Source of the DNA: Zymoseptoria tritici IPO323
Lineage: Eukaryota; Ascomycota; Dothideomycetes; Mycosphaerellales; Mycosphaerellaceae
Length of the DNA: 64,000 nt
NCBI RefSeq assembly: GCF_000219625.1
Contig: NC_018215.1
Coordinates: 186,001 to 250,000 of the forward strand
Direction: 5' to 3'
Position numbers and translations under genes: made by a program. A model generated the notes under the pieces. That model made no database searches and was not told the DNA's origin. It saw nothing but the letters and a program-made list of their open reading frames with translations. The first letter of the stretch is position 1, and each line of letters starts with the position of its first letter. Positions 1-64,000 of this stretch are shown piece after piece.

Positions 1-2101
1 CTTCCATCGGAAGCAAATTGATCTCTCCCTCTTTGTTGAGGTAGCTGGGCCCGCAGTCGGCAGCCGCGGCGCCGAGGTGGGTGTAGGAGACAATCTTCTT
101 GACCCTGTGACGATATACATTAATTACTGTAGCTGCGAGGACGGGTGAGGATCATGGTTTCTGTCGCTTACCAGGCTTCTCCAGCTGCTTCGGTGGGCTC
201 GACGACCGGTCTGCTCGAAACGACCTTTCGACTAGCTTCCGTGATGATGTGGGCGACATGAGTGGCCTGTTGGGTGAGGAGGAAAGTAGCATTGGCAGCA
301 GCTGCGCGAAGTGTCAGTTATGCATAGATCTTGATTCTCAGACGCTCGATGTTCGACATCACTCACCTCCCGCCTGTCGCCCACCCGACCAGAAGAGATT
401 CGGAAAGCCTCTGGTCATCAAACCATGCAAGGTCACCATTTCAGTCTCAAAGTTTCCATCGAGCGTTAATCCGTCTCGGCCGGCGATTTGAACGCCAGCT
501 TTGACCTGAGTTCCGCTAGCCGGAGCCAGAAATCCCGTCGACCAGATGACTACATCCAGCTGGTAGGTCTGGCCGTTCGCGACAATGCCCCGGTCTGTCA
601 TCCGCTCGATGCCTTGCCCATTAGTATCCACCAGCGTCACGTTGTCCCGGTTGAAAGTCGGCAGATACTCGTCGTGGAAACAGGGCCGCTTGCACCAGCC
701 TGGGTACCAGGCTTGCAGCTTCCGGGCTGTTGCCGGATCGTGCACCTCCTCCATCACTCTCTGCCTCACTCGCTCCGAGCGTGGACGGTCCAGAGCGTAC
801 AGTTTGGCAATGTAGTCGGCGATGCCAGTTGCGGGATCGACATTGTGGTCCGGCCCGCCGAGAAGGGAGGAGAAAGACGGGAAGCGAGTCCATGAGTCGT
901 TGACGAGATTCGGAGAGGGTTTCTGGGTGTTGTTGTTGAGGAAAGCGACAAAGTTGAGATTCCGCTCGAATTGCCAGCCAGGTTTCGTGGCGATGGAGGT
1001 CTTCCAGGTGTCTGGATCGGTGTCGTAGTTGCCTCGTACATCGACTGATGCAGGTGTACGCTGGAAGACGTATAGGTCAGAGGCCCACTCGGCGACTTGC
1101 GGAACGACCTGGACGCCGGAGGCTCCTGTTCCGATGACGCCCACTTTCTTGCCTTTCAACCTTTCCAATTTAGGATCTTCGGGACTTCCTCCGGTGAAGT
1201 CATACCTCCATCTCGCGGTGTGAAACATGTCGCCACGATACAGCTCACTTCCCTCCTTCTTTGGCATCTTTGCTTCATTCAAGTTCCCATGAGCCACGAT
1301 CACGAAATCCGAGCAGAAGTTCAGAAGCTTGACGTCTCCACCCTTGGGCTTCTGGTGTAAAGAAACATCCCATTGATTCGAGGTCCCATTCCAGCGCAAG
1401 TCTTTGATCGTAGACTGAAACAAGCCTCGTGGTCGCAGGCTGTATCTGTCGACGATTGTCTCGAGATAGAGACGTATCTCCTCGCCGCTTGCGTATTTGC
1501 GAGTGGGCATGTAGTCCATTTCTTCCAGCAAGGGCATGTAGATGTAGCTTTCAACGTCGCACGTGAGACCGGGGTAGCCTGACGCATGTTGAGTCAGTAG
1601 TCGGTGCTCATGACAATGAGGTGGATGAGGACATACGGTTCCACCACCACGTCCCACCTGTCGTATTGTCAGCAAGTCTCCATCGCTCCGGAAGATAACA
1701 GAGCACATACCAAAACCGCCCGCCGAGTCAACGAGCACCAGATCTTCCGCCTTCCAACCTTGCTTGATCAAGGCCACGGCGAATGAGATACCACCAATGC
1801 CTGCGCCAAGAATGCAGACTTTGGTGCTCTCTCCTTCGCCCACGACTTGATTGATCGGCTCGCCCTCTGGAATCCACGGGTCGTCGAGGAGAGCTGCGTG
1901 CACTTCGCTGTGGCGAAGGTCGAGGTACTGTGCCAGACCACCGCCGTGGAGCCGTTTGTTGGCTTCCTCGGCGTATTTGGACTTGAGATCAAAGGTGGTA
2001 GAGTCGGCGGCGTCTGGGTTGGCAGCGTCTGGTATGGCGGCATCTGGGTTGGCAGCGTTCAATTTGACAGCGTCTCCTGCTTTCAGACGCTCGTTCTCCA
2101 T
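1..2101 (-). CDS. Baeyer-Villiger (class B flavin) monooxygenase, 3' end cut by window edge
   Basis: Flavin monooxygenase that would insert oxygen next to a ketone using FAD and NADPH. Spliced from the ATG at 2101, exons are 2101-1711, 1657-1637, 1578-367, 301-172 and 104-1, all with GT-AG introns of 53, 58, 65 and 67 nt; the reading frame is still open at base 1. The protein has a first Rossmann motif GAGIGG (residues 99-104), the YxGxxxHxxxW fingerprint seen as YRGDMFHTARW, a second Rossmann GTGASG, and the DVESYIYMP stretch typical of BVMOs. Splicing restores GGFGGTWWWNRYPG across the two small introns, which is the strongest proof of the intron model. The N-terminus holds three DAANP-like repeats. 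Upstream in-frame codons lack a better ATG. Substrate unknown. Family assignment is firm. Confidence 0.92.
2012..2056. repeat. 15-bp tandem repeat in the BVMO N-terminal coding region
   Basis: Three consecutive 15-bp units (2012-2026, 2027-2041, 2042-2056) encode the DAANP-type repeats near the BVMO N-terminus. The length is a multiple of three, so copy-number change would not shift the frame. Confidence 0.75.
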
Positions 2102-2576
2102 GATGGGGGTCGGAGCGGGAGCTCTGTCAATAGACAGAACAGCCTTGATGTCTTGTATAGAAATGCGAGAAATAGCGAGACGCGAATGAGGAAAGGAATG
2201 AAGCTGCTGCAATGCTTACCGGAGCCGGGCAGAGACTACTTATCCCGCTGCGTACTAACATGGTCGATGATAGTTCATGCATAGGCGGAGTTTGGCTGTC
2301 CAGGTTGTTCGTCGTGTCTGTAGCCATTGTCCAATCCGTTTCTCGCAGATGGAAATCTCGTATGTTGTACGAGTGACATGGGCCCTGGATTTTTTGTCTC
2401 GTACACGGTACGAGAGGCGGGAGGGAACGGCCCCATCTTCGATTACATAATCCTTCTTTCCTGGACAGGTTGACAGGGCTCATCTGAGCCTCGTCTAGCA
2501 CCGGTCATATCGAGACATGCTCCCCTCGACAGACGATAGCCTGCGACGATACCATCATATCCCGTGCGGTCACGCT
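2102..2576. other. Intergenic, upstream of the BVMO gene
   Basis: Contains the 5' flank of the minus-strand BVMO gene. ORFs here lack coding character or lie in frames without a sensible start. I see no conserved motif. Confidence 0.4.
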
Positions 2577-2879
2577 TCAGCCACCACATGTATTCGGGAG
2601 GATTCGCGGGACCACTGCAAATCTGCCGAATTTCAGACCGGTATGAACCAGGATGTGCATGATGTCAGGTGACAGATTCCAAACCAGAGGAATCGCGTTG
2701 GTGATGTAGAGAGGTTGATGGTAGTAGCGTCGTGTGGGATGCGGCTTGGACTTCGTGAGGATGGTGAATACGATTAGCGGGGTGAGGATGCCGAGGAGTG
2801 TGGTGCCTGTCTTCATGTATCGCTTTGCGAGGAGGTTTGCACCTGCTATGCTCTCGTCTGTCCAGATGTTGTTGTCCAT
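2577..2879 (-). CDS. Small hypothetical membrane protein (100 aa)
   Basis: Single-exon ORF from a true ATG at 2879. It has one clear hydrophobic segment (residues about 26-41, GTTLLGILTPLIVFTIL) and a second moderately hydrophobic stretch ending in SPDIMHILVHTG. That C-terminal motif recurs as APDVMRILVYTG in the broken gene near 14.1 kb, which argues that this is a real protein family and not a chance ORF. The last residues after HTGLKFGRFA look less protein-like, so a 3' intron may be hidden and the true C-terminus could lie to the left. Function unknown. Confidence 0.45.
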   Translation of the reverse strand: MDNNIWTDESIAGANLLAKRYMKTGTTLLGILTPLIVFTILTKSKPHPTRRYYHQPLYITNAIPLVWNLSPDIMHILVHTGLKFGRFAVVPRILPNTCGG

Positions 2880-3302
2880 GGTTGAGGCGGTGGAAGGAGG
2901 ATGAGGTATCAGTCGCTGGATTTCGCTTGTGAGAGAGGTAAGTGCGAGAGAGCTGGTTCCGTCAAGGCGAAGTCCCTTGGATGTACTTTATACAGGACCA
3001 CCAGGCTGCCATATTGAAGAACCACGCCAAGACCATCTGCAACTCTGGTTCAGAGCAGAGACGGCTCAATGGCAGAACAGCTGAGTGAGATGGGTGACAA
3101 TAGTTCAGGTCTGCCGTGTACCATGGGAAGGGAACAGCGCTTTTCGTCACAATTCTTAGCAAGAACTCCAGCTCTGGAGATCAGCGGAGAGAGCGTGTGG
3201 TGCAAACGCGCAAAAGTCAGTCTCATTGTCACTACTCCATTCTCAGAACACGAAAAGTACGCAGCAAATCCCGCTCCTCTTGCAGACACCTCCTTCACCA
3301 CT
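2880..3302. other. Intergenic spacer
   Basis: Lies between the small membrane ORF and the cerato-platanin stop codon. ORFs on both strands are shadow-like. No feature seen. Confidence 0.4.
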
Positions 3303-3827
3303 TCAAGCAAGGAACTCCACAGCCCTCTTCCTCGGAGCCAAGCCACACATATCCACTCCAACCTTGGTCACCTGAGCATCCACCCTGCCCACCGCCTCCG
3401 CCTGTCCGCCCGTCAAAGCATTCATCGCTTCCTCCGAGATGTTCAGTCCCTCAAGCGTGTGGTCGATCGCGAGGATGTAGATGGGTTGGCCGCCGTTATA
3501 GGAGACGCTGTAGCACTGGCCGCATTGATCGCTGTTGTAGCCGGCGATGTCGGAGGAGCCGCCGATGTAGGGCTGTGAGGGAGGGTTTGTCAGTGTGTGT
3601 GTGTGTGTGTGTGAGAGAGAGGAAGGTGGAGGGATCGTGTGACTCACGAAGCGTGGGATGGAGCCATAGGTCTGGTAGCCGTATCTGGTGATGAGACCGT
3701 TGTTGCCGTCGCTACAGGCCACTCCGGTCATGGGATTGTTGGCCTTGTCGTAGCCGGGGTCGTAGCTAACGGTCGTGGCGCTGGCAATGGTAGCCGTGAG
3801 GAGGGTGAAGGTCGTGGTGAACTTCAT
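3303..3827 (-). CDS. Cerato-platanin family secreted protein
   Basis: Small secreted protein of the cerato-platanin/Snodprot1 family, which bind chitin oligomers in the fungal wall and act as elicitors or virulence factors on plants. Exons are 3827-3648 and 3572-3303, with a 75-nt intron (GTGAGT...CAG) between the codons for IPRF and PYIGG; the product is 149 aa, usual for the family. Visible: signal peptide of about 18 residues, VSYDPGYD start of the mature domain, GLITRYGYQTYGSIPRF, LAIDHTLEG, and four cysteines (VACS, CGQC, MCGL) for the two conserved disulphides. The intron carries a (GT)n run. C-terminal tail after MCGL is longer and basic (PRKRAVEF). Confidence 0.95.
   Translation of the reverse strand: MKFTTTFTLLTATIASATTVSYDPGYDKANNPMTGVACSDGNNGLITRYGYQTYGSIPRFVSHTIPPPSSLSHTHTHTLTNPPSQPYIGGSSDIAGYNSDQCGQCYSVSYNGGQPIYILAIDHTLEGLNISEEAMNALTGGQAEAVGRVDAQVTKVGVDMCGLAPRKRAVEFLA
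3593..3620. repeat. (GT)10(GA)4 microsatellite inside the cerato-platanin intron
   Basis: Ten GT dinucleotides followed by four GA, wholly within the 3573-3647 intron. On the transcript strand it is a pyrimidine-containing CA/TC tract about 20 nt from the 3' splice site. Confidence 0.9.
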
Positions 3828-4635
3828 GTTGATCGATGTTGATGCTTGTTGAAGATGGTGTTGATGGGTGATGGGTAGTGGTCGAGATGTGATATGCTTG
3901 TTGGAGGTTTGTGTTGACGGAAGAGAGAAGAGTGGAAGATGAGAAGGAGACTGCTTTCTTCTTATGTCTTGCCTGCCTCGTATTTCCTGACTTGCTGCTT
4001 TGTATTTTTGGCAAGGTCCAGAGGTCTTTCCTGCATGTCCGCGTCAGACGCCCGAAGTCGGTCTGGTCACTGCAGAGCAGATATATCCGTGCATGATCAA
4101 AACAGACTGCCGGGTTCATGCTATATCATGCTCGTACGTAAGGACATGCCTGGACGGTCTTCTCCTCAACCCATGGATTGATGTCTACGTATACCGTACG
4201 ACCAGGATGGGGAGCCGGACCTGCCCAGACGCGTGGATATTCCTGCCAGATCAGCATGAGAAGGAGCCATACTCACTTGGACATCACTTCTCTTCCGACC
4301 AGCGTTCCCATGTACAACTCATCAATTCTGCTGTCCTCCTCGACATACTTTCTCGGTATGTTTGCTTACCCGACGTGTCCTTCCGCGGCCTTCCGTTCTC
4401 ATTCTCCATTGCACAAGCCAAGAAGTCGTTGCAGTGCGGGAATGTCGTCAGTGCCCGCTCTTTTGACCGCAGCAACGTGGCGATCCATTGACGTGCCACG
4501 GAGTGCCGGTGACGGTCGTGCTGGGAGAAACCACGTTCAACAACTGTCAAAGGAGGTAGTATAATACCATCCCAGTCTATTCTCCAGGCATACCCACACG
4601 AAAGAGCACACACAGCAAGAAGCCAACCAGCAACC
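3828..4635. other. Divergent intergenic region (about 0.8 kb)
   Basis: Shared upstream region of the minus-strand cerato-platanin gene and the plus-strand gene starting at 4636. ORFs present show no family character. No confident promoter element. Confidence 0.4.
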
Positions 4636-5298
4636 ATGACAAAATCCAACCTCTACGTCTCCATCTCCCTGCCCTCCAACCAAACCGCACATTCTCCCAC
4701 CTCCACGAAACACACATGGCTCCTTTCCCTCGAACCGCATCATACTTTACCACAACTTCACTCTTCGTCCTCCACAGAACCTACCCACTTCAGTGCCATC
4801 CTCCCATCAGACGGAGCACCGGCCTACCGCATTGAGACCACTGGAGCAAATGCCGGACCTTTCATTCTCGGCAACATCCTCGTAGCGGAAGGCGTGAAAG
4901 CGACGGCTGAGGAAGTTGGCAGACTTCTAAAGGAGAAGCTAGTCACGAGCGAGCCTGGACTTCCGTCAGACCATGCTGGCGGTGGCGATGTTGAAGGTGC
5001 AGATGTGTGGATTCGGAAAGGTAGAGTGAAGTCCAGCCTATTCCAAGACTCCGCACACTGACATCCTGTCCCAGCCCTACACATTTTCCAGCAGCAATCT
5101 CTCATTGATCCTTTCGACGTGGGAGAGTTCATGACATTTGCACATGCCTACGCAGCGAAACGAGAGCAAGGCGAGACCCCGGATGTGTTGGTCGCATATC
5201 CCAAACTAAACCCAGACTTCGCAAAGAAGGCCAAGGTCGATGGCTTGTGGATGCATCATCGACCGGAGAAGAAGCCGGCGCCGAGGAACGAGGTGTGA
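4636..5298 (+). CDS. Uncharacterised small protein (202 aa), possibly DUF6914-like
   Basis: ATG at 4636; exons 4636-5020 and 5075-5298 joined over a 54-nt intron (GTAGAG...CCCAG), which restores IRKALHIFQQQ in frame. The layout, an N-terminal beta strand (NLYVSISLP), then HTWLLSLEP, a long middle strand region with HFSAIL and AYRIET, then helices ending GEFMTFAHAYAAKRE, resembles small ascomycete proteins grouped as DUF6914, but I recall this only loosely. No signal peptide or membrane segment. Function unknown. The gene model is better supported than the family name. Confidence 0.7.
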
Positions 5299-6352
5299 AG
5301 ACGGGATATGGAGGAGAGGGTCGCCCCTGAGGAATGTTCAGAGAGAACGCACGACTATGTTCGAGTCCACTTGAAAGTCGCTTGAGTTTTCCGACACCCT
5401 GACAGCGAGCCAGCAGTTGCCGATATGTACATGTAAGAAAATACGGGAATGCCGAAGAGATCAAACTGAACTGCCACTCCTGCACCGGCGCATCACCGCT
5501 TGTCCTTCTCCGACGCTGAATAAAAGATGCGCCCTGTTGATCTCTCGTCCTCAACCGGACGCAGCAATATCAAGCGGCACCAACTATTGCTCGATTCAAT
5601 AGCTCACCAAGCACACTGAACAGAACCCCACTCCTGTCCAACAGTCGTCCGTCGCACCACGATCACTCACCTCCGGGCTTACCTCTTGCTCTTGGACCAG
5701 AGTCTGTAGAGCCTGTAGAACCCGTGTCATAAGATCGAGGACAGACTGCAGTTTGACCGCGGAGCTGACTATCGTTCGATATCTTGCTATCATGGGTACA
5801 GCCTCAACGATCAATCTTGTCAGCTCATTGATCGTTCGACTGGAGGTGTTGACTGCTGAAGATTACCATGACATCAAGAGTGTTCCGACGATTCCACCAT
5901 CCTGGCACCGATGGAGTCCTCGATCGAGAAGATTTGTATGAGCTGACTCTCCAGCTTCCTTGTCAATGGTTCCGTTGCTCGCCGGTAGCTCAGGTAGCTG
6001 GCCTGGCCAGGGGCACCTGAGAATTACAAATACCCTTCTCATCTCTTGCCCATTCATGCAGAGGGAGATGTTGTAAATTGATGCACTTTGAAAGGGAAGC
6101 AATGAAATCCGGCCGAAGCGATAACGAGCGGTCCATCAAATTGCCGAAGCCGAGACGGACGGGAGCCCTCTGACCTCACTCATGTGGCATTTGGTTCCAG
6201 ACCAGACGCCATCCTCATTGTCCAACTGATCGTCTCGACCTCCTCACGCGCACTTCGGTTCCTATCCTCCTCCACCACCTCATATACCTCCCGCCCTCAG
6301 CAATGCGGTGACCTCAACCTCACCCTCCAGACCACCACCCACCACCGCCGCG
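5299..6352. other. Intergenic, about 1.05 kb
   Basis: Upstream of the TLC gene. On the minus strand a helical stretch at about 5690-5850 (LQSVLDLMTRVLQALQTLVQEQE) ends at a possible GTAAGC donor and could be an exon remnant, but no full gene can be assembled. A two-codon upstream ORF lies at 6303-6311. Confidence 0.35.
6303..6311 (+). promoter_or_regulatory. Minimal upstream ORF (ATG-CGG-TGA) before the TLC gene
   Basis: An ATG with one further sense codon and a stop lies 41 nt ahead of the main ATG. If included in the transcript it could lower translation of the main ORF. Position is certain, function inferred. Confidence 0.35.
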
Positions 6353-7555
6353 ATGAAGGATCCGTTCCCCATCGCTCCACCGGAAGCGCTCATCAACCTC
6401 ACCCAACCCATCGCAACCGCACTCTCCCTCCCGACGCTCCCCCTCCACGTCCACGAAGTCATTTTCGCCTTCTTCTTCTACAACTTCGTCAACGTCGTCC
6501 TCTCGCCATGGCTCTCCCGGACTTTCTTCCCTTCCACCTACACCTCCTTCAATCGACGCACACGCATCAACTGGGATGTCCACGTGGTGTCCTTCTTCCA
6601 GTCCGTCATCATCTGCGCGCTGTCGCTGTACGTCATCTGGTTCGATGAGGAGCGGAAAGAGACGAGACCGAGGGAGGCGTGGGAGCAGAGGATTTGGGAG
6701 TACAGCGGACTGAGCGGGTTGCTGCAGAGTTTCGCGTTGGGTTACTTTTTGTGGGACTTTATCATGTGTACGGTGCATGTGGACATTTTCGGGTGGGGTA
6801 TGTTGGCGCATGCGATCAGTGCGCTGAGTGTGTTTGCGCTGGGTTATGTGAGTGTACTGCCATCTTGGAGACAGGCAAGTCGCAGACTGACAGTGATCTT
6901 CTAGCGACCCTTCATCTACTTCTACGCACCAGTCTTCCTCCTCTACGAGCTCTCCTCGCCCTTTCTCAACATCCACTGGTTCTGCGACAAGCTCAAGCTC
7001 ACCGGCAGCATCTACCAAGCCATCAACGGCGCCTTCCTGACCTTCACCTTCTTCGCCTGCCGCATCATCTGGGGCAACATCTCCTCCGTCTACGTCTTCC
7101 AGGACGTCTACAAGGGTGTCTTCCGCGGCAACACCACTCCTTTGTCGAAACCGCACCACCTTGCCGACGTACCCGTGTCGAGCTACACCGCGAAAGATCT
7201 GTTGGCGATATACAACGATGAGCAGGGTCAGCGATTCGCGTTCGCGGGACAGGAGAGGTTCATCCCATTGTGGTTGGGAGCGATCTACCTGGCTTCGAAT
7301 ATCGTGTTGAACAGCTTGAATATCTGGTGGTTTGGAAAGATGGTGCAGACGATTAGGAGTCGATTCGCTCCGCCTTTTGGAACCAAGGGACAAGCGAAGG
7401 AGGTGCACTACGAGCCGAAGGAGAGGGTCAGGATGCAGGGAAGTCCACGACAGTCGGAGGATGAGATCAAGGTGCATAAAGTTGTGGAGGCGGATGGCTC
7501 GAGAGGGATCGAGATGGAAGGACAGCGGACGCTGAGGACGAGACGGAAGGCTTGA
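6353..7555 (+). CDS. TLC-domain multispanning membrane protein (TMEM56/TLCD-like)
   Basis: Exons 6353-6847 and 6905-7555 with a 57-nt intron (GTGAGT...CTAG) that joins FALGY to RPFIYFYAP; product 381 aa. The TRAM-LAG1-CLN8 domain runs from about residue 60 to 330 with conserved blocks INWDVHVVSFFQS, LQSFALGYFLWDF, HAISALSVFALGYRP and ELSSPFLNIHWF, and at least six hydrophobic segments. The closest known group is the fungal TLC proteins represented in yeast by YPR114W and YJR116W, lipid-linked membrane proteins of unclear chemistry; the ceramide synthase Lag1 motif is absent. The tail (residues 330-381) is charged and polar. The next upstream ATG is the short uORF, so 6353 is the natural start. 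Confidence 0.92.
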
Positions 7556-7993
7556 TTGTCATGAGGATACTGTGATGAGAGGGACTGAAGGGAGAGGAAT
7601 ACATTGGGGAGGCTATCATTGCTTTGGTATGCTCGCAGGGGAGGCGGATCCGTAAGAGGAGGTTTCTCGCAAGACAGGACGTCGCGCGACAGAGAAGAGC
7701 GGCGCATTGCATACCTAGGAACGCAATTACAGGCGAAGTAGGGGCTATCCAAGTCCAGCGAGGTCAACTTTAGCAACCGTATTGCACCTCGACTAGCGTG
7801 AGGACTACGCCAGCCAATAACACAATACAGACATCGTTGGATTGATTTCAATACACTTTTCGTACATGTCGCTGCTTGTTGTCTCCTCCATCATGCCACT
7901 CGCAGGCCGATTTCCAAGCAGGCTCAAAGCTGACGCCTGAATCCTTCGAAATGCCGAGAGTCCACACCTCGGATCGCGTGCATTGTGAGTGCG
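7556..7993. other. Intergenic, 3' of TLC gene and 5' of GNAT gene
   Basis: About 440 bp between two plus-strand genes. No ORF of merit on either strand. Confidence 0.4.
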
Positions 7994-8683
7994 ATGGGGT
8001 AAACGTGTCAACACTCTGTCTCTCGATATAACACTTCACCAAGGCTGCAACGGAATAACATCCAAACCTCCAGTTCCTAGTAAACAGCAGGAACTACATC
8101 TACCCGGCCCGCCCTCCATCAACCGAACAATGGGGCGCTATCCCATCGCGAGTCGCAACTCCCAACGTCTCCGACCGCACTAAAAAGTGGATTGAACTCA
8201 GCGAGCAAAACGCCCCATTCACGAGCGGCAGCGAGGAGTGGTGTCGAGTCTTCATCGCCGAAACGAAATCCTCACCGCCCGTTGCGGTGGCTGCTCTGGT
8301 GTTGGAGGCGAAGGCAGCGGGGTATGTCCACGAAATCTTACCCGCGCAGACCGAGGACGATCCATTCGTTTATCTGACGTATCTGATCACGAATCGTGAT
8401 GCGGGAGCGGAGGAGAGGAAGGGGGGTGGAGAGAAGATGATTGAGTTGGCGAGGGAGGAGGGCAGGAAAGCGGGCGTTGGGAGGATTTGTGTGGATTGTT
8501 GGAGGGGGAATGGGAGGAAGTTGGTGAGGTGAGTTTGTCGTCCGTGTTGTTGAGAGGGGAGATGGCTAATTTGAGGATAGATACTATGAGAGTCAAGGCT
8601 TCAAGGCGCTGGGTGATTTTACGGTGCCGAAACCTGGGACGGAGGAGGGATGGGAGGGGACGGTGTTGGAGATGAGGTTGTGA
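7994..8683 (+). CDS. GNAT-family N-acetyltransferase
   Basis: Predicted to transfer acetyl from acetyl-CoA to an unknown amine. The body exon 8088-8528 and last exon 8581-8683 are joined by a 52-nt intron (GTGAGT...ATAG) that rebuilds RYYESQGFKALGDF, the classic last beta-alpha unit of GNAT folds. The acetyl-CoA loop appears as ERKGGGEKMIELAREEG preceded by VYLTYLITN. No in-frame ATG exists in the body exon before TAA at about 8057. The best start is a five-base first exon ATGGG (7994-7998) followed by an 89-nt intron (GTAAAC...ACAG), giving M-G-R-N-Y and 182 aa. That first exon is inference; a missing start by annotation error or decay remains possible. Confidence 0.78.
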
Positions 8684-9260
8684 AGGTGTGCGTTGCTCGC
8701 AAGATGTCGAGATTGAGATTGACCTTCGCAGCGCAGAGTGCAGACTGACCGATATCGCTCCCATATTGCTGGAACAACGCAGCTGTTGCCGCGGACAGCA
8801 CAAGGATCAAGAAGAACACAACAAAGAAGCTCGCCTACCGCAAGAATATCGGCCGAGCTCGAGACGAGGTCGTCTGGGTACCGAATCCAACATGCACCAT
8901 GTGATCATGCTGCATATCACGAGCTTGGTACCACGACATCACTTCTCCTCCGATCCGCCAGTCGACATCTTTCTCCGGACGGTACTTGGTTGTCTCCACC
9001 CTCAATGCTTCGCCAAGGCGAAGACGTACCGCGTGCCGGTATAGACCCACACCAAAATGGGCGGCGAGTGGGTCTACTGTGCGGGCCAGAAGAGGGGGAG
9101 ACCGATCGTGACACTGATCCGATCACGACGTATGGTGAGTGATGGCGTTTGGCAGATGGATGAAAGAAACCGTTTCCCGGACCCAAAAGAGTAAGTCGAC
9201 GACTTTCCTCCTCTCTCATCTCCTGGCGTCGCTTTTCTTAGCGACGACGACAACGTCAAC
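8684..9260. other. Intergenic, about 580 bp
   Basis: Between GNAT and GH3. On the minus strand a hydrophobic stretch (FFVVFFLILVLSAATAAL, about 8765-8830) follows a possible TAG acceptor, but there is no supported start or end. Nothing firm. Confidence 0.35.
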
Positions 9261-11691
9261 ATGAAGTCTCCAACCTTGATTCTCCTTCAAGCAGGAGCTC
9301 TTCTCCTTCAAGTTCCTTCAGTCGACGCCATAGCCTATACCAATGTCTCCGAGATACCGCTTTGCGGCCAATCTCCGCCCGTCTACCCAACTCGTGAGTT
9401 CTCGAGCATCGTACAGCGCCAAAGACCTCTACTTATCTCCTCGAAATAGCCCAAGGCACAGGCGGTCCTTCCTCTGCCTGGCGAAACTCCTATGCCTCTG
9501 CCCTCGCCCTAGTCAATCAACTCACCCTCGAGGAGAAAGTCAACCTCACCCGCGGCCATGTAGGAACCTGCGTTGGCAACACACCTGCCGTTCCTCGACT
9601 CGGGATCCGCTCGCTCTGCTTCTCCGATGCTCCATCCGGTATTCGCGGGCAGGAATTTGTCTCCTCGTTTCCAGCTCAACTGACCGTTGGAGCCACCTTT
9701 GACAAAGAACTGATGCTCGCTTATGGCGAAGCGCTCGGAGAAGAGTATCACGGCAAAGGTATCAACATTGCCCTGCTTCCTGTCGCTGGTCCGCTCGGGC
9801 GTACTGCTCGCGGTGGCCGCAATTGGGAAGGGTTCGGTGCGGATCACTATCTCAGCGGTGTGGGAATGGGTCTGGTCACGCGAGGCCTGCAGAGTAAAGG
9901 TGTCATTGCGCAGATGAAACATTGGTTGCTGAATGAACAGGAGTGGAGGAGGTTGCCGAGGGAGGATCTCGGAGAAAGTGTGTCGACCAATGCTGACGAC
10001 CGCACGATATGGGAGGGATATGTCTGGCCTTTCATGGATGCCTTGAGAGAAGGATGTGGAAGTGCGATGTGTTCCTACCAGAGGGTGTGTATCGTGACAA
10101 CAGTACGAAATATACCTCCACTGACATCCCGCAGATCAACAACAGCTACGGCTGCCAGAACAGCAAACTCCTCAATGGTATCCTGAAAACAGACCTTGGC
10201 TTCCAAGGCTTCGTCACCTCGGACTGGAACGCCCAACACGCAGGGGTTGCCTCCGCCAACGCCGGTCTCGATCTCGTCATGCCCGACGGCGGCTACTGGG
10301 GCGACAACCTCACCGAAGCCGTGACCAACGGCTCCGTGTCCAGCACCCGACTCGACGACATGGTCACCCGTATCCTCGCAACTTGGTACCACTTCAACCA
10401 AGACGACGTCGCCGCATTTCCTGACCCCTCCGTCTTCAACTACGACACGCAGCATCCCATCGTTGACGTTCGTGGGGACCACGCTGCTGTCATCCGAGAG
10501 ATCGCTGCAGCCGGAACAGTGCTGGTCAAAAACGTCGATAAAGCGCTGCCACTGAAAGCTCCTCGTTTCCTGAACATTTACGGCTACGACGCCACCATTC
10601 CCACCGCTCCCTGGAACACTTCCGCCCGTTTCGGTGGTGGCTACGACGTCAACTTCGGCTGGAACACTTTCGACGGAACGCTCATCACAGCAGGTGGAAG
10701 TGGGTCCAATACGCCGTCCGGTCTTGTATCGCCCTTCGAAGCGATTCAGCGGAGAGTTCAAGCAGATCGTGGAACGACCAGGTGGGACTTTGTCAATGTC
10801 CAGCCAACGGTGTATGCTTCCGCCGACGCGAGCATTGTGTTCATCAATGCGTATGCCTCGGAGTCCTTCGATCGCACCACCCTCGCGGACGAGTGGTCGG
10901 ATCAATTGGTCAACAATGTGGCTGCCAAGCACAACAATACCATCGTCGTGATACACTCGGCTGGAATCCGACTAGTCGACCGCTGGATCGAACACCCGAA
11001 CGTCACGGCCGTGGTATTCGCTTTACTTCCTGGTGAGCAGAGCGGAAACTCAATCGTAGATGTATTGTACGGCGACGTTGTGCCGAGTGGTCGTCTACCC
11101 TTCACTGTGGCGAAGAAGGAGGAAGATTATGGAAACCTGCTCAACTCGTCTGGCACTGCACTTCCGGACCCGTTCCCGCAGATCGATTTTACGGAGGGAC
11201 TGCATGTTGATTACAAGTATTTTGATCAGCAGAATTTGGACGTCAGGTTTGAGTTCGGGTATGGGCTGAGTTATACCGAATTCGAATATGGATCCACGGT
11301 GGAAGTAGTGGCTGTCGGCGATGGACCGAAAGATGAATATCCCGCCCATCTCGCACCGGAAGACATCCCTCAAGGTGGCAGTCCAAAGTTGTGGGAAGTG
11401 GTCTACAACGTCACGTTCTCGATCAAGAACATCGGAGACGTGGAAGCGGCTGAAGTCCCTCAGCTATACCTCGCCGTGCCGAATGCTCCCAAGTGGCAGC
11501 TCAGAGGCTTCGAGAAGACGTTCTTGAGGTGTGGCGAGGAGAAGCAGGTGACGCTGGGCTTGACGAGGAGGGATTTGAGTATTTGGGATGTGGTGGCGCA
11601 GAATTGGAGGATGCAGAAGGGGACGTATGGGCTGTTTGTTGGTGCGAGTTCGAGAGACAAGAGGATTGAGGGGCATTTGGTGGTAGAGTAA
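9261..11691 (+). CDS. Secreted GH3 beta-glucosidase
   Basis: Glycoside hydrolase family 3 enzyme expected to release glucose from cello-oligosaccharides or other beta-glucosides outside the cell. Exons 9261-9393, 9450-10084 and 10135-11691 (introns 56 and 50 nt) give 774 aa. Visible: signal peptide (residues 1-23), [62 protein letters not shown] spanning the second splice, and the nucleophile in TSDW (Asp about 286). The C-terminal GH3 domain follows and a fibronectin-III-like domain closes the protein (from about residue 660). Compared with usual members the stretch MKHWLLNEQE-WRRL replaces the common KHFILNEQE-HFR, in the substrate-binding KH motif that is retained. Many N-glycosylation sites. 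Confidence 0.95.
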
Positions 11692-11935
11692 AACGCACAT
11701 GAACATCGACGTTGAAAGGAGCGAAGGAACGAGTGAATGAACGGGTACGCGTGGCAGCAGAGGATGAATAGATACAAGTGATAGCAGATAGGAATGTTTT
11801 CGTCGTCAAGCGAGAGGTCCTTGTCGACGAAACCCTGGAGACCAGGCAGTCGAGCGGCGTTCCTGACCCACGAATCGTCCTCCGTCTTTTGAACGCGACC
11901 TCTCCACCGTTCCCCAAATGCCAAAATTCTAGAAA
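11692..11935. other. 3' flank of the GH3 gene
   Basis: No gene seen between the stop codon at 11691 and the following tandem repeat. Confidence 0.4.
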
Positions 11936-12262
11936 GAACCAGAGAGAATGAGTATCAACCAGTTTGTGATCGTTGGACCGCTTGTCGAAGAGCTGCAAAA
12001 GGCCAGAGATTGATAACTCCCAGAAAGGATATTTTTGCAAATAAAAATCGCAGAGAACCAGAGGGAGTATCAACCAGTGTGTCGTCGTTGGACCGCTTGT
12101 CGAAGAGCAGCAAGTGGCCAAAGGTCGATGACTCCAAGATCTTTTTTTGAGGGGAGTTGTTTTTTTTCCAAAATGACACAGAACCAGAAAGAGCGTTGTC
12201 CGATTTGTCGTTATCGGCCCCCTGTGAAAGCGCTGCAAGTGGCCAGGAATCGAATGCCAGGT
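11936..12262. repeat. Degenerate tandem repeat, about 120-bp unit, three copies
   Basis: Three successive units begin with AGAACCAGA (near 11936, 12054 and 12180) and share GTTGGACCGCTTGTCGAAGA, GCAA..GGCCA and a trailing GATRACTCC. The third unit is shorter and more divergent. No ORF explains it; it sits in the 3' flank of the GH3 gene. Confidence 0.7.
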
Positions 12263-13171
12263 GTTGTCCGAAGTCGAGATCGTCGAGGTGGGTTGCGTTG
12301 CGAGAAGCAGATGTCGGCGTTGGTCGTCTCGCCAGCTAGGCGCAGTAGCCACTGCTGAGACAGCCGTCGCAGCAAGGGGTGACAACTTCACACTCGACTG
12401 AGATTTTCCGGTCAGCACGAGTATACGTCCATTGACGCCCAAGCTCCAGGTGCAGGCTTGATCGTTCGATGCAGGGATTAGGTACGAATGCGATCCCGGA
12501 CGCCGCGAGATCGGATGATACCGGCTTCTGATCATGCTATGCTGACCATGTTGGGGAGCTGATCTCACCATGAGCGAGTTCCACACGTCGCGTCGCCGTA
12601 TGAGTTCTGGTACCTTCTTTACAACTTACAAGCCATGTTCATATGACCGTGCTGAAGGAACCGAAAATATCCAGAAACACCGCCAGCCAATATTCAAGCG
12701 ACGTGATGTTCAGCGACAAGACATTGAGCCGAACCTGCCTGGGATCGACATGATCTGACTGCATCACGGGTAGGGATTTCCAGCTGGGACTCGGGACCCT
12801 GTCCTCGTTCAATCATACTACTTTAAAGTCTGACCACCAAGACGGGGACGGGGATTCCAGTCAAGGGAGACAGTCCTTTCTTCGAAGTCGGCGTCTTGTG
12901 CGCGGGAATGGCGGGATGGGCTCGCGAATGGGGGCATATTCTTCGTGCACTGGATTCCCCATCAACAGTCAGTAAAGCGTCGCTCTCAGCAAGACGACCT
13001 GAAAGGCCTGGCGAGTACTTGACTATGACAATTTCGGAGCTCGCGACCATATTTCGTCCGTTTCTCCATCAGGTCACTCTGACTTCATCTCTCCAGATCG
13101 CAGACTGGCTATGCAAAGGGGCGCAGCGCTCGACTGCCGATCGCTGGCTTCCGATTGGAGCCGTGTTGGGC
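12263..13171. other. Intergenic, no supported gene
   Basis: Open frames occur on both strands but lack family motifs. A plus-strand frame from about 12908 stays open into the 36-bp repeats and on to 13531; it might encode a repeat protein but its N-terminus is unconvincing. Confidence 0.35.
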
Positions 13172-13315
13172 GCTACGACATCAGACGATGTCTGTGATGT
13201 CCTTGCCGCTGCAACATCGGACGATGTCTCTGATGTCCGTGCCGCTGCAACATCAGACGATGTCTGTGATGTCCGTGCCGCTGCAACATCAGATGATGTC
13301 TCTCATGTGCTCGTC
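13172..13315 (+). repeat. 36-bp tandem repeat, four copies, open in one frame
   Basis: Units at 13172-13207, 13208-13243, 13244-13279 and 13280-13315, each 36 bp with few differences. In the plus frame they read as the 12-residue unit A-A-T-S-D-D-V-C/S-D-V-R/L-A. The frame extends on both sides (about 12908-13531) and could be a hypothetical protein of about 200 aa, but nothing outside the repeat supports that. Confidence 0.85.
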
Positions 13316-13738
13316 ACACGACATCATACGATGGGTACATCCGCCAGTGTCAGCATTGTGCTGCACGGGCAAAGTCTGTCCTCGAACAAACCATGGCTAG
13401 CTTGCAAAGAAACTAGTGCAGACGGGAGAGTGCTTCCTTGCCTTACCACTCCCGTTCATCTGCCGATCCAGGACGTTACTCGCTTGTGCAAGCTTTCACC
13501 GCGGACGTGTTGCAATAGCAGGCCCGCATAGACAGCGAGACCTGCCCATGCAAACGGAGTGGACGCTTCGTGCTTTCGCAGGCCATGACGGACGCCTCAA
13601 GTGTCTCGAGCAAGTCGTGTACTTCTGTCTTTCTCTCATCACAACGCAGTTATCAATTTCCAAGCGCCATGTTTCCATAGTGACGCTGCTAGAGTCTTGT
13701 AGCGATACGATTCTGGTCGAAGATCCCACATTCCTCAA

Positions 13739-14330
13739 TCACACCTCGTTAGCCTTGCCATCAGACGGAACGCCATGCATCTCGCGTGTCAACTCTTGGT
13801 ACCAGCAGCCCTCCAGATCGAATCTTTCCACTTTCTCCGATCCAGCTTGCCCGATCGTCCAGGCAGCTGCAATAGCAAATCCGATAACCCAGGTTGAATG
13901 AAACAACATCCAACACAGCATGTTATTCCACAGCACCTCCATCGAGATTCCACCCGTCTTCCAAGCCTCGACCACCTCGTCTCTCGCACAAGGCCATACG
14001 TCGACCCTTTCTTCCACCTTCTTCGCCAGCTCGCATGTGCTCGGGAGGATGCGCGACAGGATTTACCATCCACCGACCCGAACGCCGGTGTAGACCAGGA
14101 TGCGCATGACATCGGGTGCGTGGCCGGTGATTAGAAATGCCGTTGTGAAGATCACCAAGAGGCCGTAGACCATCTGACGACCTGTAGCAATGGCGGTGAT
14201 CTTGCGGAACACCGCGGGGAAGGTTCATCTGATGACCGGGAAAACGAAGAGCAGCAGGACCATTGGGATGTAGGCGAAGCGAATGCCTTGGTGGATATGA
14301 TACTGAGCGTCAAGCCTGGCGGCTGTTATC
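13739..14330 (-). pseudogene. Broken membrane-protein gene related to the 2577-2879 ORF
   Basis: One minus-strand frame reads IHQGIRFAYIPMVLLLFVF, then a TGA at 14225-14227, then FPAVFRKITAIATGRQ and a membrane segment MVYGLLVIFTTAFLITGHAP, DVMRILVYTGVRVGGW and TAA at 14064. A second frame (about 14035-13739) gives another membrane-like segment (MLCWMLFHSTWVIGFAIAAA) and a charged tail. No splice pair I tried joins the pieces in phase. The SPDIM/APDVM...ILV.TG motif is shared with the ORF at 2577-2879. I read it as a decayed paralogue, with an unrecognised intron as the alternative. Confidence 0.5.
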
Positions 14331-14643
14331 GCACTGTCCGTCAGATGGTGTCGTCCATTTCTCTGGTCGTGAAAGACCTCGGAAAGTATTGAGATTGACC
14401 GTGGTGTGCTTCGAGCGGGATGCTGGTCGTCAGTCAGGACTCTTGTCAAAGTTGTGCCGATTGATTCGAGAAGATCAGGATACTTCTGGCGGCGTAGGCG
14501 ATGGCAGGCTGTCATTTTCCAGAGTCTGTGCCGAGACATCTGGGAGCCGTACCTTGGGATTGACATAGTTCGTACCATTGAGAGGTTCGTGGAACTGGGC
14601 AGTCCGGTTCGTGGCATCCTGTGGCTCAATATTGAGCCGTCCG

Positions 14644-16047
14644 TCAGATCCACCAAAAGCTCACACTAAAGCTCGTCGTCGCACTCTCCACATAATGCCA
14701 CCAACCCAGCGGCACGTACAGTGAGTCTCCCGGTCCCAGCATCGCTTCGACATACCGAGCCTCTTCTGCATGCGGGAATTCGACCTCATGACTTTTCCTC
14801 GCCTGCTTGAAGTCTTCTGCTCTGACCTCATGCTTCCCAATCGCCGGTCTCAGAAGCTGTACATCAATTCCAGACGTATTACTCCCATCTACACCCATCC
14901 CATCTTTTCCTCTTGGGTACAACCTCTCTCGCTCCTCAGGCGGACACAAGCGGATGTACTTCCATCCAACAACCTGACAGAACAGATTATGCCACGGATC
15001 GGTGTGAAGTGGCGTTTTGGTCCCAGCTGGGCCGAGCCAGGCGTTCATTCGCGGTGCCTCGCCGTGGTGTGGAAGAGAAGTGGCGAGACCTGGAGTTTGA
15101 AGTGCGGCACCTATGGATGGAGGCGGAGAGACGGTAAGGAGAGAGGGTGACATGATATCCCGGGCGAGGGACGGTATGTGTGCGAAAAGGTCGTGTTGGG
15201 CGAGGTAGGCAACTTCTTTTGGAACGTGCCCTGAATCTCGTGCATGGCTCTCGAGTGGACCGAGGTAGGTGTCTGCAAATTGGCCGAATGTGACTATCTT
15301 CTGAGACCAGTCTTGAGAGGTGTAAGACGAACCAATCTCGATAGGAACAAGTCGAAGGCCGCCCATCGTACGGTGGTGGAGATATCCCAGATCTCGCCAG
15401 AGATGAAGAGCAGGCCAGTCTGACAGGAGGTCTGGGATTATGATGGGATGTGGCGGCTGACAAGTGGTGAGGTACTCGAAGAAGCCATCACGATCGAAAG
15501 ACTTCCTGGTACGGGCGATTGGGCTGGACGTCTGGAGAGCCGGAGGAGGGCCAACGTGGAAGAGCTGTGGCTTCGCATTGCTGTTGCACTGCTGCGCTAT
15601 CGGCTCCAGTTCCTCCAAAAGGACATTGATCACTTCTCGACGGGCAGGAGCCCCAGCAATGATGATGGCACGATCAAGCACAGCAATGACTTCTGCCAGC
15701 CATATCTTGAGAGCATCTTCGTCTGCGCTCGGTGGCTGTGATGGGAGCAGACAAAACACGACATGGAGGCTGACCTCCTCAAACAGTCTCAGCCAGCAGA
15801 CGTCGACTTCGTCTGCTTTTCTGGAGTAGAGCATTCGATGTGCCTCTCGCAGAACTTCTCTCGGTCGAATAGCCAGGGCGGAGAGAAGAGCGTTCCCACA
15901 TCTTAGTATAGGATCGTCTCCTGGATGCGGTCGAGTCAACTGTTCTTGAAGGAATCGCTCAGGACATGTTCCAATTTGTCCCGGAGATGAGGGGGAACTC
16001 TCATCGTCGTCGTCGTCGAGGTCCATAGGCTCCAAGGGCATGGCCAT
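14644..16047 (-). CDS. JmjC-domain oxygenase (JMJD5/KDM8-like)
   Basis: Predicted Fe(II)/2-oxoglutarate-dependent hydroxylase or demethylase. Single exon, 467 aa, from a clear ATG at 16047 to TGA at 14644. The N-terminus has an acidic run (LDDDDDE) and a helical region; the cupin domain runs from FDRDGFFEYL to the C-terminus. Metal-binding residues are visible as HTD in PLHTDPWHNLFCQVVG and the distal His in GWWHYVESATTSFSVSFWW. NAWLGPAGTKTPLH and GWKYIRLCPPEE match the JMJD5 subgroup rather than histone demethylases such as JHDM. The YLAQHDLF...IPSL stretch also fits. Divergent from CCT3 with a 446-bp spacer. Confidence 0.93.
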   Translation of the reverse strand: MAMPLEPMDLDDDDDESSPSSPGQIGTCPERFLQEQLTRPHPGDDPILRCGNALLSALAIRPREVLREAHRMLYSRKADEVDVCWLRLFEEVSLHVVFCLLPSQPPSADEDALKIWLAEVIAVLDRAIIIAGAPARREVINVLLEELEPIAQQCNSNAKPQLFHVGPPPALQTSSPIARTRKSFDRDGFFEYLTTCQPPHPIIIPDLLSDWPALHLWRDLGYLHHRTMGGLRLVPIEIGSSYTSQDWSQKIVTFGQFADTYLGPLESHARDSGHVPKEVAYLAQHDLFAHIPSLARDIMSPSLLTVSPPPSIGAALQTPGLATSLPHHGEAPRMNAWLGPAGTKTPLHTDPWHNLFCQVVGWKYIRLCPPEERERLYPRGKDGMGVDGSNTSGIDVQLLRPAIGKHEVRAEDFKQARKSHEVEFPHAEEARYVEAMLGPGDSLYVPLGWWHYVESATTSFSVSFWWI

Positions 16048-16493
16048 GGTCCTCAGTTGTATGGCCTTCGAAGCGGAACGAATGGCTCATGGCGACGGCA
16101 AGGTAGTCTTAGAGGCGCTCGCGAAGTTACATCTCTGCATTTCTGCCTCAAGAACTGTCCAAACGGAGTTGGAGTTGTGGAGGTAAAAGACCAAGGTAAA
16201 GTCGACGATGGACGGGATGTCGATCACCAGCACCACTTGATGACTCAGCTTCGACATGTCCAAGACTTCTGTCCGTTGATGACCACGACCTTTGCATCAA
16301 CGACACGAGACGCGGGTCGGAAGTTCTGAAGTTCCAAAGAAAACTTGGAGCTCCAGCACCAACGAGAGATACCATACCACGAGACATCCGAGTAGACAAT
16401 CCGAGACCGATCAGACGAAAGAGACGCATATCTCGACAAAGCTGCCAGACCGACAATCGATACCAGCGCAAGCGGCGCTTCTCCTCTTTCAAG
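16048..16493. promoter_or_regulatory. Shared divergent promoter region of the JmjC gene and CCT3
   Basis: A 446-bp spacer separates the two start codons on opposite strands, so it must contain both promoters. A run of CTCCTCTTTC pyrimidines lies just before the CCT3 ATG. No individual factor site is claimed. Confidence 0.5.
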
Positions 16494-18162
16494 ATGCAGG
16501 CTCCAGTGGTAGTGATGAGTAGGTCCTCAATATACCACAGATCAATACACATGAGACTGACACGCCACAGACACGGCAACAGGTGACCGCAAGACTGGCC
16601 GGCAAGCGCAAACCTCGAACATCACCGCCGCGAAGACCGTCGCCGACATCATCCGATCATGTCTAGGACCAAAGGCCATGCTGAAGATGCTGCTGGATCC
16701 CATGGGAGGAATTGTCCTGACTAACGACGGCCACGCCATTCTCCGTGAGATCGAAGTCGCCCACCCTGCAGCAAAGAGCATGATTGAGTTGGCACGGACA
16801 CAAGATGAGGAGGTTGGCGATGGCACCACGACTGTGATCATTCTCGCGGGAGAGATTCTCGCCCTGTCCCTACCACAACTCGAGCGCAACATCCATCCCG
16901 TTGTGATTATCCAAGCCTTCAAGCGTGCACTTGCCGACGTCATCAAAGTCATTCAGGACGTCTCCATTCCTGTGGACATCAACGACAACGAAGTCATGCG
17001 AAATCTCATCTCGACATCCATCGGTACGAAATTCACATCGCGCTACTCAGACCTGATGTGCGATCTGGCGCTACAGGCAGTGCGGACGGTCAGCCATGAT
17101 GCAGGCGGTGGCAAGAAAGAGGTGGACATCAAGAGATATGCGCGTGTGGAGAAGGTGCCGGGAGGAGAGATCGAGGACTCCTGCGTGCTGGACGGCGTAA
17201 TGCTGAACAAGGACATCACCCACCCAAAGATGCGTCGCCGGATAGAGAACCCTCGCATCGTCCTCCTGGACTGCACCCTTGAATACAAAAAGGGCGAGTC
17301 CCAAACAAACATCGAAATCAGCAAGGAGGAAGACTGGAACCGCATCCTACAAATCGAAGAAGAGCAAGTTCGGGCCATGTGCGACGCCATCATCGCCGTC
17401 AAGCCGGATCTGGTCATCACCGAAAAGGGTGTCTCCGATCTTGCGCAACATTTCCTCCTCAAACATAACATCACCGCCCTGCGTCGTGTCCGCAAATCCG
17501 ACACCAACCGCGTGGCCCGCGCTACTGGCGCAACAATCGTCAACAGTGTCTACGATCTCGCTGAGAGGGACGTCGGAACACACTGCGGCCTCTTTGAGAT
17601 CTCCAAGATCGGCGACGAGTACTTCACCTTCCTGACAAAGTGCAAGGACCCCAAAGCATGCACCATCCTTCTCCGCGGACCATCCAAAGACATCCTCAAC
17701 GAGATCGACCGCAACCTCCTCGACGCCATGTCCGTGGCTCGAAACGTCATCTTTCATCCATACCTCTCTCCCGGCGGCGGCGCCACTGAAATGGCTTGCG
17801 CGGTCCGTCTCTCGCAAATGGCAAAAGGTGTTGAAGGTGTACAGCAATGGCCGTACAAGGCGATCGCAGAGGCGATGGAGGTCATTCCGCGCACGCTGAT
17901 CCAGAACGCTGGTGCATCTCCCATTCGCGTTTTGACTCAACTGAGAGCGAAGCACGCGGAAGGTGGCAGTACGTGGGGTATTGACGGTGATGCGGGTAAA
18001 GTGGTGGACATGAGGGACTTTGGCATTTGGGAACCGCAAGCTGTGAAGCTGCAGAGCGTCAAGACTGCGGTGGAGAGTGCATGCTTGTTGTTGAGAGTGG
18101 ACGACATTGTGGGCGCGAAGAGTGCGGCTGGAGGTGGCGGCGGAGGTGGTGGAGAGGACTGA
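16494..18162 (+). CDS. cct3: T-complex chaperonin subunit gamma (CCT3/TCP-1 gamma)
   Basis: Subunit of the cytosolic CCT/TRiC chaperonin that folds actin and tubulin. Exons 16494-16518 and 16571-18162 with a 52-nt intron (GTAGGT...CACAG); joining ATG-A to AC-ACG yields MNTATGDRKTGRQ, matching the conserved gamma-subunit N-terminus. Product 538 aa, the normal length. Visible group II chaperonin motifs: LGPKAMLKMLLDPMGG, TNDG, GDGTTT (residues 91-96) for ATP binding, GTKF, and GGGATEMACA with WPYKAIAEAMEVIPRTL near the C-terminus. The tail is a glycine run ending GED, as in other gamma subunits. Housekeeping gene, a useful anchor for synteny. Confidence 0.97.
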
Positions 18163-18749
18163 AAAAGGAGACGGTCATGATGACAAGAGCTCGGAGAGTA
18201 GTTGACCATGGAGCAGGGAGCTCGCGCCTTCGGTCGCTTCCAGTTCCGTTCGTGTGCCCGCGAGAGGACGCGGGTCAAGCATGGGCCCAAGTTCGAGGCA
18301 GTTGACAGCATTGCCTTCCTTGGTACTCTCACTGATCGTGAGGCACATCTACCGTTGATCAAGACATACGAACCGTGAAACAACCCGCTGAAAGTACTCT
18401 GAAAGTACTCCGCATTGATCGCGATGCGACCTCCTCTCCAAAGTACACTCGTCTCGTCTCAACACTTTCGATATCAGCCCGCGACACGTGCCTGCCATCT
18501 TGTAGCGATGCAGATCCCGCGGCATATGGATCTAATGTGCTGGTTGCAGCACACCAAGGTGAGGTCGTTCACTAAGGTAATCCTCGGGTCCACCGCGGTC
18601 GAGATGCTAGACTGTCAAGCTCTTACGCACGTAGTGGTGACCTCTGCTGGACATACCACAACGCGAATATGCCTGCGCCGTGAATACCAGATAAATCTCC
18701 GTCCTCAGCATCTCCTGCAACGCACCTCACGCACAGAACTACTCCTCCA
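18163..18749. other. Intergenic, about 590 bp
   Basis: 3' flank of CCT3 and 5' flank of the hotdog gene, both plus strand. Nothing else seen. Confidence 0.4.
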
Positions 18750-19451
18750 ATGGACCCCAAAACCGCCATTAAACAATTGCACATCCAGCCGTACGCCATC
18801 CCGCAGAACATCCGCTCGCATTTCGAAGACAATGCAATCACGGCCAAATGTCTCTCCCTCCAGAACTACGAACCCACCGTGCCCTGGGCGCGCATGCAAG
18901 GCTCAGCAAACGGCCTCTTCCTCTCCACGCTGAACAACGAAAATACCATCCCGCACTGGATCACGCTACGCACCAAGCAGCGACGAAACCTACCCACTGC
19001 GCCTACACCCGGTGTGGAAGTATCCACGACAACGAAACCCGATCTCATCACTCTGATCCACCTCGGTGGTTCCGGCGTCTGCAGTTTTCACAATACTCTC
19101 CACGGCGGCATGATCTCCACGTTATTCGACGAAGTCTTCTTCGCTACGCTTAATCATGTGATGTATACTCACCCAGCGGATGTGGATAACCCGACGAGGT
19201 TCTCGACGATGCAGCTGGATGTCAAGTACCGGCGGCCTGTCAGGGTGCCGGGTATCGTTGTCGTGAGAGCTTGGTGTCTGGCAATTGCGGGGAGGAAGTG
19301 TTGGACGTATGCCGAGCTGCTGCAGGAGTCTGGGGATGATCAGTCGCGTGCGAGTTCTACAGACGCGGGAGGTGCGGATGTGATGGAGAGGTTGCATGTG
19401 GCGGCCACATGTGAGGCATTCTGGCTCAGGTCGGGAGGGATGAAGTTGTGA
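18750..19451 (+). CDS. Hotdog-fold thioesterase (4HBT superfamily)
   Basis: Single exon, 233 aa, ATG at 18750. The catalytic helix region appears as HNTLHGGMISTLFDEVF, with the HGG at 118-120 and the acidic residue Asp127 that usually activates water for acyl-CoA hydrolysis. Then MQLDVKYRRPVRVPGIVVVRAW gives the expected beta strands. About 90 residues precede the hotdog core, typical of fungal THEM4-like proteins. No targeting signal is obvious. It is followed after 141 bp by the FAD monooxygenase in the same orientation. Substrate unknown. Confidence 0.88.
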   Translation: MDPKTAIKQLHIQPYAIPQNIRSHFEDNAITAKCLSLQNYEPTVPWARMQGSANGLFLSTLNNENTIPHWITLRTKQRRNLPTAPTPGVEVSTTTKPDLITLIHLGGSGVCSFHNTLHGGMISTLFDEVFFATLNHVMYTHPADVDNPTRFSTMQLDVKYRRPVRVPGIVVVRAWCLAIAGRKCWTYAELLQESGDDQSRASSTDAGGADVMERLHVAATCEAFWLRSGGMKL

Positions 19452-19592
19452 AATAAGAGAGATGTCAAATAATGACGGGCTATTCGACTTAGTAAGCTGA
19501 CGTGCTGCTGCCGTCGATGATGTATCATTCTTCCGACATTCCATCGATAAACATCAACGTCACTCCGACCTCCAAGTCAAACCGCATTTCCA

Positions 19593-20879
19593 ATGGCAGC
19601 ACAATCTCGGAAGCCCGTCCTCATCTCAGGCGCTGGTCTCGCCTCCCTCCTCCTAGCCCGCTCGCTTCGTCGCTCAAACATACCTTTCCAAGTCTTCGAA
19701 CGGGACGAGTCAATATCATTTCGTGGTCAAGGCTACCGTCTGCGTCTCTCCGCCGAAGGGCTAGATGCTATTGAAGATGTCCTTGGCCCAGAAGGCTTCC
19801 CCAAGTTCTGGGACAAATGCGGGAAAACCGGAGGATCATCCGGACCCGGCACCATCGATGTCTTGACCGGTAAGGAGGTCGAGATGAACAAACCGGACCA
19901 GAAGCCAAAAGAAGATGAACCGACAGCACCGGATTCGAAACAGATGCTGACTTCAAGGGGTGATAAGACGATTGGTATTTCGAGAGGAGATATGAGATCG
20001 CTATTCCTCGAGGGTTGCGCGCCGTATGTCAAGTGGGGTCACCAGGTCACCGGGTATGAGTTGACCGCGAATGGAGTCAAGGCTGTGTTCAAAGATGGGT
20101 CGAAGTCGGAGGAGGGAGATCTGCTGGTCGGTGGTGAGGGGATCTACAGCAAGGTCGCAAAGCAAGTCTCGCAGGGGAAATTGAAGACTTACGATACCGG
20201 TGCGAGCGGCATCCATGGACAAGCACCTACCACGGCGTTCAAAGAACTAGGCGAAGGGGTCTGGATGCTGAACGATAATTCAAGAGACGAGGGCAAGGTG
20301 TTTGTCATTACCAATGTCAGACCTGGTGACATGGACGATCCCGATGTTCAGTTTGGATGGACGATGGGCGGCGAGCCGGGAGTCATCTCACCGCCGAACA
20401 ACAACTTTTCAATTGTTGGTAAGCCGGCAGCAGAGATGGCAAAGTCTCTGACTGCAAATTGGCATCCGAGGGTGAAGTCTCTATTTGATCAGATGGATGA
20501 AGCCAATGCGGCGTTCTGGAAGATTACCTGCAGTACTCCATCTGGAGTACCGGAATGGACAAATGAGCCGCGTGTGACTGGTGAATCGTCTCGACACCCT
20601 AACGATGAAATTCGCTGACCTCGTACAGTAATCGGCGACGCCGTGCACAGCATGACTCCCGCGGGTGGCATTGGTGCGAATACTGCAGTCCGGGATTCAG
20701 CTCTGCTTGGGAAGCTGCTGCACGAAGCAGGCGGTTGGAAGGAGGGTTTGACGGCGAAGTACGAGCAGGAGATGAGGGTTTACGGCAGCGAGGCCGTCGC
20801 TTGGAGCTACGGTATGGCTACCAAGCAGTTTGGTATCAAGATCGATGAGGAGACGAGTCCGACGGTGGGAGCGAACTGA
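19593..20879 (+). CDS. FAD-dependent monooxygenase (group A, PHBH-like)
   Basis: Exons 19593-20580 and 20629-20879 with a 48-nt intron (GTGAAT...TACAG); joining restores VTVIGDAVHSMTPAGG. Product 412 aa. Visible: N-terminal FAD-binding VLISGAGLASLLLARSL (GxGxxS, residues 13-18), an ERD acidic end to the second beta strand, and the second FAD motif GDAVHSMTPAGGIGANTAVRD near residue 333. The DG-type motif appears as DLLVGGEGIYSKV. These enzymes hydroxylate or epoxidise aromatics and polyketides. Without the intron the frame ends early at about 20618. Likely a tailoring or catabolic enzyme; substrate unknown. Confidence 0.92.
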
Positions 20880-21772
20880 ACGCAGCTCATCCTGGTGACT
20901 TCCATCACAGGAACGACTGAGTGCAAACCCATTCATCACAAGATATTGCGGCCTGCACTGCCGAGCATTGGATCGATGTTATGGCATGATGCAGGTCTTG
21001 GACGAGGAGGACGTCCTCAGGTCTGCCATCGCCTAGAACGTATCGCTGGCCTCGGAGCGGGATAGCGCGATCAAGTTCCTACTTGCCAGGTCGACGCCGA
21101 AGAGCTTTCAGCATCCTCTACACGAGACGTCTGTAGAGCTGTTGGATCCTCAGATCCAACTCAACGTCTTGATTCCATAGTCCATATAGTGTCTGCCATG
21201 TTCTGTCTTGATCGCAGCAGCCTGCACTGCCGCGACATCGGTATATCAGCATGAGATTCCGTGGTGGCGATGCAGATGCGTTTCTCTGTGTTGGTGAGGA
21301 GGCATCTTCTCGCTGGCGTACTCTAGCAGCGGCGGCGTTCCGTAGGCCAAGCCACGGGTCCCGAGAGACCATGGCGCATCGTCTCGCTGAGGAAGATTGA
21401 CATGTGTGTCCAGACTCCTCCAGCTTGATGTGTCGTCGCTTCTCCGCGTGCTTCTTCATCCTTGCTGCTTACCAATCGCGCCCGAAATCAAGAACCTTGG
21501 AACCATTAATTGAGACCGGATTTGTTGCGGCATCTGACTTATACACACCATCCGTCTCTTGAAGAGATATATATCCTCTGCTCTGGGGCTGTCCGCACGG
21601 AGTGGTGCTCCAGCCTGAGGCCGCAACCTCCGCCTACGATGGCTCGCTGCCCGTGCGACCTTCAGGAATCTTCGCGTGCGCAAGCACTGAAGCAGAAAGA
21701 CAAGAAGATGCAAAGACCTCGAAGCAGACCTGGATGCCAGGCCGGTCATGATGCTGGGCAAGGTCTTGGATT
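20880..21772. other. Spacer of about 0.9 kb with no supported gene
   Basis: Should contain the missing 5' exons of the MBOAT-like gene if that gene is intact, but no hydrophobic N-terminal exon is visible on the plus strand. Minus-strand ORFs are basic and shadow-like. Confidence 0.35.
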
Positions 21773-21862
21773 CAGTATGTATTACGAAGCTGTAATGATT
21801 ACGCCTGTGGTAGGTGCCGCTTCGATGCGCCTCGTCCGTGGGCCGATGGAGGCAGCAATGGA

Positions 21863-23101
21863 ATGCTCAAGGATCCTACCAAACCACCTCCTGGAAGTCA
21901 GTCGAAGGGCGATGCGCACAGTACTGCGCTCGAGATGCAACATGAGGCTTTATTGAAGCCCACCCGACCGAAGCCACAGAGGATGGTGTCACAGTCGGAC
22001 CTGCTGGAGAACATGACGAGCCAATCCTACACAGACCTACTGAACAAAGACGATGGCTACATGACCATGATGACGAAGCTTGTGAATGGCCCGAAGCCGA
22101 TCCCGGTCATCGAGACGGCACACACTGAAGATGGCTGGCCACATGGATTTGCAGACAGAGCATCGTGGGCATTGGAGCTGGAACTATCGATGCGTGGAGT
22201 GGGCTTCACCTGGACGACTGCAGATATTCGACATACGACGAAGACTTGGCTGCCGACCGTGCAAAACCGGCTGCACTCCATCTTTGTACATGTTGGGCCG
22301 GTTCTTGTGCTTGCCTGGGCAGTCATTCGATATATGTATGTGCGACGACTGGCACCTATGACGGCTGGACCCAGTCCTCCTGAGTCGCCGTTTGATGAGC
22401 TCACCTTGCCAGAGCAGTACCTTCTCACAACAGCGCTAGGAGCCTTCCTGATGGCGGCCTTCTCACTTGGTCACTCTATGTTTGCAATAATCTGCTCGCC
22501 TCTAGCTCCGCACCCGATTTCCTTCTTTCCGCCTTTGTATACAACTCGCGTGTGGGACATCACATCTGCAAGAGGGTTCTGGTAAGTCTCTGAAGGGTGC
22601 AAGGCTTACGGCGCCTGAGAAATTCTCGGCTTGTCTGAAAATCGCTGACCCTTATACCCTTCCGTGTACAGGTCATACGGCTGGCATCGATTATTCGCAC
22701 GACTGTTTCTAGTATGGGGCGTCTGGCCAGGGGAGTGGGTTGAAAGGAAACTCACAGGAAAATCGCCTGATCAGCCCGCGGATGTCGGGAAAGTCCTCGG
22801 AGGATTCCTGAGCTCTGCTGTTGTTCATTCATTTTCCGTGCGAGGGACCTTGGCTGGGAGTTGGACCGATGCAGCAGGCGAAGCGAAGTTCTTCGCATTG
22901 AACGGTATCGCTATTCTGGTAGAAGAGCTGATCATCAGAGCTGTACGAAGAAGCAGGAAAAGCAGGCAGCAGAAAGAGAAGATGTGGTATGATGGTCTCA
23001 TTGGACGGGTTTGGTGGATCAGCTTGCTCTTGACGACTGGCCGCAACTTTGCTCGTGGCTGGACCAAGGGAGGCCTAGTGAGAGAGATGGCCTTTATGTG
23101 A
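21863..23101 (+). CDS. MBOAT / wax-synthase-like O-acyltransferase, 5' end unresolved
   Basis: Membrane acyltransferase of the fungal wax-synthase-domain type, which esterify alcohols, some in secondary metabolism. Exons 21863-22581 and 22672-23101 (90-nt intron, GTAAGT...TACAG) join RGFW to SYGWHRLF, the family's conserved FW...WH block. Downstream FLSSAVVHSFSVRG holds the putative catalytic His, and hydrophobic segments follow HSIFVHVGPVLVLAW and YLLTTALGAFLMAAFSLGHS. RASWALELELSMRGVGF matches the family's pre-core region. From 21863 the product is 382 aa. The frame is open upstream to about 21745 (YVLRSCNDYACGRCRF...DAPRPW reads like family sequence after a possible CAG acceptor at 21773), so at least one 5' exon is missing or lost. 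Confidence 0.78.
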
Positions 23102-23468
23102 TTGGTCTGAGCAAAAGGCGCCCTCATTCATGGCTGCAAGGCTATGGACGGAGCGCTCGGAGTTGAGTGGTTGTGGTGAAGATGCTGCCGAGAGTGACGT
23201 CCAGTCTCAAGGGTATGCCTACGATACCGACAGCTGTGGCCCTCGGATTGGATGAAAAGCTCAATACAACAGGCCCGATCCGCGCCGATGCTGTACCGGC
23301 CTCGTGACCATATCAAGGGATTGACCTGGTTTCTCTGTCCCGCGCAGATATTTCAAGATCTGCTCCGGCCACTGGTATTTCTCCACATCTTCCTCGCATC
23401 CAAGGATATGGACGAGATCATCCTATCGTCGTCCCTCCCACCAACGTACAGCCAATTATGGTCCAAAC
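23102..23468. other. Intergenic, upstream of the secreted cysteine-rich gene
   Basis: About 370 bp; no ORF of merit. Contains the promoter of the 23469 gene by position only. Confidence 0.4.
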
Positions 23469-23645
23469 ATGCGCTTCACCCCCGCACTCGCCTTCCTGGC
23501 TACCTTGGCGGGCCTTGCATCTGCCGATTGTACGTTCCAATCGAACGGCGTGAACTGTGGTAATGCCGCGGACGGCACCACCTGCGGCGGCTGTGGAAAC
23601 TGGGTCTATTGGTGCAGCAACAAGAACTGCGTGTCGGTCATCTAA
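23469..23645 (+). CDS. Small secreted cysteine-rich protein (58 aa), effector candidate
   Basis: Intronless ORF of 59 codons from ATG to TAA. It starts with Met-Arg, a strongly hydrophobic stretch (FTPALAFLATLAGLASA) and a good cleavage site after ASA, leaving a mature peptide of about 39 residues. Six cysteines lie at 21, 30, 39, 42, 49 and 54, enough for three disulphides, with glycine-rich spacing TTCGGCGNWVYWC. The size, signal and cysteine density match fungal effectors and antimicrobial-like peptides. I recognise no named family. The neighbours are an MBOAT gene and an SDR gene. A chance ORF with this layout is unlikely. Confidence 0.78.
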   Translation: MRFTPALAFLATLAGLASADCTFQSNGVNCGNAADGTTCGGCGNWVYWCSNKNCVSVI

Positions 23646-23751
23646 GCACCACGCCCCGCATCGGTGTACACAATACGCAAACCAAGACTCGCGACGTATG
23701 CACTTTTTCTCCACGGCGACGCACCGGTCTTGACAATTTGGTGTGGGCCGC

Positions 23752-24054
23752 ATGGCATCTTCGATCGACACGGACGGGAAGAGCAAGCACGATATTTGCC
23801 AGCATGCGACAACCATGGAGGATCCTACAGTCGCTGACGGTTGGATTGGCTGGGCATCGGAAATGGAGGGACGGAAATCCCGTCAGTATTGGCGCCCGCT
23901 ATCATTCGAAGACAAACATCATTTGCTCTGGATCATCGTCTCATTATTTCTGTCGTTATCGTTTCTCGTCTCTCGTTCATCTCTCTTCTTAAGAACGCTC
24001 TCCTTCGTGTATGTCGATCTATCCCTTTGCATCGGGTCCGTGTGTTGCTCTTAG
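23752..24054 (+). CDS. Possible small protein with one membrane segment (100 aa)
   Basis: ATG at 23752, stop at 24054. The first two thirds look protein-like (ADGWIGWASEMEGRKS, QYWRPLSFEDKHHLLW) and a hydrophobic run follows (IIVSLFLSLSFLV). No homology recognised. It may be a genuine gene or a lucky frame. The rest of the 23646-24367 interval shows nothing. Confidence 0.3.
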   Translation: MASSIDTDGKSKHDICQHATTMEDPTVADGWIGWASEMEGRKSRQYWRPLSFEDKHHLLWIIVSLFLSLSFLVSRSSLFLRTLSFVYVDLSLCIGSVCCS

Positions 24055-24367
24055 AATGGCCTGTGGCACAAGGAGGAACAAGTCAACGTCCGGCCGAGAT
24101 CGTGAACTCACTGCTGATCTATCACAATTCTCTACGCATGGAGGACGATCTCGGTTATAGGGCGGGGCCCAGGGCGCTCAATCCTTCCCGAATCGCCGAA
24201 TCGGAGGAACAACCTTCCGGCTACTTGTTGATCGGCCAAAGAAGCTCGAAATCCTCCCGACTTAAGCTCTGTCAAGCTCAACACATAAGAACATGATCAG
24301 CTGCTCCTACATCGAATAGAAATCCTTAAGTCCGTCCACAGCACTCTTCCTTTCCCTCAACAGCAAA

Positions 24368-25106
24368 ATGAAGATCGTGATCGCCGGCGCAACGGGCAAG
24401 ATTGGTGGTGCGGCGCTCCAACGTCTGCTCGCTCTCCCAGCAGTTACCTCTGTCATCGCTCTCTCACGTCGAAAGATCGATGTCGAGCATCCAAAGCTCA
24501 CGGTGGCTATTATCGAAGACTTCCTCCACTACGAGCCGGGCGTCTTGGAGCAGCTGTCCGGATCGGAGGCGTGTATATGGTGAGTGCGGTCATGTAGAGA
24601 TCATCTCTATACCTCTAACAGGCTACACAGGTCGCTCGGCACGCCGACAGGTGGTCGCGATGTACACATGGACTACACAATGGCTGCCGTCAAAGCGTTG
24701 AAGTCATCGCTGAAGAACGGGCAGCAGTTTCGCTTCGTCTACGTCAGTGGCGCACTGGTCGAGACAGATCAGAGCAAGACGCTGTGGTTCATGGGCGATA
24801 TGAGGCGGATGAGGGTATGTTTCGTGCTTGCGATTCTTGTTGGCCCGTCTAACGAACCGACAGGGAGAGGTCGAGAATGCTGTAGTTGAGCTTGGGAAGG
24901 ACAGCAAGCAGTGGACATCGTTTTTTGCTCGGCCCTCGCTCGTGACAGAGGGGGAGTCGGTAATGAGGTTCGTGTCGTCGAGTTATATTCCAGTGGCGAC
25001 ACTGGGAGCAGCGCTTGTTGATCTTGCAGTTGTCGGGGGAGAACAGAGTGTGTTGAACAATGGGGAGCTCAGAGAACGCGGGAAAAGCGCGTTGAAGGCG
25101 GCATGA
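24368..25106 (+). CDS. NAD(P)-binding Rossmann / atypical SDR (NmrA-like epimerase fold)
   Basis: Exons 24368-24579, 24631-24814 and 24864-25106 (introns 51 and 49 nt) give 212 aa. The N-terminus KIVIAGATGKIGGAAL carries the GxxGxxG dinucleotide motif of atypical SDRs (residues 7-13), followed by VIALSRRKID where the basic Arg-Arg suggests NADP preference. FRFVYVSGALVE is the expected fourth strand. The usual Tyr-x-x-x-Lys pair is not evident, fitting the NmrA-like or nucleotide-epimerase-like atypical group. Splicing gives CIW-SLGTPTGG and MR-GEVENAVVEL in frame. Role unknown. Confidence 0.88.
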
Positions 25107-27600
25107 GGTGAGGCGGGAAATGTGGACGGGACCGAAGTCTGCCCGGCGGAGGCGTCTCTCTTCACTTCACATCACACAGATTCGCGGATGAACTCTTCTC
25201 TGCTTAGCTCGTTCCTAGCTGCCACTTTCCGCCGACACAAAGCGAACAAATCCGACCCGTGAATGATACTACCGGCACCGGCAACCCTCGACACGACACT
25301 CCCATCGTTCCCATGGCTCGACTTCAAGCATGGCGCGTCAGTCGAAACGAATCTTCAGATGGCTCGGAGCAGGCAAGAGAAGGCAGCGCTGAGTGGAAGA
25401 TGATGGTCGAGAGCTAGGGTGGGGCGTGATCAAAAGATGCATAACGATGAAGGTGGAGCGTTGGGTGTCGGTATCGCGAGAATTCGGGGCAGCTGGACAC
25501 TCAGACTCCTCCGCTGGCACGTCGTCAGCGCAAGCAGTCACGTCTGAGATCGCTTCAATACAAGGAACGCTTGCTACCGTTGAGAGGATATCGCCTCCGT
25601 ACTGCCGAGCCAGCAATCGACTTATCCTCCGAGCTCGCTTACCATCACGATGGACAGAGTGCACAGTTCCCTACAAGTCATCGCCAAGCTCACCATCGAC
25701 CTGCACACTGCCTCCGGCTGAGCGATGGCAGCAATAGCGGATCGCTGAAGTGCGCAGCTCGAAAGCTCTGGCATCAAATGGTCATTGTCTACTCGCGACA
25801 TATTCATGAGAACCATACCTCCACGATATCGCAACACGTCCGGCCACATCATGCGTCAAGGCATCTCACTTTCCGGCTCGAGAATTCCACTCCACTGCAA
25901 AGACGTGACGATGGTCCACCGACGCCAAATCTCCTTCGGCATCGGCTGTGCCAGCGAACCTGAGGCATGCATAGGGTCTCGCGGCCAGTTCGACTTGGTG
26001 CAGTTTCAAGATCAGAAGGGAGAAATCTCCCTTCATCAAAGCGATCCCGGTTAAGAAGTCCAGGCGCAGCATTGCCGTCTGTTACACCAGGCATGACCTC
26101 GAGCCGGCGCCTTCGGTCTTCTAAAAGCATCAGCACGGTAGCAGTGCAGTACCAGTGCCGCAAGAAAGGTCGACCCGGACAGCCACGACCTCAAAATCTG
26201 GCCGGGCTTTGTCTTTGTAACACCAATGCCGGCGATTACTGGTATTCCTGACTCAGTGTCCGCTACCTCCGCAGCCGGTCAAGCATGTCATTCATGCGCG
26301 CCTTCGGACCGCGAAGTCGCCGAAGTATCCCTATTCTGCTCGATCTTGGGCACCGGACTTTGCATGCTTGGGTCTAGGTCTGGAGTTCCTTCCGCGCTCG
26401 ACGAAGCATCATGGGTAACAGATCAGAACGACCTTATCTTGAAGGCAGCAACGACTGTCTAGGTGCCGATCTAGACAGTGGCGCCTTCCTTTCTGCAAGG
26501 CGCGACTGTCGGAGCCTTATGTGAGATAGTAGCGGCTTCCTCATCCATGTTGCCATGCAGCTTCTTCTGGATCACCAATGCTGTGCCTTCGCCGTATGGA
26601 GGCTTCGAAGTACTGCTCAGCTGTCCAGTATTGTGGTCAAAGACTCCATCGGGCCACCGAATACCCTATCGATGACATGTTCACCCGTCCTGCCGGAGCT
26701 TTTCAGCGGCCGGCATCTTTAAGAGAGGATGCTAAGGACGGGAAGTATTCTCCGGGCAAGGGGTCCTGCCTGGCTCAACGGTGCGCAAATGGAGGATACA
26801 AAGTCGATCGGACATTTTCCAACGCGTTCCCGGGATCAGGAGTGGTAAGGCATTCGCATCGACTCAGCGTCTGTTACAGATTCCAAGGGATATCAGATCG
26901 ACTCCGCGAGGCTCGAGAGATGGATCACAACATCGTTCAGCGATAGGAGGCAGCAGGCTGGATGCCTTGTACCGCCGACGCTTTCGAAGGTCCAGACGGC
27001 TTATTCTCCTACTTCCAGTAGACCACAATCGAGATGCGATCACTTCCTCAAGCACTGACGAACATCTCTTCTGCTCGTGTCTCTTGTTCCTACGGCCTGT
27101 TGTTCGGATAATGGTTTTAGCATCGATTGAGGGGCAACGCGCAAAATCTAATTGGCAACGTCCAAGAGTGCTTCGGCAACATCAACAACATCAACAACCG
27201 CTTCAGCAGCATCCCACCTCGCCTCATTCGCAATCTTCGCGCCTCTGTCGATCATCTGTTTTCGCGCTCTCACGGCCTGACTCCCGCAGTCCAGCACGTA
27301 TCGACGCCAGCAGCTCCGAGCAAAAACAAGAGCATGGAAGTAAAGTCTCGGATACAAAGCTGTCCCGTCTCGAGCGATCGAACTTTCGCTGTTACTCATA
27401 CGCCGAGATCGTGGTCATCACCAGGGAAGGCCACTACTGCGCACCTTTCGAGCATGCGACTTCCGTTGCGAGATCGAAAAGTCTCCGACTTCTACTCCTA
27501 CCATCCTCTCGTTGCCAAATGATGAAGTATGTGCCTCATCCCCGATCATCATCAGCCCCAATGAGACCCTAGACAAAGAGCTTGGATAGAAGATCTTCGA
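25107..27600. other. Gene-poor, normal-composition stretch
   Basis: About 2.5 kb without a supported gene. Frames are short, basic and contradictory between strands. A plus-strand fragment near 25650 (MDRVHSSLQVIAKLTIDLH) looks briefly coding and then stops. Probably decayed sequence. Confidence 0.4.
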
Positions 27601-27618
27601 GAGTAGTTTGACAATGTC

Positions 27619-28134
27619 ATGGCTGCTTGGGACAGAGACGCGAATCGGCGGGCCTGGAACAGCAGTACCTCGCTGATCGAGGGTGTTTGGCAATTGGAGC
27701 AGATGAAGGCGCTGGGCTTCGGAAGAAAGGGGGGCTGGCCGAGCAAGTGGAGAGATTCCGAGTGCGGTCTTGAGGTCAGTGGATACATCAGAGGCTGCCA
27801 GATACCACGGTCGCGCTCAGAGCGATTGATGTCTGCACGTCAGCTCCGAGCTACAGCAAGACATTGAAGCTCATCGAGCACCGACAGCTCGAGGAAAACA
27901 TAATCATTGTCGGTCGACGTGTCTCCTTCACCAAGATCGGGACGAGTTCAAGAACCTATCACGCACTACTACGATCAATCTCTGGCGCCGGAAGAGAGGG
28001 AGAAAGACATCCAACACAATTCGCTATTGGCTCAGGCCACATCCATGAATGTCTCGACGCCGAGACGAGAGCCGAGCGAAGAATCTGAAGACACCATCGG
28101 TGAGCTGCTGAAAAGCTGGATGGGTTGGGAATGA
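27619..28134 (+). pseudogene. Possible decayed gene or unassigned exons
   Basis: One frame from ATG 27619 reads MAAWDRDANRRAWNSSTS, SLIEGVWQLEQMKALGFG and WPSKWRDSECGLE before a GTCAGT. A second frame ending at TGA 28132 reads PITHYYDQSLAPEEREKD, LLAQATSMNVSTPRR and ESEDTIGELLKSWMGWE. Both look like real protein and could be exons of one gene, but I could not find an in-phase splice pair. Family not recognised. Confidence 0.35.
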
Positions 28135-29860
28135 GCAAGGACAATTCCGAAGGCTTTTGAGTATCGCTGGGTGCACTGGGAGGTAGACAACACCTGGCTG
28201 AGCCCGACGAAGGTCTGATAGAGCGCCCCAGAGAACAAGCAGACGACGTCAACGCACACACGATCATGAATCCCGGAAGCGATGCATGTTCAAGTGTGCT
28301 GCGACTCACCGGCCGTCATAAAACGATTCGATCTTTCATCTGAGCATCCTCGAAGACCTGTCGCCTGCTGTCTTCAGGATGCATTCGATCGTCTGTTCAC
28401 CTCCAGCTCACAACTTGCTGCTTGCTGTCGAAGGTCTTCTGCCGGATCAACGAACTTCAGCGCATCGTGGGTTCCTCCGACCTCGCTTTCCGAACTCGAC
28501 TGCAGCACTGAGTCCATCCTCGTTCCAATACTTGATCCGATCTTCAAGCATCCACTTGAGAGGTGAAGAAATATCGCTGTCGTACTTCACAGTGCGCAGA
28601 TCTGAAGGCGCATCATTCAGAAGATGCGGCACCCCGATCTTCTGGACGTCCAGGCATATCCTCATTCAAGCGCTTACTGCTGCTACTGCTGCTCTCAACA
28701 ACGTTCGCATTTTGGTCTGATCGTTGCGAGAACCTCGCAAATGGCTTTTCATCTGGAGAGCCCGGATCAACGAGACCGTCCGTGAGACCTTTGACCGTCG
28801 GCGAGGCTCTCCACGCATGCTGCTATGCTCTCTATCGCCACTATCGTGCCTCTTTCTTCAACACGATCGCCGGGAAGTCCAATTTGGCAAGAAGGCCACT
28901 CCATCAGGCACCGTATCCGCACCACCGGGAATCGTGGAGCTCTCTGTCCTCCTCATCGCCCGCCCTCAATGATCAAGTCTTGCTGATCAGGCTCACAATC
29001 GCGGCTCCCAGGCTAATCGCCGCCGGCGTCCCCCGCTGCTCCCTGGAGAAACTGCGCGCTTCTCTCAACTGTTGGCCTCTGCCTCCTGCGCACGCTGATA
29101 CCCACAGAGGCCATTAAGTCGCATCTGGTCGCCAACGACTCTCGTACTTCTCACTCTCGCGGTTGCTTCAACAAAGCTCGCATCCGCAGCATCACCATCT
29201 ACGCCCGGGACCAGCCTCCAGCTTGTGGTGAAGGAGAGGTCTTGTGCCGGTCTTCGACTCTAAGTAGAGGGAGCCCGTCATCGCAATGAAAAGCGCAACA
29301 CTCGGAATGCCACTCAGGGTTGCGCCGTGGAAGGCTGACGTGCCTCTGCCGACTGGGCCGCCGCGAAGTATGCCTTGATCGAAGCCACTTGGACTCATTC
29401 GATGCTAAAGGCCTGTTCGCTCATCTACGACCGCCTCCCTGTCATCCAAGCCACTACTATTCCCTGCCCGTCCCTGCATGGAGCTGAACATGCATACTGT
29501 CCTCAGCGCGCCTTACAGAACCAGGTCCAGGATGGACGCACCGAAGATGGACATACATGCATTGAATATCTTACTCCAGCGAGCGGCCAGACAAGGCTTT
29601 CACTTCCTGATCAATACAAGAGTGCCGCTCAGCTCACCGAGAAGCCATCGACAAGCAAGTAGCCGCTCAAGCCGCCCAGGCTGTGCTCACTCTTCACCAT
29701 CGGCTCATGTTGCTTCCCTCCTCCGCAATACGCACGTTGCCATCGCCATGGTAGTTCCTGCTACTTTCAACTGTGCTGCCGGTCCCTTGCGGTCAGGCTT
29801 CACTAGATTGGGAGCCGGATGCTGGAGCTTCCTTTCTTGACGTCAGACGTTACGGCTCGA
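28135..29860. other. Gene-poor stretch with one copy of a dispersed duplicate
   Basis: Holds the 28361-28425 block that recurs at 37375-37435. Otherwise no supported gene; frames are serine, arginine and proline rich and disagree between strands. Confidence 0.4.
28361..28425 (+). repeat. Dispersed repeat copy C (partner at 37375-37435)
   Basis: Shares GCATTCG.TCGTCTGTTCA, a leading CGCCTGCTG.CTTCAG and a trailing AACTTGCTG with the second copy. Both read as xACCLQxAFxRLF in the plus frame. Confidence 0.7.
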
Positions 29861-29879
29861 CGCGCGGTCGAGCGAAGAG

Positions 29880-30119
29880 CAGTCCAGGCCGAAGCCAGCA
29901 GCGATCGAGGCACAACACCCGCCACTCCCACACCGACCGAATCGAGCACCACCCCTCCATATCCACCACAACTCCCTCGAGCAAACCTCCTATCCCCGCC
30001 GCTCCCACCGCCGCAAGTTCATCTCGGACCACCTTGATCGCATCAAAACCTCAACCCTCTCCAACCCGGAAGATGCATGGCACTATCAGCGGATGAGATA
30101 CACCGCCGACAAGTCTCCC
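29880..30119 (+). repeat. Dispersed repeat copy A (partner at 36577-36720)
   Basis: Begins CAGTCCAGGCCGA and carries CCCACACCGACCGAA; ends in CACCGCCGACAAGTCTCC. The plus frame at 29998-30119 reads RRKFISDHLDRIKTSTLSN, PEDAWHYQRMRYTADKSP, which looks like real protein. It is about 96 bp longer than its partner. Confidence 0.75.
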
Positions 30120-32839
30120 AGGTGCATGCCTCGACAGCCGAAACATGCCGCTGTCTTGGGTCGCAACTGCGGAGGTCCTGCCGAACAACTACGGTGTCAA
30201 GTATGTCCATCGGTCGCTGCCTCCCAACACAGTCGAACTCGGCAACCGTCCGTTCGTCTCCACCTCGGGCTCAAACTCCTGCATATTCTCATCATTGCCG
30301 TGCTGGAAAAGTTCGGTGCCCCGGAAAGAAGGTGACTGGACTTGCCGGCGCCCTCAGCTTCGTCACGATCTTGACCATCGTCGACTCCGTGGACTTTGGG
30401 GCTAAGAGTATGACCTTCGATCCCGCGGAGTCGCTTCTCCGAGTGTCTCCGCCACAAGTCGTGGAGGCTCAAGCCCATTCAAGTCAGCTCATACACTGCA
30501 CAGTTGATCCTTAATAACTCCATCGATATTGACTTCTACAGCATCGACCGCCTCCGCCCAGCCGTCTACTCAACCATCGCCGCCAGTGCCTTTCGCTGCC
30601 TTTTCCTCCCATTCAAGCAGACCGCTCGATGCACGACAGCCATTCTCCGTAGCAGAGCCATTACCTCCTCCCATCGCCCTATCTCTGTCATACCCTCTCT
30701 CGTCCTCTCTGCCACATCTTCTCCTTCCTTCTCTATCACCCCGCTGTCTTCTTGATCTCTGGGAGTGATTCTCGAGTGCATTCGTCGCTTGCTGACATCC
30801 GACTCCTTGCTTTCCTACTTGTCCTGCTCCTCCTTGTATTACCTCTCTTCTTCCCAGAATACGTAGCACCTTACTGATCTTTACATTTCCTGGCAGGGAC
30901 CCCTCACCATCCCGGATTCTCGCCAGACCAACCTCCTGCGATCCTGACCTTGCTAGCATTCGACCTCGACAATCTTCGACGCCAAACGCCCACTGCCCGT
31001 TCCCGACTGCCAAACGCCTGGAGGACAGCCCACCTAGCTCTCCGCTGCAACATACCCACCTCAACACCACAATCTACCTGACTGTCTTTTCCCTTTCTGG
31101 TCAAAACTGTCGACGCCAACGATGCCATTTCTGCACTCAATCCTGGGTGTCGTCGTCGAGGCATGAATCGCAGTGAATGAACACACAGCAGTGCACGACC
31201 CTACTCGCATGTCGGAACCATGCCTAGTGAAGCCGCCCGGTTTTTTTCGTCTTGAAGGTACATGCCCTCGATATGCACGCAACTGATATATTTCGATATT
31301 CCCGCCAGCACCTCACTGTCTATGACGTCGTCAGCCCGATTGACTGCCGGTTCTCTCTTATATGGTCCACTCCATTGTGGACGACCATTCTGTGCGGATG
31401 CATGCCTACCATCATCACCTCCCTCAGCCGTGCCCACCTTCCCGTCCGTTCTCCAGCTGTGAGAAAGCCGACCACCGCCGCGACGCCCTGAATCTTGCCG
31501 CCACACCACCTTCCACTACGCTACATTCAAAGCGCAGCGAATCCGTCATCCTGCTCGATACCAAAATCTCCGCTCCACTCTCGCTAGCTTCACAACTGCA
31601 CAGCGCATAGCCGCGCCGTCTCCTACTACTTCCATGCTGACAGTGCCATTGAAGGTCTCATCGTCTTTTGTGCTCGACACTGCAGACTTGACTATCGCTC
31701 GCACACGATTGCTCTCTCACCGGCCGACCTATATCCTAATCCTCCCTCCCACCTGACAATCGGCCGTCCCGCTTGCTGATTTCGCCTCCAGACTCGTTAC
31801 CGACCTTCCTGTGCCAACCTGCATAGTCTTCGGTTTGCGGCCTGCTGTCGTCTTATCCTCGAACGTTCTTTGCTTGCTGGATCCTCCGGCTCCTGGGTCA
31901 TGCCGTTATTGCGAATTCCCTTCAGCGCTGCTAGTCTGCCACTGACTGTGCCCATCCTCCTACATTCCGCCATCTCGACTCCTTCGCTCGATTTCTTCTG
32001 CCTCGTCTTCGACCCCATTGCCGAAGCCCCGCATCGTCTCCCGCCGACATCTGCCTTGCTTTCCGCGCCCAATCCCTCCAGCTACTCTCGCCCTCAGACC
32101 CTCTCCCCGAACACATCTTATCCCGCATGCCACTAGCTAGACCTACATAACCAAATCAACCAATGACTCATGTACATCCGCTCTCCTCAACATACCCGTA
32201 ATCTGTGACGCCTCGTAAGTGTTGCAGTCGTCCTGACCTCGCTGTCGGATGCTCACGCTGCCTGCTACGCTTCTGTCTGCTGCTGTCTCGTCTTTCATCT
32301 GTGCGTCGTTCATCACGGCCACGCGGAATAGGGAATTTGTGCATGATTTAGAGCAGACGCAAGACATGTGACCACAGCTTCGATGGCGCTCCGTCCCGTG
32401 GACATACAAACTGGACCCGCCTAAGCTCGATCAAGTAGCAATCGCAGCCGTAGCATAATCCTAGGGTTTGTGCTGGACTTTTTTAAGGAGTATAATTCAG
32501 CCGAAACGGATAGAACTATTGCGATTACAAAAGCACATAACACCATCATTATCGTCGGGGCGACGAGATTCAAACGGCATCAGCGCCTAATGTTGCCGCA
32601 ATGATCATTCTGAAGTTCGATCTTTGCATTCTTCTGCTTAACACTTTTAACCCCACCGCCGTATGGAATCTATCCTAGCTATGTTACATCGTCCAGTCCC
32701 GCCCTTCCCGCATATATGCTTCATCGATTACAATATCAACTTGCATTCGCCTCATTCTGGACTTAACGCAAAACGCTCAGACAGCAGTATATTACGCTCG
32801 AGTATGATCTGGAGATGCTATTCCGCCACATCCTATGCC
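30120..32839. other. Gene-poor stretch
   Basis: About 2.7 kb with no supported gene. A thymine- and pyrimidine-rich stretch around 30800-31900 gives low-complexity serine/proline/leucine frames on the plus strand. No repeats of note. Confidence 0.4.
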
Positions 32840-33223
32840 TTACAGCCACTCCGTGTTGTCTATATCTTCGGGTTTGATATTGTAGAAAAGGACATACACT
32901 TGCGGCGGTTCTGACCGGGCCAATAGAATGATTCTGGTACGGCGTTTGCAAGACACAACAAGGGAACAGACAGCAAGTTTAGCCCGCGATGTAAGGCCGT
33001 TTACGTTGAATTTCGAGGGGAGAAACGCCAACAGCTCGGGTATCAGCTCGTTTTGCCCGAATGTCGTGCCTAGAAAGTATTTCTCGTTAGGTAGGGCGTA
33101 GAAAGGGTGCTCCTGCTTTTGTACTGCTACGAGGATTGCTTTTTCGACCGGTTTTAAAAACTTTAAAGGCGATTTGCTCGACAACCGGAGGGACATAGAA
33201 GCTAATCTCGAGGCCAAAGACAC
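32840..33223 (-). pseudogene. Repeat-derived ORF fragment of unknown origin
   Basis: A 127-residue minus-strand frame (LKFLKPVEKAILVAVQKQ, YALPNEKYFLGTTFGQNE, LIPELLAFLPSKFNVNGL) has convincing protein character but no known family to me. The flanking 33.2-34.0 kb has the TA-leaning look of RIP-affected repeats and repeats the phrase AGCTCGGTTTTCGAA (near 33524 and 33721). Probably a mobile-element remnant. Confidence 0.4.
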
Positions 33224-36200
33224 TATCTACCGTCTTCTACAGTTTGTTCACTTGCTAATTCGTTTCTATAGTGTTCGAAATTGCCGTCTTTTCTCTAAAC
33301 GATAGGGTAAGGTTGCTATATTAAAGTTCGACCCTTCGAAAACTCAAAAAGGACGTTGCCCTAAGCGACCAGTCTTTCTGTTGTCTAGTCGCTGCCGAAC
33401 AAGGAAAGCCGCGAACCCGGAAGACCACCTTCGGAACGTCTAGACATTTGATCTGCACTTATTCTCCATCCTTTCGCCGTCCGGCCTTGGGGATGCTTAA
33501 AACAAGCCGAACGTAAGGCGTTAAGCTCGGTTTTCGAATCTTTAAGCACCGTTTCTAGAAAGGCACAGACAACCGCTACCCCCGTTACTTCTACTCGTAC
33601 GTACATACACCGGGGTCTTACTGTGTTTACTTATAGCTTTAAACGATACCGTCTTCCTTCTGGCATGCGCATAGTTGTATAAGAGGCCTGTGTTAATTAA
33701 TCTTGCTATTTGTACCCTTTAGAGCTCGGTTTTCGAAACTTCGTGCACAGGTTTAGCAATAACTACACGAGCAATGCCTGTGACGTTTTTGCTTATCTAT
33801 ATGCACGTCAAATACTTGCCCTCAGCGTACTTAAAGCCCGAGAGAAGGTCGTAGCAAAAGCTCGGTCTCGAGAACTTAAAAGACGTCCCTTGCATCGACG
33901 ACTTTGCTAATACTCCCTGTAAATTTTATACTACCTTAACACAACCTCTTCTTGCTTTAAGCACAAGACTAGCTTAAAGCGAGAAGATTCTTGCCTAGAC
34001 AGGTGCTGTAGGCGAACTCCCCGAGCCATTACAAATCCGGCATTGTATTAGTACGAGATGAACGGATCAGGGATCGCCGCCAACGCAAGAGATGGAGTGA
34101 AGCCTGAGAGAAGAGTAGGAGAAGAATACAGGATACCCAGCAGAGTGGCGAAGGACGCGTGCGAACTGCCTCTGTTACCTCTTGTCCCGACGATTCCGAC
34201 ACAGCTAACACGTCGCACCGGTGCTAAAGGACGACCATCTCCACTTGCTGAAGCTGTCGAATTCGACATCGACTGGACAATCTCAAGACACATACGCTCT
34301 GCTATCTCAATGCCGACCTTTGCTCAAATCCTCTACTTCCAAAGGACTCGGCCTGTCCTCTTCACGACTCGCACGGAGCGTCAACATGCTAGCATGCTCC
34401 AATGCACTCACGATAAAGGCTTCAATGCGATGCATCACCGAGGGTGGAGTTTGACTCTGCTCTGGAAAGGCTACGGAGTCCCGTTTGTGGCGCTGCACGT
34501 CAGGTGGGTTGAGAGATCGACGTAGAGTCGGGAGCGAGTCGCGCATAAGGCTATCAAGTCACATTTCTCTCGCAGATCCTACGAGCCAAGGAAAGTCATC
34601 CGACTATCCACCGCACCCGCGCCGGACTGTCAACCGCGCCTTCAAGAGTCTGGATGAGGTGGTCTGATCGAGGGCATATCTGGGAAGAATGTCGAGAGCG
34701 ATGGTCTTCCGGCTAACCTCTCGCATCACTCTGACAAATCGCCACGTACACTGGAGAGATCTTGACACGGCGTGCGATGAGATCCAGCCGGTCGCCGAGA
34801 TGCCATCATCAGCAGTATCCCAAACACTCCTTTGACACAGCGACCAGCATGGAGTTCTATCTGCGTTCACCACCGCCACCTCTCCCACTCTTGCGCGGCA
34901 AGGCAGCCATAGCTAGTCTCCCGAGACTCGCATCTTTTGCTTTAACCTGCTCTCTCACGCGGATCGTTCTCATTGTCGCCTTGCCAGGATGCCCAGCGCG
35001 GTTGAGTTTGGAATTTGACGAGAACCTCCACTCCTTTTGCGCCTTCTCGACACTCGTCGATCGTGGAGCAAGCTGTTTACATGTCAAGCGCCTCGCGGGA
35101 CAGTTCGAAGCCGTGCAAGTCACCTTGGCTACCACCTACCTCCACTACGCCGGCAGTCGCAATCATCTCCAGTCCGTCCCTTACGCTGTTCTGTCTTCGC
35201 ACACCATCTTTCGGCACTTCCATCTCGACCTGTCTGATCCTGGAGGTTCCGCCACGCTTACCGGCATAGCTCTGATGTTGACGTTCGTCTTACATACCGC
35301 TAATTCCACTAGCGAGATGTGCGTCTCCTCATCGGAAGCGATTTGACACGCGTCCCTCTCGACTCTCGTTCGACGCCCTCAATGTTGCTGAAGCTTCGGG
35401 TACTGAGAATGGCAAGCCATCGGTGGATCATCTTTTCATCCTACTCGCATCAGCCGATCTCCTCAGCATCTCCTCATCGGCGAGCAGTCTCGATCTCCCA
35501 GCATACCGGCGGGACCTTGATCTTCACGAGCCTCATTTGCGACAGCTCTACACTGAATTTACCAGATAGGGAACGTCAACCGCAGCGACGCCCCTCGTTA
35601 CCATCCTAGGCCAAGCAGTGACTGTCCAGAACATCAAGACCGGCATCCACGCCGTGGCCTTGCCATCATCGCGTATCTAGATCACTAGCAACATGCATCT
35701 CATTCTCAGCCAAAGGCCGCGCAAGGGACACAACAATCGGCCCTTGCAGGGCGTCGTCCCACCGCTGCACGATATCTCACATCTCAAGCCACCTTAGTCG
35801 ATCGGCATACCCTTCGACAAGCACTTCCAAGTTCTCGCCATTAACCTCTGGGAACCTAGCACCGCAGCACAAAGGCGTCGTCAAGCCTCTTCGCGGAAGC
35901 GTCAGCTCAATTTCGCCATGCCCGGATTGCCGGATCGTCTGCCTTCATGGTCATCGACTTTTCCTGCCACTTCCTTCTGGTCATCGACTATTCCTGCCAC
36001 TTCCTTCCTCCCAGAGCTGATACCGCCCAAAGTCGCACGGCGTATTCGCCTGTGAGAGACGCGAGACCTTTCAGCTTCGCCTGCAAGTGCGGCGATCGCG
36101 CTCCTCAGCATCCGCACTCAACCCAGATGCTGACTTAACCAACTTCTCAGGCTCCGACCTTGCCGAGAACATTACCCGCTGGCTCTTCCGACTTCACCTT

Positions 36201-36576
36201 TCCAATCTTGAGTTGCCGGTTCGTTTTAACAATCCCTAATCAATTCGAGCTGGTTCTCTGGTATGGTCGTGCCGGTCAGACTATTAAACGCCTTTCCGCT
36301 CCACCTCGGAACTTGCAGCAAACCCTGGCACCAATCTCATGAGATTCCATGTCGACGGGCACACCACAGCAGCATTCAATTATATGGAAGCTACGGGCAT
36401 TGCATCTGATCTCTCTCCTTGAGCTGATGTCCTCAAGGTGGAAAGGTCCATGCGCAAGATCTTCCGAGAGCTCGCCACCACCCCAAACTCATGGCGTGTC
36501 CTGCCAAACTCTCAATAGCGGTCTGGAGGTAAACGTCGACCACAATCTCACGAGAAAATGTTCAGTCAGGGATCAG
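33224..36576. other. Gene-poor stretch with decayed sequence
   Basis: 33.2-34.0 kb is TA-leaning with repeat phrases; 34.0-36.5 kb is GC-balanced with no supported gene. A plus frame at 34762-35346 is open for 194 codons but has no recognisable motif and competes with the opposite strand. Confidence 0.4.
35949..36008. repeat. 30-bp tandem duplication
   Basis: Two 30-bp units (35949-35978 and 35979-36008) built on GGTCATCGACT.TTCCTGCC, almost identical. Confidence 0.9.
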
Positions 36577-36720
36577 CAGTCCAGACCGAGTACAGCAGCG
36601 ACCGAGACGCAAAACTCCCACACCGACCGAACCGACCATACTCCTCCCTCGACCCTCGTGATGATGTCTCCGCCCCTCTAACACTACCAGCGAATGAGAA
36701 ACGCCGCCGACAAGTCTCCT
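36577..36720 (+). repeat. Dispersed repeat copy B (partner at 29880-30119)
   Basis: Begins CAGTCCAGACCGA, has TCCCACACCGACCGAAC, and ends in ACGCCGCCGACAAGTCTCC. After an in-frame TAA it reads HYQRMRNAADKSPAANLQ, then NALRAQLQRINLWRLEARF and LQSAAGDRLSKYEAWAA (to about 36860), so the ancestral repeat encoded protein. Confidence 0.75.
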
Positions 36721-37374
36721 GCTGCCAACCTCCAATCGTCTTCCAACGCTCTCCGCGCCCAGCTACAGAGGATCAACCTCTGGCGCCTAGAGGCTCGATT
36801 TACCGTCCAACTGCAGAGCGCAGCTGGAGATCGACTCTCCAAATACGAAGCCTGGGCGGCTGTGGGCATCACCCCGACGCTGGCAAGAAGAACGGCAGCA
36901 TCCTGTCGAGTGCGAACGCGGTGAGGGTGGAGCACGCGGCGTACGTGCGGGATCTCTTTGGCCCTGGGCTTGCACGCTTTGCACATGTGGGACATCCGCC
37001 TGGAATTCATCTCCGGCTGCACAGGAGATCTGCCCGGGTCGCAATGCCAGATTCGCATGAACGAGACCAGTATTCCGGCCAAGACTTGATGCAGTCGGGA
37101 GGCCGCCGCATTCTGTCCGGGGACTGAACTGTCTTCGCTCCGGACTTCGACGTCGAGGATTGACTCTCATTATCATCGCTCTCCCCTCTGCGAGTGGATT
37201 CGCATGCATAGTGGCCAGATACCCTCGCGTGATTTGCATCGATCGTTATGGTCTCTCCACCTCCGAGTTCCGACTAGCATGCTTGGTCTTGCCTCCCCTT
37301 GCACCCAATTGATGGTCATCGAGGCTGGCGCAAAATTCAGAAGCGTATCGAGCCAGTCTTCCTTTGTATGGCCT

Positions 37375-37435
37375 GCCGCCTGCTGCCTTCAGCATGCATT
37401 CGCTCGTCTGTTCATCTTTAGCTTATAACTTGCTG
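37375..37435 (+). repeat. Dispersed repeat copy D (partner at 28361-28425)
   Basis: Same block as copy C with several C/T and A/G differences. Lies about 0.7 kb after copy B, whereas copy C lies 1.5 kb before copy A. Confidence 0.7.
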
Positions 37436-37456
37436 GTCCCTGTCCACCGTCCTGCC

Positions 37457-37563
37457 ACCGTCCTCCGCTCTGCCTACTCCGAATTCCGGATCAACGCCCT
37501 CGCCTCTATCAACCCCCTCCGCCCTGTCACCGCCCTTCGCTCTGCCTACTCCGAACTCCCGGC
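37457..37563. repeat. Two-copy direct repeat with 70-bp spacing
   Basis: CCGCTCTGCCTACTCCGAA and its near match TCGCTCTGCCTACTCCGAA, each preceded by CACCG.CCT, lie about 70 bp apart. Confidence 0.75.
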
Positions 37564-38456
37564 CGAGTGTCGACACAAGGACATCGCAGCGCTGACGATA
37601 TCCGCGATTGCCTGTCCCTGCGCAAGCAATGACACATCATCCACGGCATAATGAGGCCTCGAATGGTGTCCTCTTCGCTGCCGGCGATTGCACGAGAGCC
37701 GACTGCTGGCGCTTGCTTCACCGCAGTTATCGCTCCAGTGATTACCTTAGCCGTTAACGCAATATCTTATCTAACTACTCACTACTGGCTTGCAGAACGT
37801 CAAATAGCCTTCACTCACATTGAAGGCACCCTGATTGAACTGACTTGCCTTGACGGGCTGACTTTGTTGACTTGCGGTGAAGTCAAATGTCACGCTACCT
37901 GCCCGTTGCCTCGGACACTCTCTCCTGTACCATTATCTGGAGTTGCCCACGTTAGGCTGCCGGGCTGCCCGAGGGGAGGGAAGGAGATGCAGCCATCATT
38001 CACCGGATCGCCTACAAGCTTACCATCATGAAATCCCTCGTGGTGGATGCCGCCTGCCTGTGCGGTCCAGCCAGAGCGCGCATGGTGTTGGTGTAGGCGA
38101 CCGGTAGCGAGACCTCAACAGTAAGAAGGACCGAAGGAAGCGATTGATAAGCAGGAGGATGAGATTTGTTCGATGGACCTAGTTGCCATGATAACTCCTC
38201 CAACCCTGAGAGCGCGAACTGGACCCATGATATCGAGCTGCTACATAGTCTTCCAAGTCACAGTTTTAGCCATGCTGATGCATTCTCTTCCACTGACACT
38301 CCCGACGAATTCTGTCAATCATCCCGTCAACTCCCGTGAACTTCTCCGCCCGTCCCTGCATATCGTTGCTAGCCTAGCAACCAAAGTTCGTAAAAACAGC
38401 AAACGGTGCGCGCTGTTGTTGTTTTTCTTCTTGAAGCTTCCACATCTTAACAAGAA

Positions 38457-38912
38457 ATGACAGCGACGCTCGTTTGGATGACATTGAAAAGCGCCGATGC
38501 TGGGGAAGAATGCCAAGTGCAAATAAAAGTCGAAGGGCAATATTCGCGGCGGCAATGCTGGCTCTGGCTTCGTGCTTCCTACAAGCCGAGCGTGGAGGAT
38601 ATAGGGAAGCTGGAAGCTGTCGCATCCTCTGCTCTCCGCGATAATGTGCTTGTTGCTGTCGCGCTGCCGCTTCGCCGCAATTTGGAATCCCAATGCTTCA
38701 CGGCCGAACTCCTGTCCTTTCCTTCGACTCCTGCTTTTTGCCCGCAACCCGAGCTTATCCTCTATGCCAACTTCCTCGGTATCCTTCGATGTCTCCCTCC
38801 TATTCTTAATCCAAGCCTAAAGGCGATCCTTGCTGTGTTATTAAGCTGCTGTTGTACCGATTCCTGTCGTCGCCGGTATTTGGATCGATGCGGGCGTGTT
38901 GCTCTCCTTTGA
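38457..38912 (+). CDS. Hypothetical ORF (151 aa)
   Basis: True ATG at 38457. The first half is protein-like (TATLVWMTLKSADAGEECQ, WLWLRASYKPSVEDIGKLE) and the second half becomes leucine/cysteine rich. The opposite strand is also open over most of this span, which weakens the call. No family recognised. Confidence 0.3.
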   Translation: MTATLVWMTLKSADAGEECQVQIKVEGQYSRRQCWLWLRASYKPSVEDIGKLEAVASSALRDNVLVAVALPLRRNLESQCFTAELLSFPSTPAFCPQPELILYANFLGILRCLPPILNPSLKAILAVLLSCCCTDSCRRRYLDRCGRVALL

Positions 38913-38919
38913 ACAGGTA

Positions 38920-39420
38920 AAGTCCAGTGCTCTGCTTGTTCCGTTGTTCGGTCGAAGTCGCTGCGTCGGCTCTGTTTGAGGAAGTGAAGTTTATTCCCTT
39001 GGCTTCTTCGTCTTCTTCGGGTATTGTCGGAGTGTTATGTTTGAGGTGGTTAAGCTCATCGCTTTTCATGCTCCGTCTTTCTAGGTTCCGTTTGAGGCCG
39101 TGATGCCTGTGGTATTGCCCTTATGTCGTCTATCTGGTCGGGCTGATGCCGTCTTTATTCTGTTCGAAGAAGTAAAGTCCACTGCCGTCCGTCTGCTTCG
39201 GGTATTGTCGGTTGTTAGCTGTGTTTAAGGGAGTGAATTTGTTTAAGGTTCTTCTTAGTTGAGGAAGTGAAGTCCATTGCCTTTACTTCTCCCGTCTTCT
39301 TCGTCGACCGAAGTCGCTCTGTCGGCGGTGTTTGTGGAGATAAAGTTGACTGCTACTACTTCTTTTGTTTGCATCGGATGTTGTCGGAGTGTGCACTGCG
39401 TTTTCGTGAAGTCGGAGTCG
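38920..39420 (-). repeat. Decayed tandem repeats that once encoded a repetitive peptide
   Basis: Plus-strand phrases GAAGTGAAGTCCA.TGCC (38981, 39169, 39265, 39336 approximately), GGGTATTGTCGG (39016, 39196) and CGAAGTCGCT.TGTCGG (38953, 39308) recur in order. On the minus strand the best-kept part reads NTPTIPEEDEEAKGINFTSS then NRADAATSTEQRN, with weaker matches in the other units. Confidence 0.55.
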
Positions 39421-39602
39421 TCCATCTCCTTCGTCTTCCTTAGATCATCTCGTTTGGCAGAGTTTTTTTAAGGATGTCGCTTGCCCATGCGGACTATCGC
39501 AGTAGCACGATCCCTTCGTGGTCCGAAAAGAGCTCGTTATTTAGTCTTTTTGGCCAGGCTCCGTCGAGGTAGGCGGAAGGCCACGTGTTCCCCGCAGCCG
39601 AG

Positions 39603-41410
39603 ATGTATAGGGTAATAGCTAGTCGCGTTACTAGGGAATAAATTATTAATATATTTTAAGGTATTTAAAGTTTTTACTTAGAGAGAGATAATATCTATAA
39701 CATGTTAGACTATATATATAGAATATAGGTACTAGTGCCTTATATCCCGGTCCTAGATATTATATAGCTAGTTACGTTATCCTAAAATAAGTTTTTAATG
39801 TAATTTAAGTATTTTATGTTTTTTATTAAAAGGAGATAATATCTATAACATGTTAGACTATATATTTAGTATCTAGGTATCTGCGCCCTAGATCCCGGTC
39901 TTAGATATTATATAAGTAGCCGCGTTACTAGGGAATAAGTAAATAACATAATTTAAGTATTTTACGTTTTTTGTTTTAAGGGAATAACATCTATAACATG
40001 TTAAACTATTTATATAACATCTAGAGACTAAGGCCTTAGATCCCGGTCTTAGATGTTATATAAGTAGTCGCGTTATCCTAAAATAAAGACTTTACGTAAT
40101 TTAAGTATTTTACGTTTTGCGTTTAAAGGGGACAACATCTATAACATATTAGACTATTTATATAACATCTACCTACTTACGCTTTAGATCCCGGTCTTAG
40201 ATGTTATATAAGTAGCCGCATTATAAAGACATTAATAATTTATATAATTTAAGTATTTTACATTTTTTACTTTATAGGGATAACATCTATAGTATATTAG
40301 ACTATTTATATAATATCTAGGTACTAGGAACTAAGAAACTAGTCTTAGATGTTATATAGCTAGTAGCGTTATCCTAAGATTAACAATTTACGTAATTTAA
40401 GCATTTTACGTATTAAGCTAGAATAAGATAATATCTATAACATCTAAGACTATATGTATAACATCTAGACCCTAGAGCCGTAGATCCTAGTCTTAGATGT
40501 TATATAAGTAGCCGCGTTATCCTAAAATAAATAATTTACGTAATTTAAGTATATTACGTTTTTAGTCTAAAGATAACTACATTTATAACATCTAAGACTA
40601 TATATATAATATCTAGGTACTAAGGCTTTAGATCCTAGTCTTAGATATTATATAAGTAGTCGCGTTATTAAGAATTTAAGAATTTACGTAATTTAAGTAT
40701 TTTTTATTTTTTGTTTAAGGACGACTATATCTATAATATATTAGACTATATATATAGTATCTAGGAACTAAGGCCTTAGATCCTAGCCTTAGATATTATA
40801 TAGCTAGCTACGTTATAAAGGAATTAATTTCTAGTATAATTTAAGTATTTTACGTTTTTAGCTAGAATAAGACAACATCTATAACATCTAAGACTATATA
40901 TATAATATCTACGTACTAACGCTCTAAATCCCGGTCTTAGATGTTAATAGCTAGCCGGGTTATTTAGAAATTATTAATTTACGTAATTTAAGCATTTTAT
41001 ATTTTAAGGCTAAAGACAACTATATCTATAATATGTTAGACTATATATATATTATCTAGGTACTAAACCCCTAGATACCGGTCTTAGATGTTATATAGCT
41101 AGTCGCGTTATTTAGAAATTAATAATTTACGTAATTAAAGTATTTTTTGTTTTTAAGGCTAAAGATAGCTATATCTATAATATATTAGACTATATATATA
41201 ATATCTAGGTACTAAGGCCTTAGATTCCTATCTAAGATATTATATACCTAGTCGTACTTATTAAAATAAGGTAAGTTACGTAATTTAGGTATATTACGTT
41301 TCTAGTCTAAAGACAACTATATCTATAATATATTAGACTATATATATAATATAATAATTAAGACGCCGGTCTTAGATATTATATAGCTAGTCGCGTTATT
41401 ATAAGGCTAG
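39603..41410. repeat. 148-bp satellite array, about 12 copies, RIP-mutated
   Basis: The phrase TCTTAGATRTTATATA recurs at 39751, 39899, 40047, 40195, 40343, 40491, 40639, 40787, 40935, 41082, 41231 and 41370, that is every 148 bp apart from a few single-base shifts and a short last unit. Each unit also carries a G/C island such as AGCCGCGTTAT, a TACGTAATTTAAGTATTTTACG block and ATCTATAACAT.TTAGACTAT. Copies differ mostly by C/T and G/A. It starts abruptly at the composition boundary and ends at the Gypsy element. Confidence 0.92.
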
Positions 41411-41437
41411 TAAGGTTAATACTAATAATATACTACG

Positions 41438-44400
41438 GAAAGGGACTAATCTATAGAGCTAGCTCTAAACGCTTAGTTATTAGCTAAGGTTCCGTCTTAT
41501 ATCTCGAGTCCTTCCGACATACCTTAGATAGCTACCTATTGTTATACCCCTTTTCTTACTTACTAGTAGATAATATAAGACATACTCTACGCTTTATCCT
41601 ATTACCTATAGTAATATAGCGATAGTAATATCGTAAGGTATATATATAGTAACCCTCTAAAACTAACTACCGAGTATATAAATTAGAGTTTTTATAGGAC
41701 CCTAATATATATAAGAAAGAGTAGTAACGACATTACGATTAAGAGATAGTTATTATAGATTATTTAGGATTATTAAGAATATATAGATACTACGAATTAT
41801 GTTTATTACGGAGTTTAAGATCTAATAGCGTAGTTTATAGTACTAGTTTTAAGATTTAGCGATATACGATACTAGCGTCCTTTTAGCGTTCCTTTATTAC
41901 TATTTATAGCGATAGTTAGAATAGTATATAGAGTAAAGCTAGAATTAAGTTACTACGTTATTACTATTAAGCCTCCTTATTAGTTATATCTATATTAATC
42001 TTTTACGTCTTAATAATCCGCTCGTTTAGGCTTTACTAAACGTAGTTTATTAAACCCTCTATAAGCGCCGGTTACTTAGTCGCTATTAAAGACACCTCGT
42101 AAGTTAGCTTCTTCGTTATTAATTATACTATAGGTACCGAGTAAGAGAGACTTATAAACTATACCTCGGAAACTAGAGCGGGTAGTCTACCTATTATCTC
42201 TAGTAACACTGCCGCCTCTATATTTATTATCCTTTATATAAGTAAAGTCCCTAACGCTATAGCTACGAGCGATATTATAGCTAATACCTCTAATAGCCTT
42301 ATACGAAACTATTCTAACTTAGGATCCGATACTAGTCCTTTTACTAGCGCTAATTCTTCTACTATAGCTAGTAGCGGTCGTTATAGCCGCTCTACTAACT
42401 AAGGTTAAGTAGTTTACTAGTAATTAGGATACTAGGAGGTAGATAGTACTTATTTAAGAGATAGTAGTAGTCTACTAATATAAATAATAATTATATATAA
42501 TAGCTAGAGGATTTTAATATTATAATAGATAGTAAGGTAGTAGACTAGTTTAATATAGCGCTTAAGTAATTACTTAACGTACTAACGTAGGAATTAGTCG
42601 ATAAGGTTACTAGAGAATTCCTTAAGAAGTAGTAGACTAAGTTATCTACCGACCCTACTACTACTATTAAGTAGATTACGAATCTTATGTAGGGTAACGA
42701 TAAGTCGCTAAAGGACTATAGTAATAGAGCTAATATCCTCCTTTATATAGCTAGAGTTACCGACTTAACTAATAATATTAGCCCTAGATCCGGCGTCCTT
42801 AATATTATAATTATATACTTCTATAAGGGCCTTTATAATAGATGTCTAAGAGTGCTCGTTCTAAATAAGGTAGCTCCTATAACACTTTAGTCTATAGTCG
42901 TAAAGATCGAGGCTAGTTATCGCTAAATAGAAGTAAACGAGCGACTATAGCGTAAAGAGTAGACTTAGTAAGAGCGTAAACTACTATCTAAATATATAAC
43001 CCTTACTTAATAAGGTAGGCTAATCCTACTAGACCTCGAGCTCCGCATTATCTTAATTACTAATACTAGATTTAAGAAGTTATCGATAAAGACTATAGTA
43101 TATACGGAGTTATTAAAGATCCTTTAGTAATAGTAGTAGTAGTAGTTATAATATTACTTACTAACTCTACTACTACTACTAAGAGGGCAATCGCTATAGG
43201 ATAACTAGTAGTAACTATAAACTCTACCGCGTTAGACCTTACTATAGTAGTAGTAGTAGTAGTAACTATACTAGTCTCTATATATACTATCCGCTTCTTA
43301 GTAGTTCCGCTAATAGTCTATAAGCCGTTAAGGGTCCTTCTAAGGGAACTAATAACTACGCTAAGATCCTAGTACTAGCTAGCTACTCCCTCTATTTTAC
43401 TACGAAGTACTAAGAATAACGAAGAAGAAGCACCTCGACTATAATCTAACTACCTCTTTAATCCCTATTATTAATAGCTCCCTAATCTACCGCTATTTAT
43501 CTAATTCTCTATACTATATATATAGCTAGCGTAGTTATAAACTAAGAAACTATCTAAATAAGCTTATATAGCTATAGGAGTAGGAGTTTATATATAACCT
43601 TATAGAGGTATAGGCTAAAGAATATAGAGCCGACGTAGCTTCTAGACGCTTCGTTCTATTTAGTTAGCGCTAGCAAACTTAGTAATAAGGCTAGTAGCCG
43701 TAATAAGGATACCGCTTAAATACTCTACTAGCTACTATAATAAGTACGGGAGTATAGTAATCTTATTATTAACGCTAGGCCGGAGCGAACGTAATATATA
43801 TAGGAACGCCTTAATCTATACCGTAGTCTATTACCGAATACGAGCTTCTCGTAGACTTAAAGTTCTATACTACGCTAGCCTAAACCTTAAGCGTTAACTA
43901 ACTTAATACGAGTAATAGGGTTACTAAGCTTTATAAGGAAACTAAGGAAGAGCGAGAACTTAGCCGATAGCTCTACGGTAGTATGTTCGAGGAAGTAGAT
44001 GTTATAGATCTTATAGGCTATAAACGCGGTCGTAATAAGGATAATATTAGTAAGCGAGAACTAGTAGTAGCTACCTCTTAATACCTAGCGAGGCGTATCG
44101 AGTAGTAGCGTAAAGACTATAAATACTAAGAGGAACTAGATAAGGTAGTACGGAAGTACCGAACGGGAATAGAGAGACAATATACTCGTCGCTAGTAAAC
44201 TCTTTACGAGGAAGCGACGTATAAAGCTTAGTAGTCGCTAGTACGGCCGGTTAAGAAGACTAGTATACGTAAGTAGAAGGCTCTTAAGCCGATTAACGTA
44301 TTTATTAGAAAACTACTACTAGTAGTCTCGGACGTACTAGACGAGACCTATATTAAGGTCCCTATTACCTAGCTCGTATAATAGTTACGCTTCTTTAGAG

Positions 44401-47400
44401 ACGGAGCTAAGAGCTACCTAAGCTAACTACGACAACGCCGAGCTAGTAAGACTAAGAGAGTAAGATATAATAATAAGTAGGATAAGGATAAGGATAAGCT
44501 CTTCGACATATCCGCCTATATCCGGGCTATAACTAATATACTACTACTACTAACCTTATAACTACCGCCGACCTTACGACTAGTAGCGCTAGCCCCTACG
44601 AACGTACCTTAATAGAACAAAGCAACTTAGCGAGTAGGACTAGTATAATACGTAGGAGATACTATCTTCCCTATAACCGAGGCTTAATACTATACGAATT
44701 TACCCTTCTAGGCTAGTGCTATAGATATAGATAATCCTAATACCCTCGTAATAACTATTTCGGCTATATTAATTAGAGCCGCTAAAGAGACGCTCAAGGA
44801 TATATAGGCAGATATCCTAAGGATCTAAGCTAGTAGCAAAGCGATAGTAGAAGCTATTAGTACGGATATCCTCGCCGACATTAAGCGGTAGACTAAGCGT
44901 AATACGGAAGATAAGGCGTTCGGCCTTCTAATAACCCTTATTAACGTTAATACTAATTAATTAGTAGATATACCTCGTAACTAAGTACTCGTAGACACCG
45001 GAGCCGACATTAACCTTATATACCCTTATCTTCGTAAGGCTATAAGGCTACTATTATATAATAGTAGTATACGGTTCCCCTCGATGTTAATAAGCGTTAT
45101 AGGTAGTAAGATATATAAGCTCCCTTATTTTATAGTATTCGATATAAACATCCGAGGAGTATAGCGTTTAATATAGGCATTCGTATGCCCTATTAAGAAG
45201 ATAGGCTCTTAAAAACTATTAATAATCCTTAGACTTCCCTTACTTTATAAGCTTAACGCTATTATTAACATCCGTAAAGGCACTATTTAGATTAGAGACC
45301 CTACGTATAAGAAGGTCGTCGTACTTAAGGTACTAGCTTAACTATTAGTCGTACCTAAAATTAAGGTGCGTACTAAGGACGTATATATACTGTTCGTACT
45401 ATTAGACGAGGATTCCGATAGTAATAAGGACGAGGAGATAGAAGATGCGAGTAACGATAAGTATAGCGATACCGATAGTAATAAGGATTTTTATTAAGTC
45501 TACCTTACAATAAGAAACTACGGACTATTATTACTATAGTTAATACTATTACTACGTAGGAAACTAATACGATATTAGTTATAAAGAGTAACACTAAGGG
45601 TTTAGTTATAAAGAGCAATATCGAGGATTTAGTTAAGAAGGGCAATACTAGAACAATAACTCCTTACGCTAGAATAGTAATACCATTACTAAGAATTAGC
45701 TCCGTACTAAATATAGAGCTCGCGCTCGCTAAAAACAAGGCTACTAGCCTTACCGAGTTCGTTCTATCCTCTACCGACTATATGTTCCCTACCTACCGCC
45801 GTCTAAAACCTCGTACTATCGACATAACTTAATCTATAGACATACTCGCGGCGTAGGCAAAGGTAGTAAAGGTAGGACTCGGTCTAGTAATACCGAAAAG
45901 CGATATATATAAGGTCCTTTTAATACTATAGACCTATCGAGACCTTAGATTATTAGGACTCGAGGACCTTAGACCGCCGACCGACCTTCTTATCTACCGA
46001 GTTTACCTAAAGAATAGTACCCCGACTTACTACGCGTAGCTACGCTATATAACTATATAGAAGGAATAGTAGCTACGGAAGTTCGTAACTAAAGGGATAT
46101 AAGCTAGTATATATAAGCGTACGATAGTCGCGAATAGTAAACTATTACTATAGTAGTTAGATCTAGTTATAGTTAGTAAGGACAATCCGGACGGCATAAG
46201 GCTAACGTTTAATTACTATAACGTCTACGAAGAACTAGCTAGATTATAGATATCGCTCGTAGCCGCTAACTACGACTTCCTCTTAAGATTTAGCTATAAC
46301 GTCTTTAGCTTCTTCGACCTTAAAAACGGGTATTAGGGAGTTAAGGTATATAAACCTAATTATAAGTACCTCGCGTTCTATATCCCTAACCTTAGCTAGC
46401 TATAGCTAATACGAATACTATAAGGCGCACGCTTATTAGCTTATACGTTTAATAAGTTAGGGCAAATCGCCTTTAGACTAATACTACTATTACTAGAAGG
46501 TTAACGTACGCCGAACTACGACGGTTTAGAACCTTCGTTTATTTATAGAATAACCGACACTAGTCCGCCGGACATAATATTCTATATTAACGACATTACT
46601 ACTACTTACTACGACTAGACTATATACTAGAAGTTTATTAAGGAGTAGTTCCTCCCTCGTATTAAATAGGCGATCCTTTATCTATTATAGAAGAAGGTTA
46701 AGCTAGGCTATAATAAGATTATAGTTCTTAGCGAAGTTTATAAAGCCGGTAGAAAGAAGTCTATTAAACCGGAGCGCGTAGCCTATATTATCGACTATCT
46801 AACGCCGAACAGCCTATTAGAAGCTAAAGGCTTCTACGGAGTTGTTTAGATAGTACGGTTATATATTAAGAACTTTAGCGAACTATCGCTACTAATTAGG
46901 GATACGATAAAATAGGACCCTAAGACCTTCGACTAGATAGACATATACTAGCTAGTATTTAACCTACTTAAGGAGCTTATAGTAGTAGTAGTTAAGGTTT
47001 ATAGGCTTAATCTAGTCCTAAGCGTAGAGATATATATTAACGCCTCTAGCCGCGGCTATAGTTACTATATTCGTTAAAAGTAACTAGGAAACCGCTAGGT
47101 ACCGCTACTATACGATTAATTTGCTTTTAACGCCGCCGAACGAAACTATAGAACCTATAAGCGCGAGCTCCGAGTACTTACGTTCTTTATATATAAGTAT
47201 ATATATATATTCTTATCTACCGAGCCTTCTACTATCTATATAGACTATAAGCCTATTATAGGGTTTATAAATGCTTAGGCTAATAGAATCTACGTATAAT
47301 AGTAAGATAAGCTTAGACCTCTTAATATTAAGATTATCTATATTAAGGGAAAGAAGAATGTCGTTACTAACGGACTATTATAGGCGATATAGAATAAGGA

Positions 47401-50400
47401 CTACTTACCGAATAACGCGATAGCCGCGCTAAACTTAGTAATAGATAAATACCGCGATAACCTTAAATTATAGATTTAGAAGAATAGAAAGAGTAGATAT
47501 AAGGACGTATTATAAACTTTTTGCTCCTAGGGGAAGAGAGAGGAATATATTAACTATATAAATAGTGCGAACTCTAGAATAAACGCTAATACTAATACCG
47601 AGACTACCGAGCCCTTATCTATAAACGCTAACGCCGACACTAGTATAGACTTAATTATAACGGAATTCTATAGCCTCGGGGATTACTAGCTATCTACGAG
47701 AGTTACGAACATTAACTTAGCTACTAGTATTATCGAATAGTGCTCTACCTATAATAAACGTCTTCGTAATAGCGACCGTTACTACTACCTCCGCTTATCG
47801 GAGCCTTAGCCTTTATAATAGAATAACTAAGAGCTACGTATAGAATAGGAGCTTATTCGCGAGATAGAACTAGAATAAGAGAAGGAAGGCTACGGATAGA
47901 AGACCTTTAGTCTACCGTAAATAGAGTTATAAACTACGGTTAAGGACAATATAATATATATAGCCTTAGTTATATTACTTAGAGCGGAGATCTATTACCT
48001 ATACTATATTAATAAGCTCGAAGTATATATTAAAGGATTATGTAGTTATAAGTGCTACTTTACTAACTCGGAAGTAGAGGCTAGGGGAGAGGTTTAGTCC
48101 GATAAGACAGTCGCCCTTTAAGAATAGTAGTATAGTAATATCGTCTAATAGTACCGCTATTAATAAAACCCTCTAAATAGGACGGCTACTTAGCTCCGTA
48201 CCTTTAAGGGCTAAATTAAGCATTTCCGCTATTACGCTAGCACTAGAATACTCTATTACTACCCTAAGGGAACGAATAAATACCTACTATATATTAGCCC
48301 TACTTAAGTGCCCCTTATACTTAAGACAGCTTACGACAAGTTTAGCTATTTTAATAGTCGTATTATATATTAGAAACTACTTAACGTCGTTTAGTAGCCG
48401 TCTATAATTAAGGACATTTATAAATATATTAAAGGCTATATTAACTATACGCTTTAGAATATAACTACTATAGTCCCTTAGCCGTATACCGCTCTACCGG
48501 TTATATACCCTTATAAGGTTCTAGAATCGACCTAATAGGTCTATTCGACCCTTAAGATTATAATATAAGGTAGCTACTCTATATTACCGATATATTTATA
48601 CGCTTTAGTAAAGTCGAGCCTTAGAAAGATAAGGAAGCTAAAACTACTAACGCTACGATCTTATAGGTATTCTTACGCTCTACTAAGCTAGTCGCTATCT
48701 TTTATAACCCTAGTAAGGAGTTCGTAATAATAGTAGCGTAGCTTACGTCTTAAGGTATCTATACTAAACCCTTACTAACTATATCTAAGAGACTTACTAG
48801 TACTATAGAAAACATAATTAAGACGATTAGACGTATGCTTAAAAAAGGCCCTAGCCTTATAGTCGATTTACGCGGTTACCCTATTAATATACTAGATTAA
48901 TAGCTAGTCGCAACTACTAAAGTAATAAGAATCGCTATTTTGTTTTTGTTTGTTTGTTTGTTTGTTCCATTTACGTCCTTTTGGAGTCTAAGACTATGTA
49001 GGACGGCTTTGCCCTAAAGGCAAAGCAGTAGATCTAGTTACAATCAGATTCTTTAGTATTCTTTGACCTTAGGGGAAACCCCGTGCCTAAGGCAGGACCT
49101 GCAAGCAGAATCTGCCGAAGGACTTTAAAACAGCGCAAGACAAAGGAAATCAAACGAGTGTTGCAGCCTAGGGCTGCAGAATTTTCGCGCCAAGCTTTTT
49201 GTAGAATTTTCAGCGGATCCTTCCGCTTCGCACGCACGCTGCAAATTCGAAATGCAGTGCAAAAGCACTACAAAAGCAGCTGTCCAACTCGCTGCCCCCT
49301 CTTATCCTTAATATGCCTTTGTAGAACTGCATGCCGCTTCCAAACGCATACAGCTACGCAGGTTAATCGCAGAGTTGTAGATTCCACTAACTGTTCTAGC
49401 TCTTTAAAGTGCACTTTTCCGTAGAGGACCCGAATCTCTAGAGGGAAAGAGGTGCGATTTCAGTTCGGATTTCGAGGAGGTGCGCGTATAGGATAGAGTG
49501 GACTGCTTCTTCTTGTTCGCAACGTAGAGGGCTGTTCGTTCGAATCGTGCCGTTGTTCTGTTATAGCTTGTATTTCGAGGCGGATTTCGAGAAGGATTTC
49601 GGGCGGATTTCGAGAGGTTTTCGAGGAGGTTTCTTCCAGGTTTCTTCCAGACTGTCTTGGTTTCCCTTCCGAGGAAGGTACTTACGACGGCCACCGCGTG
49701 AAGGTGCAGTCTGTTCGGCCGTCTATTTAGAGTCTAAGTAACAACACCGGAAGCCTTATACTCGTTTATCCTTTCTACTATCTCTAGTAAGTAGTTATAA
49801 GGCTACTACTACGCTAACTAACTACGTTACTTTATACTATAAACTAGCTATCTAGTAGCTACTAATACTAAACTACTTCTAGTACTACGAACGCTCTACT
49901 CTTTATGTTTATAAGTAGACCTCGCGAAGCGCTAAGAGCTATATACTACTTTACTTAGTAAGTAAGTAACGTTTAGATAACCGTTCGTTACCGTTGTTCT
50001 ACTCGCTACTCCGTAGAGCCTTACTTTTACTTCTACTTAACTAATTAATATATTATGCAACGGATTACTAAGCAGCATTAAGATTATAATATACAACTAC
50101 TTAGCTATAAGGCCTCGGTTTCTTAGTTAGGTAGTATAATATATACTTTCGGATCTAACGCCTATTATTACTACTATCTCTATATTAATATAACGACCTA
50201 TACTACTACTATACCGACTACTATACTATTCGATCCTTTATACGGCCGGCGCGTAACTATTTAGCTAACTAGCATTATAATTAAGGCATCGTCGCTATAG
50301 AGAGACGACTTAATTAGATAGGGAGTAGAAAGGGACTAATCCGTAGAGCTAGCCCTAAACGCTTAGTTATCTACTAAGTATACCGTCTTAATATCGAGTC

Positions 50401-50459
50401 TATTATACCTACCTTAGATAGACACCTATAACTATACCCTTTATCTTACTTACTATTAC
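41438..50459 (+). mobile_element. Ty3/Gypsy LTR retrotransposon, RIP-inactivated (element 1)
   Basis: Terminal repeats of about 125 bp: GAAAGGGACTAATC through CTTACTTACTA occurs at 41438-41562 and again at 50329-50459, the latter preceded by a purine-rich tract. Between them one plus frame, riddled with TAG/TAA, shows gag-like sequence (42.4-44.9 kb), the protease motif LVDTGADINLIYP (44988), RT block FDLKNGY (46313), RNase H-like sequence with VEIYINASSRGY (about 47025), and integrase-like sequence up to 48930. Protease-RT-RNaseH-integrase order defines Ty3/Gypsy. CA and TG are rare and TA abundant, the RIP signature. A 0.78-kb element interrupts the integrase region. Confidence 0.85.
48935..49720 (-). 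mobile_element. SINE-like non-autonomous retroposon, copy 1
   Basis: About 780 bp on the minus strand: the 5' end (GGCCGAACAGACTGCACC) is at 49720 and the 3' tail is a (AAAC)n run read on the plus strand as TTTG repeats at 48940-48964. Matches copy 2 (55536-56315) end to end in inverted orientation. Its last 220 bp resemble the 3' end of the Tad1-like LINE in this window, the rest does not. It keeps C and G much better than the surrounding Gypsy sequence. A frame with VVSTFLGRETKTVWKKP is conserved but has no ATG, so I do not call a protein. It sits in the element 1 integrase region. Confidence 0.8.
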
Positions 50460-50579
50460 TACCCTTTAGGAAACCGTACTATCTATCTAGCCCCGAAGAA
50501 GACGCACTTAAGAAGTAGGTTAACGATATAGTTACTAAGGGTATAATTCGTAAGTTAACCTCTAAAGTAGCCGCTCTAG
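50460..50579 (+). mobile_element. Gypsy element 2, RT start, left of LINE insertion
   Basis: Plus frame reads KPYYLSSPEEDALKK, VNDIVTKGIIRKLTSKVAAL, the usual start of a Gypsy reverse transcriptase domain, and stops exactly where the LINE tail begins. Continues at 54150. Confidence 0.8.
50568..50579. repeat. Target-site duplication of the LINE, left copy
   Basis: TAGCCGCTCTAG, identical to 54150-54161 on the other side of the LINE. Confidence 0.88.
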
Positions 50580-50610
50580 TTTGTTTGTTTGTTTGTTTGT
50601 TCCATTTACG

Positions 50611-50656
50611 TCCTGTAGGAGTCTATAACTATGTAGGACGGCTGTCTCGCGACAGC
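50611..50656 (-). other. 3'-end hairpins of the LINE RNA
   Basis: On the RNA strand a 6-bp stem GCTGTC/GACAGC closes a GCGA loop, a GNRA tetraloop (50656-50641), and just after it CGTCCT pairs with AGGACG over a 20-nt loop. The same two stems occur in the 780-bp elements. Confidence 0.75.
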
Positions 50657-53546
50657 AGTCTATCTATGTACAATCGTTGTTCTCTCGTATCTCTTAACCT
50701 TAGGGAAAGACCCGTGCCTAGGATAGTAGCAAGCTAGTATCGAAGGACTTTAAAGAAAGACAAATAAGGAAAAGTAAAAGGAGTGTAGGCTAGACGGTCT
50801 CGTCTTCGCCTCTTGCTAGGTGCCAGGACCTAGAAGCAATCTTTGTATCCGAGAGAAAGGTAGTAAGGTGTTTCCGGAGTTCCTTATCTTCTACTATTTC
50901 TAGTAGAGATTGTGCTTGTCGTAGCGGTAGTAGCCTAAATACATCGTAGATAGGGCAGCTACATACGAGGTGTTCTGCTGTTTCTCGTCGTCCGCAAGGG
51001 CAGTCTAGCGTCGTTACGTGTCTAAAGCGATAGAGATAGGACTTTAGGTATCCGTATCCTAATAGGATAGTATAGAAGGCACTAGTTAAAGCGCGTCTTC
51101 CTCCTATTCTATGTTTTCCTAGCGAGCTCTATAGAAATCGACTAAGGTAGCTATTTGTATTCCTAGGTACCTTATTAATCTCCCGTTGTCTTGCTATTTC
51201 GTATCGGGTTTTCCAGACGCTAAAGAGATCGTCTTTTGCGTAGTTAGCCCTCTCGTGTTCTACGAAATGCTTGTATTGTCGGAGTCGATAACAGAGTAGT
51301 TGTATCTGTGTTCTCTGTCGTTTTTGCGGAAGTATCTCTCTCGAGTCCTCGTGTCGGACTTCTCGCGTATCCGAAGGCGCGCTTTAGATAGCGAGTCTTA
51401 CGGGGTAGTTTTCGGGTAGCTTTGCTGCGCGTAGAGAGTATAAAATTGACTATCTCTCTAGGCGTAGATCCGGGGGGAAGAGATTTAACTCTACTTCGGA
51501 CGGGACGTTTAGGGCGGTACGGAAAATGCCTAGGATCTTTCTACAAGCTTTACTTTGTAGAGATACTAGAGGTTTCATGCTCTTTTTCGACCGCTACCAA
51601 ACCGGGGCCCCGTAGTCTGCTATTGTAGTAACGCAGGCTAGGTAGATCTTTCTTAACGATATAGAAGACAGACCGCGTTCGGTATTTGCTAGTCTTTCTA
51701 ATCGATAGAATGCTGCTTATGCTTGTGCCGATCTTATTGCAATGTGCTCCTTAAAGGTAAGACCGGCATCTAGCTAAATCCTAAGCTACCTTATCGCTTT
51801 CTTCGCTAGGCGAACAATATCGCCGTTTAGAAGAATTACCGGGCAATCGGACCCTTTCCCTTTCGAGAAGTGTACTAGGTCTGTCTTTACTAGGTTAAAA
51901 GCAATCGAGTTCTTCTTTCCTAGGTCTATTAGCCTTCTTGCCTTATGTTCTAGTACCTTAGAGTTCTTCTTAAGGGACGTAGACGAGGTAGATAGTCTAA
52001 TGTCGTCGACGTAGGAACTAGGAGTAACTCCTTATAGCGAGAAGGATATATCGCGCGTATAGATAAGAAAGAGGATAGGAGACATCGGGCTGCCTTGCGG
52101 AACGCCGATCTCTACGTCCTGGAATTCCTGTATCTGTCCGTCGAATGCTATTCATAGGCGTCTATTGCTTATAAACGACTAAACCTAATGTATAAGGCTG
52201 TGCGGAAGCCTTAACTGGATTATTATTCTTAACAGTCGGTTCTTTGCAATGTAGTCGTATGCTCCTCTTACGTCGAGGAAGATAACCGAAGTCTTCTTTT
52301 TCTTTCTTCGATTCTCCTCGATTTCGTTCGTTAAGAGAAGCACCGTATCGATAGCCGATTTCTTCTTTCGCCCTCCTAACTACGAGTCGTGTAGAAGGGG
52401 CTTCGTCTCTGCGATAATCCCTAGGCGTTTTGCGAGTATTCTCTCGCTAATCTTGCCGAGGTAGTTTAGGAGAGAGATAACTTGGTAGGCCTTAGGGACC
52501 GAATAGTCTGGTTTTCCCGGCTTTGCTAGAACTGCGCCTGTCGCAACTTTCTAGCATTAGGGGTGGTGTCCTTCGTCGAGTAGCCTACTGTATATACGTA
52601 GAAAGGTAATAGGAATAGCGCCGTACGCTTTACTAATAATAGCTTGCGTAATACCGTCTAGGCCCGGCGTTTTTCCTTTTACTATCTTCGTGCTATAGGC
52701 GGCAGCGAGTTCCTCTTCGGTTAGCGTAGTCCAGCCCTAATCCCCGGCTATATACGCTTCCTAACGGCTAGGTAGAGGTTCCTCGGTAGGAGGGCGCGGA
52801 AATAAGGCTTCGGAGAAGGCCTTACATTTCCCCTCGAAAGAATCTTCGTTGTTTATCGTAGGTATCTGTCTTCGGCTGCTATTCCTAGTATAGGACATAG
52901 CTTTAAAGATAGATTTCGAGTCTTCTTTTTCGAGGAAAGCGTTCTAGTAGTTCTTCTTAGCTGTTTTAATAGCTTAGAAGTACTCGTTTCTCGCTTTTGT
53001 ATACGCCTCTTTCTCGTCTAGCGTCGGCGTACGTCCGTAGGTAAAGGTCTGTCTATATGTTCTAGACATTGTACGGCGTAGTGTGCGTAGCTCTCTATTC
53101 TACTAAGGTTTTGCGTAGGCGTGTACTACTTTCTCTGGGATTGCTCCCCGCATCGATTCGGTAATACACGAGGTAAAGGAGTCTGCGATGTCGTCGAGGG
53201 AGTTCGTATAGTTAATAGACGTCGCCTTGCTTATTAGGAGATCTGTAAACAGTTCCTAATCCGCGGAAGCTATATCTAGAACTACTTTCTTCTGTTAGGC
53301 TCGATCTTGCGTGCTAATAAGGTCTATAGATATAGCCTTATAGTCTAAGCCTATCGGAATCGTTCTCTAGTCGATTTCTTTCGTAGATAAGGATCCTCTT
53401 ATAAACGTAAGGTCTAGGACCGACTCTGCGTCTAGGTGCGGCCTATAGAAGGTCCCGACACCTATCGTATTACGTAGAGTAAAGCCCTAGTCTTCTATCT
53501 ACTCTATAAATTCGCGGGCGCTAGTAGTATCCTTTCCCCTCGGATC

Positions 53547-53804
53547 CTAGGACGGGTGTCTAAGGTTAAAGTCTCCTACTAGTAGAGTGTTTAGAAGGAA
53601 CGTATTGCGTAGAGAGTAGAGGCTTCTCTCTGTTGTTCGTCGGTTTTGCAGGTTCTCGGTATCCCGAAGGTCCTTCTCGTTGTAGAGATTAACTATCTGG
53701 ATCTTGTTGCCCTTCTTGTCTAAAATAACAAAGGAAAGTATGTCGCTGTCGTCTAATAAAATAGGAGAGATATTAACGTTAAGTCTTGTGCTAATATATA
53801 GCAT
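53547..53804 (-). pseudogene. LINE ORF2 endonuclease segment
   Basis: Uninterrupted 85-codon part of the EEP (APE-like) endonuclease: MLYISTRLNVNISPILL, DSDILSFVILDKKG, IVNLYNEKDLRD and the active-site block VGDFNLRHPS. It would nick target DNA for priming. Part of a longer ORF2 disrupted by stops. Confidence 0.85.
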
Positions 53805-54149
53805 TGTTCTTGGCCGGATCGTCGAATCCGTAGTCGTTAGGAATAGCTAGTTGTACTCCCGGTGTGCGATAGATCTTGTCTCTTTGTAGCCTGTTATCGG
53901 GTCTTCTATAGTCCACGGTTCCTGGACTAGTAGAAGGTCGGCTTTCTGCTTAACCGCGACGTCTAAGGTAGACTCTGTAGCCTCGATAGATTAGTTAAGA
54001 TTGACGTGGAAAATCCGTAGAGAGTGTTCTAACATGTAGAACGTTCTAGGGGCCTCCCTTTCTGTTGTATACGATCCTTCGCCTTCTCGACTCTTAGGCT
54101 GTCCGCGCCTACGTATAGACGGTTTTGAATAGCCCTTTTTGCCTCCTCC

Positions 54150-54580
54150 TAGCCGCTCTAGTAATTATAGTCTAGAAGCCTAGAGGTAGCCTACGTATCT
54201 ATATCGATTACCGAGCCTTAACTATACTTATAGTTAAGAACCGCTATCTAATCCCCTTAGTTTAAGATACCCTTACTCGACTTAGTAGAAAGAAATACTT
54301 TACTAAACTCGACATTATCGCTACGTTTAATCGTATTAGAATCGTAGCCGGCTACGAACATAAGATAGCGTTTACTACTCGATACGGGTAGTTCGAATGC
54401 CTCGCTATACTATTTAGACTATATAATGCGCTAAGTACCTTTTAGTTAGCTATTAACTACGCCCTACGTAAATACCTCGATAATTTCTACTTAGCCTACC
54501 TCGATAATGTCCTTATATTTAGTAATACGCTTAAAGAGTATAAGTAACGCGTCCGTAAGGTTATCGATAGGCTATATAAG
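54150..54580 (+). mobile_element. Gypsy element 2, RT core, right of LINE insertion
   Basis: Continues the RT from 50579: QKPRGSLRICIDYRALTIL, VKNRYPIPL, FTKLDIIAAFNRIRI, FTTRYGQFECL and the active-site region LAYLDNVLIFSNTLKEY, where YLDD has become YLDN (GAT/GAC to AAT, a G-to-A change fitting RIP). Ends where the next LTR begins at 54581. The rest of the element is not in this order nearby. Confidence 0.85.
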
Positions 54581-57330
54581 TGTTAGGGAACGACTAGGGT
54601 ATCGCTGCTCCGGGCCTAAATCGGGCCCGTTCTAGGTCCGATATAGACCCGATATAGACCCGAGGCTACCCTAAGCGAGGCTTAGCGCACATATTCCCTT
54701 TTGTTCCCTTTCGCCTCCCTTCGTTATACTCGGTAGGCAATATAGACATTCGTATACAGACTACTTATACGTGTTAGTTGCTACCTAGTTATACTACCCT
54801 TATAGTATTTTGCCTCTAAACCTACTAAGGAATTAGCCGCACTAAGTACTAGAGTAGGTACTATCGATCCCCGATTTAGTACTAAATTAGAACTAAGAAA
54901 TGCCTCCTAAGAAACCTACTTAATAGCCGGACGGCAACCGAGGCCTAAGTAACGCCCTATCGTTATTAATAAGACTTAGCGATCTACCGGATAATAAGGA
55001 GGACGAGTAGGAAGATATAGGAGGACGATATATAGGGACACCCGATATAGACCTAGAACAGACCCTAACGAGCCCGGGGGCAGACCCGAACACGGATCCA
55101 GACTACCTATAGGTCCCTTAGTACGTTAGAGACTACATCTAGGGACTAAGGTAGGTTTAGATCGTACCTATAATAGCGAAGCAACGAGCGGCGTATATTA
55201 AGGCCTGCTAAGATGCCGCCGCTATCTACGATATAGAATTAGATTTTATTAAGAAAAGAAAGAGAGCTCCTTCTAGCCTACAATTAGTAGAAAGGAAAGT
55301 TAGGCCTAAATCGGACCCGATTTAGAGCCTTCTTAAGTCCGGACTAGGATATATATTAGAGGCCTCCTCCCCGGAGGCTCTTCGTATATAGGTTAGCGAC
55401 TACGAGAACCGCTTCTACTTTTATAACGTTCCGGATAATATAACCGCGAACAACCGGTCTCGACGTACCGCTTAGGCTATCGAACGAGTTAAGCTAAAGG
55501 ACCTCCGCGCTACTATCGTACGCTACTAGGCAGACGGCCGAACAGACTGCACCTTCACGCGGTGGCCGTCGTAAGTACCTTCCTCGGAAGGGAAACTAAG
55601 ACAGTCTGGAAGAAACCTCCTCGAAAATCTCTCGAATCCGCCGAAATCCTTCTTGAAATCCCTCTCGAAAACCTCTCGAATCTGCCCGAAATCCTTCTCG
55701 AAATCCGCCTCGAAACACGAGCTACAACAGAACAACAGCACGATTCGAACGAATAGCCCACGCTACGAACTAGTCCACTCTGCCCTATACGCGCACCTCC
55801 TCGAAATCCGAATCGAAATCGCATGTCCCTTCTCTAGAGACTTCGTCGCCCTCGAAGGAAGCATACATGCACTTTAAAGAGCTAGAACTCGGTAGAATCT
55901 ACAACTCTGCGATCAACCTGCGTAGCTATATGCGCTAGAAGGCGGCATATAGTTCTACAAAGGCATATTGAGGACAAGAGAAGGCAGCGAGTTGGACAGC
56001 TGAATTCGCAGCGTGTGTGCGAAGCGGAAGGATCCGCTGAAAATTCTACAAAAGCTTGGCGCGAAAATTCTGCAGCCCCGGCTGCAGACAACGACACTCG
56101 TTTGATTTCCTTTGTCTTGCGCTGTTTTAAAGTCCTTCGGCAGATTCTGCTTGCAGGTCCTGCCTTAGGCACGGGGTTTCCCCTAAGGTCAAAGAATACC
56201 GAAAAATCTGATTATAACTAGATCTACTGCTTTGCCTTTATGGCAAAGCCGTCCTACATAGTCTTAGACTCCGAAAGGACGTAAATGGAACAAACAAACA
56301 AACAACAAACAAAAAACGCTACTAGGCAGACTACCCCGACGACTACGCCTTAGACGCTATCTTCGAGTAGAGTAACCTTAAGGAGGTGCTCCGCGATTAG
56401 ATTACTCTAAAGGCGACCCGTATAGTAGAGCTCGCGACCTAGTATTAGTACTATAAGTAGCTTAATAACTAGTCCGTAGGCAACTTCTATACCTATATAT
56501 AAGGATTAGAAGCCTGTATAGATGTAGTGCTAATAACGAGCGAGGAAGATAGGTAGAACCGGAAGAGTTTCTACTACTCTAAGCTATTAGAAGACCTCTA
56601 GAAGGAGATTAATAAGAACGAGAAACTCGCTAGTACGTACGACGTAGCGGAGCTTATAGACATCGCATTAATCTACGAGAACGTCTACTTCCTAAAAGGA
56701 CGCTCTAGGGCTCGCGACACTAAACCGAAGAAGGACCCGGAACAGCCCCCGTCCGGCCCTACGAGGGCTACGAATCCGCCCTAGAATCCGAGGGGTCGGG
56801 GCGGAGGCCGACTAGGCTAGAGGGGTAGCTACGGAAACTTCGCCTACTACATAAACGATACGCCCGCTTCCGGCGTTAATCGTATACTAGCGGGGCACGT
56901 TAAGGAGGTAAAAGAGTAGCCTTAGTTAAAGTTATCGTCGTATAACTTAGCTCCCTTAAGCTAGGGCCGAAAATAAGAGGGAAGGAAAGAAGACTAGCGA
57001 TTAACGTCTAGATCCGCGACGGCGACGGTAGGCTCTAAACGCTAATAGCGCTAGTCGACTATAGGGCGTAGATTAACCTCGTCTCCTAATATAAGGTTTA
57101 ATTACTTTAGCTCCCGAGTAATAGAGCCCTAGTACTAAAGGTTAAGTTCTTAAACGACTATTAGATAACAGTCTATAAGGGCTACGACCTAACAGTACTA
57201 GTAAAGGACTTAAACGGGGTGTTATAGGGCAAATAGTACTAAATATAGTTTACGGTATAGCGTAGTTTTAGGTCTTAGCGATATATAGTAGTCGGATTCT
57301 TCCTTTTTTTAAGGATCTAATAATAACATT
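54581..57330 (+). mobile_element. LTR retrotransposon element 3 (putative 5' LTR and gag)
   Basis: TGTTAGGGAACGACTAGGG at 54581 looks like the start of an LTR because it begins with TG and directly interrupts the element 2 RT. A gag-like frame with a start at 54900 (MPPKKPT) runs, with TAG stops, through SLLIRLSDLPDNKEDE, AAYIKACQDAAAIYD, EALRI.VSDYENRFYFYNVP and, after the 55536-56315 insertion, EVLRD, ELIDIALIYENVYFLKGR and a proline/glycine-rich stretch. No protease or RT follows before 57.3 kb. I could not find a 3' LTR. Confidence 0.6.
55536..56315 (+). mobile_element. SINE-like non-autonomous retroposon, copy 2 with 16-bp target duplication
   Basis: 780 bp from GGCCGAACAGACTGC to an (AAAC)n/A-rich tail at 56288-56315, flanked by the direct repeat ACGCTACTAGGCAGAC (55520-55535 and 56316-56331). 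Inside: a degenerate (CTCGAAATCC)n stretch (55615-55720), a region with GCGCGAAAATTCTGCAG, and a 3' segment of about 220 bp resembling the LINE 3' end with both hairpins (stems 56229-56236/56242-56249 and 56250-56255/56276-56281). Compared with the Gypsy gag it interrupts, it is barely RIP-mutated. No start codon precedes the conserved frame. Confidence 0.85.
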
Positions 57331-58800
57331 ACCGGTCGTCGGTAGCACTTAATGCACTTTATAGCTACTACTTATTTCTTAATATAATTCTACGCCCGAT
57401 ACCGCGCCCTTAGGTAATTATATACTTACCTCTTAGTGCCTTAGGTTAGTAGTAATCGATTCTAACTACTATATTTTCTAGTAGACGATATAAGACTCTT
57501 TACGGCTCCTTTATACGAAGGAAAGGGCATGCTCGGTAAGTGCATAAGTCGTCTATATTACATATAATAGTTATAGGAAAACTCGGATCTACGGACGTAC
57601 CCCTTAAGGACTCGGATATATAGTACTAAGAAAGATACGCGGCATATAGAAGCTTTACTCGTACCGAAGACGGTAGTCGTGCACTCGTTCGTACTATAGG
57701 CTATTAATAGGGCGAAGTAGAAGCACTTAAATTAAGGAAACCTAAGCGTATACCGAATCTATAGTATAGCTTATATAAGGTTACTAGAAACATAGCATAT
57801 TTAAGAACACTAGGCGTATAGTTACTCGTATTATAGCTTATTTAAGGCTTAAGGAAACCTAAACGTACACCCGCTCGTAGTATAGTTTATATAAGGCTTA
57901 TAGTTTACCTCTGCTCTAAAGACGGCGTATATATACCCGCTCGTACTATAGTACGCTAATATAGAGTACGAGGTAATCTCTTAATGTTTAAGGTTACGGT
58001 TACTAAACGCATAGTCGCTCGAAATATAGTTTATTTAAAGTTAAGGCTTAAGGATACCTCTAATTTAAAGACGGTATACGTACACCCGCTCGTACTATAG
58101 TATATTACTATAAATTGTAAAGTATAGACGGACGTATACTCGTACGTAGTATAGTCTACTTAAGATTAAGGAATTAAGGAAACCTAAATGCGTACCGAAT
58201 CTATAGTACGGTTTATATATTGTTACTATTACTAGAAAACCTAAATAGACGTCTACTCGTAGCGTAGTTTATATACGGCTTAAGAATTATAGGAATTACG
58301 GATTAATAGTATACCTCGAAGATACGAAGAAACTAGATAAAATCTAACTAGAATTACTAGATACCTAGAGCGTAGGTATACTAAAAACCCTAAAAACTAG
58401 ATGCCTCGCGATCGACATAACACTTCTTCTCTAAGGAACCGGCGACTGTAATTGTCGATTCCTACATTCCTCCGACACTTTCCGGCGATCGCTTATCGCT
58501 ATACATTTTACTAGTAAGATTACTACTCGATCTATAATACCTCGTTTGCTATTAAGGATCGAGTAGTCTAAGGGCCTAACTTAGTAAGGATATCGCTGTT
58601 TAGAGCCGGCTCTTAATATTACGGTTTATAGATTACCCTCCGAGTAGGGAACGTACCGACTATATTAAAGAATCTTATAGAACCGAGTATTTGTACTTAA
58701 GTACCTCCTTATATATACCCGACATTTCGAGGAATTATCGCCTTCTACACTAATTAGTTAATAATACCTTAGCTCCCTTATTTCGTAGTTTATACCCCCC
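57331..58800. repeat. TA-rich degenerate sequence with irregular subrepeats
   Basis: From about 57650 to 58330 the phrases CTCGTACTATAGTTTATATA (in variants), TTAAGGAAACCTAAACG, GACGGTATACGTACACCC and TATAAGGCTTA recur in mixed order at spacings of roughly 80-130 bp. No ORF. Possibly an LTR or UTR subrepeat field of one of the retroelements. Confidence 0.5.
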
Positions 58801-59105
58801 TCTTGTTTTAAACCTTACCGACACTAATTGCTATATCTTTAGGTAACACTAGCGACCCTACTAAGGCTACGGCTTCTTCTGCCGCTCGTACTAAAACTAG
58901 CCCTTCCTTAAGTAAGGATAACTCGGAGTCTTCTTAAGGTACTAATCCGACTATACCTAGCTAAGACAGCCTAGATTCGACTAAGCTTACTAAAGGGATT
59001 AGCCCTAACTAGGTAATACGTAAACCGAAGGGCGACGTTATACTCTCGGACTCTACCGATAGGCTAGAGGTTACCTTCGAGAGTAGTAATATAGCCGACT
59101 ATATA

Positions 59106-60439
59106 CAGTACTAGGCAGTAAGTCTGGGCCTTGGCGTCGAATTCCGAGATTCTCATAAATCAGCTCATGTCTTTAACACTGCACAACACATGGAGTTGTT
59201 GACGGTTTGAGCTGGTATGTGGTTTGTTGGAAAGCTGGCATTGCGCTCTATAATTCTTGTATACAATGTGTGTCCTTAATACTTCGTGTGCCAGCCCTGT
59301 GCAGCGATAAGTGCTTCAATCCTTCTTGGCATTGAATTAACCACTTCCTCGACAATGCGACGTGGAATGAGCTTCCACGCACGTGGCAGTGCCTCAATTA
59401 ATGCCTCCTTCTGTCTGTCCTTGTTTGTGATGCTGTCGATGTCCGGTCTAACCTGATAAACCAGCTTCTTCAGGTGCCACCATACGTGCTCGATAGGGTT
59501 CATATCAGGGCTGTATGGTGGCCAGCCTATGTGCAGCCAGATGTTGTTGTCGGCCATCCACTGCTGCGTGAAATGCGCAGTATGCACCGGTGCGTTGTCC
59601 TGTTGGAAACACTGGCCTTCGTAAAGAGGCAAGAGCCCTTCCTCGAGAGTCTGGCAGTAAGAACGAGCTGAATACCCTCCACGAGGGCTGTCTTCGTCGC
59701 GTTGCATAACCACCAGCTCAGACTCCTGCAGCGTGTTGCCAATCATAGCCCAGACCATCACCGAGCCTTGTTTACCCTTGGGGTAGGTCTGTATCCGTTC
59801 CTTCGTCCATTTCTCACACGGATATCCGAATGCCCACACAGCCTCTTTCCCCGTGCCCTTCTCGACTGAACACTCGTCTGAAAACAGCCATCTTGACTAG
59901 TCTGTATCGCGGTGACGGTAGGCCCACGCAAGCCGAATGCGAGCATGTTCCTGTGTGAGCTCCGGACGCTTCTTACAACGCCAGTTTATCAAGTTGTGGT
60001 CGTGTAGTATTGCTCGTAGGATCCAGCAGCTGAGATTCGTGCCCGAGCCCTCGCGGAGCTGTTTGTACGTGTATTTTGGGTGTTTTCTCGCGATTCGAAC
60101 GACGGATCTCGCGTCTCGTTCGGTGTACGTGCGAGGGCGACCGCTGCGAGGGAGGTTCTCGAAGGTGTTGCGTTTTGCGATACGCGCAAGAACGTGCTTG
60201 ACAGTCGCGTGTGGAAGGGCTTCGTTAGCAGCGATAGCAGTGTCCCCTTCACCAGCGCACGCGCGTCCCCAGAGCTGGGATTTTTCGCTAAGCGTGAGTT
60301 CAGTGTTACGTCTGCGATTGTGTGAAATCTGTGACAACGGGGTGCGTGGTGTGGCCATTGAGAGCGTGTGGAAGAATGGTGTTGAAAAACGCGGTCACGA
60401 AGTTCACACGCCAAGGCCCAGACTTACTGCACCCCACTG
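59106..60439 (-). mobile_element. Tc1/mariner transposon, nearly intact, TA-flanked
   Basis: 1,334 bp between duplicated TA dinucleotides (59104-59105, 60440-60441). The 32-bp terminal inverted repeats start with CAGT and share GCAGTAAGTCTGGGCCTTGG perfectly, differing only in a five-base block near the tip. It inserted into the Gypsy element 4 gag. Base composition is normal, unlike the RIP-ruined host sequence, so it is young or escaped RIP. Confidence 0.92.
59276..60358 (-). pseudogene. Tc1/mariner transposase with one stop codon
   Basis: One continuous minus-strand frame of 361 codons from ATG 60358 to 59276, broken only by TAG at 59897-59899. N-terminal helix-turn-helix region (LTLSEKSQLWGRACAGEGD, ATVKHVLARIAKRNT, RSGRPRTYTERD). 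Catalytic triad visible: Asp in LFSDECSV, Asp in FQQDNAPVHTA, Glu in SPDMNPIEHVW, the last two separated by 35 residues. The stop lies just before SRWLFSDE where family members usually have Trp, so TGG to TAG (G to A) is likely. Cuts and pastes DNA into TA sites when intact. Confidence 0.9.
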
Positions 60440-61600
60440 TACGTAAGCCTATAGCTGCCGGAAGACGTAATACCGTAGCACTATTCGTTCGTCTTGCCCC
60501 TTTAATGCTAATGCCCGGAAGCACCGACGCTCCCCTCTTTAATAGTGCCGATATAACTACCTTCTTCGAGAATGTCGAAGACCTCTTTAAGGACTACTAC
60601 AACCTATCTAAACTACCGGATCGTAAGAAGATCCGTAAGACTATTAAGTACTATGTCCCTACGCTACGTTCGTAGTTTAAGTTATTCGACGCCTTTATTA
60701 ATAGCGACTAGTCTACGTTTAAAACAGAGGCCCTTCTTACTTAGCGCTAGTTTAACTCTACGGCTAGAACTAAGGACCGGTCGTTTCTCGAATAGCTAGT
60801 AGCTCGATAATCTAGTCGCTACGAGACTGCTAGTAACGAGGAGCTTCTTACATTCTATAGACACTTTAAAGCGATTGCTAGATGTCTATAACTAAACTAG
60901 CTCGATAATGTCTCTCGTATAAAGATGTTCTTTAAGGGACTTCTAGCCCGAGTTTCTTACTCTATTTATAGTCGCCTCGGTATTAACCTCCGTAATCCTA
61001 CTACGTATGCTAACTTTAGTACTATCTATAAGGCGGTTTTTACTAAGATTAAGGGTAAAGCTAGATTTAAGGAACTTAGCGGCGATGTAGAAGATAGTAT
61101 TACGGCTAGTCTTATTAGGGCATAAGAAATGTAGAAGCCGGTACCTATAGTAGAGCGTAGCTCTTATTCCCTATTCGGTCTATAGCGGCAATAGGAGTAT
61201 AAACCGAGCGCTGCGATTAATAAGCTTAATCGACGTATACGGGATCTTAAGATCTTTCGATCTTAGACTTAGTCTACATAGCAACCTTAAGTGCCTATAA
61301 ATCCTCCGATTAACGCACCTACTTACCGCGCCCCTATAGAAGACCTTAGTTTCTAGAGTTATATATATACGAACGCCGGTTTACTACCCCCTTAGCTTAG
61401 CCCTCCGGCACCCTGTCGCAATAGTATAGGAAGTGCTAGCGCGAATAGGTATAGAAGTAGTAGAGCCGGAACTAACCGTAACGAGCTTATACGCTAAGGT
61501 CGCTGCCTTAACTATAGAATGCCTAGTTATGTAGCCCGTAACTGCTATTTTATAAACTTCCTTCTTAACTAGGGTTAGGCGCACTAAGATACCGCCTACT

Positions 61601-62100
61601 ACTCAAGCTACCTCCGACATTGACCCGATCATCACCAAACACGCACTATTCGAAAGCCCTTATCAAGGCCGTTCTAACGAACCCGCATTCACCCCGCTGC
61701 CCTCAAAACCTGCGCCGCTACTAGAGTTCAAAGATTCACCTTGTTGCCCCCTTTGGGGTGCAAATTTTGCTGAACTCCGGGATTTGGCCCCCACCTCCGA
61801 AACCTTATTCCGACCTTACCTCCCCTACACTCGAAACATTCCCTGTTTAGGGCATTGCACAAGGAAGGTTCACAACCTGTACTACAACACTTTAATACAC
61901 CACAACACAACCAATACGCCGCCGATTCGGACGCTGTGTAGCCTGTTTAAAAGCCCTCGACGAGAGCTTTTATTCTAGCTATCAAACGCCCGATTTGGTC
62001 GAATTTTAAAAGAGCCAAAGGCCAAACAAGAGCAGTGTTCCTAGGATACACAAACATACATATACACATACACTCAGTTCTCTCTACACTAGAGTTACCT
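61601..62100. other. Unmutated-looking segment between two RIP-affected elements
   Basis: About 500 bp rich in CA dinucleotides and cytosine (for example CACCAAACACGCAC, CCACAACACAACCAAT), in contrast to the CA-poor sequence on both sides. No ORF with a family. It may be unique host sequence or part of the LINE 5' UTR. Confidence 0.45.
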
Positions 62101-62533
62101 ATTGTCCTACGCCGCCGAGAGAGGAAGCTAAAGGAGCAGTGTGGTTTAGTAAGGACGAATTTGCACCTCTAGGGATTAGAGTAGTAGTACTAGCTGTATA
62201 GCTAGATACTCTATATAGAGTATAGGCCTACCTTTCCCTAGAGACAAAGGTTGTCCCGAACCTGCTACGGCTACCCGCAGAACGCCTCTAAAGCCTGCTA
62301 TAAAGACGCACGTTGCTACAGGCCAGAGTACTTCCTAGAAGCAGAGGTATATTTATATATCTCTTCTCTCCTCTTTGAAGTATACCTTCTCCCACTTTGT
62401 ATAGTAGGGAGAAGAGTGCCCTAGTATCGCAAGTAGGCTAGGACCCGAACGCGATTGGAAATAGAGACGAACAAGCAGCCCTCTCGGCGTAAGACTGCTA
62501 AGCCTCTTTTCAAACAACAACAACAACAAGACA

Positions 62534-63066
62534 ATGTCTACTGAGACGGAAATGACAGACGTAGGCTCAGCCCCTTAGACTCCAAAAGCTACGGCTAGAG
62601 GGGACGAGGAAGTTACGTTTAAGTCTCTTAAAACCCTGCCGTTGCCGGAGGAACTACTAAAAAGAACCGGCATTCCTTTCCTACCTAGGAAAAGGCAAAA
62701 CCCCTTTGATTTCAGTAGCTCCCCGACTCGTAGCCCTTCTCTCGGAAAGAAACAAACACTCTCTTACACGCCCGCGAACGAGAAGATCCTACAAGCCCGA
62801 CAGCTACTAGTCGAAGCGGCGGGGGATCTAGTCGGGTTTCCAGGAGAACAAACCCGGGTTCTCGACCTTCTCGAAGTCTTTCGGCACTTTACCGAGCGTA
62901 CAGACTTTAGGACAACGTCCTAAATCCTCGCAAAGCAAGTCTCGAACCTAGAAATAACAACAAAGAAACTAGCAGCACAGGCGAAGAAGCCTACTTTCGC
63001 AGACGTTGTTAAGGGAGACAGCGGATCTACTACTACTACCTCTACCTCCTCGACAATAAAGACAAC

Positions 63067-63099
<33 letters not shown>

Positions 63100-63706
63100 G
63101 TAGACGACCGTCTCCCGGAGGGCTAGCAAGCCGAAAGAACAAGCAGAACCGATGCCTCTTATCCTTATACCAAAGGATAAAGAGAAGGAACTCGACCAGA
63201 TCGCAACCCGAGACAAAATCAACGACGCTCTTAAAGGCGAAGACTAAGAGCTAGCTGTCCTTGCGATAAAGAAATTATTTCGGGGTAACATTGTCCTAAA
63301 CTTTGTAACAGAGAAAGCCCGCTAACGAACGATCGATAGCCTTACTAAGGTTACCGATATCGTAGGCGAGGCACGGGTAATAGAGGACTCTCTCTGGCAC
63401 AAGGTCGTAGTCTACGGCGTCTCGACCGCGAACTTCAATACGCCAACGGGCCTACAGGACATTTAACGAGAAATTAAGACCTTTAATAGAGGTCTTAAAC
63501 TCGCAGGCACCCCGATTTGGCTAACAAACGAAGAGAGAAGAAGGACTCTTACTAGGGCGACAGTTCTAGTAGGTTTTGCTACCGAGGAGGAGGCAAAAAG
63601 GGCTATTTAAAACTGTCTATACGTAGGCGCGGACAGCCTAAGAGTCGAGAAGGCGAAGGATCGTATACAACAGAAAGGGAGGCCCCTAGAACGTTCTACA
63701 TGTTAG
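62534..63706 (+). pseudogene. LINE ORF1 (gag-like RNA-binding protein), stop-riddled
   Basis: Reading from ATG 62534, one frame runs 1.17 kb with about eight internal stops, each one change from Gln, Arg or Trp, and no frameshift. Segments: LLKRTGIPFLPRKRQNPFD, a coiled-coil-like LAKQVSNLEITTKKLAAQ, KKPTFADVVKG, a polyglutamine run, and GIVLNF/VLVGFATEEEAKRA-like strands resembling RRM folds in LINE ORF1 proteins. Ends at TAG 63704-63706, overlapping the ORF2 ATG (63700). Confidence 0.75.
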
Positions 63707-64000
63707 AACACTCTCTACGGATTTTCTACGTTAATCTTAACCGATCTATCGAGGCTATAGAGTCTACCTTAGACGTCGCGGTTAAGTAGAAAGCCGACCT
63801 TCTACTAGTCTAGGAACCGTGGACTATAAAAGACCCGATAATAGGCTACAAAGAGACGAGATCTATCGTACACCGGGAATACAACTAGCTATTCCTAATA
63901 ACTACGGATTCGACGATCCGGCCAAGAACAATGCTATATATTAGCACAAGACTTAACGTTAATATCTCTCCTATTTTATTAGACGACAGCGACATACTTT
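63700..64000 (+). pseudogene. LINE ORF2 endonuclease, 5' part, cut by window edge
   Basis: ATG at 63700. Frame reads NRSIEAIESTLDVAVK, stop, KADLLLV, stop, EPWTIKDPI, TRSIVHREYNQ-like, then TMLYISTRLNVNISPILLDD to the edge, the same endonuclease seen at 53547-53804 on the other strand. Confidence 0.8.

Follow-up and report, generated by a model that had tools for sequence, protein, structure and literature searches.

How a short non-coding element obtains a fixed 5' end and spreads through a fungal genome is the question raised by two copies of a retroposon in a 64,000-nucleotide stretch of Zymoseptoria tritici DNA (the whole stretch is called the window below; the host is the wheat leaf-blotch fungus). 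The element ends like a LINE that lies in the same window, and most of its length bears no resemblance to that LINE.

Copies in the window and in the genome

The two window copies (Table 1) are 82% identical over element positions 1-780, and their inverted arms (223, 129, 105, 81, 57 and 52 nt) are 84-96% complementary, so that the description in the earlier note of two inverted copies matching along their length holds. Their limits had to be moved: the plus copy, placed there from 55536, starts 3 nt further out (GACGGCC...), and the minus copy, placed at 48935-49720, has the span given in Table 1. The 16-bp target duplication claimed for the plus copy is indeed a perfect 16-nt direct repeat; however, only 13 nt are a sure duplication, because in many other copies the duplication ends just before GAC, and in the window copy this GAC can be assigned either to the repeat or to the element. 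No target duplication of at least 9 nt was found for the minus copy. The CTCGAAATCC-type tandem reported before is present, whereas the statement that the body has no start codon is incorrect, as ATGs do occur. They open only short frames (ORFs of 30-96 aa in the plus copy of the window; the longest ATG-initiated ORF per copy has a median of 79 and a maximum of 167 codons in 60 sequences, one of which is a duplicate), and the term non-coding therefore stands.

Across the 39.69-Mb genome (21 contigs) the non-coding element of about 0.8 kb is represented by approximately 270 heads (173 + 95). The genome-wide search that the earlier note had proposed returned many copies with varied duplications, and the element start is fixed despite differing flanks. 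Where target duplications were found they are mostly 13-16 bp long. In 28 of the 50 elements that have one, it runs directly up to the first element base; in 20 it includes 1-2 nt of the element, and in the remaining 2 a gap of 1 nt separates the two. Of the 90 exact tails on contigs C1-C7, 86 pair with an exact or near-exact head of either type 682-851 nt upstream. Conversely, 41 of the 127 heads on these contigs have no exact downstream tail motif, and the four of them that were fetched are all complete elements with variant tails. These many full-length copies, which share their 5' start and derive their 3' end from a LINE, support an independent, non-autonomous and non-coding family, as had been suggested. 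A second subfamily (type 2, found outside the window) carries the same body behind a head of different sequence, with the same fold and the same boundary position. This second subfamily with another predicted ribozyme, the true 5' boundary and the predicted HDV-like ribozyme located there are the points that go beyond the earlier note.

Table 1. Positions, within the window, of the element copies, the partner LINE and the parts of the 5' and 3' structures
Feature	Position	Strand	Remark
Type-1 element, minus copy	48943..49723	-	781 nt; 5' end = 49723
HDV-like ribozyme (predicted), minus copy	49648..49723	-	descriptor match starting at 49723
Partner LINE, 5'-truncated copy	50577..54148	-	flanked by ~12 nt of TAGCCGCTCTAG
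Direct repeat, upstream copy, ACGCTACTAGGCA+GAC	55520..55535	+	GAC overlaps element start
Complete type-1 element, plus copy	55533..56315	+	783 nt including (AAAC)n tail
HDV-like ribozyme (predicted), plus copy	55533..55608	+	predicted cleavage just 5' of 55533
Ribozyme P1	55533-55539/55564-55570	+	7 bp
Ribozyme P2	55543-55549/55602-55608	+	7 bp, pseudoknotted
Extra C between P2 and P3	55550	+	
Ribozyme P3	55551-55553/55561-55563	+	3 bp
Ribozyme L3	55554-55560	+	7 nt
Loop-E-like strands	AGUA 55574-55577, GAA 55592-55594	+	
Ribozyme P4	55578-55582/55587-55591	+	
Putative catalytic C, then N-A-A	55596	+	
CTCGAAATCC-type degenerate tandem	55612..55715	+	stretch with most gaps between copies
LINE-like 3' region ending in (AAAC)n	56094..56315	+	LINE 3'-end similarity
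3' hairpin GCTTTGCC-TTTAT-GGCAAAGC	56229..56249	+	
Distal 3' stem CGTCCT...AGGACG	56250..56281	+	predicted to fold in both the LINE and the window element
Direct repeat, downstream copy	56316..56331	+	

The partner LINE and the shared 3' end

The partner LINE (the label Tad1 is the name used in the earlier note) is about 5.6 kb long where it is complete, elsewhere than in the window. Full-length copies start with ATCGACATCCGC... and have their own target duplications (two copies read). The LINE contains endonuclease (PF14529, E 1.6e-16) and reverse transcriptase (PF00078, E 1.9e-30) domains and has fungal relatives, e.g., in Clarireedia (56%). From element position 562 onwards the element aligns with it (73% over 230 aligned columns, E 7e-31), whereas the part before this position has no match to the LINE; the resemblance is thus confined, as had been described, to the last ~220 bp and the (AAAC)n tail. 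A terminal hairpin is common to both (GCTGTC-GCGA-GACAGC at the equivalent place in the LINE), its sequence being changed and its pairing kept through compensatory changes. The tail set comprised 40 element sequences located by anchors (others were dropped). Fully paired 3' hairpins were counted in 32 of 37 distinct element sequences and in all 17 distinct LINE sequences, a count that took the best hairpin of each sequence and hence leans to pairing; at fixed offsets only 216 of 280 pairs in the elements are standard, which is low because the length of the hairpin varies.

The head at the 5' boundary

The first 76 nt of the element fit an HDV-like self-cleaving ribozyme, the predicted cleavage site of which coincides with the insertion boundary. 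In HDV-like ribozymes the catalytic C follows P4, in the form C-N-A-A. The putative catalytic C and the A-A are kept in all 59 type-1 copies, and type-2 heads have GCCAAG or GCTAAG at this place (27 of 27). In a set gathered by similarity, and hence biased to conserved copies, all stems are intact in 51 of 59 type-1 copies (P1 in 56, P2 in 53, P3 in 58 and P4 in 59). The AGUA and GAA strands beside P4, which resemble a loop-E motif, were found in 59 of 59 type-1 copies and are absent from type 2, and the extra C between P2 and P3 is equally constant in type 1 (59 of 59), a C being read there in type 2 as well. For P1.1, two base pairs linking L3 with the strand that follows P1, inspection by eye allows both pairs in type 2 and only one pair plus U-U in type 1; the base pair at the predicted cleavage site is G-C in type 1 and G-U in type 2. 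The sequences of P1, P2 and P4 differ between the types while layout and boundary are the same, and both heads fit a nested double pseudoknot in which P1 measures 6-7 bp, P2 no less than 5 bp and P3 3 bp (yardstick: R2 ribozyme stem sizes in the available text of PMC3774820). P3-L3 reads ACC-TTCACGC-GGT in type 1 and ACC-TGTACGY-GGT in type 2, compared with ACCTCCTCGTGGT in a catalytic-region primer for Drosophila R2 (given in the accessible part of PMC3414825; where P3 ends and L3 begins was decided in the present analysis).

A structural descriptor, composed after both heads had been seen, matched twice in the window, in 56 of 59 type-1 and 7 of 7 type-2 heads (both strands searched) and in 19 of 20 further type-2 heads. 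Elsewhere in the fetched loci (0.58 Mb, both strands) it matched nothing, nor did it match in the window after shuffling (1.28 Mb), and shuffled heads yielded 3 and 0 matches in 48,000. A search of the window stretch and 12 loci with Rfam 15 returned nothing of HDV type at E values up to 10. The nested fold of the head alone is weak evidence (z -1.5; 12 of 200 shuffles fold as well by MFE, a calculation without pseudoknots). Substitutions not attributable to RIP amount to 0.8% in the ribozyme, compared with 5.0% in the body and 4.5% in the tail, and at 11% (mostly at the free N of C-N-A-A) CA-to-TA changes in the ribozyme come close to their level of 14% in the body. Within type 2 a pair of P4 has changed from G-C to A-U; we left this out as support because RIP on both arms could have made it. 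A generic core pattern, ACCTNNWCGYGGT, had 331 matches against 112 for its reversed control, an excess close to the number of known heads, and thus there is no sign of a further large family. In the Rfam search a single match (TMV_UPD-PK3, E 8.1, inside a LINE locus) was taken as chance.

Origin and spread of the element

We consider it highly probable that the element is a retroposon freed from read-through transcripts by an HDV-like ribozyme and copied by the enzyme of a LINE. We infer catalytic activity, read-through transcription and the use of the partner LINE's enzyme in the following way: transcription from an outside promoter would read through into a long RNA containing the element; the predicted ribozyme would cut just 5' of the first G and leave an RNA that begins exactly at the element end; the LINE reverse transcriptase would recognise the 3' stem-loops and the (AAAC)n tail; and target-primed reverse transcription would then insert a mostly full-length copy, with duplications of 13-16 bp. 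The sister species Z. pseudotritici is reported to lack LINEs (PMC8759822), and on this reading young copies of the element would not be expected there.

Compatible with this is a hybrid origin, in which the element took its head from a different LINE with a ribozyme, one that may be extinct, and its tail from the partner LINE. We rate it as a real possibility, though at somewhat below even chances: the partner LINE has no such head, and in Drosophila R2/R1 hybrids the R2 ribozyme lies upstream of an R1 3' end, with 14 bp duplications (PMC3414825, accessible part), but the best 40 of 173 and the best 40 of 96 candidates revealed no further element bearing one of the two heads, all of them continuing into the same element. 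We judge it unlikely that the 5' fold is a mere relic or that it serves some purpose besides cleavage, e.g., by giving second-strand synthesis or template jumping a structure to land on. Cleavage of the heads is predicted from structure alone, and work on R2 ties 5' ends to second-strand priming (available text of PMC3774820); both readings are nevertheless at odds with the invariance of the putative catalytic residues in type 1, with the low non-RIP substitution in the ribozyme and with a predicted cleavage position that is the insertion boundary.

Still less likely is a canonical SINE with an internal RNA polymerase III promoter and an incidental 5' structure. A long SINE would fit the length of 0.7-0.9 kb, the many copies, the LINE tail and the duplications (the non-autonomous nature, the target duplications and the tail shared with a LINE are indeed traits of canonical SINEs), and an internal pol III promoter would also give a fixed 5' start. 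However, no tRNA was found in the head, Rfam had no match in the window stretch (tRNA, 5S and SRP families included) and detected neither an HDV nor a small-RNA head in 9 further element loci. A type-1 and a type-2 copy were checked for pol III signals: neither has a B box with at most 2 mismatches, the best A-box-like match sits in the LINE-derived tail, and both contain internal runs of TTTT, at which pol III typically stops. A tRNA, 5S or 7SL-type head with pol III boxes was thus sought and not found, and two differing heads of one fold would have to be a coincidence. Least probable, and rejected here for the partner LINE, is an internal-deletion derivative of that LINE in which its two UTRs were joined, 5' to 3': although the 3' 220 nt are LINE-like and Drosophila R2 SIDEs arose in this manner (PMC3414825, accessible part), two full-length LINE copies start differently and are flanked by duplications of their own, blastn gave no credible match of the element to the stretch upstream of the truncated LINE copy, the descriptor identified no ribozyme at either LINE 5' end, and a LINE with UTRs equal to the whole 780 bp, which the earlier note had named as the decisive counter-evidence, was not found, the LINE 5' end being different from the element.

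The closest counterparts of the proposed ribozyme-freed retroposon occur in Drosophila. Its R2 SIDEs and R2/R1 hybrids are, according to the accessible part of PMC3414825, likewise short and non-coding; they carry an HDV-like ribozyme at the 5' end and finish with the 3' end of a LINE, and the R2 SIDE has an unrelated middle, as the element does. Judged from its sequence, the fungal element would conform to the SIDE pattern in its putative 5' ribozyme, LINE 3' end, shortness and lack of coding capacity, but it does not appear as an internal deletion of a ribozyme-bearing autonomous element, as the partner LINE starts differently and the best 40 candidates for each head included no other LINE with a ribozyme. 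The Drosophila SIDEs sit in rRNA genes and have their ribozyme from R2 (same source), whereas the fungal element is dispersed, its partner LINE is without ribozyme and two different heads occur on one body. Among the trypanosomatid elements NARTc, RIME and SIDER (PMC4035085, as far as available), NARTc works in the way proposed for the fungal element; their 77-nt head, however, is also a promoter and is shared with their LINE, unlike the situation in the fungus.

The 230 variant HDV ribozymes of fungi are known from PMC5640933, in the available text of which three features are listed: a loop E that replaces part of P4, an additional nucleotide (mostly C) between P2 and P3, and typically a C-G pair at the cleavage site. 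The additional C is present in both types; in type 1 the AGUA/GAA strands by P4 may correspond to the loop E, which would give this type two of the three features, and type 2 has no loop E. At the predicted cleavage site stands G-C in type 1 and G-U in type 2. The gene associations of these ribozymes are there described as widely variable, and the main text contains no word beginning with "transpos" or "retrotransposon". The literature outside most subscription journals and supplements yielded no report that joins ribozyme-headed, LINE-parasitic retroposons with the fungal HDV variants. We tentatively suggest, with slightly more doubt than conviction, that the latter, which lie scattered over fungal genomes at places so far unexplained, may largely be 5' heads of promoter-less retroposons of this kind, the head being an exchangeable module that gives use of any upstream host promoter and has evolved independently of the partner LINE. 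If the proposed mechanism is true, the fungal HDV variants gain a concrete job, and a SINE-like family can spread without a promoter of its own; the two different ribozymes on one body would be a natural experiment on what a retroposon requires of its head. Active copies would cut any host transcript reading into them in sense orientation, so that effects on gene expression could be looked for at about 270 sites of a crop fungus that is already well studied.

Fungal SINEs with a 3' end that mimics a LINE have been described before, namely Mg-SINE with MGL in Magnaporthe (PMC2104539) and AfuSINE2-1a with a Tad1 tail (PMC5063351). In this they are like the element, but according to the available texts both are tRNA-related and shorter (472 bp in Mg-SINE), and the word "ribozyme" is absent from the main texts of the two papers, as it is from those of two Z. 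tritici TE library papers (PMC7014611, PMC10652580, in their accessible parts). Compared by description only, mgsr1 of Magnaporthe (800 bp, ~40 copies; PMC5063351, available text) resembles the element in size. Whether the element is undescribed, as it looked in the earlier note, is thus uncertain: the two Z. tritici libraries include SINE families without classification (RSX) as well as a single curated SINE and, compared again by description only, may already hold our family among their SINE entries.

Element copies, insertion boundaries and target duplications

The two copies of the element in the window (C4:186001-250000) are 82% identical to each other. With the plus copy as query, at least 48 matches were found in the whole genome (39,686,251 bases in 21 contigs; the best 40 of 421 candidates were scored), and complete pattern counts gave 173 genome-wide heads of type 1, the subfamily of the window copies (up to two mismatches; control 0), 95 heads of type 2, the second subfamily (90 exact and 5 with one mismatch; control 0), and 262 element tails.

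Copies of the element in the window
Feature	Position	Strand	Basis
Element plus copy	55533-56315	+	sequence reading and boundary comparison
Element minus copy	48943-49723	-	sequence reading and boundary comparison

Target duplications of at least 9 nt were scored in 66 elements with flanks (59 type 1 and 7 type 2, one duplicate locus being excluded) and were present in 44 of the former and 6 of the latter; among the 16 elements without a duplication, several were interrupted or ended by the limits of the fetched stretch. The 50 duplications measured 13 nt (18 cases), 14 nt (21), 15 nt (8), 16 nt (2) or 25 nt (1), and they adjoined the predicted first base of the element in 28 cases, overlapped by 1-2 nt in 20 and left a 1-nt gap in 2. 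Heads and tails were largely paired: on contigs C1-C7, 90 exact tails had a type-1 head 682-851 nt upstream in 49 instances and a type-2 head in 37, and one of the four unpaired tails (locus L004) belongs to a complete element whose first base is altered. An exact tail motif was missing from 29/78 type-1 and 12/49 type-2 heads on these contigs; all four fetched from these 41 proved to be complete elements with variant tails. What the sequences show is a 5' end that falls precisely at the predicted cleavage site, a ribozyme-like fold conserved in two versions, a tail like that of the LINE, and target duplications. One copy class (L080, L081, L083-L085, L119) carries an extra ~60-80 nt near element position 467-478, and one type-2 element (L079, C9:18750-19700) sits within contig-internal, telomere-like CCCTAA repeats.

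Two heads with an HDV-like predicted fold

The type-1 head comprises 76 nt: GACGGCC (stem P1), GAA, CAGACTG (P2), C, ACC (P3), TTCACGC (loop L3), GGT (P3'), GGCCGTC (P1'), GTAAGTA, CCTTC-CTCG-GAAGG (P4), GAAACYAAGA and CAGTCTG (P2'). As modelled, this layout corresponds to the nested double pseudoknot that HDV-like ribozymes form. Every stem was intact in 51 of 59 copies, the putative catalytic C, A-A, extra C and AGUA/GAA were each kept in 59/59, and the common variants fell at permissive positions of the model (N of C-N-A-A, the P4 loop and one L3 position). In loci L075-L081, the match to the window copy begins only at position 173-178, and the head preceding it (type 2) reads GGYCGGC (P1), GAC, GAGGAA... 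(P2), ACC-TGTACGY-GGT, GCCGGCT (P1'), a P4 hairpin occurring in three versions, GCYAAG and TTTCCTC. Because the body is shared between type-2 and window copies (79% over 336 plus 97% over 314 aligned columns in one copy), one body bears two heads that differ in sequence, share a predicted fold and both begin at the insertion boundary.

Chance occurrence of the fold was assessed with a descriptor of broad ranges, composed after both heads had been seen, that matched 56/59 type-1 heads, 7/7 type-2 heads and 19 of 20 additional type-2 heads. It gave two matches in the window (both strands), no further match in 579,742 bases of loci (both strands counted, LINE 5' ends included) and none in 20 shuffled windows; shuffled heads gave 3/48,000, two of them at the first position, and 0/48,000. 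Counting against the ribozyme reading, Rfam returned no HDV-type match in the window stretch and fetched loci, and simple folding of the head was unremarkable.

Among 58 type-1 copies, a sample leaning towards similar copies, mean pairwise identity was 97.6% in the gap-free ribozyme, 91.0% in positions 77-470 and 92.3% in the tail. Once RIP sites (C of CA, G of TG) were excluded, deviations from the majority numbered 32/3944 (0.8%) in the ribozyme, 1263/25,025 (5.0%) in the body and 444/9812 (4.5%) in the tail. In the same three regions, CA-to-TA changes of RIP type reached 11.4%, 13.8% and 3.3%, and TG-to-TA changes 4.6%, 19.2% and 11.3%; of the former, the 33 lying in the ribozyme were mostly at N of C-N-A-A.

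The tail, the partner LINE and a proposed mechanism

Starting at element position 562, the sequence matches the 3' end of the LINE at 73%. Directly before CGTCC, 16 of 17 distinct LINE tails have the hairpin GCTGTC-GCGA-GACAGC (loop GCAA in one), and the element has GCTTTGCC-TTTAT-GGCAAAGC, GCCTTG-CTTG-CAAGGC, GCCTTG-TTCG-CAAGGC and others, completely paired in 32/37 distinct hairpins when the best was picked per sequence. The hairpin persists through changes in its sequence, which would be expected if an RNA structure is recognised; the enzyme of the partner LINE may recognise that of the element.

The LINE measures ~5.6 kb; by pattern count its heads (97) are about half as many as its tails (196), in contrast to the head-tail pairing of the element. 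Two full-length copies start with ATCGACATCCGC and have their own target duplications; one copy encodes an ORF of 223 aa that has no Pfam match, together with stretches for an endonuclease and a reverse transcriptase. Since this start differs and the first 560 nt of the element have no credible match in two stretches upstream, on the LINE 5' side, the alternative raised in the earlier note, a LINE whose UTRs equal the element, does not describe this LINE. L055 (C14:280030-280950) is a nested insertion: a LINE 5' end starts at position 609 of a type-1 element. The reverse transcriptase (L011:2751-4262) shares 97% identity, across 57% of the query, with an ENA-contig protein (P0002), and its named relatives are mostly plant-associated ascomycetes.

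We propose that the ribozyme at the head would cleave RNA, freeing element RNA from read-through RNA, and that the enzyme of the partner LINE would reverse-transcribe it. The same logic is documented for R2 SIDEs and R2/R1 SIDEs (PMC3414825) and for NARTc (PMC4035085). Fungal SINEs with LINE tails are already described (PMC2104539, PMC5063351), as are 230 variant HDV ribozymes in 26 fungal species, with in-vitro cleavage and variable gene associations (PMC5640933); the main text of the latter contains no word beginning "transpos", no "retrotransposon" and no "SINE", and names neither Zymoseptoria nor Mycosphaerella. No paper linking fungal HDV-variant ribozymes with LINE-tailed SINEs was found in the literature searched, which leaves out most subscription journals, and "ribozyme" was absent from the Z. 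tritici TE papers searched for it. Since two such papers report SINE families (PMC7014611, PMC10652580), the repeat may already figure in a Z. tritici TE library.

RIP signature and neighbouring genes

Window positions 32001-64000 bear a strong RIP-like signature: (CA+TG)/(AC+GT) is 0.11 in 40001-48000 (GC 34%) and 0.40-0.53 beyond, versus 1.17-1.31 in 1-32000. Values of 0.99 and 1.02 show the two elements to be far less affected; the LINE copy stands at 0.47 and the flank 54161-55530 at 0.19. The RIP-free half holds a JmjC-type protein gene (14644-16047, minus strand; PF13621 and PF08007), the ORF of which (14647-16047) matches a Z. tritici ST99CH_3D7 protein at 100% identity across 467 aa, and an ORF at 16678-18162 (plus strand) that resembles one for a TCP-1 chaperonin gamma subunit.
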